Made by a program: the position numbers and the translations under genes. From Synechocystis salina LEGE 00031 (GTDB lineage Bacteria > Cyanobacteriota > Cyanobacteriia > Cyanobacteriales > Microcystaceae), in NCBI RefSeq assembly GCF_015207985.1, contig NZ_JADEVV010000008.1, forward strand, positions 1 through 64,000: a stretch of DNA of 64,000 nucleotides, read 5' to 3'. Shown in pieces: positions 1-64,000 of the stretch. Position 1 is the stretch's first letter; each line of letters starts with the position of its first letter. Below the pieces are notes generated by a model. The model searched no databases. It saw only the letters and a list, made by a program, of their open reading frames with translations, and was not told the origin of the DNA.

Positions 1-68
1 TGTCTCGTCTTCAGCTTCTTTCTTCCATTTTTCACTACCCGTTCACTTTCACAATAGATACAGTTCAT
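1..68 (-). CDS. IS1-like transposase N-terminal fragment (runs off left edge)
   Basis: The reverse strand opens with ATG at 68 and reads off the window edge. The 22 visible residues begin MNCIYCESERVVKNG. A CxxC knuckle followed by a basic, glycine-containing stretch is the zinc-ribbon N-terminus typical of IS1-type (InsA-like) transposases in cyanobacteria. The catalytic part lies outside the window, so I cannot say whether the element is intact. It sits directly beside an IS630-type fragment that ends at 112, so the element probably inserted there and its terminal repeat should lie within about 69-114. Confidence 0.55.
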   Translation of the reverse strand, partial: MNCIYCESERVVKNGRKKLKTR

Positions 69-111
69 TTTTTTCAACCTTATACTGCGTAACAATTCTA
101 GCTCTCACTCC

Positions 112-192
112 CTAAGCAGACAATGCCGAGGTTCCACCACCTTCATAGGTCTTGACTATCCTTTCTCTTAGATCAACTGATAGAGCTGGCAT
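112..192 (-). pseudogene. IS630-type transposase, N-terminal remnant
   Basis: The reverse strand from ATG 192 encodes 26 residues, starting MPALSVDLRERIVKTYE, and then hits TAG. This is the first helix of the N-terminal helix-turn-helix of IS630/Tc1-type transposases, where SxDLRxRIV is a recurring start. The rest of the family's roughly 280-340 residues is absent and a second transposase fragment begins immediately beyond. It is therefore a dead fragment, most simply cut off by insertion of the neighbouring IS. Confidence 0.6.
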
Positions 193-347
193 TTTACTTT
201 TCGATGAACTCCCCTGAATATTTGTCCCTCATTGTACCACCTCGTCATAGAATCTGCCGTAACCGGTCAAAGGGACAGGATAGATCCCAAAGTATCTGCT
301 CGCTTCAGACCGTTGCGCTAGTTTTATTTATCAATTGGTGGAATCCC

Positions 348-764
348 ATGAACAATAGTTTATTTATCATCCAATCCTATTGGTTAGGCCATACTTGGCT
401 TTTTGATGCACCGGAAGTTGGGCTTTGGGCAGAATCATTTGTGGCTGGAGCTGATGCAGTTTTAACTCATTTAGTCAAAGCTCGTCTCGGCCTTGAAACT
501 AGGGATGGCTCAACGTTTCAGTTGATTTTTAATGCCCAGGGTTTTCCTAGTTATCATCTGCAGTTTGAAAATCGAGAAGAGGAATATGGAGGCTATTGGT
601 ACACCAGCAAAGATAAGGATTGGGGCTGGCTTTGTCTGGCGACTCTACATTTTTTTACCAATGGGCATCCGGAAAATTTATACATTAGGGTTTGTCCCAT
701 TTTTGATAGCCGCAAAATTGATGCTGTTTCTGCCAAGAAAAAAAGCTTGATTTCCTGTGTTTAA
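348..764 (+). CDS. DUF6717-like protein
   Basis: Reading from ATG 348 gives 138 residues, starting MNNSLFIIQSYWLGHTWLFD. The order of features (short beta start, TWxFDxPxVGL, EPF/ESFVAGAD, then REEEYGGYWY and a WLC segment near the end) matches what I remember of the small DUF6717 family, whose function is unknown. The frame is open further upstream to 204, but that part has no family resemblance, so I chose the internal ATG. The last 25 or so residues (from VCPIFDSRK) look unlike the family and may be a read-out into unrelated DNA. No partner gene is evident; IS remnants lie just upstream. Confidence 0.55.
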   Translation: MNNSLFIIQSYWLGHTWLFDAPEVGLWAESFVAGADAVLTHLVKARLGLETRDGSTFQLIFNAQGFPSYHLQFENREEEYGGYWYTSKDKDWGWLCLATLHFFTNGHPENLYIRVCPIFDSRKIDAVSAKKKSLISCV

Positions 765-837
765 AATACGTTCTGTAAATTTAATGATGGCCATCCATGC
801 TTATGTATTTATAACTTATTTGGGAGATGATTTTAAA

Positions 838-1839
838 TTAAAGTTTAATCAGTAATAAACAGAGGGAGGCCACCACAATAAACACCAGACCACCAACAAA
901 TAATTGCCCAGCACGGAACCTTGCCAATTGAAATACTTCAGCCTGCTGAACTTCCACCAGTAAGGCAAAGCGATAAGCTGGCAACCAACGGTAAACTCCC
1001 AAAACAGGAATTTGTTCATAGTTTAAATACAAGCCTTGACCACTTTCCATTCCTAAAGCATTATTAATACCATCGCTTTTCAAGGTAGAAATTGAGATAG
1101 TATTTTCAGCAAAATTAGTTTGATTTCCCTCTCGATGAATATTCTGGCTGACGAAGGTGTTAGTAGTTAAAGACAACTTTCCCACTAAGTAACTATCTAT
1201 TTCCCCTGATAATTTGCCGACATTTTTCTTGGGTTTTATAGGTTGGCGAATCCACCGGTCAAGATCAGATAAATTTAAATCTATGGTCAACACTCCAATT
1301 CTTGTTTCTGACTGGTCCAATAATGGACTTGCCAGGGTTATCATTGGCAGTTGGTCGGTGGCAGACTGGTAAAAGTTTGGTGTCAAATCATCAATATTTT
1401 CCAGCTTAAAATAGGTTGTAGTATTTTGTAGGGGACGATATTGTCCTTCCTGATTAGGGTCAGTGGAAAAAATTACTATGCCACTATTGGTAATTAAGGA
1501 GGTAGCTAGGCGTTGCTGATATTTTTCACTAAAGCGTTTATGTAGGTAGTGGTAAGCTTGTTGATAGTCTGGACTAATATTCAGTCTTTCAGTTAATAAA
1601 ACAATGGCATTTTCTCTGACTTGAGTATCTGTTAAATCTATTTTAAAATCAGTTTTTAATTGACCAAACCAATGATTTGATTGCTCAATTTTGGCTTCTG
1701 TTACCTGTGCTAAAAATTCAAAAGTGGGTTGAATTACAGCTTGGCGTAGACTAATGTAGGTAATGAAAGCAGTAAAACTAATGCAGGATAAACAGGCTAT
1801 AAGCACATAACTTAGGAACCTGCGTCGCCAGCTTTGCAT
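838..1839 (-). CDS. Orphan dCache-type membrane sensor protein, no output domain
   Basis: The protein has 333 residues. A transmembrane helix spans about 11-32, a long extracytoplasmic region of mixed alpha/beta character resembling a double-Cache domain follows to about 305, and a second helix (about 309-331) ends two residues before the stop. Proteins of this shape normally continue into HAMP and a kinase, cyclase or phosphatase domain; here the chain stops where HAMP should start. It lies 7 bases downstream of the solute-binding lipoprotein gene, so the two are probably co-transcribed. It may be a truncated receptor, consistent with the broken DNA just beyond it, or a genuine sensor-only partner of the icfG phosphatase, which has the same kind of periplasmic domain. 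Confidence 0.6.
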   Translation of the reverse strand: MQSWRRRFLSYVLIACLSCISFTAFITYISLRQAVIQPTFEFLAQVTEAKIEQSNHWFGQLKTDFKIDLTDTQVRENAIVLLTERLNISPDYQQAYHYLHKRFSEKYQQRLATSLITNSGIVIFSTDPNQEGQYRPLQNTTTYFKLENIDDLTPNFYQSATDQLPMITLASPLLDQSETRIGVLTIDLNLSDLDRWIRQPIKPKKNVGKLSGEIDSYLVGKLSLTTNTFVSQNIHREGNQTNFAENTISISTLKSDGINNALGMESGQGLYLNYEQIPVLGVYRWLPAYRFALLVEVQQAEVFQLARFRAGQLFVGGLVFIVVASLCLLLIKL

Positions 1840-1846
1840 AGGGAAA

Positions 1847-3238
1847 TTATTTCCATTGACTAAAAATATCAGTTATTTTTTCTATGGCTTGGTCAGCTCC
1901 TTTTTCAGGCGTTATTTGATTGGTAGCAATGGCATGGATAACTTCTCCCCAGACGTTTTGGGCTAAGACTTCACTGTAGGCCGGGTTAAGCACTACATAA
2001 GAACTACGGGCGTTGTCGAATTGGGTGATGGCCACTGCAATATGGGGATCTTTTCCACTAGACCAAAATTCATTAGCGGCGATCGCCGGCATGACAGGTA
2101 AAAATCGTCCCTGGGCTCCCTGCAAATATGCTTCCAAATTTTCTGTTTCGACCAAGAACCCTACCAAACTTTTTGCTTCCTCTAGGCGATCTGTCTCGGC
2201 TAGGATAGCAATTTGTTTAATAGAGGTGACATAGCGCATGGGGGTATTGTCCGGCTTATTAGGCCAGGGAATTGTCCGCATTCTTCGGAAATAATTAATT
2301 GGATCTCCCTTTTGAGAGCCAGGAATTGAGAGGGAACCGTTGGCAGTCATCAAGGTACCATTGCTCAGAAAATTAATATTATTGTCCGGGTCTCCCCATT
2401 CTATGGCATTGGGAGGAACAAAATTTTCTAAATAGGGATTAGTATAGGCTTGCAATGCTTTAATAATGCTTTGACGGACTTGGGGATCATCAAAGCGGAG
2501 CTTGCCTTGATCATCTAAAAGTTGCACATTGTAGGCTTCTAAAAACTGTTCAAATACCGTAAAAGTATCCGTTGCCACCGCGGACATAGGCAAACCAATA
2601 GCGTAAATGTTGTTAATATTCTGCTTAGTCAAATTTGTTTGAGCAACTTCCCAGAGGCGCCAAAAACTATCCCACTCCTTAGGAAGTTTATCATTACTAA
2701 TTCCTGCCTGGTCTAGTAAATCTTGCCAATAATGGATGTAGGTTGTTTGTTGAGAAATGGGGACAGCGTAATAGGAACGCTTTTGAATTTGATTATTGAA
2801 ATAATTGACGTTTTTAAGCGCTTCTTGATCATAGGATTGTTTAATCGGATCAATGATGCTAGAAACGTCTGCCAATTTTCCCTCCCAGGCTAGCCGGGGT
2901 AAGAGCACCAGATCAATACTGTAACTATAGATAATATCCGGTGCATTGCCTGCTTTTATGGCATTTTCTACCTGTTGCACTAAATCTTTTTCACTGAAAA
3001 AAGTTATTTGAACATCAACATTATTTTTAGTTTGCCAGGCATTAATTGAAGATTGAATTGCTTCTGTTTCTTCTGGGTAATAACCTTCACTCCACCATAC
3101 ATTTAATACGTTATCATCAACAGGGGTTAAAACCGTGTTAACTGGATTAGAATCACAGCCAAATAAAACGAAAGAACTGAAAGTTACCAGACAAATGGTA
3201 ATAGGAAAGGATAAAAATCTTGGTAAAGTTTTATGCAA
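1847..3238 (-). CDS. Extracellular solute-binding lipoprotein (ABC sugar-type)
   Basis: The protein has 463 residues. The N-terminus is hydrophobic and ends in a lipobox-like FVLFGC at about residues 23-28, so it is probably a lipoprotein. The body has the family-1 binding-protein look: VWWSEGYYPEE near the start, then NAPDIIYSYS, a WDSFWRLWEVAQ segment and TNGSL-like ligand-loop sequence. Such proteins bind sugars or other solutes for ABC import, but no ABC permease or ATPase gene is adjacent. It follows the AEC permease gene and precedes the orphan dCache protein, so a sensing role is possible. No in-frame ATG precedes the signal, so a TTG at 3238 is the likely start. Confidence 0.75.
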   Translation of the reverse strand: MHKTLPRFLSFPITICLVTFSSFVLFGCDSNPVNTVLTPVDDNVLNVWWSEGYYPEETEAIQSSINAWQTKNNVDVQITFFSEKDLVQQVENAIKAGNAPDIIYSYSIDLVLLPRLAWEGKLADVSSIIDPIKQSYDQEALKNVNYFNNQIQKRSYYAVPISQQTTYIHYWQDLLDQAGISNDKLPKEWDSFWRLWEVAQTNLTKQNINNIYAIGLPMSAVATDTFTVFEQFLEAYNVQLLDDQGKLRFDDPQVRQSIIKALQAYTNPYLENFVPPNAIEWGDPDNNINFLSNGTLMTANGSLSIPGSQKGDPINYFRRMRTIPWPNKPDNTPMRYVTSIKQIAILAETDRLEEAKSLVGFLVETENLEAYLQGAQGRFLPVMPAIAANEFWSSGKDPHIAVAITQFDNARSSYVVLNPAYSEVLAQNVWGEVIHAIATNQITPEKGADQAIEKITDIFSQWK

Positions 3239-3286
3239 AATGTTGATACCAGTCAGTGATTAATGGAGAGTTTTAGGTAACCAAAC

Positions 3287-4354
3287 TTACCAAGTGGTAA
3301 AACCCCATAGCCAGAAAGGCAGGGTGAAAAACAACATCAACGAGCTTAGCCCCAAGCACGTTACTACCAAATCCCGGTCTAGATCATAAGCTTCTGCTAA
3401 TATGAGGCTGGCAAAAGCAGAGGGCATGGCGGATTGCAACACCAGGACTAGGCGAGGCGGTCCACTCAGTCCAGCGGTGGTCAGGGCCATGGCTATAACT
3501 AGGGGAACTAAAAGCATTTTAATCGAGACGGCGCTGAAAGCGATCTTAATGTTGCTCCATGAGTCAAGTTGTTGTAGTCTCATACCCATTAATATTAGGG
3601 AAAGCATGATTATTGACCATGCAAACCATTCTAAGGAAATATCTAGCCAGGGAGGAAAGACTATAGAACGCAAGGTTAAGCCGAGAATAAAAGCAATTAG
3701 AGTAGGATTTTTAACTAAGATGACTAGGTTATTTTGTAACCAGCGAACAATTTGCAATATAGATGATTTGATGGAATGGAATATAGTGGTTTGATCAATG
3801 GAAACTATTGATAATCCAGAGCCAAAGTTTATTACTTTATTGCGGGTAAGTAAATTGCGACTTGCTAAAATCGTCCCCAAACCATAAGCTGCCAAGAAGG
3901 TTCCCAAAAGATCATATAAAATTGCCCAACCAAAATAGTCTGGTCCCAGTTGGGGAAGCAATAAAATAATGGGGAAGCCGATGTAGCCAGTATTGCCTAC
4001 TGTGCTAACGAGAGTAAAACTAGTTTGGGAAGCAAGGGAAGGTTTTGGGAAAAGGGTTTGGATCCAGAGCCAGCTTAAAAAAAGCCCCAGTAAAACTGCG
4101 CACCACGCCACAATGGGAGAGAGCCAAATTCCTCCAGATAAGTTTGCTTTGTGAATGAAATTGATTACCCCGAGGGGAACTCCACACCAAAACAGAAACT
4201 TACCTAAATAATCAGGAATAATTAAAGAAAGATGATTATTTTTGAGAATTTTTACCTGTAATTTTTTAAGAAAAAAACTCAGTAAAATACCAATTAAAAT
4301 TGCCACACCAATGGGTAGATAGAGATGAAAAATAATAATCAAGAATGAATTCAT
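3287..4354 (-). CDS. AEC-family permease (auxin efflux carrier / malate permease type)
   Basis: The protein has 355 residues and about ten hydrophobic segments arranged in two halves. The GNTGYIGFPIILLL stretch around residues 120-133 and the QSAMPSAFASLILA stretch near 310-323 are the paired signature helices of the AEC family of inner-membrane transporters. Family members export or exchange organic acids or related anions; the substrate here cannot be read from sequence. The gene lies 13 bases downstream of the LarA-like gene and upstream of the binding lipoprotein on the same strand, suggesting one transcript running out of the icfG cluster. Confidence 0.8.
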   Translation of the reverse strand: MNSFLIIIFHLYLPIGVAILIGILLSFFLKKLQVKILKNNHLSLIIPDYLGKFLFWCGVPLGVINFIHKANLSGGIWLSPIVAWCAVLLGLFLSWLWIQTLFPKPSLASQTSFTLVSTVGNTGYIGFPIILLLPQLGPDYFGWAILYDLLGTFLAAYGLGTILASRNLLTRNKVINFGSGLSIVSIDQTTIFHSIKSSILQIVRWLQNNLVILVKNPTLIAFILGLTLRSIVFPPWLDISLEWFAWSIIMLSLILMGMRLQQLDSWSNIKIAFSAVSIKMLLVPLVIAMALTTAGLSGPPRLVLVLQSAMPSAFASLILAEAYDLDRDLVVTCLGLSSLMLFFTLPFWLWGFTTW

Positions 4355-4367
4355 TAGTTAACCATAA

Positions 4368-6503
4368 CTAGTGGTAAACAATTAATGGCTCTTGCAAGAA
4401 AGCAATACGTAAATCTTGAGACTGGTGATTATAATATTGCCCATAGTTGATCGCTAACTCCAAACATTGCTGGGGTGAGTAAGCCTTTAAATCAATGCCC
4501 CAAATACCTAGTAAATTTAGACGAATTTTGTGTTCACTTAATTTTTTTCTCAACGTTGAAGGAAGATAGTTGTCCAAATTTGGATCAAGCTTTGCTAAAT
4601 AATTTAATACGATTTGATTATCTGTGGCCAGCAAGAACGTTTCAAATTTATGCAGTAGCTTTAAACACCGCAAAGCCCTTTGCCCCCCTTCTCCTAAACC
4701 CTCAGAAAATTGATAATATTCTTGGAATTGATCAATTTTAGTAATCACTGCCATTAAATTTTGCTGGTTAAGATAAATATCAAGTAATTCTTGAACACAT
4801 TTTCCTTCTTCACTGTAGTCACTGGCATAATTTGCCAAAGTTGCCTGCAGAAATTCCCTAGTATTAATTTGATGTTTAGATAAGCTGGATAGTTCTTGGA
4901 TTATCAACACTAGATTCTTGATCATTACAAGAAAATCATCAAATTCACTAATCAATTGTAAATGGTGATGCCAAGCGGTCAAAACTTGTCGACGGTAACT
5001 TTTTATAATACCGATAGCATCGTCTAAATCTTTACAAATCTGTAACTGTTTATCAAGCAAATTTATTTTATTGCAAACTATTTTTTGTAAAACATCTAAT
5101 TGTTTTTTTGTCCCCTGATTACCAATGCCGCCATGGTTTTGCTGTTCTCGACAAGGGTTAAATAGTAGGGCAACTCTTTGACGGGGAGTATCCGCTAACA
5201 GACAATTTTCCTCACTATCCCACTCGCAGAAGTATTGTAGAGCCCTAGCCCCAGCTAAAATATCCGTACCTTTCTTCTCGTCTGTATCCGCCACCAAAAT
5301 ATGAATTTTTTCAGGTAAGTGAACAGTGTGACTTTCTTTGGCGATCGCCGTGAGAGCTTGCCGATTTTTATCCTTTTGACCGAACCAAAAACCGTTAATA
5401 TGCTGATTTTGTAAGGAAACAATGGAAAAACCAAGGGGATAGGTACGGGCAAGGCAAGGAGTATGGGTTAATAGCGATTGATTAAAACACTCCACTAAAT
5501 GATCCAAGGTATGAACGAAGGCATTTTCTGCTGTGTTGAGGTTGACCGGCGCACTAAGCAAAACTTTAGTGCTGTGACTACGGCGAATGGCCTGAATATT
5601 GGCTAAACCTACCACCAACATTTTATTCAAGCCGCCACTTCCGCTTCTTCTTTCGTAGGGATGTAGCTCCGTATCTCCTGCCACAATGGTGAGATGGTGT
5701 TGCCATAATTCCTCAGGCAAGGAAAGATAATATTCTTGGGATGGACTTAAATTATCAAATAAATCTGTCGTAATTTGTTGAGATTCTTTATTTAATTCAT
5801 TCGCTTGATCAGTGAATCCAAATTGATTTTTTATTAATAAATTTTCATCTAAATCCGATAAGTTAACTGTATTTAAATGAGCTATCGTTTGATGTAATTG
5901 TTGTTGTAATTGGGCAGTGTTCCTATTCAAACTGGCAAAGCTATAATCAGAAACTTCGTCCAGCTTTAACTGGTCTTGCACCTTAATTTCAACTTGAGGT
6001 TTCACTGGAGAAGTTGTAGTTTGTTGACGAATAGTAACCCCTAGATCAATCAGTTTTTGATAACGATCCTCTCCCAAATAGTGGCTGACACTTTCGTCTC
6101 TCATAGGGGGATGGGTACCTAAACCAAAAAGTATAGTAAATTTTAAATGGTTATAGGTTTCTTTGAAGTAAAAAATAACGTCTAAAAGTAGACGGGTAGC
6201 AATGGCAGTGCGGGTGTGGTCAGGAAAAACTAGCAGTAATTTAGCTGAAGTATTGCTGTCTAACAGTCCTAATTTTTCTAAGGCTTTTGCCAGATAATCA
6301 ATGCAAGCATTAAATACTTGATTATGGTTAAACTGTTCATACAAATACTTTCTAGCCGTTAAATAATAGCCTCCTTCAGGCAAACTTAAACTAAGTCCTG
6401 GAAAACTTTGCAAAGTAATAGGCCGCTGGCTATGACATTCTTGCAACGGCTCTGGTTGGCGGGGGGCAATTCGGCAATAGTTTGGCAGAGGTAACATCGC
6501 CAT
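4368..6503 (-). CDS. LarA-like (DUF2088) domain protein of the icfG cluster
   Basis: The protein has 711 residues. Residues about 88-134 contain PDHTRTA (94-100) and then GLGTHPPM (127-134), which mirrors the LarA nucleotide-binding half, where DxTRP and a G-GxHRPMT loop occur. A second block near residue 290 (YERRSGSGGLNKMLVVG) resembles the LarA substrate domain. LarA is the nickel-pincer lactate racemase, and many relatives act on other 2-hydroxy acids. The protein is much longer than LarA (about 425 residues); the last 250 residues are helical and unrecognised. In PCC 6803 the equivalent gene follows the RsbW-like kinase gene, as here. Racemase activity is an inference only. Confidence 0.55.
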   Translation of the reverse strand: MAMLPLPNYCRIAPRQPEPLQECHSQRPITLQSFPGLSLSLPEGGYYLTARKYLYEQFNHNQVFNACIDYLAKALEKLGLLDSNTSAKLLLVFPDHTRTAIATRLLLDVIFYFKETYNHLKFTILFGLGTHPPMRDESVSHYLGEDRYQKLIDLGVTIRQQTTTSPVKPQVEIKVQDQLKLDEVSDYSFASLNRNTAQLQQQLHQTIAHLNTVNLSDLDENLLIKNQFGFTDQANELNKESQQITTDLFDNLSPSQEYYLSLPEELWQHHLTIVAGDTELHPYERRSGSGGLNKMLVVGLANIQAIRRSHSTKVLLSAPVNLNTAENAFVHTLDHLVECFNQSLLTHTPCLARTYPLGFSIVSLQNQHINGFWFGQKDKNRQALTAIAKESHTVHLPEKIHILVADTDEKKGTDILAGARALQYFCEWDSEENCLLADTPRQRVALLFNPCREQQNHGGIGNQGTKKQLDVLQKIVCNKINLLDKQLQICKDLDDAIGIIKSYRRQVLTAWHHHLQLISEFDDFLVMIKNLVLIIQELSSLSKHQINTREFLQATLANYASDYSEEGKCVQELLDIYLNQQNLMAVITKIDQFQEYYQFSEGLGEGGQRALRCLKLLHKFETFLLATDNQIVLNYLAKLDPNLDNYLPSTLRKKLSEHKIRLNLLGIWGIDLKAYSPQQCLELAINYGQYYNHQSQDLRIAFLQEPLIVYH

Positions 6504-6607
6504 GAGTAGGGGCGCAATAACAAGGGAAGGACTACAGTGGCCAAATCAAATATTCAAATGTTAGGAATTTTTGTAATTATTCAATTAATTTGCTTCCCAT
6601 TGCAATA

Positions 6608-7039
6608 TTAGCCATTGCCTGAGGAGTCTAGGTTCATCACCAAACAACTAATATTTTTATCATCCCTCGCTTCATAGGTAAATTCATCTACGCTTTGCAG
6701 GGCCAAAAAAATTCCTAATCCACCAATTGGTCGGTCCTCCGCCTCCAAGCTCAGAATTGATTGATCAAATTGGCGATCACGGGGATCATAGGCGAGACCA
6801 GTATCCACCATAGTGACCTTTAATTTACGCTCATCCGCTTCTACTTGGATACTAATTTGATTGTGTCCCGGTGCATTAGCATAGCCATAATTAATAATAT
6901 TAGTTGCCAATTCATCCACTGCCAATCTCAATTTATAAGCTCTTTTTTTTGGTAATCCTACCACTTGAGCTTGATCTAAAATATGTTTTCCAATACTATT
7001 TAAGGCGTCTAAATCAGCGGGAAAATTTAAAATAGTCAT
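6608..7039 (-). CDS. RsbW-like anti-sigma factor / serine kinase
   Basis: The protein has 143 residues and a GHKL ATPase fold. The N box DELATNIINYGYAN lies at about 47-60, VDTGLAYDP at about 77-85 is the G1-type box, and GGLGIF at about 105-110 is the second glycine loop. Such proteins phosphorylate a STAS antagonist on serine and otherwise sequester a target (a sigma factor in Bacillus). Two STAS proteins and a SpoIIE-type phosphatase are encoded just upstream on the same strand, with 5 bases separating this gene from the phosphatase gene, so the partner-switching set is complete in one transcription unit. Length is normal for the family. Confidence 0.88.
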   Translation of the reverse strand: MTILNFPADLDALNSIGKHILDQAQVVGLPKKRAYKLRLAVDELATNIINYGYANAPGHNQISIQVEADERKLKVTMVDTGLAYDPRDRQFDQSILSLEAEDRPIGGLGIFLALQSVDEFTYEARDDKNISCLVMNLDSSGNG

Positions 7040-7044
7040 GGCAC

Positions 7045-8934
7045 TTAATTACGATAAACAGCAATCATAGTAATGTCATCGAACTGAATGGAACCATCAA
7101 TATGACTGATTAATTCTTGTTTGACTATGTCTAGAATTTTTGTTCCTGTCGAAAAATTTGTTGTTAACGTTTCCGCTAGTCTTTTGCGTCCAAAAAATTC
7201 CTTAGTTGGCGATCGGGCATCGGTAACACCATCAGTATAGCCAATTAATATTTCTCCAGGGTCGATTGTTAGACTATCAATTGTGAAAGTGGAGTCGGGC
7301 ATCATCCCCACAGCGGGACTAGTGGATTTTAATTTGTGCTTAATACCCTCAGAATTTAAAATAAAAACTGGTTCATGACCAGCATTGATATAACTTAGAT
7401 TGCCATTACTAATATCAATTACACCAAAAAATAAAGTGGCAAACATGGCCATGTCTCCATGTTCAGTGGCAATGTAATCATTAGTAAGTCGCACTGCATT
7501 TAAAAATTGTACAATAACCTTTTTTTTGTCATCACTATCACTGACACTACATTTATAGTTAACGTCACGAATACAGGTATCTCCTGGCATGGTTTCTCCA
7601 GAAAATACCCTTAATAAACTACGGAATAGACCCATAAACATGGCGGCTCCTACTCCTTTGTCGCATACGTCACCGATGACGATCGCCAAATAGCCATTGC
7701 CTAGCAAAAAAGCGTCATAAAAATCGCCAGAGACGGTTCGAGCCGGTTCAAAAACAGCATTTATTTGCCATTGGGGTAACTGGGGTAAGCTAATGGGCAA
7801 AAAGTTCTGTTGGATTTGTCGGCCTTTTTCCAGCTCCAAGCGGTTCATACCATCTTTAATTTCCTGGGCAATCAAGGTTTTAATTTGATTTCTCATATGG
7901 ATGAAGCTGTTACCCAAAATGCCTATTTCATCCTTGCCCTGAACTGTGATGGGATAGTCCAAATTTCCTTCGGCGATCGCCTGGGAGGCCTTAGTAAGTT
8001 CTAAAATAGGAATTGTGCTGTGGTGGACGACACTCCAGGAAGCATAGGCCACAATCACCCCAATTACTAAAAGCAACAGATAGCCAATTCTATTAACATT
8101 CAAAATAGCTGTTTGAATATCAGATTCTGAATTTTCTACAATTAGCCCCCAGGTTTTTGTTCCACGCAAATGAACGGGAGAAAGATAAGAAAACCGGCCT
8201 TGGCTATAAACAAATCCACCTTGATTATTGAGCAATTGATTAACAAGAAGAGAATTTTTTCTGTTTTCTAGTACGCTATAGTTTTTGATATCGGTATCGG
8301 CATAAACATATCCTTGGTAATTGACTAACAAGATACGCTCAAGCTCAGCATCCTTTAGAATTTTTTGAACAAAATCAGCAATAATTGGTAGGGGAACACA
8401 GCCCACAACAATGCCAATTTGAGTTTGATCATTTTTGTTGTGGATAGGCACAATTAAACAATCCTTACTCTCTGCATAGGTCTTTCCAGGAAATAAACGG
8501 TTTACATGCCGCTTTGTTTCTTTTACCTCTTCAAACCAACGTTTCAGAGGCAATTCTTTTTCTTGATTGGCACCATCACTGCCGGCAACTAACTCTCCCT
8601 CTTGGTTAGCAACGACGAAGAAGCCATTCCATTGATGAAATTTAACGAACTCGTTTAAAAAATACCGGGATTCTTCGACATTGAATTCAGTTATTACTGG
8701 TTCGGAAGCAACAAAAGCAGTACTTTGTTGCCGCTCCCGATCTGCACGGGAAATTAATTGGGTAATCAACCTTGCACGGCCTTGAAGATCTTTTTCTGCA
8801 ATTTTTTTTAATTGCCTTCCCGTATAGGAGTCGATGAGAAAAATCCCTCCCAGTGTAGGAGGAATCAGACAAAGTAGTAGAAGCCCAACAATGCGAAACC
8901 GAATTGATTGCATGAACGGTTGAATCAGTTTCAT
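7045..8934 (-). CDS. icfG: IcfG: membrane SpoIIE/PP2C-type serine phosphatase
   Basis: From ATG 8934 the protein has 629 residues. A transmembrane helix (about 12-33) is followed by a periplasmic dCache-like sensor region, a second helix (about 280-300), a HAMP linker and a C-terminal PP2C_SIG phosphatase domain. The phosphatase shows SGDFYDAF (first metal site), IGDVCDKGVGAAMF, NAGHEP and a final GYTDGVTDAR with the metal-binding Asp. Phosphatases of this kind dephosphorylate STAS antagonists to release the anti-sigma partner. The PCC 6803 homolog is known as icfG, needed to coordinate inorganic carbon and glucose use. A TTG five codons upstream is an alternative start. Confidence 0.92.
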   Translation of the reverse strand: MKLIQPFMQSIRFRIVGLLLLCLIPPTLGGIFLIDSYTGRQLKKIAEKDLQGRARLITQLISRADRERQQSTAFVASEPVITEFNVEESRYFLNEFVKFHQWNGFFVVANQEGELVAGSDGANQEKELPLKRWFEEVKETKRHVNRLFPGKTYAESKDCLIVPIHNKNDQTQIGIVVGCVPLPIIADFVQKILKDAELERILLVNYQGYVYADTDIKNYSVLENRKNSLLVNQLLNNQGGFVYSQGRFSYLSPVHLRGTKTWGLIVENSESDIQTAILNVNRIGYLLLLVIGVIVAYASWSVVHHSTIPILELTKASQAIAEGNLDYPITVQGKDEIGILGNSFIHMRNQIKTLIAQEIKDGMNRLELEKGRQIQQNFLPISLPQLPQWQINAVFEPARTVSGDFYDAFLLGNGYLAIVIGDVCDKGVGAAMFMGLFRSLLRVFSGETMPGDTCIRDVNYKCSVSDSDDKKKVIVQFLNAVRLTNDYIATEHGDMAMFATLFFGVIDISNGNLSYINAGHEPVFILNSEGIKHKLKSTSPAVGMMPDSTFTIDSLTIDPGEILIGYTDGVTDARSPTKEFFGRKRLAETLTTNFSTGTKILDIVKQELISHIDGSIQFDDITMIAVYRN

Positions 8935-9049
8935 GGGGTGCTGTACCAAGAATAATTTAGGTTTCTACCAATGCGGTTTCTACTTTATTGTTAGGCAATT
9001 AGTTCCTCTCTCCCCGAGTTAATAAAAGGATTATGGGTATTTAGCGGCC

Positions 9050-9376
9050 TCAGACTGCAAAATCGTAACTATCTACCATGTGAAAGCTTTGATGTAACCC
9101 CGTTTGCTCAATGGTATCGTTAACCATTTCCTGGGTTCCCACCAAAAAAATCTCTACCCCCATTCCCATTTTTTGTTTGGCGAACACCAAAACCCTTAAA
9201 CCGGCGCTAGACATGTATTCTAACTGATCCATCATCAAAACTAATCTGGTGATATCAGCTTGGGCCGCTGTTTCGATTTGTTCTTTAAACAAGGGAGCCG
9301 TACCCCCATCTAGTTCGCCGATGAGGGTTAATTTTGCCTGACCATTAATGGTTTCCAATTCAATGCTAAATGCCAT
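9050..9376 (-). CDS. STAS-domain anti-anti-sigma factor (downstream copy)
   Basis: From ATG 9376 the protein has 108 residues, a single STAS domain. The phosphorylatable site is YMSSAGLRVL at about residues 52-61, preceded by the usual LVLMMDQLE strand. It should be phosphorylated by the RsbW-like kinase and dephosphorylated by IcfG. An earlier in-frame start would add 16 hydrophobic residues that STAS proteins do not carry, so I chose the internal ATG. It lies between glgX (49 bases upstream) and icfG. The second STAS gene at 11556 has its own, slightly different site (YMSSAGLRLL), so the two antagonists probably compete for the kinase or answer different signals. Confidence 0.88.
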   Translation of the reverse strand: MAFSIELETINGQAKLTLIGELDGGTAPLFKEQIETAAQADITRLVLMMDQLEYMSSAGLRVLVFAKQKMGMGVEIFLVGTQEMVNDTIEQTGLHQSFHMVDSYDFAV

Positions 9377-9425
9377 GGTTAATAAGAAAAGAATAATTGA
9401 ATAAAAGTAGATTTGCCTTGGCAAT

Positions 9426-11549
9426 TTACCTCGCCAATAAAATTACTACACTCCGATCGCCAATGAGCATGGACGACTGGCATTCCAGAGGGGGTTCCTG
9501 GCCAGGGGGATGAATATCTTCCGGGGGCATAGCTCCGGTGTTGGCAAAAACGTGCCAAGTAGTGCCCACCGGGGGGGCTGGCAGCTCAAACCAAAGACTT
9601 TCGTAGTGCATATTCATGGCCACATAAATTTGATTGTCCTTAACTTTGCCTCCTTTGGCATGTTGACCACAGAGCATAAAAGCTAAAACCCGGCTATCGG
9701 CGGACCAATCGGCATGCCAGGCCCTCACCCCATGCCAACTGATATCAGGAAAACCCGCCCCTAGGTAGTCGCAGTTCTGGAAATGTTCACTGTTGCGCAG
9801 CACAGGATGAGCCAAACGGAAGGCAATACAGTGTTTAACAAACCGGAACCAGTCCTGATTTTGTTGGAGTAAATTCCAATTGAGCCAATTCAAGGGGGAA
9901 TCATGGCAGTAGGTGTTGTTATTACCCCCCTGGGTTTTGCCCATTTCGTCCCCCATCAGTAACATGGGCACCCCCTGACTAACCAACAAAATGGCGATCG
10001 CGTTACGCATTTGGCGCGCCCGCAGTGCGAGAATTCCCTGGTCATCCGTGGGGCCTTCTACGCCGCAGTTCCAACTGTAATTATCGTTGGCTCCGTCATT
10101 GTTATTTTCCCCGTTGGCGTAGTTATGTTTGTAGTTATAGGCCACCAAATCCGCTAGGGTAAAACCGTCGTGGGCCGTAACAAAATTGATGGAAGTGGAA
10201 GGAGGTCGCCCTGCCCCTTGGTAAAGATCGGGGGAACCCTGGAGCCGTTGGGCCATTTCCCCAATGACCTCTACATCCCCTTTGATAAATTTCCGCACCG
10301 TATCCCGGTATTTGCCGTTCCATTCCGCCCAGCGGCCATAACTAGGAAAACAACCTACTTGGTATAGTCCCCCTGCGTCCCAGGCTTCGGCAATTAATTT
10401 AGACCGGGCCAAAATGGGATCAAAAGCCAGGGTTTCCAATAGGGGCGGATTGGCCAAAGGATAGCCCCAGGGATCGCGACCCAAAATGGAGGCTAAATCA
10501 AAGCGAAAACCATCAATGTGAAATTCCGCTGTCCAGTAACGCAGACAGTCCAATACCATGCCCCGCACAATGGGGTTATTGCAATTGAGGGTATTGCCGG
10601 TGCCACTGAAATTGAAATAGTAACCCTCCGGAGTGAGCATGTAATAGGTTTTGTTATCTAATCCCCGAAAGGAAATGGTGGGGCCCCGTTCATTGCCTTC
10701 CGCCGTGTGGTTAAATACCACATCTAAAATTATGGAAATGCCCACTTTATGCAGTTCTTTGACTAGGTTTTTCAGCTCGTCAATCTGCATGCCAAATTTG
10801 CCTGTGGCCGCGTAGCCTGCTTTGGGGGCGAAAAAATTAACGGTGCTATAGCCCCAGTAGTTAACCAAAAACTCCCCTGTTTCTGGGTGGTAACGGCTAT
10901 GTTCAAACTCGTCAAACTCAAACACCGGCATCAATTCGATGGTGTTGACGCCTAATTCCTGCAGGTAGGGAATTTTGGCCAGAATGCCAGCAAAGGTCCC
11001 CCGATGGTTTTCCTTAACTCCGGAGGAAGGGTCTTTGGTGAAGCCCCGCACATGCATTTCATAGATGACCATGTCTTCCAGGGGAACCTCTAGGGGAGAG
11101 TCATTTTCCCAATCAAAATCGTCAAAGCTCAGGCGTCCCCGGTGTTGGTAAACGTCATCCCAATTGGGTTGGGTGCCCCAGACGTCCCGGCCGCTGACTA
11201 CTTTGGCGTAGGGATCAAGCAAAATTTTACTGGTATCGAACCAATGGCCTTGCTGGAAGTTGTTGGGGCCGTCCATGCGGTAGCCGTATTCCAGATTTTC
11301 GAAATCCAGGTCAAATACCACCATGCAGTAGACATTGCCAATGCGAAAAGATTCTGGAAAGGGAATTTCCACAAAGGGTTGGGAGCCCTGTTTCTCGAAT
11401 AGCACGAGGGTACAGTCGGTACTATGGCTGGAATAGATGGAAAAGTTAACTCCCCCCGGCACAATGGTGGCCCCAAAGGGGAAAGGCTGGCCACAGCGGA
11501 GCTGATAACCGTTAATGGTGTGGGTCGGATGGACATCAATGCGTTCCAT
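9426..11549 (-). CDS. glgX: Glycogen debranching enzyme (isoamylase type)
   Basis: The protein has 707 residues, normal for GlgX. An N-terminal CBM48-like domain (about 15-150) precedes a GH13 barrel. The four GH13 regions are visible: DVVFNHTAEGN, then GFRFDLAS with the nucleophile Asp, LIAEAWDAGG with the acid/base Glu, and FVTAHDG. It hydrolyses alpha-1,6 branches of phosphorylase-trimmed glycogen in the cytosol. The gene is inside the partner-switching cluster, 6 bases after one STAS gene and followed by the other, so glycogen breakdown is probably co-expressed with the signalling switch. This arrangement is the same as in PCC 6803. Confidence 0.95.
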   Translation of the reverse strand: MERIDVHPTHTINGYQLRCGQPFPFGATIVPGGVNFSIYSSHSTDCTLVLFEKQGSQPFVEIPFPESFRIGNVYCMVVFDLDFENLEYGYRMDGPNNFQQGHWFDTSKILLDPYAKVVSGRDVWGTQPNWDDVYQHRGRLSFDDFDWENDSPLEVPLEDMVIYEMHVRGFTKDPSSGVKENHRGTFAGILAKIPYLQELGVNTIELMPVFEFDEFEHSRYHPETGEFLVNYWGYSTVNFFAPKAGYAATGKFGMQIDELKNLVKELHKVGISIILDVVFNHTAEGNERGPTISFRGLDNKTYYMLTPEGYYFNFSGTGNTLNCNNPIVRGMVLDCLRYWTAEFHIDGFRFDLASILGRDPWGYPLANPPLLETLAFDPILARSKLIAEAWDAGGLYQVGCFPSYGRWAEWNGKYRDTVRKFIKGDVEVIGEMAQRLQGSPDLYQGAGRPPSTSINFVTAHDGFTLADLVAYNYKHNYANGENNNDGANDNYSWNCGVEGPTDDQGILALRARQMRNAIAILLVSQGVPMLLMGDEMGKTQGGNNNTYCHDSPLNWLNWNLLQQNQDWFRFVKHCIAFRLAHPVLRNSEHFQNCDYLGAGFPDISWHGVRAWHADWSADSRVLAFMLCGQHAKGGKVKDNQIYVAMNMHYESLWFELPAPPVGTTWHVFANTGAMPPEDIHPPGQEPPLECQSSMLIGDRSVVILLAR

Positions 11550-11555
11550 GGTGGC

Positions 11556-11888
11556 CTAAGAAAATGCGTTCTTGCCTTCAGCAAGGGTGGGACAAATCGA
11601 AAAAAAGTCGAGAAAACCAGTTACGGCCATGGTGTCCAGCAGTTCTTCTGACAGGCCGACTAGAACCAATTGGGCGGAGTTACCTTTTGTTTGGCGATAG
11701 AGGTAGAGCAAAAGCCTTAACCCGGCGCTGGACATGTAGGGCACCCCAGTCATATCCAAGAGAATTTTTGCCCCTGGCTGGGCATGGGGAAGAATGGCTT
11801 GGTGGATTTGGGGCGCAGTGTTGGCGTCTACTTCCCCCCCTAAGGTGACAAGGACAATGTCTTCCTGTTGGTCAATCTGAATGTCCAT
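11556..11888 (-). CDS. STAS-domain anti-anti-sigma factor (upstream copy)
   Basis: The protein has 110 residues and starts MDIQIDQQEDIVLVTLGGEVD, a typical STAS beginning. YMSSAGLRLLLYL at about residues 60-72 is the conserved serine phosphorylation site, preceded by KILLDMTGV. It is predicted to be the substrate of the RsbW-like kinase and IcfG phosphatase encoded downstream. It sits 6 bases before glgX and 9 bases after the AGE-fold enzyme gene, so these genes are likely co-transcribed. Confidence 0.9.
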   Translation of the reverse strand: MDIQIDQQEDIVLVTLGGEVDANTAPQIHQAILPHAQPGAKILLDMTGVPYMSSAGLRLLLYLYRQTKGNSAQLVLVGLSEELLDTMAVTGFLDFFSICPTLAEGKNAFS

Positions 11889-11897
11889 GGATTTCGG

Positions 11898-13721
11898 TTA
11901 GTTGGTGGGAATTAAACGAACTTTTACTTTGACCCTTTCCTGGGTGTCGGGAAGCTGGACTGTCAGCTTTTGGGCATCAAAATTTTCGTATGGTTGGCCG
12001 TCAATTTCCACACTGGCGATCGCCACACTGCCGGGGGGAAGAATATCGGGGGCGACCCTCAAAATTCCGTCGGGGAAACCATTGGGTAGGGGCTTAAAGT
12101 AAAAGTCCATGGGGTGCTTGGCGATCAAGAAATTGGTGTACACCGCCGCCAGATAGCACAATTCAAAGGAGTGGTAACCACTCATGGAATGACTCCCCTT
12201 AGCCCGTTCGTTACCACCAGCTAGGTAGGGAATGCCGTTGGCGAGAACGTTAAAATAAATGCCCCCATCTTCCAAATCTAGGAACCAAGCATTGTAAAAA
12301 GCCGCCGCTTCCCGACCATGGCGATGGTATTCGTCGCTATCCAAAGCTCCCCCCATGATCAGGTAAGCCAAAATGGCCTGTTCCTGTTGCCACCAGGCCT
12401 TGCGGTCATGCCAAACAAATTGATGATAACCACTGTTGTTGTCCAGGAGGCGCTCCACTACGTCGTACCAGCCGCCCCGCTGTTGGTCACTGCCCACCGC
12501 CGGCATAAGGTCAGAAATTTTCTTGGCCAACTCCACATATTTTTCCTTGGGTTTGAGGCTATTCATGCGCATCAAATTCCAGGCAATTTTGAGATTATGG
12601 CCCACCACGGCTCGATTTTGCTGCCACCCCCAGGTAGTGTCATGGCTCCAGTCCTCGTAAAATCTTTCCTGCACAAAAGGGCTGTTGTCGTAGTCGGGAA
12701 AGTACTTTTCAATGGTGTCGAAGGTATATTCCAACATGTCTGCATATTTTTGTTCGCCCGTAGCCAGCCAAAGGTTAATCAAATAAGCCGGAGCATGGTC
12801 CCCAACGGAATTCCAGTTTTTTCTGGCTTGGTTGCGCCCCAAGGATTCACTGCGGGGATCCAGCATTAACGGGTCGAGGTGGGAGAAGTAACCACCATAT
12901 TCACTTTGATCGAGGAAAAATTTATCGAACAATTTGATGGTCTGCTCGGCATCGTGGAGAATGCGGCGATCGCCAGTGCAACGGTAGGTCTGGATTGGCC
13001 CAGCCAAAGCATAGATTTGTTCGTAGGCGGGAATGGCATCGTAGTCATCACCAAATTCCGAAGCAAAGATTTTCTGTTCCTTTTCCCCCTGCACATCAAT
13101 GGCATGGTACCAATAAATAATATCTTCGTCCTTATCGACAAAGCGCATATGCTCCCGCAAGTATTCCGTCCCTTTCTCCGCCGCTTCCAGGAATTGGTCT
13201 TCACCGGTCATCATAAACGCCGTGGCAAAACCATAGACTAGGCGAGAAATGGTATCGGTTTCCTGGCGAAAATTGACGCTGGATCGTTGCCCACTGACGG
13301 AAAGATCAGTGCGGTAATAACGATAATCAATGGCATCTTCGCCAAATTGAGCCTTGATATAAAACTTACCCAGGGCATAAACCTGTTTAATCCACCAATC
13401 TTGTTTTTCAAAAACATATTCCTCGGCTTTTTTCCCTGCAAAAACCACCTGTTTACCGTCAAAAACATCGCTGTCTGGATAAAAAACACCGTAAACAAAC
13501 AAAAATCTGCCGGGAGTTAACCATGCCCCCATGGTCCCCGTTGCGTCTATATAAGCCTCATCAAAATTTTGGATTACTTTAGCATAGGCCATGGGACTGA
13601 GCTTAACTTTGAATTCCCGGCGATCGGAGGTGTGGAGGACAAAAATGCCATCCTCGGCGTCATAGCTCACCACATAACCAGCAATCAGATCAGAAACGGG
13701 GAAATTAATTTGAGCATTCAT
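11898..13721 (-). CDS. AGE-fold (N-acylglucosamine 2-epimerase family) protein
   Basis: The protein has 607 residues, longer than the usual 390-430 of the family. The first 110 residues form a beta-rich extra domain (SYDAEDGIFVLHTSDRREF onward). The (alpha/alpha)6-barrel then runs from about 115 to 540 with recurring family elements such as EYLREHMRFVD, YFSHLDPLM, and a late GSHSMSGYHSFELCY with clustered histidines. A short beta domain closes the protein. Family members isomerise sugars at C2 (epimerases, mannose or cellobiose epimerases); the substrate here is unknown. The gene is conserved at this position in the icfG cluster of PCC 6803. Confidence 0.75.
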   Translation of the reverse strand: MNAQINFPVSDLIAGYVVSYDAEDGIFVLHTSDRREFKVKLSPMAYAKVIQNFDEAYIDATGTMGAWLTPGRFLFVYGVFYPDSDVFDGKQVVFAGKKAEEYVFEKQDWWIKQVYALGKFYIKAQFGEDAIDYRYYRTDLSVSGQRSSVNFRQETDTISRLVYGFATAFMMTGEDQFLEAAEKGTEYLREHMRFVDKDEDIIYWYHAIDVQGEKEQKIFASEFGDDYDAIPAYEQIYALAGPIQTYRCTGDRRILHDAEQTIKLFDKFFLDQSEYGGYFSHLDPLMLDPRSESLGRNQARKNWNSVGDHAPAYLINLWLATGEQKYADMLEYTFDTIEKYFPDYDNSPFVQERFYEDWSHDTTWGWQQNRAVVGHNLKIAWNLMRMNSLKPKEKYVELAKKISDLMPAVGSDQQRGGWYDVVERLLDNNSGYHQFVWHDRKAWWQQEQAILAYLIMGGALDSDEYHRHGREAAAFYNAWFLDLEDGGIYFNVLANGIPYLAGGNERAKGSHSMSGYHSFELCYLAAVYTNFLIAKHPMDFYFKPLPNGFPDGILRVAPDILPPGSVAIASVEIDGQPYENFDAQKLTVQLPDTQERVKVKVRLIPTN

Positions 13722-13745
13722 GGGGATTCAGTACCGATTTAAAAT

Positions 13746-14342
13746 CTAAGCTTCGATTTGCTCAACAAAAACTTTGACAAATTGTTCAATCATGCCGGGA
13801 TGTTTGCCGGTAATTAGATCGCCGTCAATCACTAATTCGGAGGTTTGGTCTCCTTCGTACACCACATCAGCCCCAGCATTTTCCACGTCACAAATAATGT
13901 TATGGGCACAGGTAACCTTTTTCCCCTTAAGTAAATCGGGATCAGCACAAAATAGCCACAAACTATGGCAAATGGTGCCTAATTTCAAACCTTTAGTGGC
14001 CACCGCTTTGCGTAGAAAAACCACCCCTGGGGCCTGATTTTTTTCTCCTTTTTTTACCGTGGCTTGGTAACGCAGGCGGTCCATGGCATAGGCCCCAATG
14101 GCAATGATGCCTTTGTAATCTTTGGGGTCTATATCATTGACTTCCGTTGTGACGGTGACATGGTATTCCACTTGATCATTTTCTGGGTTAGAACCAAATT
14201 TAAGTTCTGGTTGACCCCAGAGGTGGCTGATGTATTCAACTTCATAACCATGGGCGGGAAAATATTCATTAAACCAGCGGTATTCAGTGCCGTCAAAGTG
14301 TTCTTCGATCAAGACACCAATTTTGCCTTTTACTGTGGTCAT
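13746..14342 (-). CDS. DJ-1/PfpI family protein
   Basis: The protein has 198 residues with a Rossmann-like DJ-1/PfpI fold. Residues 8-17 (GVLIEEHFDG) carry the conserved Glu of the first strand and GTICHSLWLFC at about 117-127 holds the nucleophile-elbow Cys followed by His. Family members act as glyoxalase/deglycase-like enzymes, amidases or redox-responsive chaperones. It is encoded 24 bases upstream of the AGE-fold protein gene on the same strand. A role in handling reactive sugar by-products would fit the neighbourhood but is inference. Confidence 0.82.
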   Translation of the reverse strand: MTTVKGKIGVLIEEHFDGTEYRWFNEYFPAHGYEVEYISHLWGQPELKFGSNPENDQVEYHVTVTTEVNDIDPKDYKGIIAIGAYAMDRLRYQATVKKGEKNQAPGVVFLRKAVATKGLKLGTICHSLWLFCADPDLLKGKKVTCAHNIICDVENAGADVVYEGDQTSELVIDGDLITGKHPGMIEQFVKVFVEQIEA

Positions 14343-14383
14343 AATTATTGTTTTTCTATGAGCTAATAAGCTAATTAATTTAG

Positions 14384-14725
14384 TTAGGAATCCGTTTCAA
14401 AGATCGCCTTTAAAGCAGCAAAAGCACCGGCGGCTTTATTAAATCCACCATAGACACACATCAATAAAAGCACCTCTTCAATTTCCTCTTTGGTTGCCCC
14501 TTGTTTAAGGGCCATATCCACATGGGCTGGGAAGGGAACATCAAGGGTCTGATTTGCCACATCCACCGCAATCAAAATCAAGGCTTTGGTCTTCTGATCA
14601 ATTAAAGGCAATCCCCAGGCTTCTCCAGCAACCCTGGTGCAGAAGTCACCAAATTTAGGATTAATGCCGCTTAAACCTGCCTGTAAATCCTGATCGTCCA
14701 ACACGGCATTTTTAAACTTACTCAT
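14384..14725 (-). CDS. Carboxymuconolactone decarboxylase (CMD)-fold protein
   Basis: From ATG 14725 the protein has 113 residues and starts MSKFKNAVLDDQDL. It has the all-helical CMD layout: KTKALILIAVDVAN, then the HVDMALKQGATKEEIEEVLLLM helix pair. AhpD-type members carry CxxC in this last segment, whereas here only one Cys is present (LLMCVYGG), so peroxidase activity is unlikely and a decarboxylase-like or structural role is more probable. It lies between the SnoaL-like and DJ-1 genes in the same run. A TTG three codons upstream is a less likely start. Confidence 0.78.
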   Translation of the reverse strand: MSKFKNAVLDDQDLQAGLSGINPKFGDFCTRVAGEAWGLPLIDQKTKALILIAVDVANQTLDVPFPAHVDMALKQGATKEEIEEVLLLMCVYGGFNKAAGAFAALKAIFETDS

Positions 14726-14737
14726 TGGGTCCAACTC

Positions 14738-15313
14738 CTAGGTGGTAATAAGTTTCAGCAAATTATCCGGAGCAAACACATCCCGGTAAAAGGTCAGCTG
14801 CTCGGTTTTTAAATAACAACCGCCCCGGTGACCTCGACGCACCCAGGTGACATTCCCCTTCGCAATGGTTTCATGGGTTTCGTCGTCCACACACTTCCAC
14901 TCAAAAAAAGTATGCTCGCCATAGAACATGACAATGGGCCAGACCATAGTTACCCCGGGCTGGGCTATGAGGGCCCACCAGTGCTTTTCCCGTTCCTGTT
15001 GTTGTTCCAAACCGGAGTAAGGGCCGTCCTGGCAAAAATACACCAAATCCTCTCGATACTCCCCGGTGAGAATATCTCCCCGGCCCTGGCGGAGAGCTTC
15101 ACAGTGGGTAGGCCACCAGTCTTTATTTTCCTGCTCAATGATTCCTAAGGTGTAATTGGCATCAATGGCGGGCAAGGTGGCTTCTTTCATGGCCACATAT
15201 TTGAGCCCTTCTTCGATTAGTTCCTGCCGCAGACTTTCTGGCACCAGCCCTGGTTGGGAATAGTTAGCCTTCAGGTTTAAATAGTAATTTCTTCTTGCTG
15301 GCATAGATGACAT
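14738..15313 (-). CDS. SnoaL-like (NTF2-fold) protein, first gene of the icfG run
   Basis: From ATG 15313 the protein has 191 residues. After about 40 helical residues comes a tryptophan-rich beta sheet (DWWPTHCEAL, HWWALIAQPG, HTFFEWKCVD, NVTWVRRGHRGGCYL), the layout of SnoaL/NTF2-type proteins that bind or transform small molecules in a cone-shaped pocket. No catalytic residues can be assigned. An upstream in-frame ATG (15349) would add a hydrophobic stretch without family support, and a third ATG lies at 15304. It heads the minus-strand run that continues through glgX and icfG, so the main promoter should lie in the gap to its right. Confidence 0.65.
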   Translation of the reverse strand: MSSMPARRNYYLNLKANYSQPGLVPESLRQELIEEGLKYVAMKEATLPAIDANYTLGIIEQENKDWWPTHCEALRQGRGDILTGEYREDLVYFCQDGPYSGLEQQQEREKHWWALIAQPGVTMVWPIVMFYGEHTFFEWKCVDDETHETIAKGNVTWVRRGHRGGCYLKTEQLTFYRDVFAPDNLLKLITT

Positions 15314-15826
15314 AAAGATAACCCAAAAGAAATCTAATGACGCGAACAATAGGGCAGAAACAGGATTTTGTCTTCCCTGTCAGCCGATGGTTTGTTGAAA
15401 AGCATACCATGGCTTTTTACTATGTGCTCCACTGTGACAAAATGTTACCAAAGCTTCCCCTGAACTGAGTTCATTTACCTTGGATTTCTTCTGCTCAGCC
15501 CTACGCCGCAGTCCCATTAGTCAGGAAAGTTTGACTTTGGCGATCGCCGAAACACTTACCTCCAGGACAAGAATTATGGCTAACTCTTGAAATAACAATA
15601 AGCTATGCTGATTAATGTGAAAAAATGTTAAAAAAATAATGCCTGTTTAAAGTTTTTCTTATAATGGCTGGGGACAGCCAAGCGTGTTATTGTTTTTGTC
15701 AAAGCTCTACGCAGGGTGCCCTAACCCTAGAATTTAAGGGGACGCGGGAAATCCTGAGTTTTCCCGCACTATTTATGTTACTTGTTTTCCGACTGACCTT
15801 TAACTACTTTTGCAATTATCGATGCC
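15314..15826. other. Divergent intergenic region between icfG run and accessory run
   Basis: This 513-base gap separates two divergent gene runs and must hold both promoters. It contains a HIP1 site at about 15540-15547, a TATAAT box at 15660-15665 reading rightwards without a recognisable -35, and a strong stem-loop at 15744-15767. If the TATAAT is used, the ABM gene would have a leader of about 150 bases. I see no coding sequence or structural RNA gene that I can name. Confidence 0.4.
15744..15767 (+). promoter_or_regulatory. Leader stem-loop upstream of the accessory run
   Basis: A perfect 8-bp inverted repeat (GCGGGAAA / TTTCCCGC) with an 8-base loop lies about 60 bases before the ABM-domain gene, downstream of the TATAAT at 15660. 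No T-run follows, so it is not an obvious terminator. It could be an mRNA-stabilising or regulatory leader hairpin, or a protein-binding palindrome. Confidence 0.35.
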
Positions 15827-16267
15827 ATGAAAACTAGAGCTTTATTCCGTGGTCAGGGGATGTTGGTCGGGGTACTTTTGACCCTAGTAATTCCACTGTT
15901 TTTTTTATTAAGTATTCTTTTTCTTCCCTTGCCGACTTTAGCAGATGGTGATGGCGGAGCCAATCAGTCTATTATTGTGGCGGGTAACATCAAGGTAAAA
16001 CCGGAGAAAAGGGAAGAATTTATCGCCCTATCCCAGACTTTTATTGGACCTTCTCGGTCGGAACCCGGTTGTATATCTTACAGCTTTTATGAGGATGAAA
16101 CAGAGAATAACACGTTTCTTTTTTTTGAAGTATGGCGAAATCGTGCGGCCTTAGAATATCATTTTCAGACCCCTTACTTTCACGAATTTGTGGAAAAATC
16201 TCCAGATTTACTGGCTAAGGCAGCAGAAATTAAAATTTATAAAATAGCCGAATTTGAAACATTATAA
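15827..16267 (+). CDS. Exported ABM-domain (antibiotic biosynthesis monooxygenase-like) protein
   Basis: The protein has 146 residues. A basic start and a long hydrophobic segment (about 15-38) ending near TLADG indicate a signal peptide. The rest is one ABM/dimeric alpha-beta barrel domain: IIVAGNIKVKPEKREEF, then RSEPGCISYSFYED and FFEVWRNRAALEYHFQTPYFHEF. Cofactor-free ABM enzymes oxidise quinone- or polyphenol-like substrates, or act as redox-responsive dimers. An exported ABM protein is less common than the cytosolic type. It is the first gene of the plus-strand accessory run, 24 bases before the first cupin gene. Confidence 0.8.
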   Translation: MKTRALFRGQGMLVGVLLTLVIPLFFLLSILFLPLPTLADGDGGANQSIIVAGNIKVKPEKREEFIALSQTFIGPSRSEPGCISYSFYEDETENNTFLFFEVWRNRAALEYHFQTPYFHEFVEKSPDLLAKAAEIKIYKIAEFETL

Positions 16268-16291
16268 ATTTCTGTCAACCTCCATAAAAAC

Positions 16292-17089
16292 ATGAAAAGC
16301 TTTCCTCTGTTGTTGTCCCAATTATTGCTGGTACTATTGATAGCTCTGGGGAGCCTGACCATAATTTGCCCCAAAGCATTGGCGATCGCCACGTTGGATA
16401 ATTTCCCTAGCCCTAACATCGAAAATACAGAAAAAATATTAGGGCCAGCGGGGGAAATTTTTGAGTTTTCCACCTGTAATGCCGAGGGAATTGGCTTCAC
16501 CATTGCCAATGCCCAAATTCCAGCGGGAGCCGGGCCCTTGCCTCACATTCACCACTACACTAATGAGTGGTTTTGGACTCCCCAGGGGGGCTTGGAATTA
16601 TTTCAAAGCACAAAAGAATACCCCGATCTAGACAATCCCGCCACTGTGACCCAGGGGGGAAATGCCACCATTTACACAGTGCAAACCGAGCCTAATCAGA
16701 TTGTCTACGGTCCCAAATATCGAGTGCATGGTTTCGTCAATATCACCTCGGAAACCCGTCCCCTTACTTTCATCTGGCGACAGGATCCCACTTCTCCAGA
16801 ATATGAATTCCACGACGGTGGTATTCGTGAATATTTTAAAGATGTGGGTATTCCAATTAAAAATATGAAAAAATTGCCGAAAATCACTGACCAAGCCAGG
16901 GAAAAATTCGTTACCCATGCCCCTGACTACGGCATTAACCAAAGCTATTATTTTCTCCAATATGTTAATAAGCTTGATAATCAACCACCGGCGGCACTAG
17001 CAAACCTCAAAGATGATCAAAGTTTAAACGAGATTATCGAGACAATTAATGCCTATAATCAAGGCGATAGTTCTGTTACTTGTTTTTAG
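16292..17089 (+). CDS. Exported cupin-domain protein, copy 1
   Basis: The protein has 265 residues with an N-terminal signal (hydrophobic about 5-27, AIA before TLDN). The single conserved cupin barrel has LPHIHHYTNEWFW (His, His, Glu ligands, first motif) and a later YRVHGFVN (second-motif His), so metal binding is likely. A Cys in EFSTCN and another two residues from the end (VTCF) could form a disulfide in the periplasm. It is clearly paralogous to the protein encoded at 17333 over its whole length. The two copies flank a small XapX gene. The substrate is unknown. Confidence 0.8.
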   Translation: MKSFPLLLSQLLLVLLIALGSLTIICPKALAIATLDNFPSPNIENTEKILGPAGEIFEFSTCNAEGIGFTIANAQIPAGAGPLPHIHHYTNEWFWTPQGGLELFQSTKEYPDLDNPATVTQGGNATIYTVQTEPNQIVYGPKYRVHGFVNITSETRPLTFIWRQDPTSPEYEFHDGGIREYFKDVGIPIKNMKKLPKITDQAREKFVTHAPDYGINQSYYFLQYVNKLDNQPPAALANLKDDQSLNEIIETINAYNQGDSSVTCF

Positions 17090-17116
17090 TCTTTCTAGGA
17101 TTTCTAGGGAAAATTT

Positions 17117-17287
17117 ATGAATAAGGAATTAGGGTTTGCTATTCTTGGTGGTTGGATTTTGGGAGTGATTTTTGGCTTTTTCAAATTACCCTTACCCGTT
17201 CCTCCTTTTGAAGGTTTGGTGGCGGCGGCGGCCTGTCTTTTGGGTCAAGTTACTTATACCTTAATCAAGCAGAAATTTGGATTTTAG
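17117..17287 (+). CDS. XapX (DUF1427) small membrane protein
   Basis: The ORF encodes 56 residues, starting MNKELGFAILGGWILGVIFG. Two hydrophobic helices flank a LPLPVPPFEGLVAAAA turn, the hallmark of XapX/DUF1427 proteins of about 50-90 residues. Their function is not established; the name comes from linkage to xanthosine genes. The gene lies 27 bases after one cupin gene and 45 before its paralog, so it looks co-transcribed with them. Confidence 0.75.
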   Translation: MNKELGFAILGGWILGVIFGFFKLPLPVPPFEGLVAAAACLLGQVTYTLIKQKFGF

Positions 17288-17332
17288 AAATATATTCTTG
17301 ATAACTTATCTTTAATTTAAAGGAAATCAACT

Positions 17333-18136
17333 ATGTTCAAACTTAGGAGTTGGGGTTGGGCTCTGGTGTTGGCGATCGCCGTGGGAGGAGTAGTCTTTGG
17401 GCAAAGCTTGGCGCTATCCAAAAATTCACTGACCCATAGCATTGAAAATATTCCCATGCCGAAGTTGGAGAATCCATTGCGAATCCTAACCCCCGCCAAC
17501 GAAATTTTTGAAATTGCCTCCTGCTCCACCAAAGACTTTGGCTTTGCCATTACCAATGCCCAAATTCCCCCCGGTGCGGGCCCTTTGCCCCATGTCCACT
17601 ACTACATCAACGAATTTTTCTGGCCTCCTCAGGGGGGGATCGAAATTTTCCATAGTGAACGTAAGTTTCCCGACATGGGCAAGCCTCCCACCATGGAAGC
17701 CGCTGGCCGAGCTTCGCTTTATGCCATTACCCCCCAACCCAAGCAGGTGATTTATTCTCCCCATACTTTTATGCACGGCTTTGTGAATCCCACCGATGAA
17801 ACCTTGCCAATTACGATGATTTGGGTGCGGGATGCAATTGCTCCAGACTTTGAATATCACGATGGCGGTATGCGGGAGTATTTCTCCGCAGTGGGGGCCC
17901 ATATTGAAGACTTGAATAATTTACCCACATTGACCGAGGCACAACGCAATGCTTTTGTCACTGAAGCCCCCAAGTTTGGCATTAATCAAAGCTCCTATAT
18001 GATGCAGTATGTTTCTGCCATTAGTGACGAATTTCCGAGCAATTTAGCCAAACTAGAAAATACACAAGCCTTGACTAAAGTGATTGAAACAATTGAGGCT
18101 TTTAACCGTGGCGATAAATCGGTAACTTGCTCATGA
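17333..18136 (+). CDS. Exported cupin-domain protein, copy 2
   Basis: The protein has 267 residues, preceded by a clear AAAGGA ribosome site. The signal peptide spans about 1-27 (ends near SLALS). The cupin motif PLPHVHYYINEFFWPPQGG retains the His-x-His and Glu ligands and FMHGFVN supplies the late His. The conserved cysteines (ASCSTKD and the terminal VTCS) match copy 1, as does the EYHDGGMREYF segment, so the two arose by duplication and then diverged. Its stop overlaps the start of the TIM-barrel gene by ATGA, implying translational coupling. Confidence 0.8.
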   Translation: MFKLRSWGWALVLAIAVGGVVFGQSLALSKNSLTHSIENIPMPKLENPLRILTPANEIFEIASCSTKDFGFAITNAQIPPGAGPLPHVHYYINEFFWPPQGGIEIFHSERKFPDMGKPPTMEAAGRASLYAITPQPKQVIYSPHTFMHGFVNPTDETLPITMIWVRDAIAPDFEYHDGGMREYFSAVGAHIEDLNNLPTLTEAQRNAFVTEAPKFGINQSSYMMQYVSAISDEFPSNLAKLENTQALTKVIETIEAFNRGDKSVTCS

Positions 18137-18996
18137 TTGCCCCTCCCCCAATCAAATTTGGAGTTCATACCTTTATCTGGAAAAAGGAATTTCTGGGTCA
18201 AGAAGAATATATTTTTCGAGATGCTAAGGTCTGGCAGTTTGATGGGGTTGAAATCGCCAGCCATTTCTTTGATCAAATTGATCCTGGACGGCTGAAGGAT
18301 TTTGCCCACCAATCGGGTTTGGAGTTAACTTTTTGCACCAGTTTACCCCAGGGTCTATCCCTGACCAGCGAAGATGAAACCTGTTGGCGGGATTCCATTG
18401 CCTATCTACAAAGGGCAATTGTATTCTGTCAGCAATGTGGCATCACCCAACTGTCGGGGCCGTTTCCCCATCCCGTGGGTTATCTCAGTGGGGAACCTCT
18501 ACAAAAAAAGGAAGCCATCCGCATGCAGGACGCATTTAAGTTGGTGGCAGAAACCCTAGTGAAAACCGATCTTAAATTGGCGATCGAGCCTTTGAATCGT
18601 TTCCAGGGTTATGCGCTCAATACTGTTGAGCAGGGTTTGGCGCTACTTGATGCGGTCAATTGTGACCAATTGGGGCTTTTACTGGATTTATTCCACATGA
18701 ATATTGAGGAAAAGGACGTGCTCCAAGCCTTTCGGCGAGCAGGCAACAAATGCTTTCATATCCATGCCTGTGCTAAAGACCGGGGCACCCCAGGTAGTGA
18801 TTCCTTTGCTTGGAGTGATTGGTTTAAGGTTTTGCAGGAAATTAATTATCAAGGCTGGGTAACCATTGAAAGTTTTAATTTTGAAGATCAAGAATTAGCT
18901 TCTGGAGCCCGTCTTTGGCGGCCCCTCGCCCCCACCAGTGCAGATATTGCTAGGGATGGAGTGAAATTTCTGCGGCAAACTTACCAAAACCAATAA
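18133..18996 (+). CDS. TIM-barrel sugar isomerase/epimerase (xylose isomerase-like)
   Basis: From ATG 18133 the protein has 287 residues. It has the AP-endonuclease-2/xylose-isomerase-like barrel: KFGVHTFIWKKEF at the start, IEPLNRF with a metal Glu, LLLDLFHMNIEE with Asp and His, HIHACAKDRGTPGSD and TIESFNFED. The pattern IEPLNR..LLLDxFHMNIEE is that of the D-psicose/D-tagatose 3-epimerase and hydroxypyruvate isomerase group. It is cytosolic. Overlap with the upstream cupin gene couples them. It probably interconverts ketoses or related polyhydroxy acids; the exact substrate is unknown. Confidence 0.82.
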   Translation: MIAPPPIKFGVHTFIWKKEFLGQEEYIFRDAKVWQFDGVEIASHFFDQIDPGRLKDFAHQSGLELTFCTSLPQGLSLTSEDETCWRDSIAYLQRAIVFCQQCGITQLSGPFPHPVGYLSGEPLQKKEAIRMQDAFKLVAETLVKTDLKLAIEPLNRFQGYALNTVEQGLALLDAVNCDQLGLLLDLFHMNIEEKDVLQAFRRAGNKCFHIHACAKDRGTPGSDSFAWSDWFKVLQEINYQGWVTIESFNFEDQELASGARLWRPLAPTSADIARDGVKFLRQTYQNQ

Positions 18997-19015
18997 ATTT
19001 ACCAAGTACATCACC

Positions 19016-19891
19016 ATGAATCAGCCCTATATTCCCATTACTTTGCCCTCTGGTTTTAACCACACTTATACCACCGTTGGAGATGTCACTCTCCATGCCA
19101 TAGAAGGGGGAAGGGGAGAACCTTTATTATTATTGGGAGGCTGGCCCCAAACCTGTTACGTCTGGCGACTTTTGTGGGAACAATTGGGGCAACATTTCCA
19201 CGTTATTGCCTTGGACATGAGGGGTCAAGGGGATTCAGACATTCCTGATGGCCCTTACGACTGTGGCACTGCGGCGAAGGAAATCAAAGATTTTTTAGCA
19301 AAAAGGAAGATTAATTCTTTTTACTTAGTAGGTCACGATGTAGGGGCTTGGGTTGCCTTTACTGTGTTGAAATTTTTTCCCGATGCCGTACTGGGGGCCG
19401 GGCTCATTGATGCGGCAATTCCCGGGTTGGTCAGTAATGATTTCTTTTCTGTGGTTAATGCCCCCAAGGTATGGCAATTTTATTTCCATATGGTGCCGGA
19501 TTTAGCCAGTAGCTTGGTGACGGGGAAGGAAAAGGAATATCTCAGTTGGTACTTCACCAACAAGTCTAAACGAAAGGAGAATCTTACCCCGGAAGTGATG
19601 GATTACTATGCCCGTTACTATAGTCGTCCTGGGGCGATGAAAGCTGGTTTTCTGTGGTATGCCGCTTTGGAGGAAACAACTAAAGCTAATACGCCGACGG
19701 CAGATACCCATTTCAGCCAGCCTATTTTTGCTATGGGGGGAGAGTTTGCCACTAAATCTTTAATTTATAACGGTATTTCTCCCTATTGTGATGACATTAC
19801 AAGTTATGTAATTGAACAGTGTGGTCATTACATTCCAGAAGAGGCGCCAGAGGAAATTTTGAAAGCTATTGTCAACACCTTCAAACCCTAA
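19016..19891 (+). CDS. Alpha/beta hydrolase (epoxide hydrolase / haloacid dehalogenase-like branch)
   Basis: The protein has 291 residues. The nucleophile elbow is GHDVGAWVA at about 105-113, so the nucleophile is Asp, as in epoxide hydrolases and haloalkane or fluoroacetate dehalogenases, not the Ser of esterases. DMRGQGDSD at about 68-76 is the conserved loop, GGWPQT takes the HGxP position, and the catalytic His is in EQCGHYIPEE near the C-terminus. No signal peptide is visible. It is the sixth gene in the accessory run, 19 bases after the epimerase gene. Confidence 0.85.
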   Translation: MNQPYIPITLPSGFNHTYTTVGDVTLHAIEGGRGEPLLLLGGWPQTCYVWRLLWEQLGQHFHVIALDMRGQGDSDIPDGPYDCGTAAKEIKDFLAKRKINSFYLVGHDVGAWVAFTVLKFFPDAVLGAGLIDAAIPGLVSNDFFSVVNAPKVWQFYFHMVPDLASSLVTGKEKEYLSWYFTNKSKRKENLTPEVMDYYARYYSRPGAMKAGFLWYAALEETTKANTPTADTHFSQPIFAMGGEFATKSLIYNGISPYCDDITSYVIEQCGHYIPEEAPEEILKAIVNTFKP

Positions 19892-19929
19892 AAAATTAAC
19901 TTTATTAGTAACACAATTTAGTACTAACT

Positions 19930-21039
19930 ATGAGACATTCACGGAGAAATTTTTTAGCTTTGGCTGGGGCCAGTTCCCTGTTGGCGATCGCCGCTCCGAA
20001 GTTGTTAGCCCAGGGCATCCCCCAGGAAATTTTAAATAAAATCCTGCCCCTTCCTGGGAAATATGGAGAATATTATGGTCAAGCAAAAATTAGGGCCTTC
20101 CACCTCCATAACCAACCCGATACTAGCCCCTTACATAAAGCTTTGGAAGAGTTATGGCTGGAAGTATTTAAGCAAACCGATGGAGAACTATTTGTCTCCC
20201 CCCTGCCCGAGGATGCTTCCCTTCCGGCGGGCGATCCCCAGGCAGTGCAATTTATTACTGGCGGACGTTTTGAAATTGTTAGTGTAGCTGGCCCCATTAT
20301 TGACAAAGTCTGTCCCGATGTTATTGGCATTCAAAATATTGGACTTTTTTATCAATCACCTCAAGAAGTTTTTGAAATTATTAATCAGCCCTTATTTGCT
20401 GAAATTCTTAATCAATCCGTCTCCCAATACAATCTCACCTATTTGCCCAATGGCACCTTTGACAATGGCATGAGAAGTGTTACGTCCATAGAGAGCAAAC
20501 CAATTTATCAACTAGAGGACTTTCAAGGCCTGATAATTCGTACTCCTCCTTCCGCTGATATGATGGCGACCATGGAAGCTTTAGGTGCGGTCCCTAAGCA
20601 ATTTACCATGAATCAAGTTTTCGAAGTTCTTAAAAATGGTAATGTCCAAGCTCAGGAAAATCCCATGTCTGTAGCCCTAGGCTTTAAGTTATATGAAGTA
20701 ACCAAATATTTAAACATAACCAACCATGCCTGGTCGGGGTATAACACATTTTTCAATACCAACTTTTGGAACTCTCTCTCTGCTTCGACCCAAGGCGTAA
20801 TAAAAGAACTGCTCCCCATCTATCAAGCTAAACAAATCAAAGCCCAGGAAGAATATAATCAACAGGCGTATGAACAATTGACTAAAAAATTAGGCATGGT
20901 GGCAACTAATCCGGATTTATCCCAGGGCACTGAGAAATTAATGAAAGTTTATCAGTCCCTTTATAGTCGCTTAAATCCCCAAGCCCAATCATTGATCCGA
21001 AATAAATTAGAGGAAAAAACTGGCATCAAATTCAGCTAA
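19930..21039 (+). CDS. TRAP-type (DctP) periplasmic solute-binding protein, Tat-exported
   Basis: The protein has 369 residues. A Tat signal HSRRNFLALAG is followed by a hydrophobic stretch to about residue 27. The mature part has the DctP layout: ELFVSPLPEDASLPAGD, FEIVSVAGPI, the helical hinge GLIIRTPPSADMMATMEALGA and VQAQENPMSVALG. These proteins deliver carboxylates or keto-acids to a DctQ/DctM permease, but none is encoded in this window, so the partner is elsewhere or the protein works as a sensor. The GGCGATCGCC at 19983-19992 is the site at which the relict at 23853 diverges from this gene. Confidence 0.85.
   Translation: MRHSRRNFLALAGASSLLAIAAPKLLAQGIPQEILNKILPLPGKYGEYYGQAKIRAFHLHNQPDTSPLHKALEELWLEVFKQTDGELFVSPLPEDASLPAGDPQAVQFITGGRFEIVSVAGPIIDKVCPDVIGIQNIGLFYQSPQEVFEIINQPLFAEILNQSVSQYNLTYLPNGTFDNGMRSVTSIESKPIYQLEDFQGLIIRTPPSADMMATMEALGAVPKQFTMNQVFEVLKNGNVQAQENPMSVALGFKLYEVTKYLNITNHAWSGYNTFFNTNFWNSLSASTQGVIKELLPIYQAKQIKAQEEYNQQAYEQLTKKLGMVATNPDLSQGTEKLMKVYQSLYSRLNPQAQSLIRNKLEEKTGIKFS
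19983..19992. repeat. HIP1 site inside the DctP-like gene (recombination partner)
   Basis: GGCGATCGCC, a HIP1 core octamer with flanking G and C, within the signal-peptide codons. The chimeric relict at 23853 matches this gene up to exactly this site. Confidence 0.9.
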
Positions 21040-21067
21040 TTTCTGTAACTTTATAAAATTCAAAAAT

Positions 21068-22117
21068 ATGAACGAAATATTGAACGTTCTTCCCTGGGGG
21101 AAATTGAGGCACAACAAAATTGATTGTTTATTGTTTATTTTATTTCTCCTAATCAGCCTTTGGCTCTTTCCCCACCAGGAAAAGGCCTGGGGACAGGAAA
21201 AAGACTTTGTTGTTAAAAAGATTGATCTTAGCCAGTATGGAACATCAGCTTCCATCGCTCAAGATCCTAAGTCGGAACAACTGGCGATCGGTTTTAATAA
21301 CTGTAATTTGATTTTTTTAGATAATAGTTTAAACTGGAAAGACGAGCTATTTCTCAAGGATTGTAAGAGATTTTTTCGGGCCAGATATGGAAATCTTGAG
21401 GGAAAATCATTGCTAATTTCTTCCATTTACACAGGCAGTAGTGTTCTGTCCAACTCCCAAGCAAAGTATGATATTCCCCTCCATAAAGCGGCGGTTACTG
21501 ACTCTCTAATTATCCAAGATTATTTACTATCTTCTTCCGACGATGGTACTGTACAAATTTCCAGGATCATTGATCTTTCTCCGCCCCAAGTCAACACATT
21601 AAAACTCTATGAGTCCATTGGTGTAGCTAGAAATCTCGCCTTTTTTCGTGCCCCCAATGCCGAAGTTGACAAGGTAGCTGTTAGCTATGACAGTGGTGAA
21701 ATTACCATTTTCACCATCGACCGCAACACGTTGCGTAATCCCGTCCAACCAACTACCTTCAGAAATATAAATAGTCGGGTTAACACGTTTAAATTTACCC
21801 CTGATGGCTCAAAGCTACTGATTGGTTACTTCACGGGGGAACTGGTGGAAATAGACCTAATTAGCGGTGCCAGTAGGACTCTTTTCAAAGTGGATTCCTG
21901 GCTAAATGCGTTAGACATTAATTCCCAAAATTTAGTGGCGATCGCCGATGATCAAGGCTTTGTGAGAATTATCTCTTTAGCGACAGGAAAAGTAGTCGAA
22001 GAACATCAAATTTCCTCGACCGGAATTAATGCAATAATTTTCACAAATGATCAAACTATCCTGGCCGCCGATGCCGCTGGGATAGTCTATCAAGGAAAAC
22101 TAATGGGTGGTCATTAA
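21068..22117 (+). CDS. Exported WD40-like beta-propeller protein
   Basis: The protein has 349 residues. A hydrophobic segment (about 22-37) followed by KAWGQ suggests a signal peptide or anchor. The body consists of repeating beta blades with WD40-like spacing: SSSDDGTVQISRI, VSYDSGEITIFTI, LIGYFTGELVEIDL, AIADDQGFVRIISLATGK, LAADAAGIVYQGKL. It probably forms a periplasmic scaffold propeller. It follows the DctP-like gene by 28 bases and closes the accessory run. Its last 60 codons are duplicated in the relict at 23853, again starting at a HIP1 site (21937-21946). Confidence 0.75.
   Translation: MNEILNVLPWGKLRHNKIDCLLFILFLLISLWLFPHQEKAWGQEKDFVVKKIDLSQYGTSASIAQDPKSEQLAIGFNNCNLIFLDNSLNWKDELFLKDCKRFFRARYGNLEGKSLLISSIYTGSSVLSNSQAKYDIPLHKAAVTDSLIIQDYLLSSSDDGTVQISRIIDLSPPQVNTLKLYESIGVARNLAFFRAPNAEVDKVAVSYDSGEITIFTIDRNTLRNPVQPTTFRNINSRVNTFKFTPDGSKLLIGYFTGELVEIDLISGASRTLFKVDSWLNALDINSQNLVAIADDQGFVRIISLATGKVVEEHQISSTGINAIIFTNDQTILAADAAGIVYQGKLMGGH
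21937..21946. repeat. HIP1 site inside the WD40-like gene (recombination partner)
   Basis: GGCGATCGCC within the codons for LVAIADDQ. The relict at 23853 matches the DctP-like gene before its copy of this site and the WD40-like gene after it. Confidence 0.9.
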
Positions 22118-22134
22118 TTTTCTTCAAAACATTT

Positions 22135-22680
22135 TTAAAGAATTAAACGGGGCTTGATTTTTTCAATACCTTGGAGGGCACAGGCTTGGTCTAAGTTTCC
22201 ATTGGGGGAACCAGAAACGCCGATCGCCGCCACTAATTGGTCTCCGACTTTAATGGCCAGGCCGCCGGTGCTATAACTCAGACCGGTGATGGGATTGGGA
22301 GCCAGAGGCACGGAACCCACAGGCAACGGAGCTGGGGTCATTTTTTTTGCGATCGCCTCTGTGGAATCTTCTTTGGTGATAGGTCCTAAGGTGATCACAG
22401 TATAAGCTTTATAAAGGCTATTTTCTATGGTGTGGGGAGTGGCTCCGTCCCCTCGGATAACAGCTTGCACTAAACCTTCTTGATTGACCACTGTGGCGGT
22501 AACGTTATAACCATTTCCCTGACAACTGTTAACAGCTTCCATGGCCGCTTCCACTGCCAAAGAGAATGGCAATTGATAAAGGGTTTTTAAGGCAAAGGCT
22601 CCAGGGGAAAACGCCAAAGATAGGCCAAGGGAAACCCCTAATACCAAAAGGGGTTGAAAAACTACTTTTTTCAATTTCAT
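22135..22680 (-). CDS. Exported GlcG/HbpS (DUF336) family protein
   Basis: From ATG 22680 the protein has 181 residues with a signal peptide (about 1-31, ending ..PGAFA). The rest is a GlcG/HbpS-type domain: AVEAAMEAVNSCQGNGYNVTATVVNQEGLVQAVIRGDGA, ENSLYKAYTV, a late GGLAIKVGDQLVAAIGVSGSPNG and DQACALQGI. HbpS-like proteins bind haem or small molecules and can act as redox sensors outside the cell. It converges on the WD40-like gene with only 17 bases between. Its two cysteines may form a disulfide. Confidence 0.82.
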   Translation of the reverse strand: MKLKKVVFQPLLVLGVSLGLSLAFSPGAFALKTLYQLPFSLAVEAAMEAVNSCQGNGYNVTATVVNQEGLVQAVIRGDGATPHTIENSLYKAYTVITLGPITKEDSTEAIAKKMTPAPLPVGSVPLAPNPITGLSYSTGGLAIKVGDQLVAAIGVSGSPNGNLDQACALQGIEKIKPRLIL

Positions 22681-23020
22681 GGAAAGCTCTCTGTAGTGAA
22701 ACAATCCTAATTCTACTTACATTTACGACCTTATTTTCTGGATCTAGTGCCCACCCAATGTGGTAAAATTCGTAGGGGGTATATTAACAAGGGTTCTGAA
22801 TATTTTGTTTTTTGACAGCCCGATACGTGTACTACTGTATTGGTCCCTGCTCAGAAATTTTCTTCCCTTGACTGGAGTCATTTCCAAAAGGGCGATCGCC
22901 ACTCAGAATTTACTCCCATTGCCATTTTTTCTGCTGATTTTCCCAACATCTAGCAACTTTTGGGACTCCACACTGATGGTTTAAGTTTTCAAATAACTTT
23001 CAAATAACATTTCTGGAGAT
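22681..23020. other. Intergenic region, HbpS-like / SDR
   Basis: A 340-base AT-rich gap between divergent genes. It holds a HIP1 site at about 22893-22900 and a GGAG ribosome site just before the SDR start. A hydrophobic open frame from a GTG at 22760 has no family resemblance or ribosome site, and I do not count it as a gene. Nothing else is recognisable. Confidence 0.4.
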
Positions 23021-23767
23021 ATGCCAATGACTTGCGATATTGCCAACAAAATCATTCTCGTGACCGGTGCTAACCGTGGCATAGGGAAGGTGCTGGTGGA
23101 GTCTTTTTTGGAGCACGGAGCCGCTAAAGTTTACGCCGCCGTTAGAAACCTGGACAGTGCCGCCCCCCTAGTCGAGCAATATGGCGACAAAGTAGTCCCT
23201 ATTTTTATTGATCTGGCGGACCCAGAATCCATTGCTACCGCCGCCCAAACCGCCACGGATGTAGATATTGTGGTCAATAATGCCGGGGTGCAAAAAGTAG
23301 CATCTCCCTTGGACGAAGGGGCGATCGCCTGTCTAAAATCTGAAATGGAGACCAATGTGTATGGCTTAATTGCCATGGCCCAAGCCTTTGCGCCGGTGCT
23401 CAAGGCCAATGGGGGAGGGGCCTTTGTGCAACTTAACTCAGTAGTTTCCCTAAAATCATTTTCCAATGTGGCCACCTACTCCGCTTCCAAAGCCGCAGCC
23501 TATTCCATTACCCAGGCATTGTGGGAATTGCTTGGTGAGCAAGGCACTCTGGTTCTGAGTGTCCACCCCGGCCCGTTGGCCACCGAAATGACCCATGCCT
23601 CTGGAAGAGCCGATATTGCCGAGCCCCCCACCTTAGCGGCAGATGCCATTATCGACGCCCTCAGATCCGGCGAATTTCATGTTTTTCCCCACGATACTAT
23701 GGCCAAACAAATGGGTACTGCCTATCAGACCTTTGCCAAAAGTGTAATTGAAGTTAATTATGGCTAA
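23021..23767 (+). CDS. Short-chain dehydrogenase/reductase (SDR)
   Basis: The protein has 248 residues. The nucleotide motif TGANRGIGKV lies at about 15-24, NNAGV at 86-90, the catalytic Ser in LNSVVS and the YSASKAA triad (Tyr and Lys) at about 151-157, followed by VHPGPLATEMT. This is a classical SDR using NAD(P). The substrate cannot be read. GGAGAT 6 bases upstream supports the start; a second ATG two codons in is possible. It stands alone between the HbpS-like gene and the chimeric relict, near genes for other exported or sugar-related proteins. Confidence 0.9.
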   Translation: MPMTCDIANKIILVTGANRGIGKVLVESFLEHGAAKVYAAVRNLDSAAPLVEQYGDKVVPIFIDLADPESIATAAQTATDVDIVVNNAGVQKVASPLDEGAIACLKSEMETNVYGLIAMAQAFAPVLKANGGGAFVQLNSVVSLKSFSNVATYSASKAAAYSITQALWELLGEQGTLVLSVHPGPLATEMTHASGRADIAEPPTLAADAIIDALRSGEFHVFPHDTMAKQMGTAYQTFAKSVIEVNYG

Positions 23768-23852
23768 AAGCTAGAGTGCCGGTGAGGATTTTAGTTTTTC
23801 ACAACAACGGTTCAGGGTCAAAATATAGCCAAAATGTAAACTTCATCCACCC

Positions 23853-24086
23853 ATGAAACATTCCCGCAGAAATTTTCTTACCTTGGCTGGGGAAAGTTTT
23901 CTCCTGGCGATCGCCGATGATCAAGGTTTTGTGGGAATTATCTCCTTAGCCACGGGAAAAGTGGTAGAAGAACATCAAATTTCCTCGACGGGAATTAACG
24001 CTGTAATTTTTATGGATGATCAAACTATCCTTGCCGCTGACGCCGCTGGTATGGTCTATCAAGGAAAACTAACAAGTTCTAACTAA
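23853..24086 (+). pseudogene. Chimeric relict: Tat signal of DctP-like gene fused to C-terminus of WD40-like gene
   Basis: The open frame has 77 codons. Residues 1-20 (MKHSRRNFLTLAGESFLLAI) match the start of the TRAP-type protein at 19930; from ADDQGFVGIISLATGK to the end it matches the last 60 residues of the WD40-like protein at 21068. The switch is exactly at GGCGATCGCC (23906-23915), a site both parents carry in the same frame. The simplest history is duplication of the two-gene cassette followed by deletion between the HIP1 copies. The frame remains open despite about 15 percent divergence, and AIA-D could serve as a signal-peptidase site, so expression as a small exported peptide is not excluded. 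Confidence 0.85.
23906..23915. repeat. HIP1 site at the chimera junction
   Basis: GGCGATCGCC at the exact point where similarity changes from the DctP-like gene to the WD40-like gene. Confidence 0.9.
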
Positions 24087-24264
24087 ACTAACTGCCGACC
24101 AAATGTCCGATTCTGATCAATACTTCCCCGAGACAATTCGAGGAAATTCCTGAGCCATGGTTTATGGCCACTGGTTACGGTGGGGAGGGCAAGGCCCTGG
24201 CCATTATCATTTAAAATTCTAGGTGACTTTGTGAATTCGTTGCTGAGAAAGGAGTGTGTAGCCA

Positions 24265-24534
24265 ATGGCTAAATATGTACTTTGGGGGACCTATTGCGAC
24301 AATGTGGAAGAAAAAAGAGCGCCCCATCGTCAAGCCCATCTGGACGGACTCAAAGCCCAAAAGGAAAGTGGCGTGTTGGTTACCATTGGGCCCACCAAGG
24401 ATTTACAGCAGGTTTTTGCCATCTATGACGCACCAGACCAGGACACAGTGGAGAAGTTGGTGCAAGATGACCCCTACTGGCAAAACGGTATCTGGACGGA
24501 GTACGAGGTCAAGGAGTGGATTCAAGCTTTTTAG
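24265..24534 (+). CDS. YCII-domain protein (YciI-like)
   Basis: The protein has 89 residues, one YCII domain: MAKYVLWGTYCDNVEEKRAPHR with the conserved His, then LVTIGP and FAIYDAPDQDTVEKLVQDDPY with the Asp-Asp-Pro that ends the family signature. A GAAAGGAG ribosome site precedes it. YciI-type proteins are ferredoxin-fold dimers with putative hydrolase or dehydrochlorinase activity; most have unknown roles. It lies just before psbN, which is on the other strand. Confidence 0.88.
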   Translation: MAKYVLWGTYCDNVEEKRAPHRQAHLDGLKAQKESGVLVTIGPTKDLQQVFAIYDAPDQDTVEKLVQDDPYWQNGIWTEYEVKEWIQAF

Positions 24535-24598
24535 CGTTGCTACCACTATTACCCCAAGTCAAGGGTAGGGGCAGGGGCCCATTCCCCCAGGAAAAATT

Positions 24599-24730
24599 CT
24601 AATCTTCGTGGTCATCGAAGGGATCACCCAGCTCGGCGGAGGGGGGACCAAAAGAGGTGTATACTGCCAAGCCAGTGATGGCAATGAGAATGACAGCAAA
24701 AGTAATGCTAAGAACTGTTGCGGATTCCAT
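24599..24730 (-). CDS. psbN: Photosystem II biogenesis protein PsbN
   Basis: The ORF encodes 43 residues, starting MESATVLSITFAVILIAITG and ending DPFDDHED. A single membrane helix plus an acidic tail and the FGPPS motif identify PsbN, an assembly factor for photosystem II in the thylakoid membrane. It is divergent from psbH, as in other cyanobacteria and in chloroplasts, where psbN lies opposite psbH. Confidence 0.97.
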   Translation of the reverse strand: MESATVLSITFAVILIAITGLAVYTSFGPPSAELGDPFDDHED

Positions 24731-24767
24731 GGGGTAAGATTGATAGTTGTTTCTGTTGTCTTATATT

Positions 24768-24785
24768 ATTACAGAACATTACAAA
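24768..24785 (+). promoter_or_regulatory. HLR1-like direct repeat upstream of psbH
   Basis: Two TTACA units 10 bases apart (ATTACAGA-AC-ATTACAAA) lie 31-48 bases before psbH. The RpaB-binding HLR1 consensus is (G/T)TTACA(T/A)(T/A) repeated after two bases; here spacing is right but the first base of both halves is A and the end of the first half is GA. Degenerate, so only a candidate. Confidence 0.35.
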
Positions 24786-24815
24786 AACTCATTTAGTCAT
24801 TTTTACGGGAAATCT

Positions 24816-25010
24816 ATGGCACAGCGCACTCGGTTAGGAGATATCCTCAGACCCCTCAACTCGGAATACGGTAAGGTCGTACCGGGCTGGGGTACCACTC
24901 CTGTCATGGGGGTATTTATGGCACTTTTTCTGGTTTTCTTACTGATTATTTTACAGATTTATAACTCTTCTCTGATTCTCGAAGGCTTCAGTGTGGACTG
25001 GGCTGGTTGA
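24816..25010 (+). CDS. psbH: Photosystem II protein PsbH
   Basis: The ORF encodes 64 residues, starting [20 protein letters not shown]. One membrane helix (about 29-48) and the lumenal [13 protein letters not shown] tail identify PsbH, a small photosystem II core subunit. ATG 24816 gives the family's length; the frame upstream is open but unrelated. A rho-independent terminator lies 67 bases after the stop. Confidence 0.97.
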
Positions 25011-25076
25011 TTTGGGGTTGTCGACGTATTCCTGACCCAATTTAATCTCAACCTAATTTTGGTTAATCTTTTTTGC

Positions 25077-25100
25077 ATCCCGCCCCGTCGGGATTTTTTT
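25077..25100 (+). terminator. Rho-independent terminator of psbH
   Basis: A perfect 6-bp stem (ATCCCG / CGGGAT) with a 6-base loop is followed at once by six Ts. It separates psbH from petC. Confidence 0.85.
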
Positions 25101-25334
25101 GTCTTCTAAGGCACGGGGGGACGAAAACTGTTACCGGCAGATCAAGAAATGTAGCCCAAAGCCTTGTCTAGATGGGCTGGTGCGTTTTCTGTCATAATCG
25201 AACAGGACTTGTTACATTTTTTATTGCAAATCCCCGGGGTGACGGTAACTTAGCCGGTCTGCCTCTCTGTAACGATGTTGCCGGGCTTCCTCCGGTGAAT
25301 GTTAGTAAAAATCCTTAAATTTAGACGGTTCATT
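25101..25334 (+). other. petC upstream region
   Basis: This stretch between the psbH terminator and petC should hold the petC-petA promoter. It contains a GTTACATT half-site like one arm of HLR1 (about 25210-25217) without a good second arm, and a CCCCGGGG palindrome at about 25232-25239. I see no gene. Confidence 0.35.
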
Positions 25335-25877
25335 ATGACACAGATTTCTGGCTCCCCTGATGTCCCCGATTTGGGTCGGCGTCAGTTTATGAACTTATTG
25401 ACCTTTGGTACGATCACTGGGGTGGCGGCCGGAGCCCTCTATCCAGCGGTTAAGTATTTGATCCCTCCTTCCAGTGGTGGGACCGGTGGCGGCGTAACTG
25501 CGAAGGATGCCTTGGGTAATGATGTTAAGGTGACGGAATTTTTGGCTTCCCATAACGCTGGCGATCGGGTGTTGGCCCAGGGTTTGAAGGGCGACCCGAC
25601 CTATATTGTAGTCCAGGGGGATGACACGATCGCCGACTATGGTATTAATGCGGTTTGTACCCATTTGGGCTGTGTGGTGCCCTGGAATGCCAGCGAAAAT
25701 AAATTTATGTGCCCTTGCCACGGTTCCCAGTACAACGCCGAAGGTAAAGTGGTGCGTGGCCCGGCTCCCCTCTCTTTGGCTTTGGCCCATACCACAGTTA
25801 CCGACGATGACAAATTAGTGCTCAGCCCCTGGACGGAAACCGATTTCCGCACCGACGAAGATCCCTGGTGGGCTTAG
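25335..25877 (+). CDS. petC: Cytochrome b6f Rieske iron-sulfur protein
   Basis: From ATG 25335 the protein has 180 residues. A twin-arginine anchor ([17 protein letters not shown]) is uncleaved in b6f Rieske proteins and holds the protein in the thylakoid membrane. The 2Fe-2S ligands are in CTHLGC (about 108-113) and CPCHGSQYN (about 126-134). It passes electrons from plastoquinol to cytochrome f. The frame is open 12 codons upstream, but the chosen start gives the normal length. petA follows in the standard petC-petA operon. Confidence 0.97.
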
Positions 25878-25989
25878 GTTTAGCTTTGCTATCCGTTGAG
25901 TAAGCAACACTGTTGTAATTTTGTGTAATTGTCTGAGACTGGTCTTTTTCCCCTACTGTTTACCTAAACCTAATCCGTTCAACTTAACG

Positions 25990-26976
25990 ATGAGAAACCC
26001 TGATACTTTGGGGCTGTGGACGAAAACCATGGTTGCTCTGCGCCGCTTCACGGTGTTGGCGATCGCCACAGTCAGCGTCTTTTTAATCACCGATGTCAGC
26101 CTCCCCCAGGCCGCCTCTGCCTATCCCTTTTGGGCCCAGGAAACTGCCCCTTTGACCCCCCGGGAAGCCACTGGTCGCATTGTTTGTGCTAACTGTCACC
26201 TCGCCCAAAAGGCGGCGGAAGTGGAAATTCCCCAAGCAGTTTTGCCCGACACCGTGTTTGAAGCGGTAGTGAAAATTCCCTACGACCTCGATAGTCAACA
26301 GGTGCTGGGGGATGGTTCCAAGGGTGGCTTGAACGTAGGGGCCGTATTGATGTTGCCCGAAGGATTTAAAATTGCGCCCCCCGATCGCCTGTCGGAGGAA
26401 CTGAAAGAAAAAGTTGGTGGTACCTACTTCCAGCCCTATCGGGAAGATATGGAAAATGTGGTCATTGTTGGTCCTTTGCCCGGTGAGCAGTATCAGGAAA
26501 TTGTTTTCCCCGTCTTGTCCCCCGACCCTGCCAAGGATAAAAGCATTAACTACGGTAAATTCGCTGTGCACCTCGGGGCTAACCGTGGTCGTGGCCAAAT
26601 CTATCCCACCGGTTTGCTGAGCAATAACAATGCCTTTAAAGCGCCCAAAGCTGGCACCATCTCAGAAGTTAACGCCCTGGAAGCTGGTGGCTATCAACTG
26701 ATTCTCACCACTGCTGATGGTACGGAAACCGTAGACATTCCTGCTGGTCCCGAATTGATCGTCAGTGCCGGTCAAACTGTCGAAGCAGGGGAATTTTTGA
26801 CTAATAATCCCAATGTGGGCGGTTTTGGCCAGAAAGATACGGAAGTGGTGCTGCAAAATCCCACCCGCATTAAATTCCTGGTCCTCTTCTTGGCGGGAAT
26901 TATGCTTTCCCAAATTCTGTTGGTGTTGAAGAAAAAACAAATTGAAAAAGTTCAAGCCGCTGAACTTAATTTCTAG
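25990..26976 (+). CDS. petA: Apocytochrome f
   Basis: From ATG 25990 the protein has 328 residues. The signal peptide ends at QAASA, so the mature protein starts YPFWAQE; this N-terminal Tyr is the axial haem ligand. CANCH at about 67-71 binds haem c. The lumenal domain is followed by a C-terminal membrane helix ([18 protein letters not shown]). It is 112 bases after petC, and the pair forms the classical cytochrome b6f operon. An earlier in-frame start would add 23 residues that are not part of cytochrome f. Confidence 0.97.
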
Positions 26977-27150
26977 TTCATTTCTCCACCGGATTATCCC
27001 ACCATAGGGGCAGAGCCTAGGTTCTCCCCTGGGGGCCATCGAAGAATGCTCAGCTTGAGTTATGTCGTCGGTGGCCCCATTGATTTTTGCAGAACTACCC
27101 TAGCTCGATATGCTGGTAGGAATAGACAACTTTTAGATTTTGCTGACTCT

Positions 27151-27567
27151 ATGCGTGTTTACGTTCTTTTATTCAACGCAGGTACGGATAATGAAGGCAT
27201 CCACACCGTACAAATGGGGGGACGCAATAAGATTTTGATGTTCGCTTCCGAGGATGATGCCACCCGTTACGCCCTGCTTTTAGAGGCCCAGGATTTTCCG
27301 CCGCCCTCCATTGAAGCCATGGATTCCCGGGATATTGAAGAGTTTTGCCAAGAAGCTGGCTACGATTGCGAAGTTGTGGCGGAAGGTATGCTGGCCATTC
27401 CCCCGGAAAAAAATGTGGCGGAACCGGAATGGGACCCAGATGGGGTCTTGCAGGCAGCCCGGGAAGCCCAGAGCAATGACCAAGGCCAGGAGGAAGAAAA
27501 ACCAGACACTGAATTTTCCGATGCGGAGCTGGAAAATATTCGCCGTCGCTTAGAAGGATTGTTGTAG
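27151..27567 (+). CDS. DUF3110 protein
   Basis: From ATG 27151 the protein has 138 residues, starting MRVYVLLFNAGTDNEGIHT. The fold MGGRNKILMFASEDDATRYALLLEAQDFP, then EEFCQEAGYDCEVV and GMLAIPPEKN, is the cyanobacterial/plastid DUF3110 family of unknown role. The tail is acidic and ends in an ELENIRRRLEGLL helix. It follows petA on the same strand (174 bases). A second in-frame ATG at 27046 would add 35 unsupported residues. Confidence 0.85.
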   Translation: MRVYVLLFNAGTDNEGIHTVQMGGRNKILMFASEDDATRYALLLEAQDFPPPSIEAMDSRDIEEFCQEAGYDCEVVAEGMLAIPPEKNVAEPEWDPDGVLQAAREAQSNDQGQEEEKPDTEFSDAELENIRRRLEGLL

Positions 27568-27723
27568 AAAAACTGTGGTTATGCTTGTCCTGACTTTAAC
27601 TAACCATGGTTTTAAAGCTTAGTCCTGGTTGGTTCACTAAATTTGGTTTGGTTGATTTTGTTTAATTTCTAATTTATTTTTTCTTTACCTAATAATCCTG
27701 CCCCCAATCCCCACCCATACCCC

Positions 27724-28644
27724 ATGCCTAGTACGGAAAGCATAGAAGAACGCGGTCATTTATTAACAGAGCAGGCCAATCCCCAAAGCCAAAATTTGGA
27801 CCAGTTGTCTAGCCTGGAGTTGGTAGATTTATTTAACCAACAGGATCAACTGACGGTAACGGCGATCGCCGCAGCGAGGGAAGATTTAGCGGCGGCCATT
27901 GAAATTATTAGTGGGGCTTTGGCTAAAAAGGGCCGTCTTTTCTACATTGGGGCCGGCACTAGTGGCCGCCTGGGGGTGTTGGATGCGGTGGAATGTCCCC
28001 CCACTTTTTGTACCCCGCCGGAGTTGGTGCAGGGTATTTTAGCCGGGGGAGCTAGTGCCCTACTCCGCAGTTCGGAAGGGTTGGAAGATATTGCGGAAGA
28101 TGGAGCCCGGGCGATCGCCGACCATCGCATTACCCAATTGGACGTGGTGGTGGGCATTACGGCCGGGGGAACCACTCCCTATGTCCATGGAGCTTTGGAT
28201 GCGGCCCGGGCCAGGGGGGCAAAAACAATTTTCATTGCCTGTGTGCCGGAAATCCAAGCCCCCAGGCCAGCGGATGTGAATATTCGATTGTTGACAGGGC
28301 CAGAAATTTTAGCTGGCTCCACCCGTTTGAAAGCGGGTACGGTGACTAAAATGGCGTTGAACATTCTTTCCACCGGTGCCATGGTCAAATTAGGCAAAGT
28401 TTACGGCAATCGCATGGTGGATGTGGCTGTAACCAACCGCAAACTAGAAGACCGGGCAGTGCGTATTTTGCAAGATTTAACTGATTTAAATCGGGAGCAA
28501 GCGGGCCAATTACTGAATGCCAGTGGCCAACGGGTTAAGTTAGCGTTGTTAATGCATTGGTCCGGACTCAGTCTGGAAGCCGCCGAAGCCCAACTGCTCA
28601 GCCATGGTGGTAATTTACGCCAGGCCATGGATGCCTTGCCCTAG
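27724..28644 (+). CDS. murQ: N-acetylmuramic acid 6-phosphate etherase
   Basis: The protein has 306 residues, normal for MurQ. A SIS domain carries GRLFYIGAGTSGRLGVLDAVECPPTFCTPP (the phosphosugar-binding loop and catalytic Glu), and the C-terminal helical tail has GLSLEAAEAQLLSHGG. The enzyme cleaves the lactyl ether of MurNAc-6-phosphate during murein recycling, in the cytosol. The usual partner MurP or AnmK is not nearby. A short gap (56 bases) separates it from the site-2 protease gene. Confidence 0.95.
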   Translation: MPSTESIEERGHLLTEQANPQSQNLDQLSSLELVDLFNQQDQLTVTAIAAAREDLAAAIEIISGALAKKGRLFYIGAGTSGRLGVLDAVECPPTFCTPPELVQGILAGGASALLRSSEGLEDIAEDGARAIADHRITQLDVVVGITAGGTTPYVHGALDAARARGAKTIFIACVPEIQAPRPADVNIRLLTGPEILAGSTRLKAGTVTKMALNILSTGAMVKLGKVYGNRMVDVAVTNRKLEDRAVRILQDLTDLNREQAGQLLNASGQRVKLALLMHWSGLSLEAAEAQLLSHGGNLRQAMDALP

Positions 28645-28700
28645 CCCCCTAACCTTGCCCAGAGATAGTTCCACTCCCAACTCCCAACATTGCTTTACCC

Positions 28701-30215
28701 ATGCCCACTACCCTAGACCAGTTTTTAACCCCCATTGTCTTCGTCATTTTTGCCCTGGCGATCGGTGTTTTAGTCTGGGGCTACCGGCGGGCCAAACCCT
28801 TCGGTAAGCTTGGCAAACTTGCTTGGCTACAGTCCGTGGTGCTGATGGCCCCTTGGCTGTTGTATTTTGTCCTTTTTAGCTTAGGGTTGTTCCTCAGTTT
28901 GCCCGCAGTATTAATTCTGCTTTTGGTATCGGCGGGAATTTACATCTATCTCGGTCGGCAAATGCGGGAGGCAGGGCAAGCGGAACTGTTGCGTCAAAAA
29001 GCGGCCCAACGATTGCAGAATTTGGCCAAGGAGCCAGATCAGGGCACAACTGTTGGCGAAGTCAATGCCACCACTAGCCTTGAAGAGGATGCTTCCCCCA
29101 TTCCACCGGAAGATTTGGCAATTATTAAAGGGATTTTTAGCATTGATAGTTTTTTTGCCACGGAGACCATTGCCTACCAGGAGGGGGCAATTTTTAAGGG
29201 CAATTTACGGACGGAGGCGGAGGACGCCTTTGGCAAACTTTCGGCTAAACTCAAGGATTTGATGGGGGATAAATACCGTCTCTTTTTGGTGGAAGGTAGC
29301 GAAGACCGGCCGGTGGTAGTTATTCTCCCCAGCAGTAATGACCCCCAGCCCAGCACCCTGGCCCAGAAAAATTTGGCGGTGGTATTACTGGTGGCCACCA
29401 TTGTCACTACGTTGGAGGCAAGTGCGGCCCTGTTGGGCTTTGACTTAGTAGACAATTGGCAACGGGTGGGGGAAACGGTTCCCCTGGCGATCGCCGTGGG
29501 CATTATTTTACTAGCCCATGAGCTAGGCCATCTCTGGCAGGCGAAAAAGTGGGATGTACGCCTCAGTTGGCCATTCTTTTTACCCAATTGGCAAATTGGT
29601 TCCTTTGGGGCCATTACTCGTTTTGAGTCCCTGTTACCTAGTCGTAATGCCCTATTCGACGTGGCGATCGCCGGGCCGGCGGTGGGGAGCTTAGTGTCCC
29701 TGTTATTCCTGATAGTGGGTTTAATACTTTCCAGGGAAGATAGCCTTTTTCAGTTGCCGGTGCAGTTTTTGCAGGGTTCATTGCTGGTGGGCACTGTGGC
29801 CAAAGTCATCCTCGGCGATGCCTTGACTAAGGACATTGTGGCCATTCATCCCCTAACGGTGCTCGGTTGGTTAGGTTTAGTCATTAATGGTTTGAATCTA
29901 CTCCCGGCGGGCCAATTGGACGGTGGCCGCATTATTCAAGCTATCTACGGCCGCAAAGTAGCTCGGCGGACCACCATTGCCACGTTGATTATTTTGGGGG
30001 GCATCACCCTCTTTAACCCCGCTAATCCCATCCCCCTCTACTGGGCGATCGTGGTTTTATTTTTGCAACGGCAACTAGAACGGCCCAGTCTAAACGAGTT
30101 GACGGAGCCCGATGACACCAGGGCCGGCCTGGGACTGCTGGCTCTGCTATTGATGTTACTCACCCTGATTCCCTTTAGCCCCAACTGGGCCCTAAGGTTA
30201 GGTATTGGAGCGTGA
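28701..30215 (+). CDS. Site-2 protease (M50, EGY-like) membrane metalloprotease
   Basis: The protein has 504 residues. Two N-terminal helices precede a soluble region (about 100-210), then a multi-spanning core. LAHELGHLWQAKKW (about 271-284) is the HExxH zinc motif and GLNLLPAGQLDGGRIIQ (about 396-412) supplies the distal Asp. The soluble domain after the first helices and the HELGHLWQ form match the cyanobacterial relatives of plant EGY1, which act in chloroplast membranes. Target proteins are unknown. Confidence 0.9.
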   Translation: MPTTLDQFLTPIVFVIFALAIGVLVWGYRRAKPFGKLGKLAWLQSVVLMAPWLLYFVLFSLGLFLSLPAVLILLLVSAGIYIYLGRQMREAGQAELLRQKAAQRLQNLAKEPDQGTTVGEVNATTSLEEDASPIPPEDLAIIKGIFSIDSFFATETIAYQEGAIFKGNLRTEAEDAFGKLSAKLKDLMGDKYRLFLVEGSEDRPVVVILPSSNDPQPSTLAQKNLAVVLLVATIVTTLEASAALLGFDLVDNWQRVGETVPLAIAVGIILLAHELGHLWQAKKWDVRLSWPFFLPNWQIGSFGAITRFESLLPSRNALFDVAIAGPAVGSLVSLLFLIVGLILSREDSLFQLPVQFLQGSLLVGTVAKVILGDALTKDIVAIHPLTVLGWLGLVINGLNLLPAGQLDGGRIIQAIYGRKVARRTTIATLIILGGITLFNPANPIPLYWAIVVLFLQRQLERPSLNELTEPDDTRAGLGLLALLLMLLTLIPFSPNWALRLGIGA

Positions 30216-30346
30216 ACTACCCCGACTCGCTTGCGCTGAAGTCGAATCTTTCTACCCCAAGGAGTAGCTAGTCTTACATTCTGACAATAGACGGAATCCC
30301 CCGTTCCAGAGTTAACGGACTTAATTTCGTGAAAATTTCAACATCA

Positions 30347-30730
30347 ATGCCCCATCGCTTAATGCCCGATCAGTGTTTGAGCAAACCCGCCTATCGTCTC
30401 TACCAAGCGGGGGTCTATGGTCGTTGGCTGGTGGTGGCGTTAATTTGGTGTACCCTTATCCCCTGGTCCCTCTGGCAATTCCGGGAAGACATTGTTCTAT
30501 TACAGGACCATTTCACCTGGGTAGCAATTCGTTATGGTTTTGCTTTTCAGTTGGTGCCGGCCTTTACTTTGTTTGCTAGCATCGGTTTCACTGGGGCGGT
30601 GTTAATCCGGCAAAGCTGCCATCTTCTTTGGGGTCTATCCATTAAAGAAAGGAATAATCTCATCCGGGGCACCGCTAGAATTCGTAAAATTGGCCCCCGC
30701 CATCCCCTCTGGCGCTGGTTATTTCACTAA
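30347..30730 (+). CDS. Small two-helix membrane protein, unknown function
   Basis: From ATG 30347 the protein has 127 residues. Hydrophobic helices at about 27-45 and 65-90 are joined by a short acidic-aromatic loop; the tail is basic (RIRKIGPRHPLWRW). I do not recognise a family. A GTG at 30329 and a second ATG at 30362 are alternative starts. It is close to the JAMM protease gene (66 bases downstream), and the pair follows the site-2 protease gene on the same strand. Confidence 0.6.
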   Translation: MPHRLMPDQCLSKPAYRLYQAGVYGRWLVVALIWCTLIPWSLWQFREDIVLLQDHFTWVAIRYGFAFQLVPAFTLFASIGFTGAVLIRQSCHLLWGLSIKERNNLIRGTARIRKIGPRHPLWRWLFH

Positions 30731-30796
30731 AGTTTGAGAAATGGCCGGGATTTTTACAGGATTGCTGAAAGAGCGCAGGGAGAACTGACAGAAGTG

Positions 30797-31291
30797 ATGC
30801 AACTAAGTCTTAGTCGGACTCACCAGGCCCAGATTTATCGCCATGGGGAACTGTGCTACCCAGAGGAATGTTGTGGTCTCTTACTAGGACAGGTAGTTAC
30901 CCAAACAAACGGCGCACCGCCCAGCGGATCTCTGCGAGATCGCCATTGGCAAGTGTTAGAAGTTCAACCGACGGAAAATTGCTGGGGAAAAGTGGAGGAA
31001 TTTGGACAGGATCATAATCAAGGCAGCAAGTTACATTACTTTGCCATTGACCCTAAAGTTTTGCTCACTGCCCAAAAGGATTGTCGCTCTAAGGGTTTAA
31101 GCATTATTGGTATTTTCCATTCCCATCCCCATGGCCAGCCCATACCATCCGAATTTGACCGGGCGATTGCCTGGCCAGAGTATGTTTACCTCATTGCTGC
31201 CGGTAAGGATGGCAAGTTCAGCACCAGCAGAAGTTGGTACTTAAACGAAGCGGGAAATTTTCTGGAAGTGGACTCAACGTTGTTGCTGTAA
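30797..31291 (+). CDS. JAMM/MPN-domain (M67) metalloprotease-like protein
   Basis: From ATG 30797 the protein has 164 residues. The JAMM zinc site is intact: the Glu in PEECCGLLLG (about 21-30), then IGIFHSHPHGQPIPSEFD with His-x-His and the distal Ser and Asp. Bacterial members of this type (Mov34/MPN) remove or process ubiquitin-like or sulfur-carrier tails. A TTG at 30734 would give 21 more residues without family support. The C-terminus overlaps the convergent amidase gene by 18 bases. Confidence 0.85.
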   Translation: MQLSLSRTHQAQIYRHGELCYPEECCGLLLGQVVTQTNGAPPSGSLRDRHWQVLEVQPTENCWGKVEEFGQDHNQGSKLHYFAIDPKVLLTAQKDCRSKGLSIIGIFHSHPHGQPIPSEFDRAIAWPEYVYLIAAGKDGKFSTSRSWYLNEAGNFLEVDSTLLL

Positions 31292-33046
31292 CCAAGTGGT
31301 AATTCCCGTCGCCAAAGCTTGCACCAATTGTTCCTGGGCTTGGGCGTTGGTAATCCACTCAAATTCCCGCGGGCTGATCATAAATCCCAATTCCAGTAGC
31401 ACCGCTGGGGCGATGGTGGGACGAGTCAACGCTAAATTATTCCAATAAACCCCATGGGAGTTTCTACCCAAATTCTCCACTAAATAACGTTGTAAAAAGT
31501 TGGCTAAATCGGCGGCCTGGGCATTGTACCAAAACGTACTAATACCGTCGGTTTCATTGGGATTACCGCTATCGGGCAAAGCGTTGTAATGGATAGAAAT
31601 GGCGATCGCCGGTTGCACTTGGTTAATTTGGGTTTGGCGATCTACCAGGGACACAAATTCATCTCCGGTGCGGGTCAGATGGACATTGGCTCCCTGGGCC
31701 CGGAGGCGATCGGCCAATTGTCGGGAAATCAACAAATTAATATCCTTTTCTGGATAGCCAGTGGGGCCCACTGCCCCCGCTTCACTGCCCCCGTGGCCTG
31801 GGTCGAGCAAAATTTTTACCCCCTGCAAGTTACCTGGTTGGGAAGAAATACGGGGGGGATGGCGTAGGGACAAAATTAACGTGGTGCCCTCATAACGGAG
31901 GTCGTAGCCCCACTGTTGATCGGTTTTAAAAGTAAAGTAGTAATCAATGCGGTCTGGGCTAATTTGTTGCCAAGTTAAATTCCGGATAATGAGGTCATTA
32001 TCAATGCGAATAGTGTCAGTTTGGGCGGTGGTATTGTAAAGACTTAAAGTGAATCCTGTTTCAGTTTGATGTACTGTGACCGGCACCGGCAATTGCAGGG
32101 GGAAACGCATTTCTGTGCGATCGCCAAAAACCTGATAACCCACACTGCGAATGATAGAACGGGGCGCAGCTTGACTAGGTAGAGTGACAGTTTCATCCGC
32201 TTTAATCCAGCCGCCATAGTCTAAGCGCAACCAGTCCCCATCCCGGCCAGTAACACTGGCTTGACTCCCCTGGGGCAAAGGGGTCAACCGGGAATAATCA
32301 GTGCCAGGGCCTGTGCGGGCCACCCCTGCCTGACTGGTCACTGCAACTACCTGGGGGCGATCGCCGTTAAGTAAGGTAACGCTGCCAGGGCCAGGGGCAG
32401 AAAAAGTTTGTCCCCGCCATTGCAAATTAAATTGGGGTGTGCCCAACAAAGTCGGCAATTGTTCAGAAGTAAAGCTTTGACAGCCCTTATACTGATCCGC
32501 TGCCGTTACTTTGGGCTGGTTTTCTCCGTGCAAAATTGTGTTATTTGCCGGCAACTGCACTACATTGCCCTGGGGGGTGAGGAGAATGGTTTGCCCTGCC
32601 AAAGTTACTGTAGCCGTAGCATCGGTGGGGGCGATCGCCGTAAAGCAAATCGGTTCATCGGCGGGGCGACTGATGGACACCGCCGGGGTAAGGGAACCCG
32701 GTGCAAAACCACCTTGGGCCGGCAATGTGGGGCCAGTGCTAATGCGGGTAATAGTGCGCTCAATCCGTTGGGAGCCCGCCTGAAAGACAAATTGATTTTC
32801 CCCCACCTGGAGAGGAATCACAGGGGCAAAATTGCCTTGGGCACTGCGTTCAATCACCTGAGCATTCAGGGTAACCGTCACATCCGGGGCGGCGGAACCG
32901 ATGAAAAAAATCGTCGGGCTACTGGTCTGGTGATTTTGGGGTGGATAAGCTAAAAATAAGGGCTGATTTTGGGCTAGAGCCGGCATGGCAACCACCGTCA
33001 TTACACCAACACTCACTATTGCTCCCAACCAAGATTCCATCACCAT
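31274..33046 (-). CDS. N-acetylmuramoyl-L-alanine amidase (Amidase_3) with SH3-like domain
   Basis: The protein has 590 residues. The signal peptide (about 1-25) ends at PALAQ. Beta-rich modules follow, one an SH3-like segment around residues 240-290 (VARTGPGTDYSRLTPLPQG). The catalytic Amidase_3 domain begins near 410 with ILLDPGHGGSEAGAVG (zinc His and Glu), then HLTRTGDEFV, SIHYNAL and an EL near the C-terminus. It cleaves the amide between muramic acid and peptide, in the periplasm, for cell separation or wall turnover. It is divergent from uvrC. ATG 33046 and 33040 are both possible. Confidence 0.92.
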   Translation of the reverse strand: MVMESWLGAIVSVGVMTVVAMPALAQNQPLFLAYPPQNHQTSSPTIFFIGSAAPDVTVTLNAQVIERSAQGNFAPVIPLQVGENQFVFQAGSQRIERTITRISTGPTLPAQGGFAPGSLTPAVSISRPADEPICFTAIAPTDATATVTLAGQTILLTPQGNVVQLPANNTILHGENQPKVTAADQYKGCQSFTSEQLPTLLGTPQFNLQWRGQTFSAPGPGSVTLLNGDRPQVVAVTSQAGVARTGPGTDYSRLTPLPQGSQASVTGRDGDWLRLDYGGWIKADETVTLPSQAAPRSIIRSVGYQVFGDRTEMRFPLQLPVPVTVHQTETGFTLSLYNTTAQTDTIRIDNDLIIRNLTWQQISPDRIDYYFTFKTDQQWGYDLRYEGTTLILSLRHPPRISSQPGNLQGVKILLDPGHGGSEAGAVGPTGYPEKDINLLISRQLADRLRAQGANVHLTRTGDEFVSLVDRQTQINQVQPAIAISIHYNALPDSGNPNETDGISTFWYNAQAADLANFLQRYLVENLGRNSHGVYWNNLALTRPTIAPAVLLELGFMISPREFEWITNAQAQEQLVQALATGITTWLQQQR

Positions 33047-33255
33047 TCTTAATAATCTCCTCGATGCGATAACTTTCTAGAAGTTGACCTGTTTGTCGAC
33101 AACCATACCATCAAAGCATAGTAATATTTTATCGTTCCAGTGTTCATAAGAACAAGTGGTAATATTCGTCGACTATTATTCCCAAATTAATTTGCTACAG
33201 TGTCAGCTTTTCTAAAACTTCCTACAATTGAAATTTAAACCTTTCTTTTTTAGCA

Positions 33256-35166
33256 ATGGTAGTCACGGCCAATCCCATTCCCTTAATACAACAGCCGGAT
33301 TTATTGGAGCAAAGACTGCAACAAATTCCCCAGGAGCCCGGGGTTTACTTCATGGGCGATCGCCAGGGGGAAATTCTTTACATTGGTAAGGCAAAAAAAT
33401 TGAGAACTAGGGTGAGATCCTATTTTCGGGACTCCCAACCCCACACTGCTCGCATTGCTTTGATGGTGCAACAGATAGCGGACATAGAATTTATTGTCAC
33501 CGATACGGAAGCGGAAGCTTTAGCCTTAGAAGCAAATTTAATTAAACAACATCAACCCCATTTTAATGTCTTGCTCAAGGATGACAAAAAATACCCCTAT
33601 GTTTGCATAACTTGGTCGGAAACCTATCCCCGTATTTTTATTACGAGAAAACGCCGTTTAAATCAAGCTAAGGATCGCTATTATGGCCCCTATGTGGATA
33701 GTTTCAGTTTACGGCAAACACTAAGATTAATACAGCGTATTTTTCCCCTGCGACAACGCCGCCAGCCTCTGTTTAAACATCGTCCCTGTTTAAATTATGA
33801 CATTGGTCGCTGTCCTGGAGTGTGCCAAGAATTAATTACCCCAGAAGAATACCGCCAAACGTTGCAGAAAGTAGCCATGGTTTTCCAGGGTCGTACCCAA
33901 GAGCTACACCAACTATTGACAGAACAAATGGAAAAAGCCGCGACGGATTTAAAATTTGAACAAGCGGCCACCATTCGAGATCAAATTAATTCTTTGAGTA
34001 AACTCAACGCCGATCAAAAAGTTTCCCTACCCCAGGACACCATTTCCAGAGATGCGATCGCCGTGGCCAGTGACGGACAAATTAGCGCCATTCAGCTATT
34101 TCAAATCCGAGCGGGGAGATTGGTGGGAAGGCTGGGGTTTTTCGCTGACGGAGTAGAGTCAGAACAAGAAAAAGGGGAAGTATTACAACGGGTGTTGGAA
34201 CAGCATTATCAACAGGTGGATGCGGTGGAAATTCCCAGTGAAATTATTCTGCCCTGTGCTTTGCCTGAAGGGGAATTGCTCAACGATTGGTTAACCAGCC
34301 AAAGGGGAAGAAAAGTAACTTTTAACCTGCCCCAAAGACAAACCAAAGCTGAACTACTAGAAATGGTAGAACGCAATGCCCAATACGAGTTGGAAAGGCT
34401 ACAAAAACAGACTGCTAAGAACGTTACAGCCTTAGAAGATTTAGCGGAAATTTTAGATTTAGAAACTTTGCCAAAACGTATCGAAGGCTATGACATATCC
34501 CATATTCAAGGTTCTAACGCTGTGGCTTCCCAAGTCGTATTCATTGATGGAGTGCCAGCCCAACAATATTATCGCCATTATAAAATCAAAAATCCATCCA
34601 TTAAAGTTGGCCACTCCGACGATTTTGCCAGTTTAGCGGAAGTAATTAGCCGTCGTTTCCGTCCGTCTGGAAAAAGTCAACATAGTAACCAAGATTGGCC
34701 AGATTTAATTATGATTGATGGTGGCAAAGGACAGCTATCTGCAGTGGTTAAAGTGCTAACGGAAATGGATTTACTGGATAAATTTACCGTGGTTAGTTTA
34801 GCTAAACAAAGGGAAGAAATTTTTCTACCGGGGGAATCTCAACCGTTGCTCACCCATGCGGAGCAGCCTGGAGTGCAATTATTGCGTCGTTTGCGGGATG
34901 AAGCTCACCGCTTTGCTGTCAGTTTCCACCGTCAACAAAGACTTAGTAAAAGTCGGCGATCGCGCCTGGATGAAATCTCCGGTTTAGGTTTTAGTCGCCA
35001 AAAACAACTGTTAGCCCATTTCCGTTCTTTGGACTATATTCGGGAGGCCAGCGTCAAACAATTACAGGAAGTACCGGGAATTGGCCCCCAATTAGCCCAG
35101 GCGATTTATGATTACTTTCATCCCACAAGTGAACAAACTGTTATTTCCACAGCGGAGTCTTTATGA
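33256..35166 (+). CDS. uvrC: Excinuclease ABC subunit C
   Basis: The protein has 636 residues. The GIY-YIG nuclease opens with [21 protein letters not shown], and four cysteines follow at about 176-190 ([13 protein letters not shown]). The UVR motif helices lie at about 210-245. The RNase H-like C-terminal nuclease begins near 415 ([13 protein letters not shown]) and the two helix-hairpin-helix motifs close the protein ([11 protein letters not shown]). With UvrA and UvrB it makes the two nicks in nucleotide excision repair. Full length. No operon partner is close. Confidence 0.97.
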
Positions 35167-35253
35167 GTCTTAGTTGTGAACAGCAATGCGGATGGGTTGA
35201 CAATATGTCTTACTACCAACATTTTCAGAAAATTTGTTGCCCATGAGAGTAAA

Positions 35254-35643
35254 TTACCGTATATTTTTTACCAAAGCAGTAGGAATATTAGGACTTTCAG
35301 GATTGACCATAATGGTTTGTGAACGGGGACTAATAACCAAATCCATATCTTCCAAGGGCACAGCCCCCAGCAACACTGCATCCCCCAAGACTAAGGCCCC
35401 AGTAAAACAGTTGCGATTGCCAAACCTCACTTGAATTGGCCCCACATAATCAACTAATCTTTTTTTGCTATCTGCGGTGGTGACTTCCCGCTGTTCCAGC
35501 TTTTCTAATTTGAGTTGAATGACAACATGCTCAGGAATGCAAAGGGTGATCGCTCCTGTATCAACTAAGGCGTTGACCTTCATTGGTTGTAGCGTTTTTT
35601 CTTTGGGATTAATAAGCTCAATATTGGCATAAACTAAACCCAT
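35254..35643 (-). CDS. Clan AA retropepsin-like aspartic protease
   Basis: The protein has 129 residues, the usual size of the small bacterial clan-AA proteases. NALVDTGAITLCIPE at about 23-37 contains the catalytic DTG, and a later LGAVPLEDMDLVI is the hydrophobic flap/second-strand region. It is likely dimeric. Function is unknown; such genes are common in cyanobacteria, often alone. It converges on uvrC with 87 bases between the stops. Confidence 0.8.
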   Translation of the reverse strand: MGLVYANIELINPKEKTLQPMKVNALVDTGAITLCIPEHVVIQLKLEKLEQREVTTADSKKRLVDYVGPIQVRFGNRNCFTGALVLGDAVLLGAVPLEDMDLVISPRSQTIMVNPESPNIPTALVKNIR

Positions 35644-35719
35644 TTTATTGACCTCAAGGAAAATTATAATTTGCTGGCTATGATCGCATAACTATAACCG
35701 TTTTCAGGCGAACTAATTA

Positions 35720-37366
35720 TTATTTTAATCTTCCTGATCGAAGAATACTAATCACCAACCAAAAACCAATTACCGTAGCGGCCACAAACAGAACATTGGC
35801 AATTAAAGTTAGCTGTTGATCATTGCCGGTGGAAAGGATTGCCGCCCCCATAATTAGGGAACCCAGCACAATACTAAAAGATAAACGATTCGCTGATTTA
35901 TCGATGGTGCGTCGTAGGGGTTCCAGACCCTCAATGCGGACATTCCATTGCAACGTTTCCGTTGTTAGGCGATCGAGCAATACATCCATTTGCCTAGGGG
36001 TTTTAAGGGAAACTGCTTTGAGGTCTAAGACTGTTCTTAAGGCTGTTTGCAAAGGGTTAGTGCCAAACAATTGCCGACGAAAAAGATCAGTAATCAGGGG
36101 ATTAATTTCGGTAAATAAATTTAATTCGGGATTAAATTGGCGTCCGGCCCCTTCGAGGTTGGCTAAACATTTGGCGTATAGTCCCAAACAAGCGGGAACT
36201 TTCAGTTTATTTACCCTGGCAATGCGAAGAAATTCATACACTACTTCACTGAAGTTAAATTCCGACAAGCTTAGGTCATAATATTTCCGCAACATGCGTT
36301 CATAATCTACCTCTAACCGCTGGAAGTTAACGTGGCCCACCGATTCCGACAGCTCCACCGTTAACTGGGCACAACGTTTGGCATCCAAATCAACGATCGC
36401 CAATAGCATTTCCGTTAATAACTGCCTGGTGCGGGGATCAAGGCGACCCACCATGCCGCAATCAATTAGAGCTAAACGACCATCTTCTAAGTAAAAAATG
36501 TTGCCGGGGTGGGGATCGGCGTGGAAAAAGCCATCGACATAAAGTTGCTGGAAAAAGGCCCGGAATAACAGGGTGGTAATTTCCTTTTTGCGTTCGGTAA
36601 TATTTTTCTCGCTAGGGGGCTGACTTAAATCCGCCGTTAAAATTGGCACTCCATCAAGCCATTCCAACACGAGAAATTTCTCGTTAGTTAATTTCCAATA
36701 AACTTTCGGAATTACTAATTGATTGGGATCAAACCAGGTAGTTTTAGCTAGGTTAGACCGTAGGGTATTGGTATAAATCGCTTCGGTATCAAAATTTAAC
36801 TCGGCTTTAACCGTTTGGGTAAACTCATCCGCTAGTTTGACAATGTCGTAATTCTGGCCAAATTCTGTCCGGGAAATCAACTCAGCTACATCTTTAATCA
36901 GTAAACTATCCTGCTCCACGACGGCATCAATGCCGGGACGTTTAACTTTAATGGCAACGGTTTCCCCACTCTGCAACACCGCTCGATGGATCTGACCAAT
37001 GGAACCCGCGGCGATGGGTTCAGGCTCAATTTCTTGAAATGTTTCCCCCAGCGGTTGGGGAAATTCTCGCTGCAATAAATCATCGATCGCCGACCAAGGT
37101 AAGGGGGGAACGTTGGATTGTAGGGCAGTGAGGGCGTTGATGTAGCGGGGAGGTAAAAGGTCGGGGCGGGTGCTGAGCAGTTGCCCTAATTTGACGTAGA
37201 ACGGCCCCAACTCGACGAGGATTTTGGTGAGAACTTCCGGTGTCGGAATTTGTGGTTCCCCCACTTTCCCCATGGTTAAGAGGCCGTTCATGTAGTCCCA
37301 GCCGTTGCTGAGCAGTACTTTAATGATCTCGCCACGGCGATCGCCGGCTTGAGGTAAGGCAAACAT
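35720..37366 (-). CDS. ABC1/UbiB-family protein kinase-like protein
   Basis: The protein has 548 residues. The family signature is present: KLGQLLSTRPDLLPPRY (the KxGQ helix), AAGSIGQIHRAVL (Ala-rich nucleotide loop) and HADPHPGNIFYLEDGRLALIDCGMVGRL (catalytic and metal-binding segment). Two C-terminal transmembrane helices follow (about 500-540). UbiB-like proteins use ATP to help extract or deliver prenyl-quinone precursors; in cyanobacteria and plastids this concerns plastoquinone and tocopherol. It is followed on the same strand by nothing close, and preceded by a four-helix membrane protein gene 20 bases upstream. Confidence 0.92.
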   Translation of the reverse strand: MFALPQAGDRRGEIIKVLLSNGWDYMNGLLTMGKVGEPQIPTPEVLTKILVELGPFYVKLGQLLSTRPDLLPPRYINALTALQSNVPPLPWSAIDDLLQREFPQPLGETFQEIEPEPIAAGSIGQIHRAVLQSGETVAIKVKRPGIDAVVEQDSLLIKDVAELISRTEFGQNYDIVKLADEFTQTVKAELNFDTEAIYTNTLRSNLAKTTWFDPNQLVIPKVYWKLTNEKFLVLEWLDGVPILTADLSQPPSEKNITERKKEITTLLFRAFFQQLYVDGFFHADPHPGNIFYLEDGRLALIDCGMVGRLDPRTRQLLTEMLLAIVDLDAKRCAQLTVELSESVGHVNFQRLEVDYERMLRKYYDLSLSEFNFSEVVYEFLRIARVNKLKVPACLGLYAKCLANLEGAGRQFNPELNLFTEINPLITDLFRRQLFGTNPLQTALRTVLDLKAVSLKTPRQMDVLLDRLTTETLQWNVRIEGLEPLRRTIDKSANRLSFSIVLGSLIMGAAILSTGNDQQLTLIANVLFVAATVIGFWLVISILRSGRLK

Positions 37367-37386
37367 TAAGTGTCAATAAGAATTGG

Positions 37387-37893
37387 TCAATGGCGCACTG
37401 CTGCTTGGTAAGACCAGTGTAGGAGAGTTAGTCCCAGTGCCAATTTAACTAATTCTAGCCCCCAATAGAGCCAGTGCAAGGGCATCATCGCCGCAGGCAT
37501 TTCCCCGGTGCTGGTGAAACTCGCCATATCAAAGCCTAAATCCGTGATGGCTGGGGTCAAAATGTAGGTATAAACAATGGCGATCGCCAACAGAATAATG
37601 GCGAAAATTCGACTAAATCGTTGTCCTGGAGCAGAGAAAAAGCCCTGTTGATGGAGTAAAAAACAGCCAGACGCCACTAGACCCGCAAATAAGAGTTCTA
37701 GGTGATTAAAAACGGAAAATAGTAAATGGCCAGCACTGATAAAACCCGGTTCGGCCATCATACCAGCGGCGGAAAGGCTGGGCACCACCAGTAAATCCAT
37801 CACCAAGCTACCGGCGAGCCACATGGCCAAACTGCCCATCACGAGCAGTGGCCAATCCACCATGGCAATGGTTAATTTAGCGGTACGGTTCAT
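37387..37893 (-). CDS. Four-helix membrane protein, unknown (DUF4149-like)
   Basis: The protein has 168 residues and four hydrophobic helices (about 12-36, 55-76, 92-111 and 139-160). The pattern VDWPLLVMGSLAMWLAGSLVMDLLVVPSL, a buried small-residue helix, then FNHLELLFAG resembles DUF4149-type proteins, but I am not certain. It lies 20 bases upstream of the UbiB-like gene on the same strand, so a shared role in membrane lipid or quinone metabolism is possible but not shown. Confidence 0.6.
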   Translation of the reverse strand: MNRTAKLTIAMVDWPLLVMGSLAMWLAGSLVMDLLVVPSLSAAGMMAEPGFISAGHLLFSVFNHLELLFAGLVASGCFLLHQQGFFSAPGQRFSRIFAIILLAIAIVYTYILTPAITDLGFDMASFTSTGEMPAAMMPLHWLYWGLELVKLALGLTLLHWSYQAAVRH

Positions 37894-38110
37894 AGATCAC
37901 CTCACTCTGGTTAACAGAGTTGTATTTAAAGTTAAACAAAATTGAATCAAGCTGGAATAATGGGGCAAAAATTACCCAAGAAATAATTGCAGATATTTTT
38001 ATTATTGGCAGGGGATTTAGTTCCGAGGAAAAAATTGAGATGGATCTTTACAGAATGGGCATAAATTGGAGCTTTTCGTAATCTTTGTTTACGTTGGCTT
38101 GAGTAAAAAT

Positions 38111-38919
38111 TCAGCGATTCTTTATCCAATAACTCGCCAGCAGGCCATACTCCCGACTCTGGGCAGAAGCAAAATTTAACCAACCTTCTCCCTCCTTCCC
38201 GACCCGATTGATGGGGACAATTTCCACGCCGCTGTTGCTGTAGGCCAAACCCTGAAAAGTGTGGACCAAATCCTTTGACCACCGATCGCCATGAATGGTT
38301 AACCCTTGCTCCTGCAACCATCCCCTTAAATGCTGGAGAGTAATACCCGGTAACTGTTGCCCGGTTAAAGGGGGCGTAAAAAATTCGCCGTCCCGCCAAC
38401 CCCAGAGATTCCCCGTGGACGTCTCCAACCAATGGCCGTTAGCATCGGTCAAAATGGCTTCCTGAGCGTTATTTTCCTGGGCAATACGTTGGGCTAACCA
38501 AGGAGCGAAATAATTGCCCGTTTTCAATTCCGCTAGGGAACGTTGGTAACGACCGGGGGCCATCAGCCAAGCATTAATGCCTAATTGTTGTCGTTGTTCC
38601 AAATCTTCCGCCAGTGCCCGCCCTGTTATTAATATCTGTCCCGAAGGAAAACAGGTTAGACGTAGGATTGGATACCGTTGGCTCAAATGCCGAGCCGCTT
38701 GATCCACCGGCCCCCAGTCTGGTGCAGGCCATTGCAGACTAACTAAACTTCGTCGCAGGCGATCGCCATGATCAACCCAGTGGGTAAAGGGATGGTCAAG
38801 ACATTGCTGGTAAACCCTCAGAGTGGTGAATACAGTGGCCCCGTACAGTAAGCCAGGCTCATTAATCGGTAATTCGATTACATCCTGCTCAAACCATTGA
38901 CCGTCCCACCAGTACAACA

Positions 38920-38920
<1 letters not shown>
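38111..38920 (-). CDS. pabC: Aminodeoxychorismate lyase-like class IV aminotransferase
   Basis: The protein has 269 residues. ELPINEPGLLYGATVFTTLRVY at the start and the PLP Lys in ELKTGNYFAPW (Lys about 133) mark fold-type IV, with ETSTGNLWGW further on. Within the family these lengths and the GDRL segment suggest 4-amino-4-deoxychorismate lyase (p-aminobenzoate for folate), though branched-chain or D-amino acid transaminase relatives cannot be ruled out. Its ATG overlaps the fabG stop by one base (TAATG), so the two genes are translationally coupled. Confidence 0.8.
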
Positions 38921-39699
<779 letters not shown>

Positions 39700-39864
39700 T
39701 CAGCCATTACGCCATAATTTCACAATGCAAACCGAGTCTCATTTTAAGGGTTTGGCGCATCCATGGAGGAACTTCCCTGGGAGCCCAGGGAGCTTTGGGT
39801 TACCCTAAAAAATAATTAACCAATGACATTTCCTGATCGAAGTTCCGCAAATTTCCCCCACCCT

Positions 39865-41073
39865 ATGCTTTATCGACGTTTTGGCCGCACTGCATTGTCC
39901 ATGCCGGTTTTTTCCTGTGGAGGCATGCGCTATCAGTTCCAATGGCAGGATGCGCCCTTCGCTCAGGTTCCGCAGGATAACCAGCACAATTTGCAAGCCA
40001 CCATTGAGCGTTCCCTGGAGTTGGGCATTAACCACATTGAAACTGCTAGGGGTTATGGCACTTCGGAAATGCAGTTGGGAAAAATTTTGCCCCAATTACC
40101 CAGGGAAAAATTGATTGTGCAGACAAAGGTTAGCCCTAAGGATGACCCTAAGGACTTTCGCCGGGAGTTTGATAAATCTTTGGGTTACTTAAATCTGGAA
40201 TACGTCGATTTGTTGGGCATCCACGGCATTAACAATCGGGAAACCCTGGAGCAAAGTTTACGTCCTGGCGGTTGTTTAGCTGTTTGTCGGCAATTACAAC
40301 GGGAAGGCCTAGTAAAGTTTGTTGGTTTTTCCACCCATGGCCCCACCGCAATCATTACCGAAGCGATTAATTCCGGGGAATTTGATTACGTCAACCTCCA
40401 CTGGTACTACATTTTTCAAGACAATTGGCCGGCGATCGCCGCCGCCACGGCCCAGGATATGGGGGTCTTTATTATTAGCCCATCCGATAAGGGAGGACAA
40501 CTTTATAACCCGCCCCAAAAGCTGGTGAATTTATGCCAACCCCTCAGCCCGATGGTATTTAACAATCTGTTTTGCCTATCCCATTCCCAAGTCCACACCC
40601 TCAGTATTGGTGCATCCCGGCCAACGGATTTTGATGAGCATATAAAAACCCTGCCCTATCTAGCATCGGAGCAGGAGACTGAAAAAGTTTTACAACCGAT
40701 TTTGGCGAACCTCCATAGGGCCATGGTGGAAGCTTTAGGGGAAGATTGGGTCAATGGTTGGCGCATCGGTTTACCCAGCCCGGAAAATACCCCTGGGGAA
40801 ATTAACATTCCCAAAATTCTCTGGCTTTATAATCTTTGCCAAAGCTTTGACTTGGTGGAATACAGCAAAATGCGCTACAACCTGTTGGGCAACGGCGGCC
40901 ATTGGTTCCCTGGTCAACCGGCCAGCAACTTTGATGAGCAAAAACTCTGGCAATGTTTAGCCCACAGTCCCCACCGACAGAGGGTGTTAGAAATTTTGCA
41001 GGAAACGGATCGAATGCTTAAAGGGGAAACGGTGCAAAGATTGTCCCGTCAGGAGGTGGCCAAAACTAGTTAA
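39865..41073 (+). CDS. Aldo/keto reductase
   Basis: From ATG 39865 the protein has 402 residues, starting [20 protein letters not shown]. The AKR barrel has [19 protein letters not shown] with the conserved Asp-equivalent/Tyr tetrad region, VQTKVSPKD with Lys, and KFVGFSTHG. The protein is longer than usual by a C-terminal 100 residues (about 300 onward: [23 protein letters not shown], then [16 protein letters not shown]), a variant I associate with cyanobacterial AKRs; in some related proteins the corresponding extension binds an iron-sulfur cluster, but few cysteines are present here. A start 14 codons upstream is possible. Confidence 0.85.
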
Positions 41074-41195
41074 TTATTCTGGGAAGAATTGCTAATGTTT
41101 TGCTGTGCTGGCCAGACAAAGTACGGCGATCGCCATGGCTTCCAGTTCGATTTGATGAGGTTGACCCATTTTTGCCCTGCTACCCAACGACCACC

Positions 41196-42089
41196 ATGAA
41201 TACCCCTTCCCCGCCCCGTGAGTCCCCCCCACGTTTGCCCAGTTGGTTAAAACGCCCCATTGGTAGAGCTAGTGAGTTGTCCACAGTTCAACAAATTATT
41301 AAACAGCGTCAAATTCACACCATTTGCGAAGAAGGTCGTTGTCCTAATCGGGGGGAATGTTACGCCAACCAAACAGCTACTTTTTTATTAATGGGTCAAA
41401 TTTGTACCAGAGCCTGCGGTTTTTGTCAGGTGGAAAAGGGCCAAGCTCCCATGACATTGGATCAGGATGAACCGAAAAAAGTAGCAGAAGCGGTGCAATT
41501 ATTGGGGCTTAAATATGTGGTATTAACTTCCGTCGCTAGGGATGATTTGGCCGATGGTGGCGCTGGTTGGTTTGTGCACGTGATGGAGCGCATTCGTAAG
41601 GAAAATTTTGCTACCGACATAGAAGTTTTAACGCCGGATTTTTGGGGTGGTATTGGTCGAGAAATCAGCCAAAAAGAGCGGGTGTTGACGGTGGCCAAGG
41701 CTAAACCTATTTGCTATAACCATAACTTAGAAACAGTGGCTAGATTGCAGGGCAAAGTACGACGGGGAGCAAAATATCAACGTTCTCTGAATGTGTTGCG
41801 CTGGGTGAAAGAATTTGATCCCAGCATTTTTACCAAGTCTGGGTTGATGTTGGGGCATGGAGAAACGGTGAATGAAATTGTCGAAACCCTCAAGGACTTG
41901 CGTTCCGTGGGTTGCGATCGCCTGACGTTAGGACAATATATGCAACCGTCTTTAGAGCATCTAACCGTGCAAAAATATTGGACTCCAGAGGAGTTTGAAC
42001 AGTTGGGTCAAATTGCCAGGGAATTGGGCTTTAGCCATGTGCGATCGGGGCCCTTGGTGCGGAGTTCTTACCATGCTGGAGAAGATTGA
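41196..42089 (+). CDS. lipA: Lipoyl synthase (radical SAM)
   Basis: From ATG 41196 the protein has 297 residues, the normal length; the frame is open for 32 codons upstream without support. The auxiliary cluster cysteines are [12 protein letters not shown] (about 43-54) and the radical-SAM motif is CTRACGFC at about 70-77. [11 protein letters not shown] and [11 protein letters not shown] follow, and the C-terminal RSSYHAGE Ser ligates the auxiliary cluster. It inserts sulfur into octanoyl groups; the lipoyl acceptor gcvH is encoded in this window. The aat gene follows after 62 bases. Confidence 0.93.
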
Positions 42090-42151
42090 TAAAAACAAAA
42101 AAGCAATGATTTATCCCCAAGAATTACCAGGGAATTGCGAGGAAATAAAGG

Positions 42152-42769
42152 GTGAAAATTAATGTTGACTATGCCATTGCCCAATATGCCCAGGGTCTGT
42201 TTTTAATGGCCGATGACCGCCATGGGCTGGGTTGGTATTCCAGCGATCGCCATGCCTTAATTCCCTTAGACGATCAATTTCGTTATCCCAAATCTTTGCA
42301 ACGGGTGCTCAATCAAAATCGTTTCCAAGTCAAAATTAATCAAGCTTTCACCGCTGTTTGTGAGGGATGTGCCGCCCGCCCTGAAACCTGGATTTCCCAA
42401 GAATTAATTGAGGTTTACCATACCTTTCACGTTGCCGGTTGGGCCCACAGCTTTGAAACTTGGTACGGCGATCGCCTAGCGGGGGGAATTTTGGGCATTG
42501 CTATCCGGGGGGCTTTCATTGGGGAATCGATGTTTTACAATGTCCCTGAAGCCTCTAAAGTTGCCATGGTTAAATTAGTGCAGCATTTGCGACAACGGGG
42601 CTATAAGTTATTCGATGCCCAGCTACAAAATCCCCACCTGGAAAGATTTGGAGCCTACGAAGTGGAAGAAAAAGATTATAAAAAGCAGTTAGAGAAAGCC
42701 CTCAGTTATCGTTGTCAGTTTACTTCCGAGCCTGATTTTTATGATTATGTAATTAATTTAACTGATTGA
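42152..42769 (+). CDS. aat: Leucyl/phenylalanyl-tRNA-protein transferase
   Basis: The protein has 205 residues from a GTG preceded by a GAGGAAATAAAGG ribosome site. AQGLFLMADDRHGLGWYSSDRHALIPLD, YHTFHVAGWAHSFETWYGDRLAGGILGIAIRGAFIGESMFYN and LFDAQLQNPHLERFGAYEV are the Aat signature stretches. It adds Leu or Phe to basic N-termini, marking proteins for ClpS/ClpAP degradation. Same strand as lipA, 62 bases downstream. Confidence 0.94.
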   Translation: MKINVDYAIAQYAQGLFLMADDRHGLGWYSSDRHALIPLDDQFRYPKSLQRVLNQNRFQVKINQAFTAVCEGCAARPETWISQELIEVYHTFHVAGWAHSFETWYGDRLAGGILGIAIRGAFIGESMFYNVPEASKVAMVKLVQHLRQRGYKLFDAQLQNPHLERFGAYEVEEKDYKKQLEKALSYRCQFTSEPDFYDYVINLTD

Positions 42770-42924
42770 CCTTTTCTTTTTCATAAAGAAAAAAATTATA
42801 CTTTCTGTTTATGTCCAATTTAACACTAGTTCTAACCTGACGAATAAGGATTAATTGCTGAGATTTAAATCGATTACTTCTAGGTTTTATCCCTAGCAAT
42901 TTTTCGTTCTGGACGATGGAGAAA

Positions 42925-43500
42925 TTATTTCCATAACCAGTCAATTTCTAAAATAAAGTTCAGTAAAATGTTCTCCCCTAATAATTGATTTGATTTGACT
43001 AAAATCTCTTTGGGTTGATTACTGCGATAAACCTCTACCTGTTGATTCTGGGGATCAATTAACCATCCTAGGCGTAATCCAGAAGCCAAATACTCTTCCA
43101 TTTTCGTTTGGGTTGCAGTTAAGGTTTCACTAGGAGAAAGCAGTTCCAACACAAAATCTGGGCAAATGGGTGGAAATTTTGCTCTTTCTTCGGTAGATAA
43201 ATCTAGCCAATGTTCTTTTTTGATCCAAGCTATATCAGGCGATCGTCGTCCTCCTTGGGGAAGCTGAAAACAAGTGGAAGAGTCAAAGACAAAACCCAAT
43301 TTATGTTTTCGGTTCCAGATAATAAAATCAGCTATTAATTCTGCATTCTTGCGGCCAATCTCGCCACCAGTGGGAGACATAATTAGCAATTCTCCTTGGG
43401 CATTTTCTTCAATGATCAATTCGGGATTTTGTTGGCAAATTTGGAAAAATTTATCTGAATCAATGGCGATCGCTGGCTGTAGCTTAAGGGTGGTTGTCAT
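42925..43500 (-). CDS. Uma2-family (DUF820) endonuclease-like protein
   Basis: The protein has 191 residues. ERLG-less but family-typical blocks are visible: SDKFFQICQQNPELIIEENAQGELLIMSPTGGEIGRKNAELI, then GFVFDSSTCFQLPQGGRRSPDIAWI and PDFVLELLSPSETLTATQTKMEEYLASGLRLGWLIDP. The Asp in SPDIAW and the Glu in LELLS match the PD-(D/E)xK-type active site of DUF820/Uma2. These proteins are very numerous in cyanobacteria and their roles are unclear. The flanking gap upstream holds a possible short reading frame. Confidence 0.85.
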   Translation of the reverse strand: MTTTLKLQPAIAIDSDKFFQICQQNPELIIEENAQGELLIMSPTGGEIGRKNAELIADFIIWNRKHKLGFVFDSSTCFQLPQGGRRSPDIAWIKKEHWLDLSTEERAKFPPICPDFVLELLSPSETLTATQTKMEEYLASGLRLGWLIDPQNQQVEVYRSNQPKEILVKSNQLLGENILLNFILEIDWLWK

Positions 43501-43894
43501 ATTCTCTCCTGAGCAAAAAGGTGACGATGATGATTGTTCCAGCTCCTCTTTTAAAAGTATATTGGCAATATTTCTTTCAGTTTGTCTCCTAAATCGACCT
43601 AGTAAGGCGATTGCAGTTCTGGAGGAATTTTCTCTAGTTTTTCCCAGGCATGGGGTACCAAGGGGGCTTTTAAAGTATTCTCTGACTGGCGTGTCTTTAC
43701 CTCAAATGTAGCTTCCATTTTTTGAGGCATAGTTTCCTGACATCCCAGTTAAACTCTAGCCCATTGTCAGCAAACCACTTCTCCGAAAATGGTGAAAAAT
43801 CAAAAATGTCCGTTACCATGCCCATAGGGTTTGTCCCTCACCTGGGCTAATGGCTTAGGAATTATGAATTTTTTGCATTAGTGGGATTTTTACC
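43501..43894. other. Gap between Uma2 gene and the small membrane ORF
   Basis: The 394-base gap holds one short candidate ORF on the minus strand (43599-43730, listed separately) and AT-rich sequence with no convincing promoter or RNA gene. A second minus-strand frame after that ORF stays open almost to the Uma2 start. Confidence 0.35.
43599..43730 (-). CDS. Candidate 43-residue ORF upstream of the Uma2 gene
   Basis: The reverse strand from ATG 43730 encodes MPQKMEATFEVKTRQSEN.. ending in ELQSPY. The composition is protein-like (alternating charged and hydrophobic residues) but I know no family. After its stop, another frame reads on (AIALLGRFRRQTERNIANIL..) towards the Uma2 start, which would be explained by a frameshift in a once longer gene. 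I see no strong ribosome site. Confidence 0.3.
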   Translation of the reverse strand: MPQKMEATFEVKTRQSENTLKAPLVPHAWEKLEKIPPELQSPY

Positions 43895-43990
43895 ATGACC
43901 GCCGATCAACTGTTGATGTTAGTTGTCCTCCTCGTCCCCGGTATTTTGCTATCGGCCCTAGTGATGGGTAGTTTTGCTAAAGGGGGTTAA
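43895..43990 (+). CDS. 31-residue single-helix membrane protein, unknown
   Basis: The ORF reads MTADQLLMLVVLLVPGILLS then ALVMGSFAKGG. One hydrophobic helix (about 5-25) is flanked by a polar start and a short basic-glycine tail, the form of small photosynthetic or respiratory complex subunits. I could not match it to a named subunit such as PetG, PetN or PsbM. It is convergent with gap1, whose terminator lies just after it. Confidence 0.55.
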   Translation: MTADQLLMLVVLLVPGILLSALVMGSFAKGG

Positions 43991-43998
43991 CCAAACAC

Positions 43999-44031
43999 AA
44001 AAAAGTTACCGGGGTGGAAATTGATCCCGGT
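43999..44031 (-). terminator. Rho-independent terminator of gap1
   Basis: On the minus strand, a 6-bp stem ACCGGG / CCCGGT with a 12-base loop is followed after a few bases by six Ts (43999-44004). It lies about 44 bases after the gap1 stop. Confidence 0.65.
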
Positions 44032-44074
44032 AAATCTAGCTAGGCTAATTGGGACAACCTAACAAACATCAAAC

Positions 44075-45456
<1,382 letters not shown>

Positions 45457-45885
45457 ATGAACACCTCTTTGGCCTCCCCGAAAGCATTAGCTAGTTACAC
45501 TACTCGCACCTACGATCGGGCCCAAAGGGCTTTCCAGTGTTGTCCCTTTTATCTGGACTTGTTTCGAGCCATGGCCCAGGCCAGTGTGCCCCTACCCACG
45601 ATCGCCGGAGCCGGGGGAGTTAAGCAAGGTTTTTGTGGGCAAGTGTTGACGGAAAATCGAGTGGAGCGGGAGTTGATGTGGCTCATTCAGGTGGGGCTAT
45701 TGCGACGGGAGGTGGACGGCCAGGGTATTACCGACAGTTTTCGTCTCACACCGTTGGCTAAGCAAATCTTGGATCAATATCCTGGAGAGCAAAGGCAATT
45801 TCCTGCCCCTTCCCCGTGGAATCGTTTACAAAATCAGCTAGCCCGCTGGCTCACCCCCCTGGCCACCTTATTGGGTCGTGGGTAG
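45457..45885 (+). CDS. Conserved cyanobacterial protein (Npun_F0494-like)
   Basis: From ATG 45457 the protein has 142 residues. RTYDRAQRAFQCCPFYLDLFRAMAQASVPL followed by GVKQGFCG and an ERELMWLIQVGLLRREVDGQG segment looks like a small winged-helix-type fold and recalls a cyanobacterial family named after Npun_F0494. No function is known. The last 25 residues are a basic-hydrophobic tail. A shorter extension upstream (from 45439) is possible. Confidence 0.6.
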   Translation: MNTSLASPKALASYTTRTYDRAQRAFQCCPFYLDLFRAMAQASVPLPTIAGAGGVKQGFCGQVLTENRVERELMWLIQVGLLRREVDGQGITDSFRLTPLAKQILDQYPGEQRQFPAPSPWNRLQNQLARWLTPLATLLGRG

Positions 45886-45997
45886 TTTAAGTTCGTTCAT
45901 ATTTATCTTGAGGCAAAATTAAACAGGCAAAGAGCATTGCCCCAACTTACCCGTTGCTAATGGCAATGGCGATCGGGTGGGGAGAAGATCTGGAGCT

Positions 45998-47443
45998 TTA
46001 AAATTGGGGAACAGAGTCGTCCTCCGGGGTCGGTTCCTTGAGCCATTGGTCAATATCCATACCCACTTGGATAGTTAAATCCGATCCTAGGTCGCCAACG
46101 GAGGAAGCTTCCACTACGCCGCCCCCCAGAGTTTGCCGTAGATAATGGGCACCATCCAAGTCCCCCCTCTGAACCAAAATTTTCGTCTCTGCTAATAGTT
46201 CCGGCGATTCCGATGTTTCATAGAAATTGCGGAAGTCCTTGGCAAGTAAATATTCCTTCATCCGTTCCAAGGCCTGGGGATCGTCAGTGGCATTTTGTAG
46301 CGCAATGCGTAAACTTTCTGGCGATCGCCCGGGGGTCTCAGCCCAGGTGGGGACTTCTTCAATCACATCAAAGTAGTTCCTGAGCACCTGCCGTTTGCCG
46401 GCATCAGACATCACCCAATAACTACGGCCATCAAATTCCGTGGGCTGGCTAAACCGCCCTGGTAACATCACCATTTGTACTTCCTGGCGATCAAGTTGAC
46501 GCCCAAAATTGACCAGGGCCAAAATTTCCTCCATGGTCAAATTGGTGTCCACAGTTTTTTGCATAATGCCGATCGCCTTAGGAATGCGGGTAATCATGCT
46601 GGGGTGGCTAAGGCGATTTTGTAGGGCTTTGAGCAGGGTTTCTTGGCGTTGCACCCGGCCAATATCCCCATTGGCGTCGTAGCGGAAACGAACAAATTGC
46701 TCTGCCTGGGCACCATTTAAGGTTTGCAGTCCAGCGGGCAAATCAATTAATAACTGCTGGGTTTTATCTTCGTAAAACATGGGGCGGGGCACAAACACTT
46801 CCACTCCCCCCACTAAATCCACCAATTCCTGTAACGCGTCGGTGGTGACCCGGACATAACGGTCAATGGGCACTTCCCCCAAGTTGCGATTAATCACCCT
46901 CGCTGCCAACTGGGGGCCGCCATAGGCATTGGCATCATTGATTTTCGTATAGCCCACATCGGGGATGAAAACCCTAGTATCCCGAGGAATGGAGAGTAAT
47001 TTCAAGCTATTTTCCCTGGGATCGAACCGCACCAATAACATGGTGTCACTGCGCCCACCAAACTCATCCACATTGGGTTCAGTTTCCGTCGGCTCCACCC
47101 GGTCAATGCCCATAACTAAAATATTGACGGGACGACTGATGTGGTAAGGAAATAGATCTCCCTGACCCGCTTCCACTCCGGTGGATTGACCCGGTATAAC
47201 CTGTTGCACCAATCCTCTTGGTCCAGGAGTAAAAAAGCCGATACCCACTCCGGCGATCGCCGCTACGGTGGCGGTTAAGGTGACCAAACTCCCCCAAACT
47301 AAACCCTTACCTAGGGGGGGAAGGGCCCTTTTGGATCGCGGGACGCCCTGGTCAGATTCAGGGGCAGTATGGGGTCGGTAATGGGAGCGAACTTTGACGG
47401 TGCTGGAGGACTGCAACGGAGCAGACTCGGTACTATTCGCCAT
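45998..47443 (-). CDS. LytR-CpsA-Psr (LCP) family protein
   Basis: The protein has 481 residues. A cytoplasmic basic N-terminus, one membrane helix (about 50-73) and then the LCP domain: NILVMGIDRV, GGRSDTMLLVRFDP, SIPRDTRVFIP, GYTKINDANAYGG and VRFRYDANGDIGRVQRQ. LCP enzymes attach phosphoprenyl-linked glycans to peptidoglycan outside the membrane. The tail (about 330-481) is a LytR_C-like region of low complexity. No polysaccharide genes are adjacent. Confidence 0.9.
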   Translation of the reverse strand: MANSTESAPLQSSSTVKVRSHYRPHTAPESDQGVPRSKRALPPLGKGLVWGSLVTLTATVAAIAGVGIGFFTPGPRGLVQQVIPGQSTGVEAGQGDLFPYHISRPVNILVMGIDRVEPTETEPNVDEFGGRSDTMLLVRFDPRENSLKLLSIPRDTRVFIPDVGYTKINDANAYGGPQLAARVINRNLGEVPIDRYVRVTTDALQELVDLVGGVEVFVPRPMFYEDKTQQLLIDLPAGLQTLNGAQAEQFVRFRYDANGDIGRVQRQETLLKALQNRLSHPSMITRIPKAIGIMQKTVDTNLTMEEILALVNFGRQLDRQEVQMVMLPGRFSQPTEFDGRSYWVMSDAGKRQVLRNYFDVIEEVPTWAETPGRSPESLRIALQNATDDPQALERMKEYLLAKDFRNFYETSESPELLAETKILVQRGDLDGAHYLRQTLGGGVVEASSVGDLGSDLTIQVGMDIDQWLKEPTPEDDSVPQF

Positions 47444-47768
47444 ACAACCTCAACACCACACTGATTTTGGTAAACAAGCGGAAACTTAACCTATACAGAT
47501 AACACCAAAGAGTCGATTGTTCCACCGATCTGTGCCGGATGGCAACGACCCCAGGACAGATTATTGAGTATTTTTGCTTAACGTAACAGTGGGGAAAGTT
47601 ACCGTTTTTACCCATTCCTCCCCACTGGCGATCGCCTTGGTGCCCTGGTTTGACCTGGAGCCGGAGCATAGGGGCTAATCGAAACATTGTCACAAAAATT
47701 TGTGTTTTTTCACCGAAAAAGCAGTATAATGCCTTCGCTTGATAAAACCCTTTATAAAAAACAATTCC
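47444..47768. other. Intergenic region upstream of the LCP gene
   Basis: The 325 bases separate the LCP gene from the small ORF at 47769. They contain a HIP1 site (about 47628-47635) and an AT-rich stretch (AAAAAATTTGTG..) near 47695, but no gene or structure I can identify. Confidence 0.3.
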
Positions 47769-47918
47769 ATGACCAAATCTGCTGTTCTTGCCAAACCCGC
47801 TGGCGATCGCCAAAAACAGGTTTACGAAACTCCCCAACAGGTGCAATACCTATATCTAGAAGCAGAGATAGACGTACTTCTGCGCCAACTCCAGACCTGC
47901 GGCCAAAAGGACAAATAG
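47769..47918 (+). CDS. 49-residue conserved-looking small protein
   Basis: The ORF reads MTKSAVLAKPAGDRQKQVYE then TPQQVQYLYLEAEIDVLLRQLQTC. The amphipathic C-terminal helix (YLYLEAEIDVLLRQLQ) and the helix-friendly linker indicate a real protein rather than noise, and I recall similar short proteins in other cyanobacteria. It contains a HIP1 site in its own codons (GDRQ). It ends 29 bases before the convergent LptF/LptG gene. Confidence 0.55.
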   Translation: MTKSAVLAKPAGDRQKQVYETPQQVQYLYLEAEIDVLLRQLQTCGQKDK

Positions 47919-47946
47919 GGTCAATAGGGCCGGCAACGGGGGCAGA

Positions 47947-49125
47947 TCAACGCAGACGGGAAGATTGCACCAACAAAGCGATGCCCGCAATCAACCCCAG
48001 TAAATTGGGAAACCAAGCAGCGGTGAAGGGATCCAGGGCGCCCCAAATGCCCATGGACTCGCTCAAAAAAGAAAGTAGGTAATAGAAGAAAATTAAGCCC
48101 ACACAGATCCCAAAGCTAGTGGCTTTGTTGGTATTCTGCGGCCGTACTCCGATCGCCGCCCCGATGAGGCCAAACACAAAACAGACAAAGGGCAGGGCAT
48201 ACTTCTTCTGGATGCGGACTTCTAGTTTACGTACCTTTTTGTCGTCCCCACTTAACCGCAGTACTTCCAGATAGCGGCGGGATTGGGCAATGGTCATTTC
48301 ACCATCCTTCCGTTCCTGGCTAGCTAAATCCAAGGGTGCCCGGGGCAACGCCAATTGTTGATGACGAAAGCGGACAATATTCCGGTAAGAACCGTCGGGG
48401 GCAATGAGGTACACCGTGCCATCGTAGAAATCCCAAGTATTTTCAGAAATATTCCAACTGGCCCTTTCCGCTGTGAGCACTTGGTTAACCCCGCTCTGGG
48501 TACGGTCAAGAATGGTCAGCCCCTTCATTTCGCTGCCGTTGAATTCTTCGGCGTAGAATAGGCGCTTCAAAATATTTTTCTCGTTGCCGTCCGGTTGCCG
48601 CACTGGGCCGTATTCCGGATAAATAATATTTTGTTCTTGCCGGGGGGGGCGGTCTTGGTGTACAGCCCGGTCTAGGGTAGCTAACGCTTCATAACTGGCG
48701 GCCGGGGTAATACGGTCATTGAAAACAAAGGCAATGCCAGTTACCACCATGCCAAACAGGAGGGCCGGCACTACTAGACGGTAAATGCTCACCCCAATGC
48801 TACGGAGGGCAATCAGTTCGCTGTCGCTGGAAAGACGGCTATAGGCCATTAAACTAGCCAAAAGCATGGACATGGGAAAGGCCAGCACCACAAATTCCGG
48901 CATTTTTAAGAAGAGAATCTTCACCGCAATGTCCATGGGCAAGCCTGATTCCGTCACCCGTCGCACCAGGTCAAAAAGAGTCCCAATGGAAAGGGCCAGG
49001 GAGGTGAACATGCCCATGCCAAAAATGAACGGCAAGAACAGTTCCACAAACAGGTACCGGTCCATGACGGACAAACGGGGCCAACGGAATTGAAATCTAC
49101 TTTGTTTGAAGGTGCCAACGGCCAT
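47947..49125 (-). CDS. LptF/LptG-family (YjgP/YjgQ) permease
   Basis: The protein has 392 residues. MDRYLFVELFLPFIFGMGMF gives the first helix and the layout is three N-terminal helices, a large periplasmic beta-domain (about 125-285, including RLFYAEEFNGSEMKGLTILD) and three C-terminal helices ending LLGLIAGIALLV. LptF and LptG form the lipopolysaccharide-extracting ABC transporter; with only one such gene here, the assignment to F or G is open. It is the only Lpt gene in the window. Confidence 0.9.
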   Translation of the reverse strand: MAVGTFKQSRFQFRWPRLSVMDRYLFVELFLPFIFGMGMFTSLALSIGTLFDLVRRVTESGLPMDIAVKILFLKMPEFVVLAFPMSMLLASLMAYSRLSSDSELIALRSIGVSIYRLVVPALLFGMVVTGIAFVFNDRITPAASYEALATLDRAVHQDRPPRQEQNIIYPEYGPVRQPDGNEKNILKRLFYAEEFNGSEMKGLTILDRTQSGVNQVLTAERASWNISENTWDFYDGTVYLIAPDGSYRNIVRFRHQQLALPRAPLDLASQERKDGEMTIAQSRRYLEVLRLSGDDKKVRKLEVRIQKKYALPFVCFVFGLIGAAIGVRPQNTNKATSFGICVGLIFFYYLLSFLSESMGIWGALDPFTAAWFPNLLGLIAGIALLVQSSRLR

Positions 49126-49318
49126 AGTCGAGAAATAGTAGGAAAATAGGGCGGTGAAGCTAACTTAACTGCAATTTTTCGGATTAATGAGTTTAATGTA
49201 GGCAGTTCCGCCAATTAGAGTATTTTGGGCATTGTACCGGCAACAACCCATGGTCAATTGGTTATAGTCCATGGCAATGGTACCCCCACCGGACTTTTAC
49301 CATACCAACAATCCTGAA

Positions 49319-49630
49319 TTAATAATGGCGATCACGCTCCAGGTCAAAAATTGCCTTTTCCCAATACCAGTTTTCCGGGCGATCGGGATGTTTGGCCCGT
49401 AGGTTGCTCACCAACCTTTCCGCCACCTGGGCATTACCGGCAATGCGAATTAGATCCCGCCGCAACTTACCGGGCACCCTGACTGATGTTGGGCGGGAAG
49501 CTTGGATGGCTTGCTTGAAACCAGATGAATTACGGCGGCCCCTACCCCGGGCAATTTTCCGACCGGATCGGCGCCTAGCCCACCAGATCAAGGCCCACAA
49601 CAGGGCGATCGCCAAAATTAGGGGCAACAT
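49319..49630 (-). CDS. Small membrane-anchored basic protein, unknown
   Basis: The protein has 103 residues. A hydrophobic start ([18 protein letters not shown]) anchors the protein, and the remainder is strongly basic ([19 protein letters not shown]) before an acidic-aromatic tail ([20 protein letters not shown]). A nucleic-acid-binding or ribosome-associated role could be imagined, but no family is recognised. It is divergent from hliC. Confidence 0.6.
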
Positions 49631-49730
49631 TACCTTGCTCTCCCAGGATTAGTCCCTTCTGTTCTGTCTGAGCCTAACATTATCTTCCCATTGCTTTTTC
49701 ATCACAGACTTGCCATGGGCGCAATACTCT

Positions 49731-49748
49731 GTTACATTTATTTACATA
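49731..49748 (+). promoter_or_regulatory. HLR1 (RpaB-binding) element upstream of hliC
   Basis: GTTACATT-TA-TTTACATA matches the HLR1 consensus (G/T)TTACA(T/A)(T/A) repeated after two bases with no mismatch. It lies 36 bases before the hliC ATG. The response regulator RpaB binds HLR1 and governs light-stress genes, including hli genes. Confidence 0.85.
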
Positions 49749-49783
49749 GACAACCCTCCCAGCTCGTAACTACATTCTTAACC

Positions 49784-49927
49784 ATGAACAACGAAAACAC
49801 TAAATTTGGATTCACCGCCTTCGCCGAAAACTGGAATGGTCGCTTGGCCATGATCGGTTTCTCCTCTGCCCTGATCCTCGAGCTCGTCTCTGGGCAAGGT
49901 GTACTTCACTTCTTCGGCATTCTGTAA
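49784..49927 (+). CDS. hliC: High-light-inducible protein HliC (ScpB type)
   Basis: From ATG 49784 the protein has 47 residues, starting [32 protein letters not shown] is the chlorophyll-binding ExxNGRxAMIGF motif of one-helix LHC-like proteins. The protein is the shortest type (47 residues), like HliC of PCC 6803, which works in photosystem II assembly and photoprotection in the thylakoid. The frame is open for 31 codons upstream, but that stretch contains the HLR1 element. A terminator follows about 95 bases downstream. Confidence 0.95.
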
Positions 49928-50021
49928 TTTTTCGATTTACCCTAACTTTTTTAGGTTTTCTCGCCTAGGGCATCTGTAGTAAAGTGCCCCGGCAACCTCC
50001 GTTAATCTCAAGACTTGATTG

Positions 50022-50051
50022 GGCTACTGTTTTAGCAGTAGTCTTTTTTTT
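50022..50051 (+). terminator. Rho-independent terminator after hliC, abutting nspC
   Basis: An 8-bp stem (GGCTACTG / CAGTAGTC, one G-T pair) with a 6-base loop is followed by eight Ts. It ends 15 bases before the chosen nspC GTG. It argues that nspC cannot start further upstream, even though the frame is open from 50019. Confidence 0.85.
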
Positions 50052-50066
50052 CTTTTTGTAGCTGAA

Positions 50067-51230
50067 GTGAGCCTTTCTGCGGTGAGTATTCCCGAAAACC
50101 CCCTGTTATCCAACCTACCTTCCCCCTGTTTTGTGTTGGCAGAGGAATTGTTACAACAAAATTTGGCGATTTTCGAGCGGTTGCAGCAATCCGCCCCCAT
50201 CGAGGTAATGTTAGCCCTGAAGGGTTTTGCCCTCTTTCCCTGTTTTCCTTGGTTGCGTTCGGGGTTGGGGGGGGCTTCGGCTAGTTCCCTCTGGGAGGCA
50301 CGGCTGGCGGCGGAGGAATTTGGCAAAGAAGTGCATGTTTATGCGCCCACCTACCGCCCCGATGATCTGCCGGCCATTATCCCTTTGGCGAGCCACATCA
50401 CCTTCAATTCCCTAGGACAATGGCACCGTTATGGGGAATTGTTGCGCAATACAACGGTAAAGGCAGGGTTACGCATTAATCCAGAATATTCCCCCGTGCA
50501 GACCGATCTTTATAATCCCTGTGTGCCCGGTTCCCGCCTGGGAGTACAAGCGGCAATGTTGGAGGGTAATTTGCCGCTAGGTATTACGGGCTTCCTCTCC
50601 CACAACCTTTGTGAAAGTGATCATTTGGCGTTGGCAAAAACCCTGGGGCAAATTGAAAAGTTATTTGGTCAGTATTTACCCCAAATTGAATGGTTAAACC
50701 TGGGTGGGGGTCATTTGCTGACGAGCCAGGGCTACGACGTGGACTACGCCATTGCAGTAATTCGGGAATTTCACCAACGCCATCCCCATCTGCGGTTGCT
50801 TATGGAGCCGGGATCGGCGATCGCCTGGCGGACAGGATTTTTAATTAGTACGGTGGAGGATCTGATCGAAACACCGGAATTTACCCATGCCATGCTGGAT
50901 GTTTCCTTCACTGCCCATATGCCTGATTGTTTAGAAATGCCCTATCGGCCGGAGGTGCGGGGGGCCAGGGTACCGACAACCGGAGATCGAGTTTATCGCT
51001 TGGGGGGTTCTAGTTGCCTAGCGGGAGACTTTCTGGGGGACTACGCCTTTGACCAACCCCTACAAGTTGGCGATCGCCTGATTTTTGAAGATATGATGCA
51101 CTACACCATGGTTAAAACCACCACTTTTAATGGGGTCCACCATCCCGCCATCGGTTGTCTGCGGCGATCGGGGGAATTTGAACTGTGGCGTACCTTTGGC
51201 TATGAAGATTATCGTAACCGCTTAGGTTAG
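50067..51230 (+). CDS. nspC: Carboxynorspermidine decarboxylase
   Basis: From GTG 50067 the protein has 387 residues, normal for NspC. It is a fold-type III PLP decarboxylase: PSPCFVLAEELLQQNL, then the PLP Lys in EVMLALKGFALFPCF, LNLGGGHLLTSQGYD, LLMEPGSAIAWRTGFL and the C-terminal FTAHMPDCLEMPYRPEV with the catalytic Cys and Asp region. It makes norspermidine or spermidine from carboxy-precursors in the cytosol. GTG 50082 is another possible start; upstream is blocked by the terminator. Neighbour genes are unrelated. Confidence 0.88.
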   Translation: MSLSAVSIPENPLLSNLPSPCFVLAEELLQQNLAIFERLQQSAPIEVMLALKGFALFPCFPWLRSGLGGASASSLWEARLAAEEFGKEVHVYAPTYRPDDLPAIIPLASHITFNSLGQWHRYGELLRNTTVKAGLRINPEYSPVQTDLYNPCVPGSRLGVQAAMLEGNLPLGITGFLSHNLCESDHLALAKTLGQIEKLFGQYLPQIEWLNLGGGHLLTSQGYDVDYAIAVIREFHQRHPHLRLLMEPGSAIAWRTGFLISTVEDLIETPEFTHAMLDVSFTAHMPDCLEMPYRPEVRGARVPTTGDRVYRLGGSSCLAGDFLGDYAFDQPLQVGDRLIFEDMMHYTMVKTTTFNGVHHPAIGCLRRSGEFELWRTFGYEDYRNRLG

Positions 51231-51329
51231 ACAATCATTGCTATTCGGAAAAAACGCCGAGGTAAAGGTATTTTTTCACAGTACTTGCCACTATGTCGCT
51301 TGGGGTGTAGACTTGGTACCTAATTTCAG

Positions 51330-51343
51330 TTTCGTATCCGAAA
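51330..51343. promoter_or_regulatory. Short palindrome at the start of the methyltransferase gene
   Basis: TTTCG-TATC-CGAAA, a 5-bp inverted repeat, ends two bases before the methyltransferase ATG. Because the methyltransferase has an N-terminal helix-turn-helix, this could be its autoregulatory operator. A repeat this short can occur by chance. Confidence 0.3.
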
Positions 51344-51345
51344 TC

Positions 51346-52773
51346 ATGGCCACCCAGTATTTTTCTGTAAAAGAGACCTCTGAAATCTTAAACTGCTCTG
51401 AGCAATATGTTCGTCAGCTACTCCGGTATGGCGAAATCAGCGGCGAGAGGATCAGCAGTCGGTGGATTGTAGCATCAGAGTCTGTTCAGAACTATAGTCT
51501 TAAGAAAGAAGATACAAGCTTAAAGATTCACGACCATGGTAGGCGTGCATTTAGCAAACCTGGCTTAAAAGCTTTGAGTTTTTTCTCTGGTTGTATGGGT
51601 TTGGACTTGGGATTAGAAAAGGAAGGTATACAGGTTTTACTTGCCTCTGAAATCGATGCAGCCGCCCGGAAAACCATTGAAATCAATCGACCAGATATAG
51701 CGCTAATTGGGGATATTCGGGATTACTCAGCCGCAGAAATTCGAGAGAAAGCAGGACTGAGTATAACTGATGAGATTGATGTAATAGTTGGCGGTCCACC
51801 ATGCCAAGCCTTTAGCAGCGCGGGAAAGCGTCAAGGATTCAATGATGAGCGAGGCAACGTCTTTTTAACGTTCATCAATTTAATCATTGAACTTAAGCCC
51901 AGATTTGCAGTAATTGAAAATGTTCGAGGATTATTATCCGCCCCATTAAAACATAGACCTCATGAAATGAGAGGGAAAAATTTTCCACCATTATCTCAAG
52001 ATGAACAAAGGGGGGGCGCATTACTTTTCATTACCCAAAGGCTAAAAGAAGCAGGGTATAGTGTCTCTTTTAACCTGTACAATGCTGCTAACTTTGGATC
52101 TCCGCAACGACGAGAGAGAGTTGTTATTGCTTGTAGTCGTGATGGAAAAAAACTGCCTTATCTCACACCCACCAATTCAGAGCAAGGTCTATATGGACTC
52201 CCAATATGGAAAAAATTGCGAGAGGCTTTAAAAGATCTTCCTAAAGATGGACATCATTTTGTTAAGTTTCCTGAAAAACGACTCAAGTATTACAGATTGC
52301 TGAAGGCCGGGCAATATTGGCGAGATTTACCGGAAGAGTTGCATCAAGAGGCATTAGGTAATTCTTATCATGCAGGAGGAGGAAAAACCGGTTTTTACCG
52401 TAGACTGGCTTGGGATAAACCCGCTCCGACATTAGTAACTCACCCAGCTATGCCTGCAACTGATTTAGCTCATCCGGAAGAGGACAGACCTCTAAGTATT
52501 GAAGAATATAAAAGAATTCAAGAATTTCCGGACGATTGGATGATTGCAGGTACCTTGCTTGATCAATATCGACAAGTTGGTAATGCTGTACCGTCCTCTC
52601 TGGGCAGGGCGATCGCCAGAATGTTGCTATCCTACTTGAGAGGTGAGTCCCCGGTTGCCTACCCAGATTTTCCGTATTCCCGTTACAACAAAACGGATGA
52701 TGTTAGTTGGATGAAAGATATGGGCTATCTTGAAAATGCCTCAACAAAGCAACTATCTCTTAACTTAGTTTAA
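51346..52773 (+). CDS. DNA (cytosine-5) methyltransferase with N-terminal helix-turn-helix (SinI-type R-M)
   Basis: From ATG 51346 the protein has 475 residues. Residues 4-50 (YFSVKETSEILNCSEQYVRQLL) form an excisionase/MerR-type helix-turn-helix. The C5-methylase core begins with SFFSGCMGLDLGLE (78-91, AdoMet loop), then the PPCQ motif (catalytic Cys153), ENVRG (191-195), QRRERV (254-259) and YRQVGNAVP near the end. It is convergent with, and overlaps by 9 bases, the endonuclease gene. The pair looks like a SinI-type system, which would modify GGWCC (inference). It carries one HIP1 site (about 52609), so it has resided in HIP1-rich DNA for some time. Confidence 0.9.
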   Translation: MATQYFSVKETSEILNCSEQYVRQLLRYGEISGERISSRWIVASESVQNYSLKKEDTSLKIHDHGRRAFSKPGLKALSFFSGCMGLDLGLEKEGIQVLLASEIDAAARKTIEINRPDIALIGDIRDYSAAEIREKAGLSITDEIDVIVGGPPCQAFSSAGKRQGFNDERGNVFLTFINLIIELKPRFAVIENVRGLLSAPLKHRPHEMRGKNFPPLSQDEQRGGALLFITQRLKEAGYSVSFNLYNAANFGSPQRRERVVIACSRDGKKLPYLTPTNSEQGLYGLPIWKKLREALKDLPKDGHHFVKFPEKRLKYYRLLKAGQYWRDLPEELHQEALGNSYHAGGGKTGFYRRLAWDKPAPTLVTHPAMPATDLAHPEEDRPLSIEEYKRIQEFPDDWMIAGTLLDQYRQVGNAVPSSLGRAIARMLLSYLRGESPVAYPDFPYSRYNKTDDVSWMKDMGYLENASTKQLSLNLV

Positions 52774-53526
52774 TGAATCCGACAAATCCTTCCAAGGATT
52801 GTTCACCTCAATGGCTAATGCACCTGGATTACCGATTAGAACCTTTTGAACAAAGGTAACGAAGTTTTCTTCTGAAAAGCGATCCGTATTGTACTTGTCA
52901 TTAAAATAAGACCATCGATGGGAACCTGTTTTAGAATCAACTCGATGCCATTTTTCGATAGGCTGATTAATTCTGACGCTTGAGGATGGGGCATTTTCCG
53001 TATTGCTGCGGTTCTTGACCTGCAAGAGAGAACCATCAACATTGCAAAAATCTACGTGCCGAATAGTTTCTCCCCAACAACAATGCCAACCATAATTAGA
53101 AAGTTGCTCAGCTAAAAATTCTTCCAGAAGTAATCCAAGAATGTTTTCAGCAGACATTGATAGCCGATGGGCATATTTGATTTGCTCAAGATGCTCTGTT
53201 GTCAGCCTTGTTAATTGAGTATTGATAATCGTATCGATGATCGGATCGGCAACTGTTCCCGGAGGATTGGAAACACGTTGAGATATTCTGTTGTTAAAAC
53301 CGTCATTGTATTTTTTAAGCCAAACTTTTACTAGAGATTCTTGATCATGACCTTTTACCTTTTTTGAACTTGGAGAAAGTCCCGGGTTTCTGTAGCAGGC
53401 TGTGAGAATCGTTCTGTGTGCTTCAAGAAATGATTGATTTTGCTGAGAAAACACATCTTCAAAAACTTTTAAAAAGTCTTTTTCAGAACTTGATGTGGTA
53501 ATAATGGTGTCGAAATTAACAGGCAT
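52765..53526 (-). CDS. SinI-like type II restriction endonuclease
   Basis: The protein has 253 residues. The region from NPPGTVADPIIDTIINTQL through YAHRLSMSAENILGLLLEEFLAEQL to RHVDFCNVDGSLLQVKNRSNTEN matches my memory of the SinI family. Asp159 and the QVK at 169-171 would be the PD-(D/E)xK-type catalytic pair, with Glu in the LLLEEF helix as helper. It should cleave double-stranded DNA at the site the neighbouring methylase protects. Its ATG immediately follows the rqcH stop codon, with GAGGAG inside the rqcH tail as ribosome site, so translation may be coupled to rqcH. Confidence 0.75.
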   Translation of the reverse strand: MPVNFDTIITTSSSEKDFLKVFEDVFSQQNQSFLEAHRTILTACYRNPGLSPSSKKVKGHDQESLVKVWLKKYNDGFNNRISQRVSNPPGTVADPIIDTIINTQLTRLTTEHLEQIKYAHRLSMSAENILGLLLEEFLAEQLSNYGWHCCWGETIRHVDFCNVDGSLLQVKNRSNTENAPSSSVRINQPIEKWHRVDSKTGSHRWSYFNDKYNTDRFSEENFVTFVQKVLIGNPGALAIEVNNPWKDLSDSLN

Positions 53527-55299
53527 TTAACTTTTCTCCTCTTTAGAATTAACCGCTCCGGGTTTACCCCAAATAACCGTTTCCTGTTGATAAATCACCA
53601 TGCCTGGCTTACTGCCCTTGGGTTTGAAAACATATTTGGGTTGGGTATAGACCACGGGCACCTGTTCTTCCCCCCGGCCGCGGCTGTAATAGGCCGCCCA
53701 GTCCGCCGCTAATTGTAAATCTTGCTCGTCGGCGATCGCCCCTGGGGGTAATCGGAGTAACACATGGCTGCCGGCGATTTCCTGGGCATGGAACCAAAGG
53801 TCATACTCAGTAGCAACCCGAAAACTGAGGTAATCATTTTGGCGATTGTTGCGGCCAATCCAGAGGGGAAAACCAGAAGGGGTCAGGCCTTGGTGGGGCT
53901 CAAAGGTTTCCGCTTCCTTACGTCGGGGACGGCCATGGCTAAGGGTTAAATAGCCCTGCTCCACCAGTTCATCGCGAATTTCTGTTAACGTTTGCCAATC
54001 GGCCGGAGCATCAAATTCCGTCAACGCCTGCACACTGGTTTCCACCTGGGTGAGATAGGCCAATTCCTGATTAACTTCAGCCAGCAATGGAAGAATGGCC
54101 GCCTCTGCCCGGTTTAATTTTTGTTGTTGCTTATAAAGTCGTTGGGCATTTTGGATCAGGGTTTTATCCGGTTGTAGGGGAATGGTAACGGGAGCTTGGT
54201 CGTCAAAATCCGGCAGAGTAATGGCACTTAAACCCGGTTGCCCCTGGTGGAGATAGGCCATCAACAGATCAGCCTGCCGTTGATATTGCTGGGCATTGGC
54301 CGCCGCTGCTAACCTTTGTTGAAACGTCTGGGCCTTCTGTTGCAATTTACCAATCAAAGTTGCCAACTTTTGTTGAATTTGGTGCTGTAATTGCTGGAAA
54401 TTTTCCCGTCCTAACTCCCTCCGGTAATATTCACTTACCATCTCATTAATGGCAAGCAAAGGGCGATCGCCTTTTTCCTGAGCTGGTTTAACTCCATGAA
54501 CATCGCTACTTGCCGCCAAAACTGTGTAGCCCCGGGGCAACCTTTTGCCCACAAAATCTGCTTTTTCTAGTCGTTGTAACCAAATTTGCCAGGCAGAGAA
54601 AAGATTTTCCCATTGGTTGGGGGTTAAAGCTTGATTATTAATTTGGTCATCAATACCGGCCCAGGCAAGTAAACTTTTCACCACCATGGGACTGACCCCC
54701 CGGTAACTTTTGAGTAACTGCTTGCTCAATAAACCTGGAATTAATTGCACCCTTTCGCGCCAGTCGTCCAAACTTTCTGTTAACAAGGGAGGCGTAGCCA
54801 ACAGGGGCGGTGGTGGTTGGTAGGGTTGCCCCGTTTGCACTGTCCTCACCCTGGATTGTTGGGCACTTACCTGGTGGGCGACGGTGATAATTTGCCGTTG
54901 GGCATCGGTCAAAATCAGGTTACTATACTTGCCCATGACCTCCAAAAAAAGATGGTACAGAGGTTCGTCTCCCGGCCGTTTGGCGATCGCCAAGTCAATG
55001 ACCCGTTCCCAGGGCTGCAGAGGTGCTAGGGAAGTTAGGGCTAGTCCCTTCAACTGGTGACGCAGTTGGTCGCTCAAGGTAAACGTATCCGGTTCCTGGG
55101 GTGGGGGAACGTCTAAACAAAGCCTTGCTCCCTGGGGATGCCACGCTAGGGTTAACCAACCCCGTTTTTCTAAAGTTCGTAAAGCGAGGGATAAACCATG
55201 GCGATCGTGCTGGTAAACCTGTTCGATGCGAGCCGGTAACCAGTCATCTTGTAATTCAGCACAAATGGCCATTAGGGTGGTGTAATCAACAGCCTGCAT
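53527..55299 (-). CDS. rqcH: RqcH/NFACT-family protein
   Basis: The protein has 590 residues. The N-terminal NFACT-N region (ARIEQVYQHDRHGLSLALRT, then KLVLTDAQ-like strands) is followed by a long coiled-coil middle (about 270-440) and a C-terminal NFACT-R domain (WIGRNNRQNDYLSFRVATEYDLWFHAQEIAGSHVLLRL). The family binds stalled 50S subunits and adds C-terminal tails for ribosome rescue; older annotations call it fibronectin-binding protein. The C-terminal end (NSKEEKS) abuts the restriction gene and may have been altered by its insertion. Confidence 0.9.
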   Translation of the reverse strand: MQAVDYTTLMAICAELQDDWLPARIEQVYQHDRHGLSLALRTLEKRGWLTLAWHPQGARLCLDVPPPQEPDTFTLSDQLRHQLKGLALTSLAPLQPWERVIDLAIAKRPGDEPLYHLFLEVMGKYSNLILTDAQRQIITVAHQVSAQQSRVRTVQTGQPYQPPPPLLATPPLLTESLDDWRERVQLIPGLLSKQLLKSYRGVSPMVVKSLLAWAGIDDQINNQALTPNQWENLFSAWQIWLQRLEKADFVGKRLPRGYTVLAASSDVHGVKPAQEKGDRPLLAINEMVSEYYRRELGRENFQQLQHQIQQKLATLIGKLQQKAQTFQQRLAAAANAQQYQRQADLLMAYLHQGQPGLSAITLPDFDDQAPVTIPLQPDKTLIQNAQRLYKQQQKLNRAEAAILPLLAEVNQELAYLTQVETSVQALTEFDAPADWQTLTEIRDELVEQGYLTLSHGRPRRKEAETFEPHQGLTPSGFPLWIGRNNRQNDYLSFRVATEYDLWFHAQEIAGSHVLLRLPPGAIADEQDLQLAADWAAYYSRGRGEEQVPVVYTQPKYVFKPKGSKPGMVIYQQETVIWGKPGAVNSKEEKS

Positions 55300-55392
55300 A
55301 ATGATTTCCTGCCCTGGTATCGAAAATTTGAACTGTTACAAACTATCCATGGGGTGGGAAAAGGTTTAATATCTAACCTCCGCCCCAACTGC

Positions 55393-55791
55393 CTAATCTC
55401 CCGTTTCTAGGGTGGCGCGGTAGTCTCCAGCGGCCATTAATCCTTCCTTGGCATCCTCCACGTCATCCAAGCGCACCTTAATCAACCAACCCTCTTCGCC
55501 GTAGGGATCCTGGTTCAGTAATTCCGGTTGTTGTTCGAGGACAGTATTTTTTTCGATTACAGTGCCCGTAACTGGGGAATAGAGATCCGATGCAGCCTTG
55601 ACCGATTCCACCGCCCCCATGGATTGCTCAAATTCTACCTTATCCCCTTCTTCCGGCAATTCCACAAAGACAATATCGCCCAACTCATCCACGGCAAAGG
55701 CACTCAGGCCAACGGTGGCCGTTTCCCCATCAAAGCGGACATATTCGTGGGAATCCAAATAATAGAGATCGTCGGGATGTTCCAGTTCCAT
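55393..55791 (-). CDS. gcvH: Glycine cleavage system H protein
   Basis: The protein has 132 residues. The lipoylated Lys is in GAVESVKAASDL (Lys65), flanked by ETATVGLSAFAVDELGDIVFVELPE and TGTVIEKN, the folded core of GcvH. It shuttles the aminomethyl group between the P, T and L proteins. The lipoyl synthase gene lipA is in the same window at 41196, but the two are not co-transcribed. Confidence 0.96.
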   Translation of the reverse strand: MELEHPDDLYYLDSHEYVRFDGETATVGLSAFAVDELGDIVFVELPEEGDKVEFEQSMGAVESVKAASDLYSPVTGTVIEKNTVLEQQPELLNQDPYGEEGWLIKVRLDDVEDAKEGLMAAGDYRATLETGD

Positions 55792-55888
55792 GGCAAAACC
55801 GCTAAAGGCAACAGCGTTGTTAGTTTACCAAAAATATGGCGAAGACAGAGGTTATCCCTGGGGCTAGGGGAGACTAAAAATCCCTTAA

Positions 55889-56779
55889 CTATTGGCGGGG
55901 TAAATGCAATTTCGGATCCTGGGCCGCCCAACCAACGGGGGATTGGACCCTTACCTCGAAATGGAGATGGGATGGGGCAATATCTGGCCGGCCAGTGCTG
56001 CCGACGTAGCCAATGACCTTGCCAGCGGGGACTTTTTCCCCAGGGCCCACCGCAAAGCGACTGAGATGGGCATAGCGGGTTTGGCGGCCGTTGCCATGGT
56101 CAATGACCACTAGGAAACCATAGGCCCCTTCCTGGCTAACTAAAATTACCTCCCCAGCGGCGGCGGCCATAACGGGGGTATCCAGGGGAGCTAGCAAATC
56201 TACCCCACTGTGAAAAAAGGCATCTTCCCCGGCCCCTTGGTTTTGCCAGCCGTAATCTAGGCCAATCTGGGCGGGGGACTGGATGGGCCATTGGGCCAAA
56301 CCTGTGTAATTATCCACCGCAGGGCTGGGCCGATTGCCCCAACTGATGCCGGGAATAAATGCCCGACCGGGCTTTTCTGTGCAACCGTTGATTTCAAATA
56401 AAATATCCGCCCGCAAGCCATAGGCCGCCGCCAGATCGCGCCAGGTGGCCCCCGCTGGCACGGTAACAAAACGACCGTTAAAAGGAGGAATTAAAATGGT
56501 TTGCCCTGGGGTGATAGAGCCGCTGGATAACTGACTGTTAACACTGATCAGGGTTTCCGCCACCAGTTGATATTTTTGAGCGATGCTATCGATGGTTTCC
56601 CCGGCTTTGACTACATGGGGAGTCATCCTCTTGGCGATCGGTTCGGGGCAAAGGTCAGTGAGGGGGGCAGTTTGGCCCTGGGTAAGGATGGGTGGAGTCG
56701 AAAATGACCCCAAGAGCAGAAAGGCCCCAACCATAGAGATTGTGGTCTTTGGCGATCGCCGTTGCCGTTTTGGTTGCAC
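55889..56779 (-). CDS. LysM-M23 peptidase (murein hydrolase or activator)
   Basis: From GTG 56779 the protein has 296 residues. A basic start and hydrophobic stretch give a signal peptide. Two LysM-like modules follow: HVVKAGETIDSIAQKYQLVAETLI and VPAGATWRDLAAAYGLRADILF. The M23 domain contains FFHSGVDLLAPLDTPVMAAAAGEV (zinc His and Asp) and SHLHFEV (second His pair). The zinc site looks complete, so it can be an endopeptidase. It acts in the periplasm on peptidoglycan. A TTG at 56833 would add 18 residues. Confidence 0.85.
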   Translation of the reverse strand: MQPKRQRRSPKTTISMVGAFLLLGSFSTPPILTQGQTAPLTDLCPEPIAKRMTPHVVKAGETIDSIAQKYQLVAETLISVNSQLSSGSITPGQTILIPPFNGRFVTVPAGATWRDLAAAYGLRADILFEINGCTEKPGRAFIPGISWGNRPSPAVDNYTGLAQWPIQSPAQIGLDYGWQNQGAGEDAFFHSGVDLLAPLDTPVMAAAAGEVILVSQEGAYGFLVVIDHGNGRQTRYAHLSRFAVGPGEKVPAGKVIGYVGSTGRPDIAPSHLHFEVRVQSPVGWAAQDPKLHLPRQ

Positions 56780-56981
56780 CTTCAAATTCAAAATATTGCT
56801 GACAAAATGTATGACTGACCAATTACTAATCAACGATAGCTAATATTCTGGGGGGCGTTGGTGAGGGGAAGCCAGAAATTTTTACGGCAAGGGAATGTAC
56901 CCTGACAACGACCATCGGATGCCACTGAGGCTGATGGCCAGGGACGGGGACGGGTAAAAATCTGTTTTTTAATTGACACAA

Positions 56982-58427
56982 CTACAGATCCGGTTGGCGA
57001 TCGTGCCATGCTGTAGCCTGCTCATAGGCATAGCCCACCCGAAATAGCATTTCTTCCCCTAGGACATTGCCCACCAGTTGTAGGCCAATGGGTAAATTAT
57101 TATCGTCAAAACCACAGGGCACACTCATGGCTGGTAACCCCGCCAAGTTCACCGGGATGGTCATCAAGTCGGAGAGATACATGCTGAGGGGGTCATCAGT
57201 TTTCTCTCCCGCTTTGAAGGCCGTGGTGGGGGCGGTGGGGCAAACCAACACGTCCACTTTGGTAAATGCCTGGTCAAAGTCCTGTTTAATTAGGGTTCTT
57301 ACCTTTTGGGCCTTGAGGTAATAGGCGTCATAGTAACCAGCGGACAGGGCATAGGTACCGAGCATAATGCGCCGTTTAACTTCCGCCCCAAATCCCTTCG
57401 CCCTGGTGTGGGTGTACATATCCATTAAATTGTCCGCCTCCGTCCGGAGGCCATAGCGCACCGCATCGTAACGGGCTAGGTTAGCTGACGCTTCGGAAGG
57501 GGCGATCACATAGTAGGCCGCAATGCCGGAACGGAAACGGGGGCAGTTTATTTCTTCAATGCTGGCTCCCAATTCCTGCAGTTTGGCGATCGCCGCTTGC
57601 ACTGCTTGGTTAACGCTGTCGTCCAGACCATCTCCAAAGGCATCCATAATTACCCCCACTTTCACTCCTTTGAGGTCGGGCTTAAGGGCTTGGGTGTAAT
57701 CGGGAATGGGCACATCTAAACTGGTGGAATCCCTGCTGTCATGGCCGGCGATCGCCTGGAGCAGAATAGCCGCATCCTCCACCCGCCGGGCAAAGGGGCC
57801 AATTTGGTCCAAGGAAGAGGCATATGCCACCAAGCCAAAACGGGAGACTAAACCATAGGTCGGTTTCATGCCTACCACCCCACAGAGGGAGGCCGGTTGG
57901 CGAATGGATCCCCCCGTGTCGGAGCCCAAAGCAATCAAACATTCATCCGCTGCTACGGCCGCTGCCGATCCCCCGGAGGACCCCCCCGGCACCCTGGTCA
58001 AATCCCAAGGATTAGCGGTGACTTGATAGCCAGAATTTTCCGTGGAACTGCCCATGGCAAATTCGTCCAAATTGGTCTTCCCCACCATCACCGCCCCGGC
58101 CTTTTGCAACTTCTCCGTCACCGTGGACTCGTAGGGGGGCACAAAACCTTGCAAAATTTTGGAAGCACAGGTGGTGACAATGCCCTTGGTGCACAGATTA
58201 TCCTTAATGCCAATGGGAATGCCCGCCAGTAGGCCAATGGGTTCCCCCGCCGCAATTTTGGCGTCTACTTGTTCCGCCTGGGCGATCGCCTGGGGTGCCG
58301 TCACCTGCAAAAAGCTTTTCAATCTGTCGTCCACCGCTTCAATCCGCGCCAAACTCGCCTGGGCAACGGCAACGGCGGAAATTTCTTGATCTATTAATTT
58401 TTGGTGCAGGGCACGAATAAGCGACAT
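56982..58427 (-). CDS. gatA: Glutamyl-tRNA(Gln) amidotransferase subunit A
   Basis: The protein has 481 residues. The amidase signature is complete: [10 protein letters not shown] with the catalytic Lys, then [36 protein letters not shown] containing both catalytic serines. It supplies ammonia for Gln-tRNA(Gln) synthesis in the GatCAB complex. gatB and gatC are not in this window, as is common in cyanobacteria. The gene is separate from its neighbours (gaps of 127 and 202 bases). Confidence 0.95.
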
Positions 58428-58554
58428 AGGGAAAGAGCCAGATTTACCTCCCCCAGTCTATCAGTAAGCCTGCCTAGCAAAAAAGGAAAGATGACTCAGA
58501 CACCTTCCCTTCCACAACGAATGAAATCTTAAATTTAGATAATTCAGCAAAAGT

Positions 58555-58806
58555 TTAACGAGGGGTTCTCGGTCTTGCTTTATTAACTTTGAGATCCCGC
58601 CCCATCCATTCGGCTCCATCCAGAGCTTCAATGGCGGCCGCTTCTTCCGTTTCGGAAGACATTTCAACAAAACCGAAGCCCCGCATGCGACCAGTTTCCC
58701 GATCAGTGGGGAGTTGAACCCGCTTAACAGTGCCGTATTCGGAGAAGACAGTCAAAACGTCATCTTCGGTGGCTTGATAAGAAAGGTTCCCGACATAAAT
58801 GGACAT
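58555..58806 (-). CDS. Small RRM RNA-binding protein (Rbp type)
   Basis: The protein has 83 residues and is a single RRM: SIYVGNLSYQATEDDVLTVF (RNP2 about 2-7) and RGFGFVEM (RNP1 about 42-49). The C-terminus is short and basic (NKARPRTPR) without a glycine-rich tail, so it is the type II/short Rbp form of cyanobacteria. Such proteins bind mRNAs, including photosystem mRNAs, and several are cold-induced. Its long upstream region (228 bases to the next gene) could carry the cold or light control. Confidence 0.92.
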   Translation of the reverse strand: MSIYVGNLSYQATEDDVLTVFSEYGTVKRVQLPTDRETGRMRGFGFVEMSSETEEAAAIEALDGAEWMGRDLKVNKARPRTPR

Positions 58807-59034
58807 AAATTAGCTCCAAAACCAGAGAAAAGAAAGAGAGTGGGTTTCGGAGAGAAGCCTGCTAAGCGTAACCATAAACAATGCACTAACACTCATAACA
58901 AGTGCGTCTACCGATCCTTAATCTCACTGGCTGATCATAGCACCAACCGCCAGAATTTGATGGCTAATTTGTCTAGATGTCTTCACAAGGGAGAATTTTC
59001 ACCAAAACCCTCCCCAGCCCTCGGTCAACTGACC

Positions 59035-60264
59035 CTAGGATTTGCCCAAAAGGGGCTTCCATTTGTCCGGTTCAAAGGCTTCTCCTTTGAGCATACGATT
59101 CCAATACAACCAGGGCAAAACATGACGTTTTACTAGCCACATGCTCCAACGCTCCTGGGTGGGGTCAAAGGGAAAGCTGGATTTGGGCTGGCCGTCGTAG
59201 TCAAATTCCGCCATGATGGTTTTGCCGTAGCCAGTGACCAAGGGACAACAGGTGTAACCGCCATATTGTTCCGTGGGTTGTTTGCTGTTTAACAAGCCCA
59301 AAAGGTTGGTGGCCACCACGGGGGCCTGTTTCCGTACCGCCGCCGCTGTGCGGGATGTGGGCAGGGAAGAGGCATCCCCCAAACTAAATACATTGCTGTA
59401 GCGATTATGTTGCAGGGTGAATTTATCGACATCAACCCAACCACCGGTTGCCGCTGCCAGGGGACTGTTTTTAATAAAATCCGGGGCGGCCATGGGGGGC
59501 GCCACATGGATGATGTCGTAGGGCAGGGTGACTTCCGTTTCCCCATTGACAGTAAAGGTAGCTTCTTTGGTATCGGGATTAATGGCTTTGAGGTTATGGT
59601 GGTAGCGCACATCAATATCCTTGCTGGCTGCTACTTTTTCTAGGGACTCGCAGTAACCAGGGATGCCAAAGATTTTTCCCACCGCCACCCCATAGGTAAT
59701 GGTGGTTTTATCTCGCACACCATTTTTACGGAAGGTTTCGTCCGCTAGATACATAATTTTTTGCGGTGCGCCGGCACATTTAATCGGTGTGGCCGGAAAG
59801 GTAAAGAGGGCATTGCCTCCTTTGAAATTTTGCAACAGCTCCCAGGTGTAGGGGGCATAGCGGCGATCGTAGTTGCTGGTGACGCCATTTTTACCGAGGG
59901 ATTCCTGGAGCCCCGGAATTAGGTGCCAATTGATTTGAATGCCGGGACAAACCACCAGATATTCGTAGCTGAGACAACGGCCATCTTGGAGGGTGAGGGA
60001 ATTATTGTCCGGGTCGAAACTGGCGACGCTGGCTTTGATCCACTTGGCGCCGCTGGGAATGCAATCCTGCTCTGCTTTGATGGTGTCTTCCATGGCGAAG
60101 GCTCCCCCCCCCACTAAAGTCCAGGCTGGCTGGTAGTAGTGCTTATCGCAGGGTTCGACGATCGCCAGGTCGAGTTTGGGTTGCTGTTTTAATAACTGGG
60201 CGGCAACGGTGATACCTGCGGCTCCCCCTCCAACAACGATAATTTGATGGTTCAATGCAGTCAT
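59035..60264 (-). CDS. sqr: Sulfide:quinone oxidoreductase (type II)
   Basis: The protein has 409 residues. IIVVGGGAAGITVAAQLL is the FAD loop, PIKCAGAPQKIMYL holds one active-site Cys and GYTCCPLVTGYGKTIMAEFDY the other cysteines; the CAGAPQK pattern and the long C-terminal membrane-associating tail fit type II (SqrdL-like) SQR. It oxidises sulfide, passing electrons to plastoquinone at the membrane. No ArsR-type regulator is adjacent, unlike some cyanobacterial sqr loci. Confidence 0.85.
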   Translation of the reverse strand: MTALNHQIIVVGGGAAGITVAAQLLKQQPKLDLAIVEPCDKHYYQPAWTLVGGGAFAMEDTIKAEQDCIPSGAKWIKASVASFDPDNNSLTLQDGRCLSYEYLVVCPGIQINWHLIPGLQESLGKNGVTSNYDRRYAPYTWELLQNFKGGNALFTFPATPIKCAGAPQKIMYLADETFRKNGVRDKTTITYGVAVGKIFGIPGYCESLEKVAASKDIDVRYHHNLKAINPDTKEATFTVNGETEVTLPYDIIHVAPPMAAPDFIKNSPLAAATGGWVDVDKFTLQHNRYSNVFSLGDASSLPTSRTAAAVRKQAPVVATNLLGLLNSKQPTEQYGGYTCCPLVTGYGKTIMAEFDYDGQPKSSFPFDPTQERWSMWLVKRHVLPWLYWNRMLKGEAFEPDKWKPLLGKS

Positions 60265-60454
60265 GGTGTTTGGCTAAAATCCGATAATCTCTTTTGCTTC
60301 AGACTGTTGTCGTACAGTTTGATCTTTATTTTGCCCTAGGGCCCGGCTCCCGGAAAAAATTTAATCCTTTTTCTGGCGATTGCCCTTGGTCTGGCCCGCT
60401 CCTAGGAGTGACCCTTGATCCAGCAACCATCGATGTTTTTGGTATTTTTTCCCC

Positions 60455-61231
60455 ATGGACAATTCCCTGATTAGTGAAGTGTGGCGGCAAAGTTTGGCCT
60501 TCCCCTGGCTTACCGGTATTGTGCTCAATAGTTTGCTGTTGGCCTTTGCGGCGATCGCCCCAAAGAAGCTTTTAACCACTGCGGGTTACGGCCATGCCTG
60601 GGTGCTGGGGGTAATCATTTGGGCCGCCCTGGGCTGGCAAGGGTACCTGGTAGTTTTAGCCTATTTTTTGGTGGGTTCCGCGGTCACCCGCATTGGCCAA
60701 GCGGAAAAGGAAGCCGCTGGCATTGCTGAAAAAAGATCCGGCCAACGAGGCCCGGAAAATGTCTGGGGTTCTGCCTTGACTGCTGCTTTCTGTGCCCTGG
60801 CGATCGCCTTTGGTCCGCAGGAGTGGCAACCCTGGTTAGCGTTGGGTTACGTCGCTAGTTTTAGCACCAAGTTATCGGACACCACCGCCAGCGAAGTGGG
60901 CAAAGCCTACGGTAAAAGCACTTTTTTAATTACCACCCTGCAACCAGTGCCGAGGGGAACAGAGGGAGCAGTGAGTGTGGAAGGCACCGTGGCGGGATTT
61001 GTGGCCGGGTTAGCTCTGGCATTTTTAGGGTACGGCTTGGGATTGATCACCCTAGGGGGCGTTATGTTCTCCACCCTGGCCGCCTTTGGGGCCACCAACC
61101 TAGAGAGTGTGATTGGGGCAACCTTGCAAAACAAATGGCCCTGGCTCACCAATGAAGTAGTTAACGGCATTAACACTTTCCTAGGCGCGGCGATCGCCAT
61201 CGGCATGGCAGCTACGGCCCAGTTGATTTAA
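60455..61231 (+). CDS. DUF92/VTE6-like phytyl-phosphate kinase
   Basis: The protein has 258 residues with about seven hydrophobic helices. The DUF92 blocks are present: RGPENVWGSALTAAFCALAIAFG, then YVASFSTKLSDTTASEVGKAYGK and PRGTEGAVSVEGTVAGFVAG. In PCC 6803 the homolog is the VTE6-type kinase that makes phytyl diphosphate for tocopherol and phylloquinone. ruvA follows 12 bases downstream, as in PCC 6803. Confidence 0.88.
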   Translation: MDNSLISEVWRQSLAFPWLTGIVLNSLLLAFAAIAPKKLLTTAGYGHAWVLGVIIWAALGWQGYLVVLAYFLVGSAVTRIGQAEKEAAGIAEKRSGQRGPENVWGSALTAAFCALAIAFGPQEWQPWLALGYVASFSTKLSDTTASEVGKAYGKSTFLITTLQPVPRGTEGAVSVEGTVAGFVAGLALAFLGYGLGLITLGGVMFSTLAAFGATNLESVIGATLQNKWPWLTNEVVNGINTFLGAAIAIGMAATAQLI

Positions 61232-61243
61232 AAGCAAACTAGT

Positions 61244-61879
61244 ATGATTCAGTTTCTCCACGGCCAAGTTATTACAGTCACAAAAAATATTCAGAACCGT
61301 TGGTTTTTAATTTTGTCCGTTAATGGGGTGGGTTATGAGTTGCAGGTGCCCCATTCTTTAGCCCAACAATGGACTCCGCCGCCCCCGGAACCCCAACAGG
61401 TTTTTACCCACCTCTTGGTACGTCAAGACCAGATGGCCCTATTTGGTTTTGGCCGCCTGGCGGAAAGGGATTTATTTGGTCAATTGATGGGGGTAACCGG
61501 CATCGGGGCCCAGTTGGCGATCGCCTTAATTGAAACGCTGGGTTTTGAAGGTTTGGTGCAGGCAGTGGTGACGGGCAATATCAAACAATTATGTCAAACG
61601 CCGGGGGTAGGGAAAAAGGGAGCGGAACGGTTAGCCCTGGAGCTGAAAAGTAAGTTATCCCAATGGCACAAGCTACAAATGGGGGCTGGGGAAATTGACT
61701 CTGCCCTGCCCCAGACTGCCCTACTGGAAGACCTAGAAATGACCCTATTGGCCTTGGGTTACAGTCAGACGGAAATCCAGCAGGCGATCGCCATGGTCAG
61801 CCAATTTCCAGAGGTGGCCCAGAGCGACGATCCTGAAATTTGGATCCGCCAGGCGATCGGTTGGTTAAGTGATCATTGA
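61244..61879 (+). CDS. ruvA: Holliday junction helicase subunit RuvA
   Basis: The protein has 211 residues. Three domains are visible: an OB-like start (NGVGYELQVPHSLAQQ, VRQDQMALFGF), the tandem helix-hairpin-helix middle (LMGVTGIGAQLAIALIETLG and QTPGVGKKGAERLALELKSKL) and a C-terminal helix bundle that contacts RuvB. It binds four-way junctions and recruits RuvB. The stop overlaps the end of the convergent mscL by 7 bases. Confidence 0.96.
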   Translation: MIQFLHGQVITVTKNIQNRWFLILSVNGVGYELQVPHSLAQQWTPPPPEPQQVFTHLLVRQDQMALFGFGRLAERDLFGQLMGVTGIGAQLAIALIETLGFEGLVQAVVTGNIKQLCQTPGVGKKGAERLALELKSKLSQWHKLQMGAGEIDSALPQTALLEDLEMTLLALGYSQTEIQQAIAMVSQFPEVAQSDDPEIWIRQAIGWLSDH

Positions 61880-62310
61880 GGGGGGAATTGCTGACTTTCT
61901 AAAGTCGTAATTAAACGATTAATGGAATCGGTTAAATTAGTTTGGGCTTCTAGCATCGGATCTGGCTTCACTTCCGCCACAATTTCTTCCTCCACTGCTT
62001 TTTTACGTTGCATTTTTTCGATGGCTTTAATGATGAGGAAAATCACAAAAGCAATAATAATAAAATTCACCACTGCAATCACTAATTCCCCTAAACCTAA
62101 GGGTAAATCCTGTAATTGACTGACACCGGCTTGATCCAGCACTGGTTGGAGCAAAATTGCCATTAACCAAGCTACAAATGCATTAACAATGTTGGTAAAA
62201 GCACCACCAATTACTACGGCTACGGCCAGATCTACCACGTTACCCCGCAGGATAAAATCCTTAAAGTCCCGCCAGAATCCACCGGCCCCTTGTCGTCCAC
62301 TTTTAGCCAT
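61873..62310 (-). CDS. mscL: Large-conductance mechanosensitive channel
   Basis: The protein has 145 residues. Two membrane helices are present: FILRGNVVDLAVAVVIGGAFTNIV (TM1 with the RGNVVDLAVAV motif) and VNFIIIAFVIFLIIKA (TM2), then a charged cytoplasmic helix. MscL opens on membrane stretch and protects against osmotic downshock. A run of basic and glutamate residues follows TM2 as usual. Confidence 0.96.
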   Translation of the reverse strand: MAKSGRQGAGGFWRDFKDFILRGNVVDLAVAVVIGGAFTNIVNAFVAWLMAILLQPVLDQAGVSQLQDLPLGLGELVIAVVNFIIIAFVIFLIIKAIEKMQRKKAVEEEIVAEVKPDPMLEAQTNLTDSINRLITTLESQQFPPQ

Positions 62311-62436
62311 GGGTTTAACTCCTCTTTTGTACTAAAATATTGTTAATTATTCAGTGGTATCATAGCAGTTTTCAGCGCTACCATTAAATCGGTTGGGCAG
62401 ACGCTCAGCACTTAATTACCGAGACCATATTTGTCG

Positions 62437-63807
62437 ATGAAACCAACTGGTTGGAACCAATTTTTACTAGACATTACCCACGACTACAATCTACGGGGCA
62501 AGCTTAAGGAGGTATTTTTAGCTCGCTTTGCCTACGAACATTGGCGCAAGTCCGACCTGGAGGTGTGGGAGATTGCTGAGGCCGCTAGCCATGAAACTTA
62601 TAAAAAACAAATGACCCAAATTTACGGGGTTTTTGCCAATGATAAGCCAGGGGGTTGCCCAGAATTGGATGCCAGCAGTCGCGGACCAGGCAAGTTCCAA
62701 CTGTTGCGGGATTGGTTTAAGGAGGTCAAATATCCCCAATGGCAGAGTGAGCAATTGGCTGGCGGCATTAATGGCCTTACCCCAGCATTAACCGTTGGCC
62801 GGGGCAGTCCCCTGGGAGATAACGTCATCTATGTTCTACGGCTGCCCACGGAGCAACAATGTCTTGAGGAACTGACCAGGGGGGGAGCCCTATTGCGCAT
62901 TAAAGCTCCGGAAAAAATGGGCAAGACATCTCTATTGCAATTTTTGCTAGCGGAAGTGGAGGCAACGGGAGATCGCCATATTTATCTCAACCTCCAAACG
63001 GCGGAAAGTGCCATGTTTAGTAACCTGGATAAATTTTTACGGTGGTTCTGTGCCAACCTCAGTCGGGAATTGGGCATTAAACCCAATTTAGATGACTATT
63101 GGGACGAAGAATTGTTTGGCAGTTTAGTTAGTTGTAAAACCTACGTACAAGATTATTTACTTGGTCAAACTGACCGGGCGTTGGTGTTGGCTATTGATAA
63201 CCTAGACCGCTTATTTGAGTTTCCTGTCATTGCCCAGGACTTCCTGCCCATGTTGCGCTATTGGCATGAAGAAAGTAATAACTTGGCCCAATGGCAAAAA
63301 CTCCGTTTAATCATTGCCAATTCCACCGAAGCCTATGTCAAGCTAGATGCCAATCAATCCCCCTTTAATGTGGGGCGTCAGTGGAAATTAACTGGCTTCA
63401 CCAAGGAGCAAATTCTCCAACTGAAAAGCGCCTATGGTTTTGATGAAAATCAAATTGAAGAAGAAAATTTATTGAATTTAGGCGAACTGGTGGGGGGCCA
63501 TCCCTATCTGATTCGTTTGGCGTTGGATGCGGTACAGAAGACCAGTGTAGATCTAACAACCATTTTGGCCAATGCGGTTACCCAGAGCGGTATTTATAGC
63601 AATCATCTCCGCCGTCTTTGGGGCTTACTGACGGGGACGCCGGATTTGGCCGCCAGCATGAAGCAGGTGGTTAACAGTGACAGTCCGGTGCAGTTGGACC
63701 CCCCCATTGCCTACCGCTTGGAAAGCATGGGGCTAGTGACCCTCAGTGGCGATCGGTGCAGTGCTAGCTGTCCTTTGTACCAGCGTTATTTCCATGAACA
63801 GTTGTAA
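62437..63807 (+). CDS. AAA_35-type ATPase with vMAP-like N-terminal domain
   Basis: From ATG 62437 the protein has 456 residues. Residues 1-105 contain VFLARFAYEHWRKSDLEVW and WEIAEAASHETYKKQM, a helical domain resembling the N-terminal region of vWA-MoxR-associated proteins. An AAA-like domain follows, with APEKMGKTSLLQFLL (P-loop variant GKTS, about 150-164), LVLAIDNLDRLFE (Walker B) and QWKLTGFTKEQILQLKSAYGF, the AAA_35 sensor region. Many such proteins carry effector domains; here none is recognised after about 340, where a helix-rich tail (TSVDLTTILANAV..) remains. The frame is open 2 codons upstream (TTG). Function is unknown; links to conflict systems are family inference. Confidence 0.65.
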   Translation: MKPTGWNQFLLDITHDYNLRGKLKEVFLARFAYEHWRKSDLEVWEIAEAASHETYKKQMTQIYGVFANDKPGGCPELDASSRGPGKFQLLRDWFKEVKYPQWQSEQLAGGINGLTPALTVGRGSPLGDNVIYVLRLPTEQQCLEELTRGGALLRIKAPEKMGKTSLLQFLLAEVEATGDRHIYLNLQTAESAMFSNLDKFLRWFCANLSRELGIKPNLDDYWDEELFGSLVSCKTYVQDYLLGQTDRALVLAIDNLDRLFEFPVIAQDFLPMLRYWHEESNNLAQWQKLRLIIANSTEAYVKLDANQSPFNVGRQWKLTGFTKEQILQLKSAYGFDENQIEEENLLNLGELVGGHPYLIRLALDAVQKTSVDLTTILANAVTQSGIYSNHLRRLWGLLTGTPDLAASMKQVVNSDSPVQLDPPIAYRLESMGLVTLSGDRCSASCPLYQRYFHEQL

Positions 63808-64000
63808 GGCGGTTAGCTGGGTTACTGTGGTATGGGTTCGATTTTGCCCTGGGTTAATGCCCTAAAATGCCAGGGGTAGCTTTTCCCAGTCGGGCAATGG
63901 TGGAGAAATGGGACAAGAACTCGGTTAACAAGGCCGTAGTAACCCGAAAAATTTGCAAACCCTGCCTGATTTGACCAATTTGTTCTAACAGTTCGCCCTA

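Follow-up and report, generated by a model that had tools for sequence, protein, structure and literature searches.

The question raised by this locus is how a short open reading frame came to combine the start of one gene with the end of another gene of a different family, the two being joined in frame at a copy of the palindrome HIP1. The frame lies in the window, that is, the whole stretch of 64,000 nucleotides of Synechocystis salina LEGE 00031 (contig NZ_JADEVV010000008.1) that was analysed. The smtB region of Synechococcus is where HIP1 was first found, and a role of the palindrome in promoting rearrangements was proposed; a HIP1-associated deletion in the metallothionein locus has been known since 1993 (Gupta 1993, as cited in PMC6331805). 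For three decades the palindrome has thus been suspected in rearrangements, mostly through cloned sequences, plasmids and a few laboratory strains. The present case shows a chromosomal event in both its states in related species, the intact genes in one and the in-frame fusion in the other.

In the list of open reading frames, an ATG opens the frame of 77 codons at 23853-24086, the parts of which are given in Table 1 together with the neighbouring features. Compared with the intact cassette of the window, the first 64 nt of the frame resemble the start of dctP at 19930-19993 (80%) and positions 23905-24072 resemble the WD40-like gene at 21936-22103 (88%), both similarities ending at, and overlapping only within, the 12-bp block TGGCGATCGCCG at 23905-23916. 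The junction contains GGCGATCGCC and with it the HIP1 octamer GCGATCGC, which is over-represented genome-wide and which in dctP and in the WD40-like gene alike is read as GCG ATC GCC (Ala-Ile-Ala). An in-frame chimera with its switch at HIP1 in the same frame of both genes, as proposed in the preliminary description, is thereby confirmed by alignment and by the comparison with the related genome G003 below. The divergence of 'about 15 percent' stated there applies to the tail (86% identity to the in-window copy over 174 nt in the codon comparison), but not to the head (79% over 63 nt). The Tat motif SRRNFL is retained in the fusion head. The solute-binding domain PF03480, present in 19930-21039 (9e-63), is absent from the 77-amino-acid product in the Pfam search, and none of the models matching the product reaches its curated cut-off. 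A closed WD40 or beta-propeller domain was likewise not found in the fusion, in which about 55 residues of the propeller gene are left and all models stay below the curated cut-off.

Table 1. Features of the fusion locus and of the first cassette (window positions)
Feature	Position	Strand	Basis or remark
Intact dctP (TRAP solute-binding protein, PF03480), first cassette	19930..21039	+	Pfam 9e-63; 75.6% identical to G003 dctP
Intact WD40-like beta-propeller gene, first cassette	21068..22117	+	71.9% identical to G003 gene; weak beta-propeller models
Gene convergent with first cassette	22135..22704	-	Order dctP-WD40-(reverse gene) recurs in G084 and G107
SDR-family gene, upstream of fusion	23021..23767	+	Counterparts G003 L010:6484-7224 and G001 within L011:6354-7157
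Chimeric 77-codon frame	23853..24086	+	Codons 1-18 from dctP signal region, 19-21 HIP1 (Ala-Ile-Ala), 22-77 WD40-like tail
Head, remnant of second-cassette dctP	23853..23906	+	Within 91.8% identical block collinear with G003 L010 6362-7373; site polarisation
Junction TGGCGATCGCCG with sole remaining HIP1 GCGATCGC at 23907-23914	23905..23916	+	Exact 12-nt overlap of two G003 matches
Tail, remnant of second-cassette WD40-like gene	23916..24086	+	Start of block collinear with G003 L010 9353-15665, 94.9% overall
Next downstream gene	24265..24534	+	YciI-like by eye; equal sequence follows intact WD40 gene in G003

The origin of the chimera was resolved by its relatives. Among the five genomes of the genus that were searched, including the window's own, G003 is syntenic and about 90-95% identical in the region of the fusion, and it was here that the search suggested in the preliminary description, for an undeleted dctP-WD40 cassette after the SDR gene, located one. 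Window positions 22700-24800 match G003 in two blocks, 3182361-3183372 (92%) and 3185352-3186247 (90%), each with a BLAST E-value of 0 and with a query overlap of exactly the 12 junction bases; as both halves of the fusion lie within one syntenic block of G003, chance similarity is excluded. Between the two blocks G003 carries an intact dctP (L010:7310-8419), its only dctP of this type, followed by an intact WD40-like gene (L010:8461-9534), flanked as in the window by the SDR gene before and by petC and petA after. HIP1 is thus found at both ends of the additional segment in undeleted G003 (L010:7364 and 9355, 1,991 bp apart, in equal frames) and once in the window. The sequence common to the two G003 sites is GCGATCGCCG (10 bp), and in the window's ancestor this pair may have had up to 12 bp in common. 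The more distant G001 (about 80%) has the order SDR-dctP-WD40 too, with different downstream content, and the dctP-WD40 pair is also present in G084 and G107, which belong to other families. The intact order in G003 and G001 marks the intact state as ancestral and the fusion as derived, so that the event is a deletion and not an insertion.

The genes at 19930 and 21068, originally regarded as the parents, are according to the comparison with G003 a divergent second copy, the parents being the genes of the lost second cassette. This first cassette is 72-76% (about 74%) identical to the G003 cassette in a surrounding genome of mostly 90-95%, and the dS of its dctP to G003 is 1.86 versus 0.24 for the adjacent SDR gene; the earlier figure of 15% arose because the fusion was compared with this divergent copy. 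Judged from these values and from its gene order, which recurs in G084 and G107, the first cassette is an old paralog or a transferred segment. Window positions 14400-22700, which contain it, have a lower identity to G003 than their surroundings (about 70-89% in 500-bp steps) and are likely an exchanged or transferred block; in place of the first cassette, G003 and G001 have other genes, in a stretch of about 3.7 kb common to the two. The gene convergent with the cassette is one which we take to be of the GlcG/HbpS-like family. Directly after HIP1 the identity of the in-window WD40-like gene to G003 rises from about 0.73 to 0.87 (21936-22060 versus L010 9353-9480) and returns to a lower level some 120 bp further on (permutation p 0.004, post hoc test), a pattern in which 21936-22060 is possibly a short gene-conversion tract beginning at HIP1.

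That the fusion nevertheless derives from the in-window cassette 19930-22117, via duplication or ectopic recombination, finds some agreement in the tail, of which the identity to the in-window WD40-like gene (86%) is close to that to the G003 gene (87%), and a conversion tract from this cassette is possible for the tail only. For the head and both flanks, which are collinear with the intact cassette of G003, such an origin is refuted, K2, T10 and other sites of the head being common to G003 and unlike the in-window copy, which makes it highly improbable as a whole. The species is represented by one assembly, a draft of 115 contigs, in which a mis-join at a short repeat is conceivable in principle. 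An artefact of this kind is, however, extremely improbable, as the repeat has only 12 bp, far less than usual assembly overlaps, as the fusion carries substitutions of its own that are in neither cassette, and as its distance to the nearer end of the contig is about 24 kb.

It is highly probable that the fusion arose by a deletion of about 2 kb between two HIP1 copies of the lost second cassette, through a mechanism generic to short repeats, with, most likely, a non-functional remnant as the product. The lineage formerly possessed a second dctP-WD40 cassette straight behind the SDR gene, an arrangement preserved in G003 and G001. Comparison with them shows a single deletion from the HIP1 in the signal-peptide codons of dctP to the HIP1 located some 60 codons from the end of the WD40-like gene, with everything in between lost and one HIP1 left. 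The likely mechanism is a generic deletion between direct repeats of 10-12 bp, for which replication slippage, single-strand annealing or microhomology end joining are proposed as routes. The loss was probably tolerated and the second cassette may have been dispensable because the divergent cassette at 19930-22117 would make it redundant. The 77-codon product, combining an altered Tat signal with a beta-propeller fragment, would most likely be a non-functional remnant. Repeat length alone does not single out the HIP1 pair, since the G003 locus has 20 direct repeats of at least 10 bp, two of which are HIP1 pairs, and other repeats of 10-12 bp were left unused, the deleted HIP1 pair counting 10 bp there. 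The fusion is a new, well-documented natural and well-polarised example of a HIP1-associated deletion.

Whether this chimera is old or selected, as its intact frame had been taken to suggest, can be judged from its substitutions. It is quite unlikely that the fusion is a new functional gene under selection, such as an exported beta-propeller fragment cut after Ala-Ile-Ala, although the frame is intact with its ATG and the upstream sequence kept, HIP1 provides an A-x-A motif after the h-region, and the dN/dS against the matching parts of the G003 genes is 0.09. This last value mixes time before and after the deletion, and the differences between the fusion and G003, mostly synonymous, can largely predate it. 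When the other copies are used to polarise the sites, the fusion branch receives 5 nonsynonymous and 4 synonymous ones and the intact G003 branch 3 and 11; amino-acid changes are thus relatively more frequent on the fusion branch, but not significantly so (one-sided Fisher p ~0.11, hand calculation). Two of the changes, A14E and S16F, affect the h-region of the Tat signal and were found solely in the fusion copy, A14 and S16 being invariant in three intact copies; Glu14 brings a charge into the Tat core, and the model TIGR01409, whose cut-off even the intact genes do not reach, is unlisted for the fusion. An open frame is expected by chance, as it persisted after 8-15 random substitutions in 73-55% of simulations, and the product has no domain at the curated cut-off. 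The chance of an open frame, the branch counts and the h-region changes together give no indication of great age or of selection; they are best accounted for by a deletion of fairly recent date, after which constraint was relaxed, and the fusion is probably a decaying remnant. It is very unlikely that HIP1, with its mostly Ala-Ile-Ala reading, serves in Synechocystis as a reusable in-frame fusion point and that the chimera is expressed, exported and kept by selection.

The preferred deletion between short repeats has to be weighed against a HIP1-specific recombination, in which a dedicated activity, be it a site-specific recombinase or HIP1 methylation that guides strand breaks, would have joined the two copies. 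Such an activity would be in line with the site-specific recombination of plasmids at HIP1 in Synechococcus PCC 7002 (Akiyama et al. 1998, as cited in PMC4390886) and with a 188.6-kb inversion in S. elongatus PCC 7942, located in two genes, the breakpoints being preceded by HIP1 (PMC9239245). On the other hand, the excision frequency of HIP1 is described as similar in E. coli and Synechococcus, to judge from the title of the study (Robinson et al. 1997, as cited in PMC4390886), which fits a generic mechanism. According to PMC4390886, no evidence connects HIP1 with homologous recombination. Along about 614 kb of the window's genome aligned to G003, two of the 31 clean length differences of at least 50 bp are precise HIP1-to-HIP1 indels, the other 29 making no use of HIP1. 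In the G003 sample, with 750 HIP1 copies in 896 kb, HIP1 pairs account for 24%, 32% and 34% of the exact direct repeats of at least 10, 11 and 12 bp, respectively, at a spacing of 100-3000 bp. A HIP1-specific recombination is consequently not required by the data, and it is unlikely. In the first 466 kb, HIP1 pairs make up two of the three deletions of at least 100 bp with repeats of at least 9 bp (the fusion counted as a 10-bp repeat), a weak hint of a HIP1 preference which, with these small numbers, is compatible with the repeat share of 24-34%; a mild preference for HIP1 in deletions may exist. HIP1 as a deletion hotspot was considered and found no support in the indel survey beyond its abundance. 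The view that HIP1 copies can act as crossover points fusing unrelated genes accordingly stands insofar as two HIP1 copies were joined, but not for HIP1 as a special site, as its abundance as a direct repeat suffices.

That the join is in frame follows from the mostly Ala-Ile-Ala frame of HIP1 in the genus. In open reading frames of at least 100 codons, 937 HIP1 sites are distributed over the frames as 660:220:57, with Ala-Ile-Ala as the most frequent (660, 70%), so that two random genic copies are frame-matched with a probability of 0.555 (about 56%) as compared to one third. In-frame chimeras would, by this count, be a by-product of the frame bias. The counts provide a quantitative reason for the occurrence of HIP1 at deletion ends and in in-frame fusions without a dedicated enzyme: HIP1 supplies a quarter to a third of the short-range direct repeats of 10-12 bp, and its frame bias lifts the chance of an in-frame product from 1/3 to about 0.56.

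Deletions between short direct repeats in general are classically explained by slippage, as in E. coli lacI. As in lacI, one repeat and the intervening DNA were precisely lost; unlike there, the present repeat is a hyper-abundant palindrome, so that pairs are common and often frame-matched. With the 1993 deletion, as far as it is summarised in PMC6331805, the present case shares the cyanobacterial chromosome and the position of HIP1 within coding sequence; there, however, a regulator locus was altered in a cadmium-tolerant line, whereas here neighbouring genes of different families were fused in frame, with no known selection. The excisions of Robinson et al. (1997), in the outline given by PMC4390886, are illegitimate deletions too, with HIP1 copies serving as the repeats, but in cloned sequences in the laboratory, while the deletion described here is chromosomal, is seen in a genome assembly and has its direction fixed by outgroups. 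The plasmid junctions of Akiyama et al. (1998) in Synechococcus PCC 7002 similarly fall at HIP1 or the HIP1 core and are presented by the same source as site-specific recombination, in contrast to a deletion without sign of a dedicated enzyme here.

The second HIP1-to-HIP1 difference of the survey lies beyond the window, at 70718-71084 of contig C115 (L045 ~6718-7084), between two convergent conserved frames, the survey placing the indel at contig position 70728 (L045 ~6728). The window's genome has the segment of 366 bp, G003 carries the short form with one HIP1, and in G001 the beginning of the segment is retained close to the left flank. The synteny break at window position 22894 was also considered as a clean HIP1-to-HIP1 event and was rejected as part of a complex 9.8-kb difference; the break, with a 9.8-kb stretch in G003, lies inside a HIP1 of the window (GGGCGATCGCC in the window, GCTGATCGCC in G003). 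At window positions 39722-39796 a stretch of 13.3 kb is found in G003 only, and at 30211-30312 a stretch of 100 bp is found in the window's genome only.
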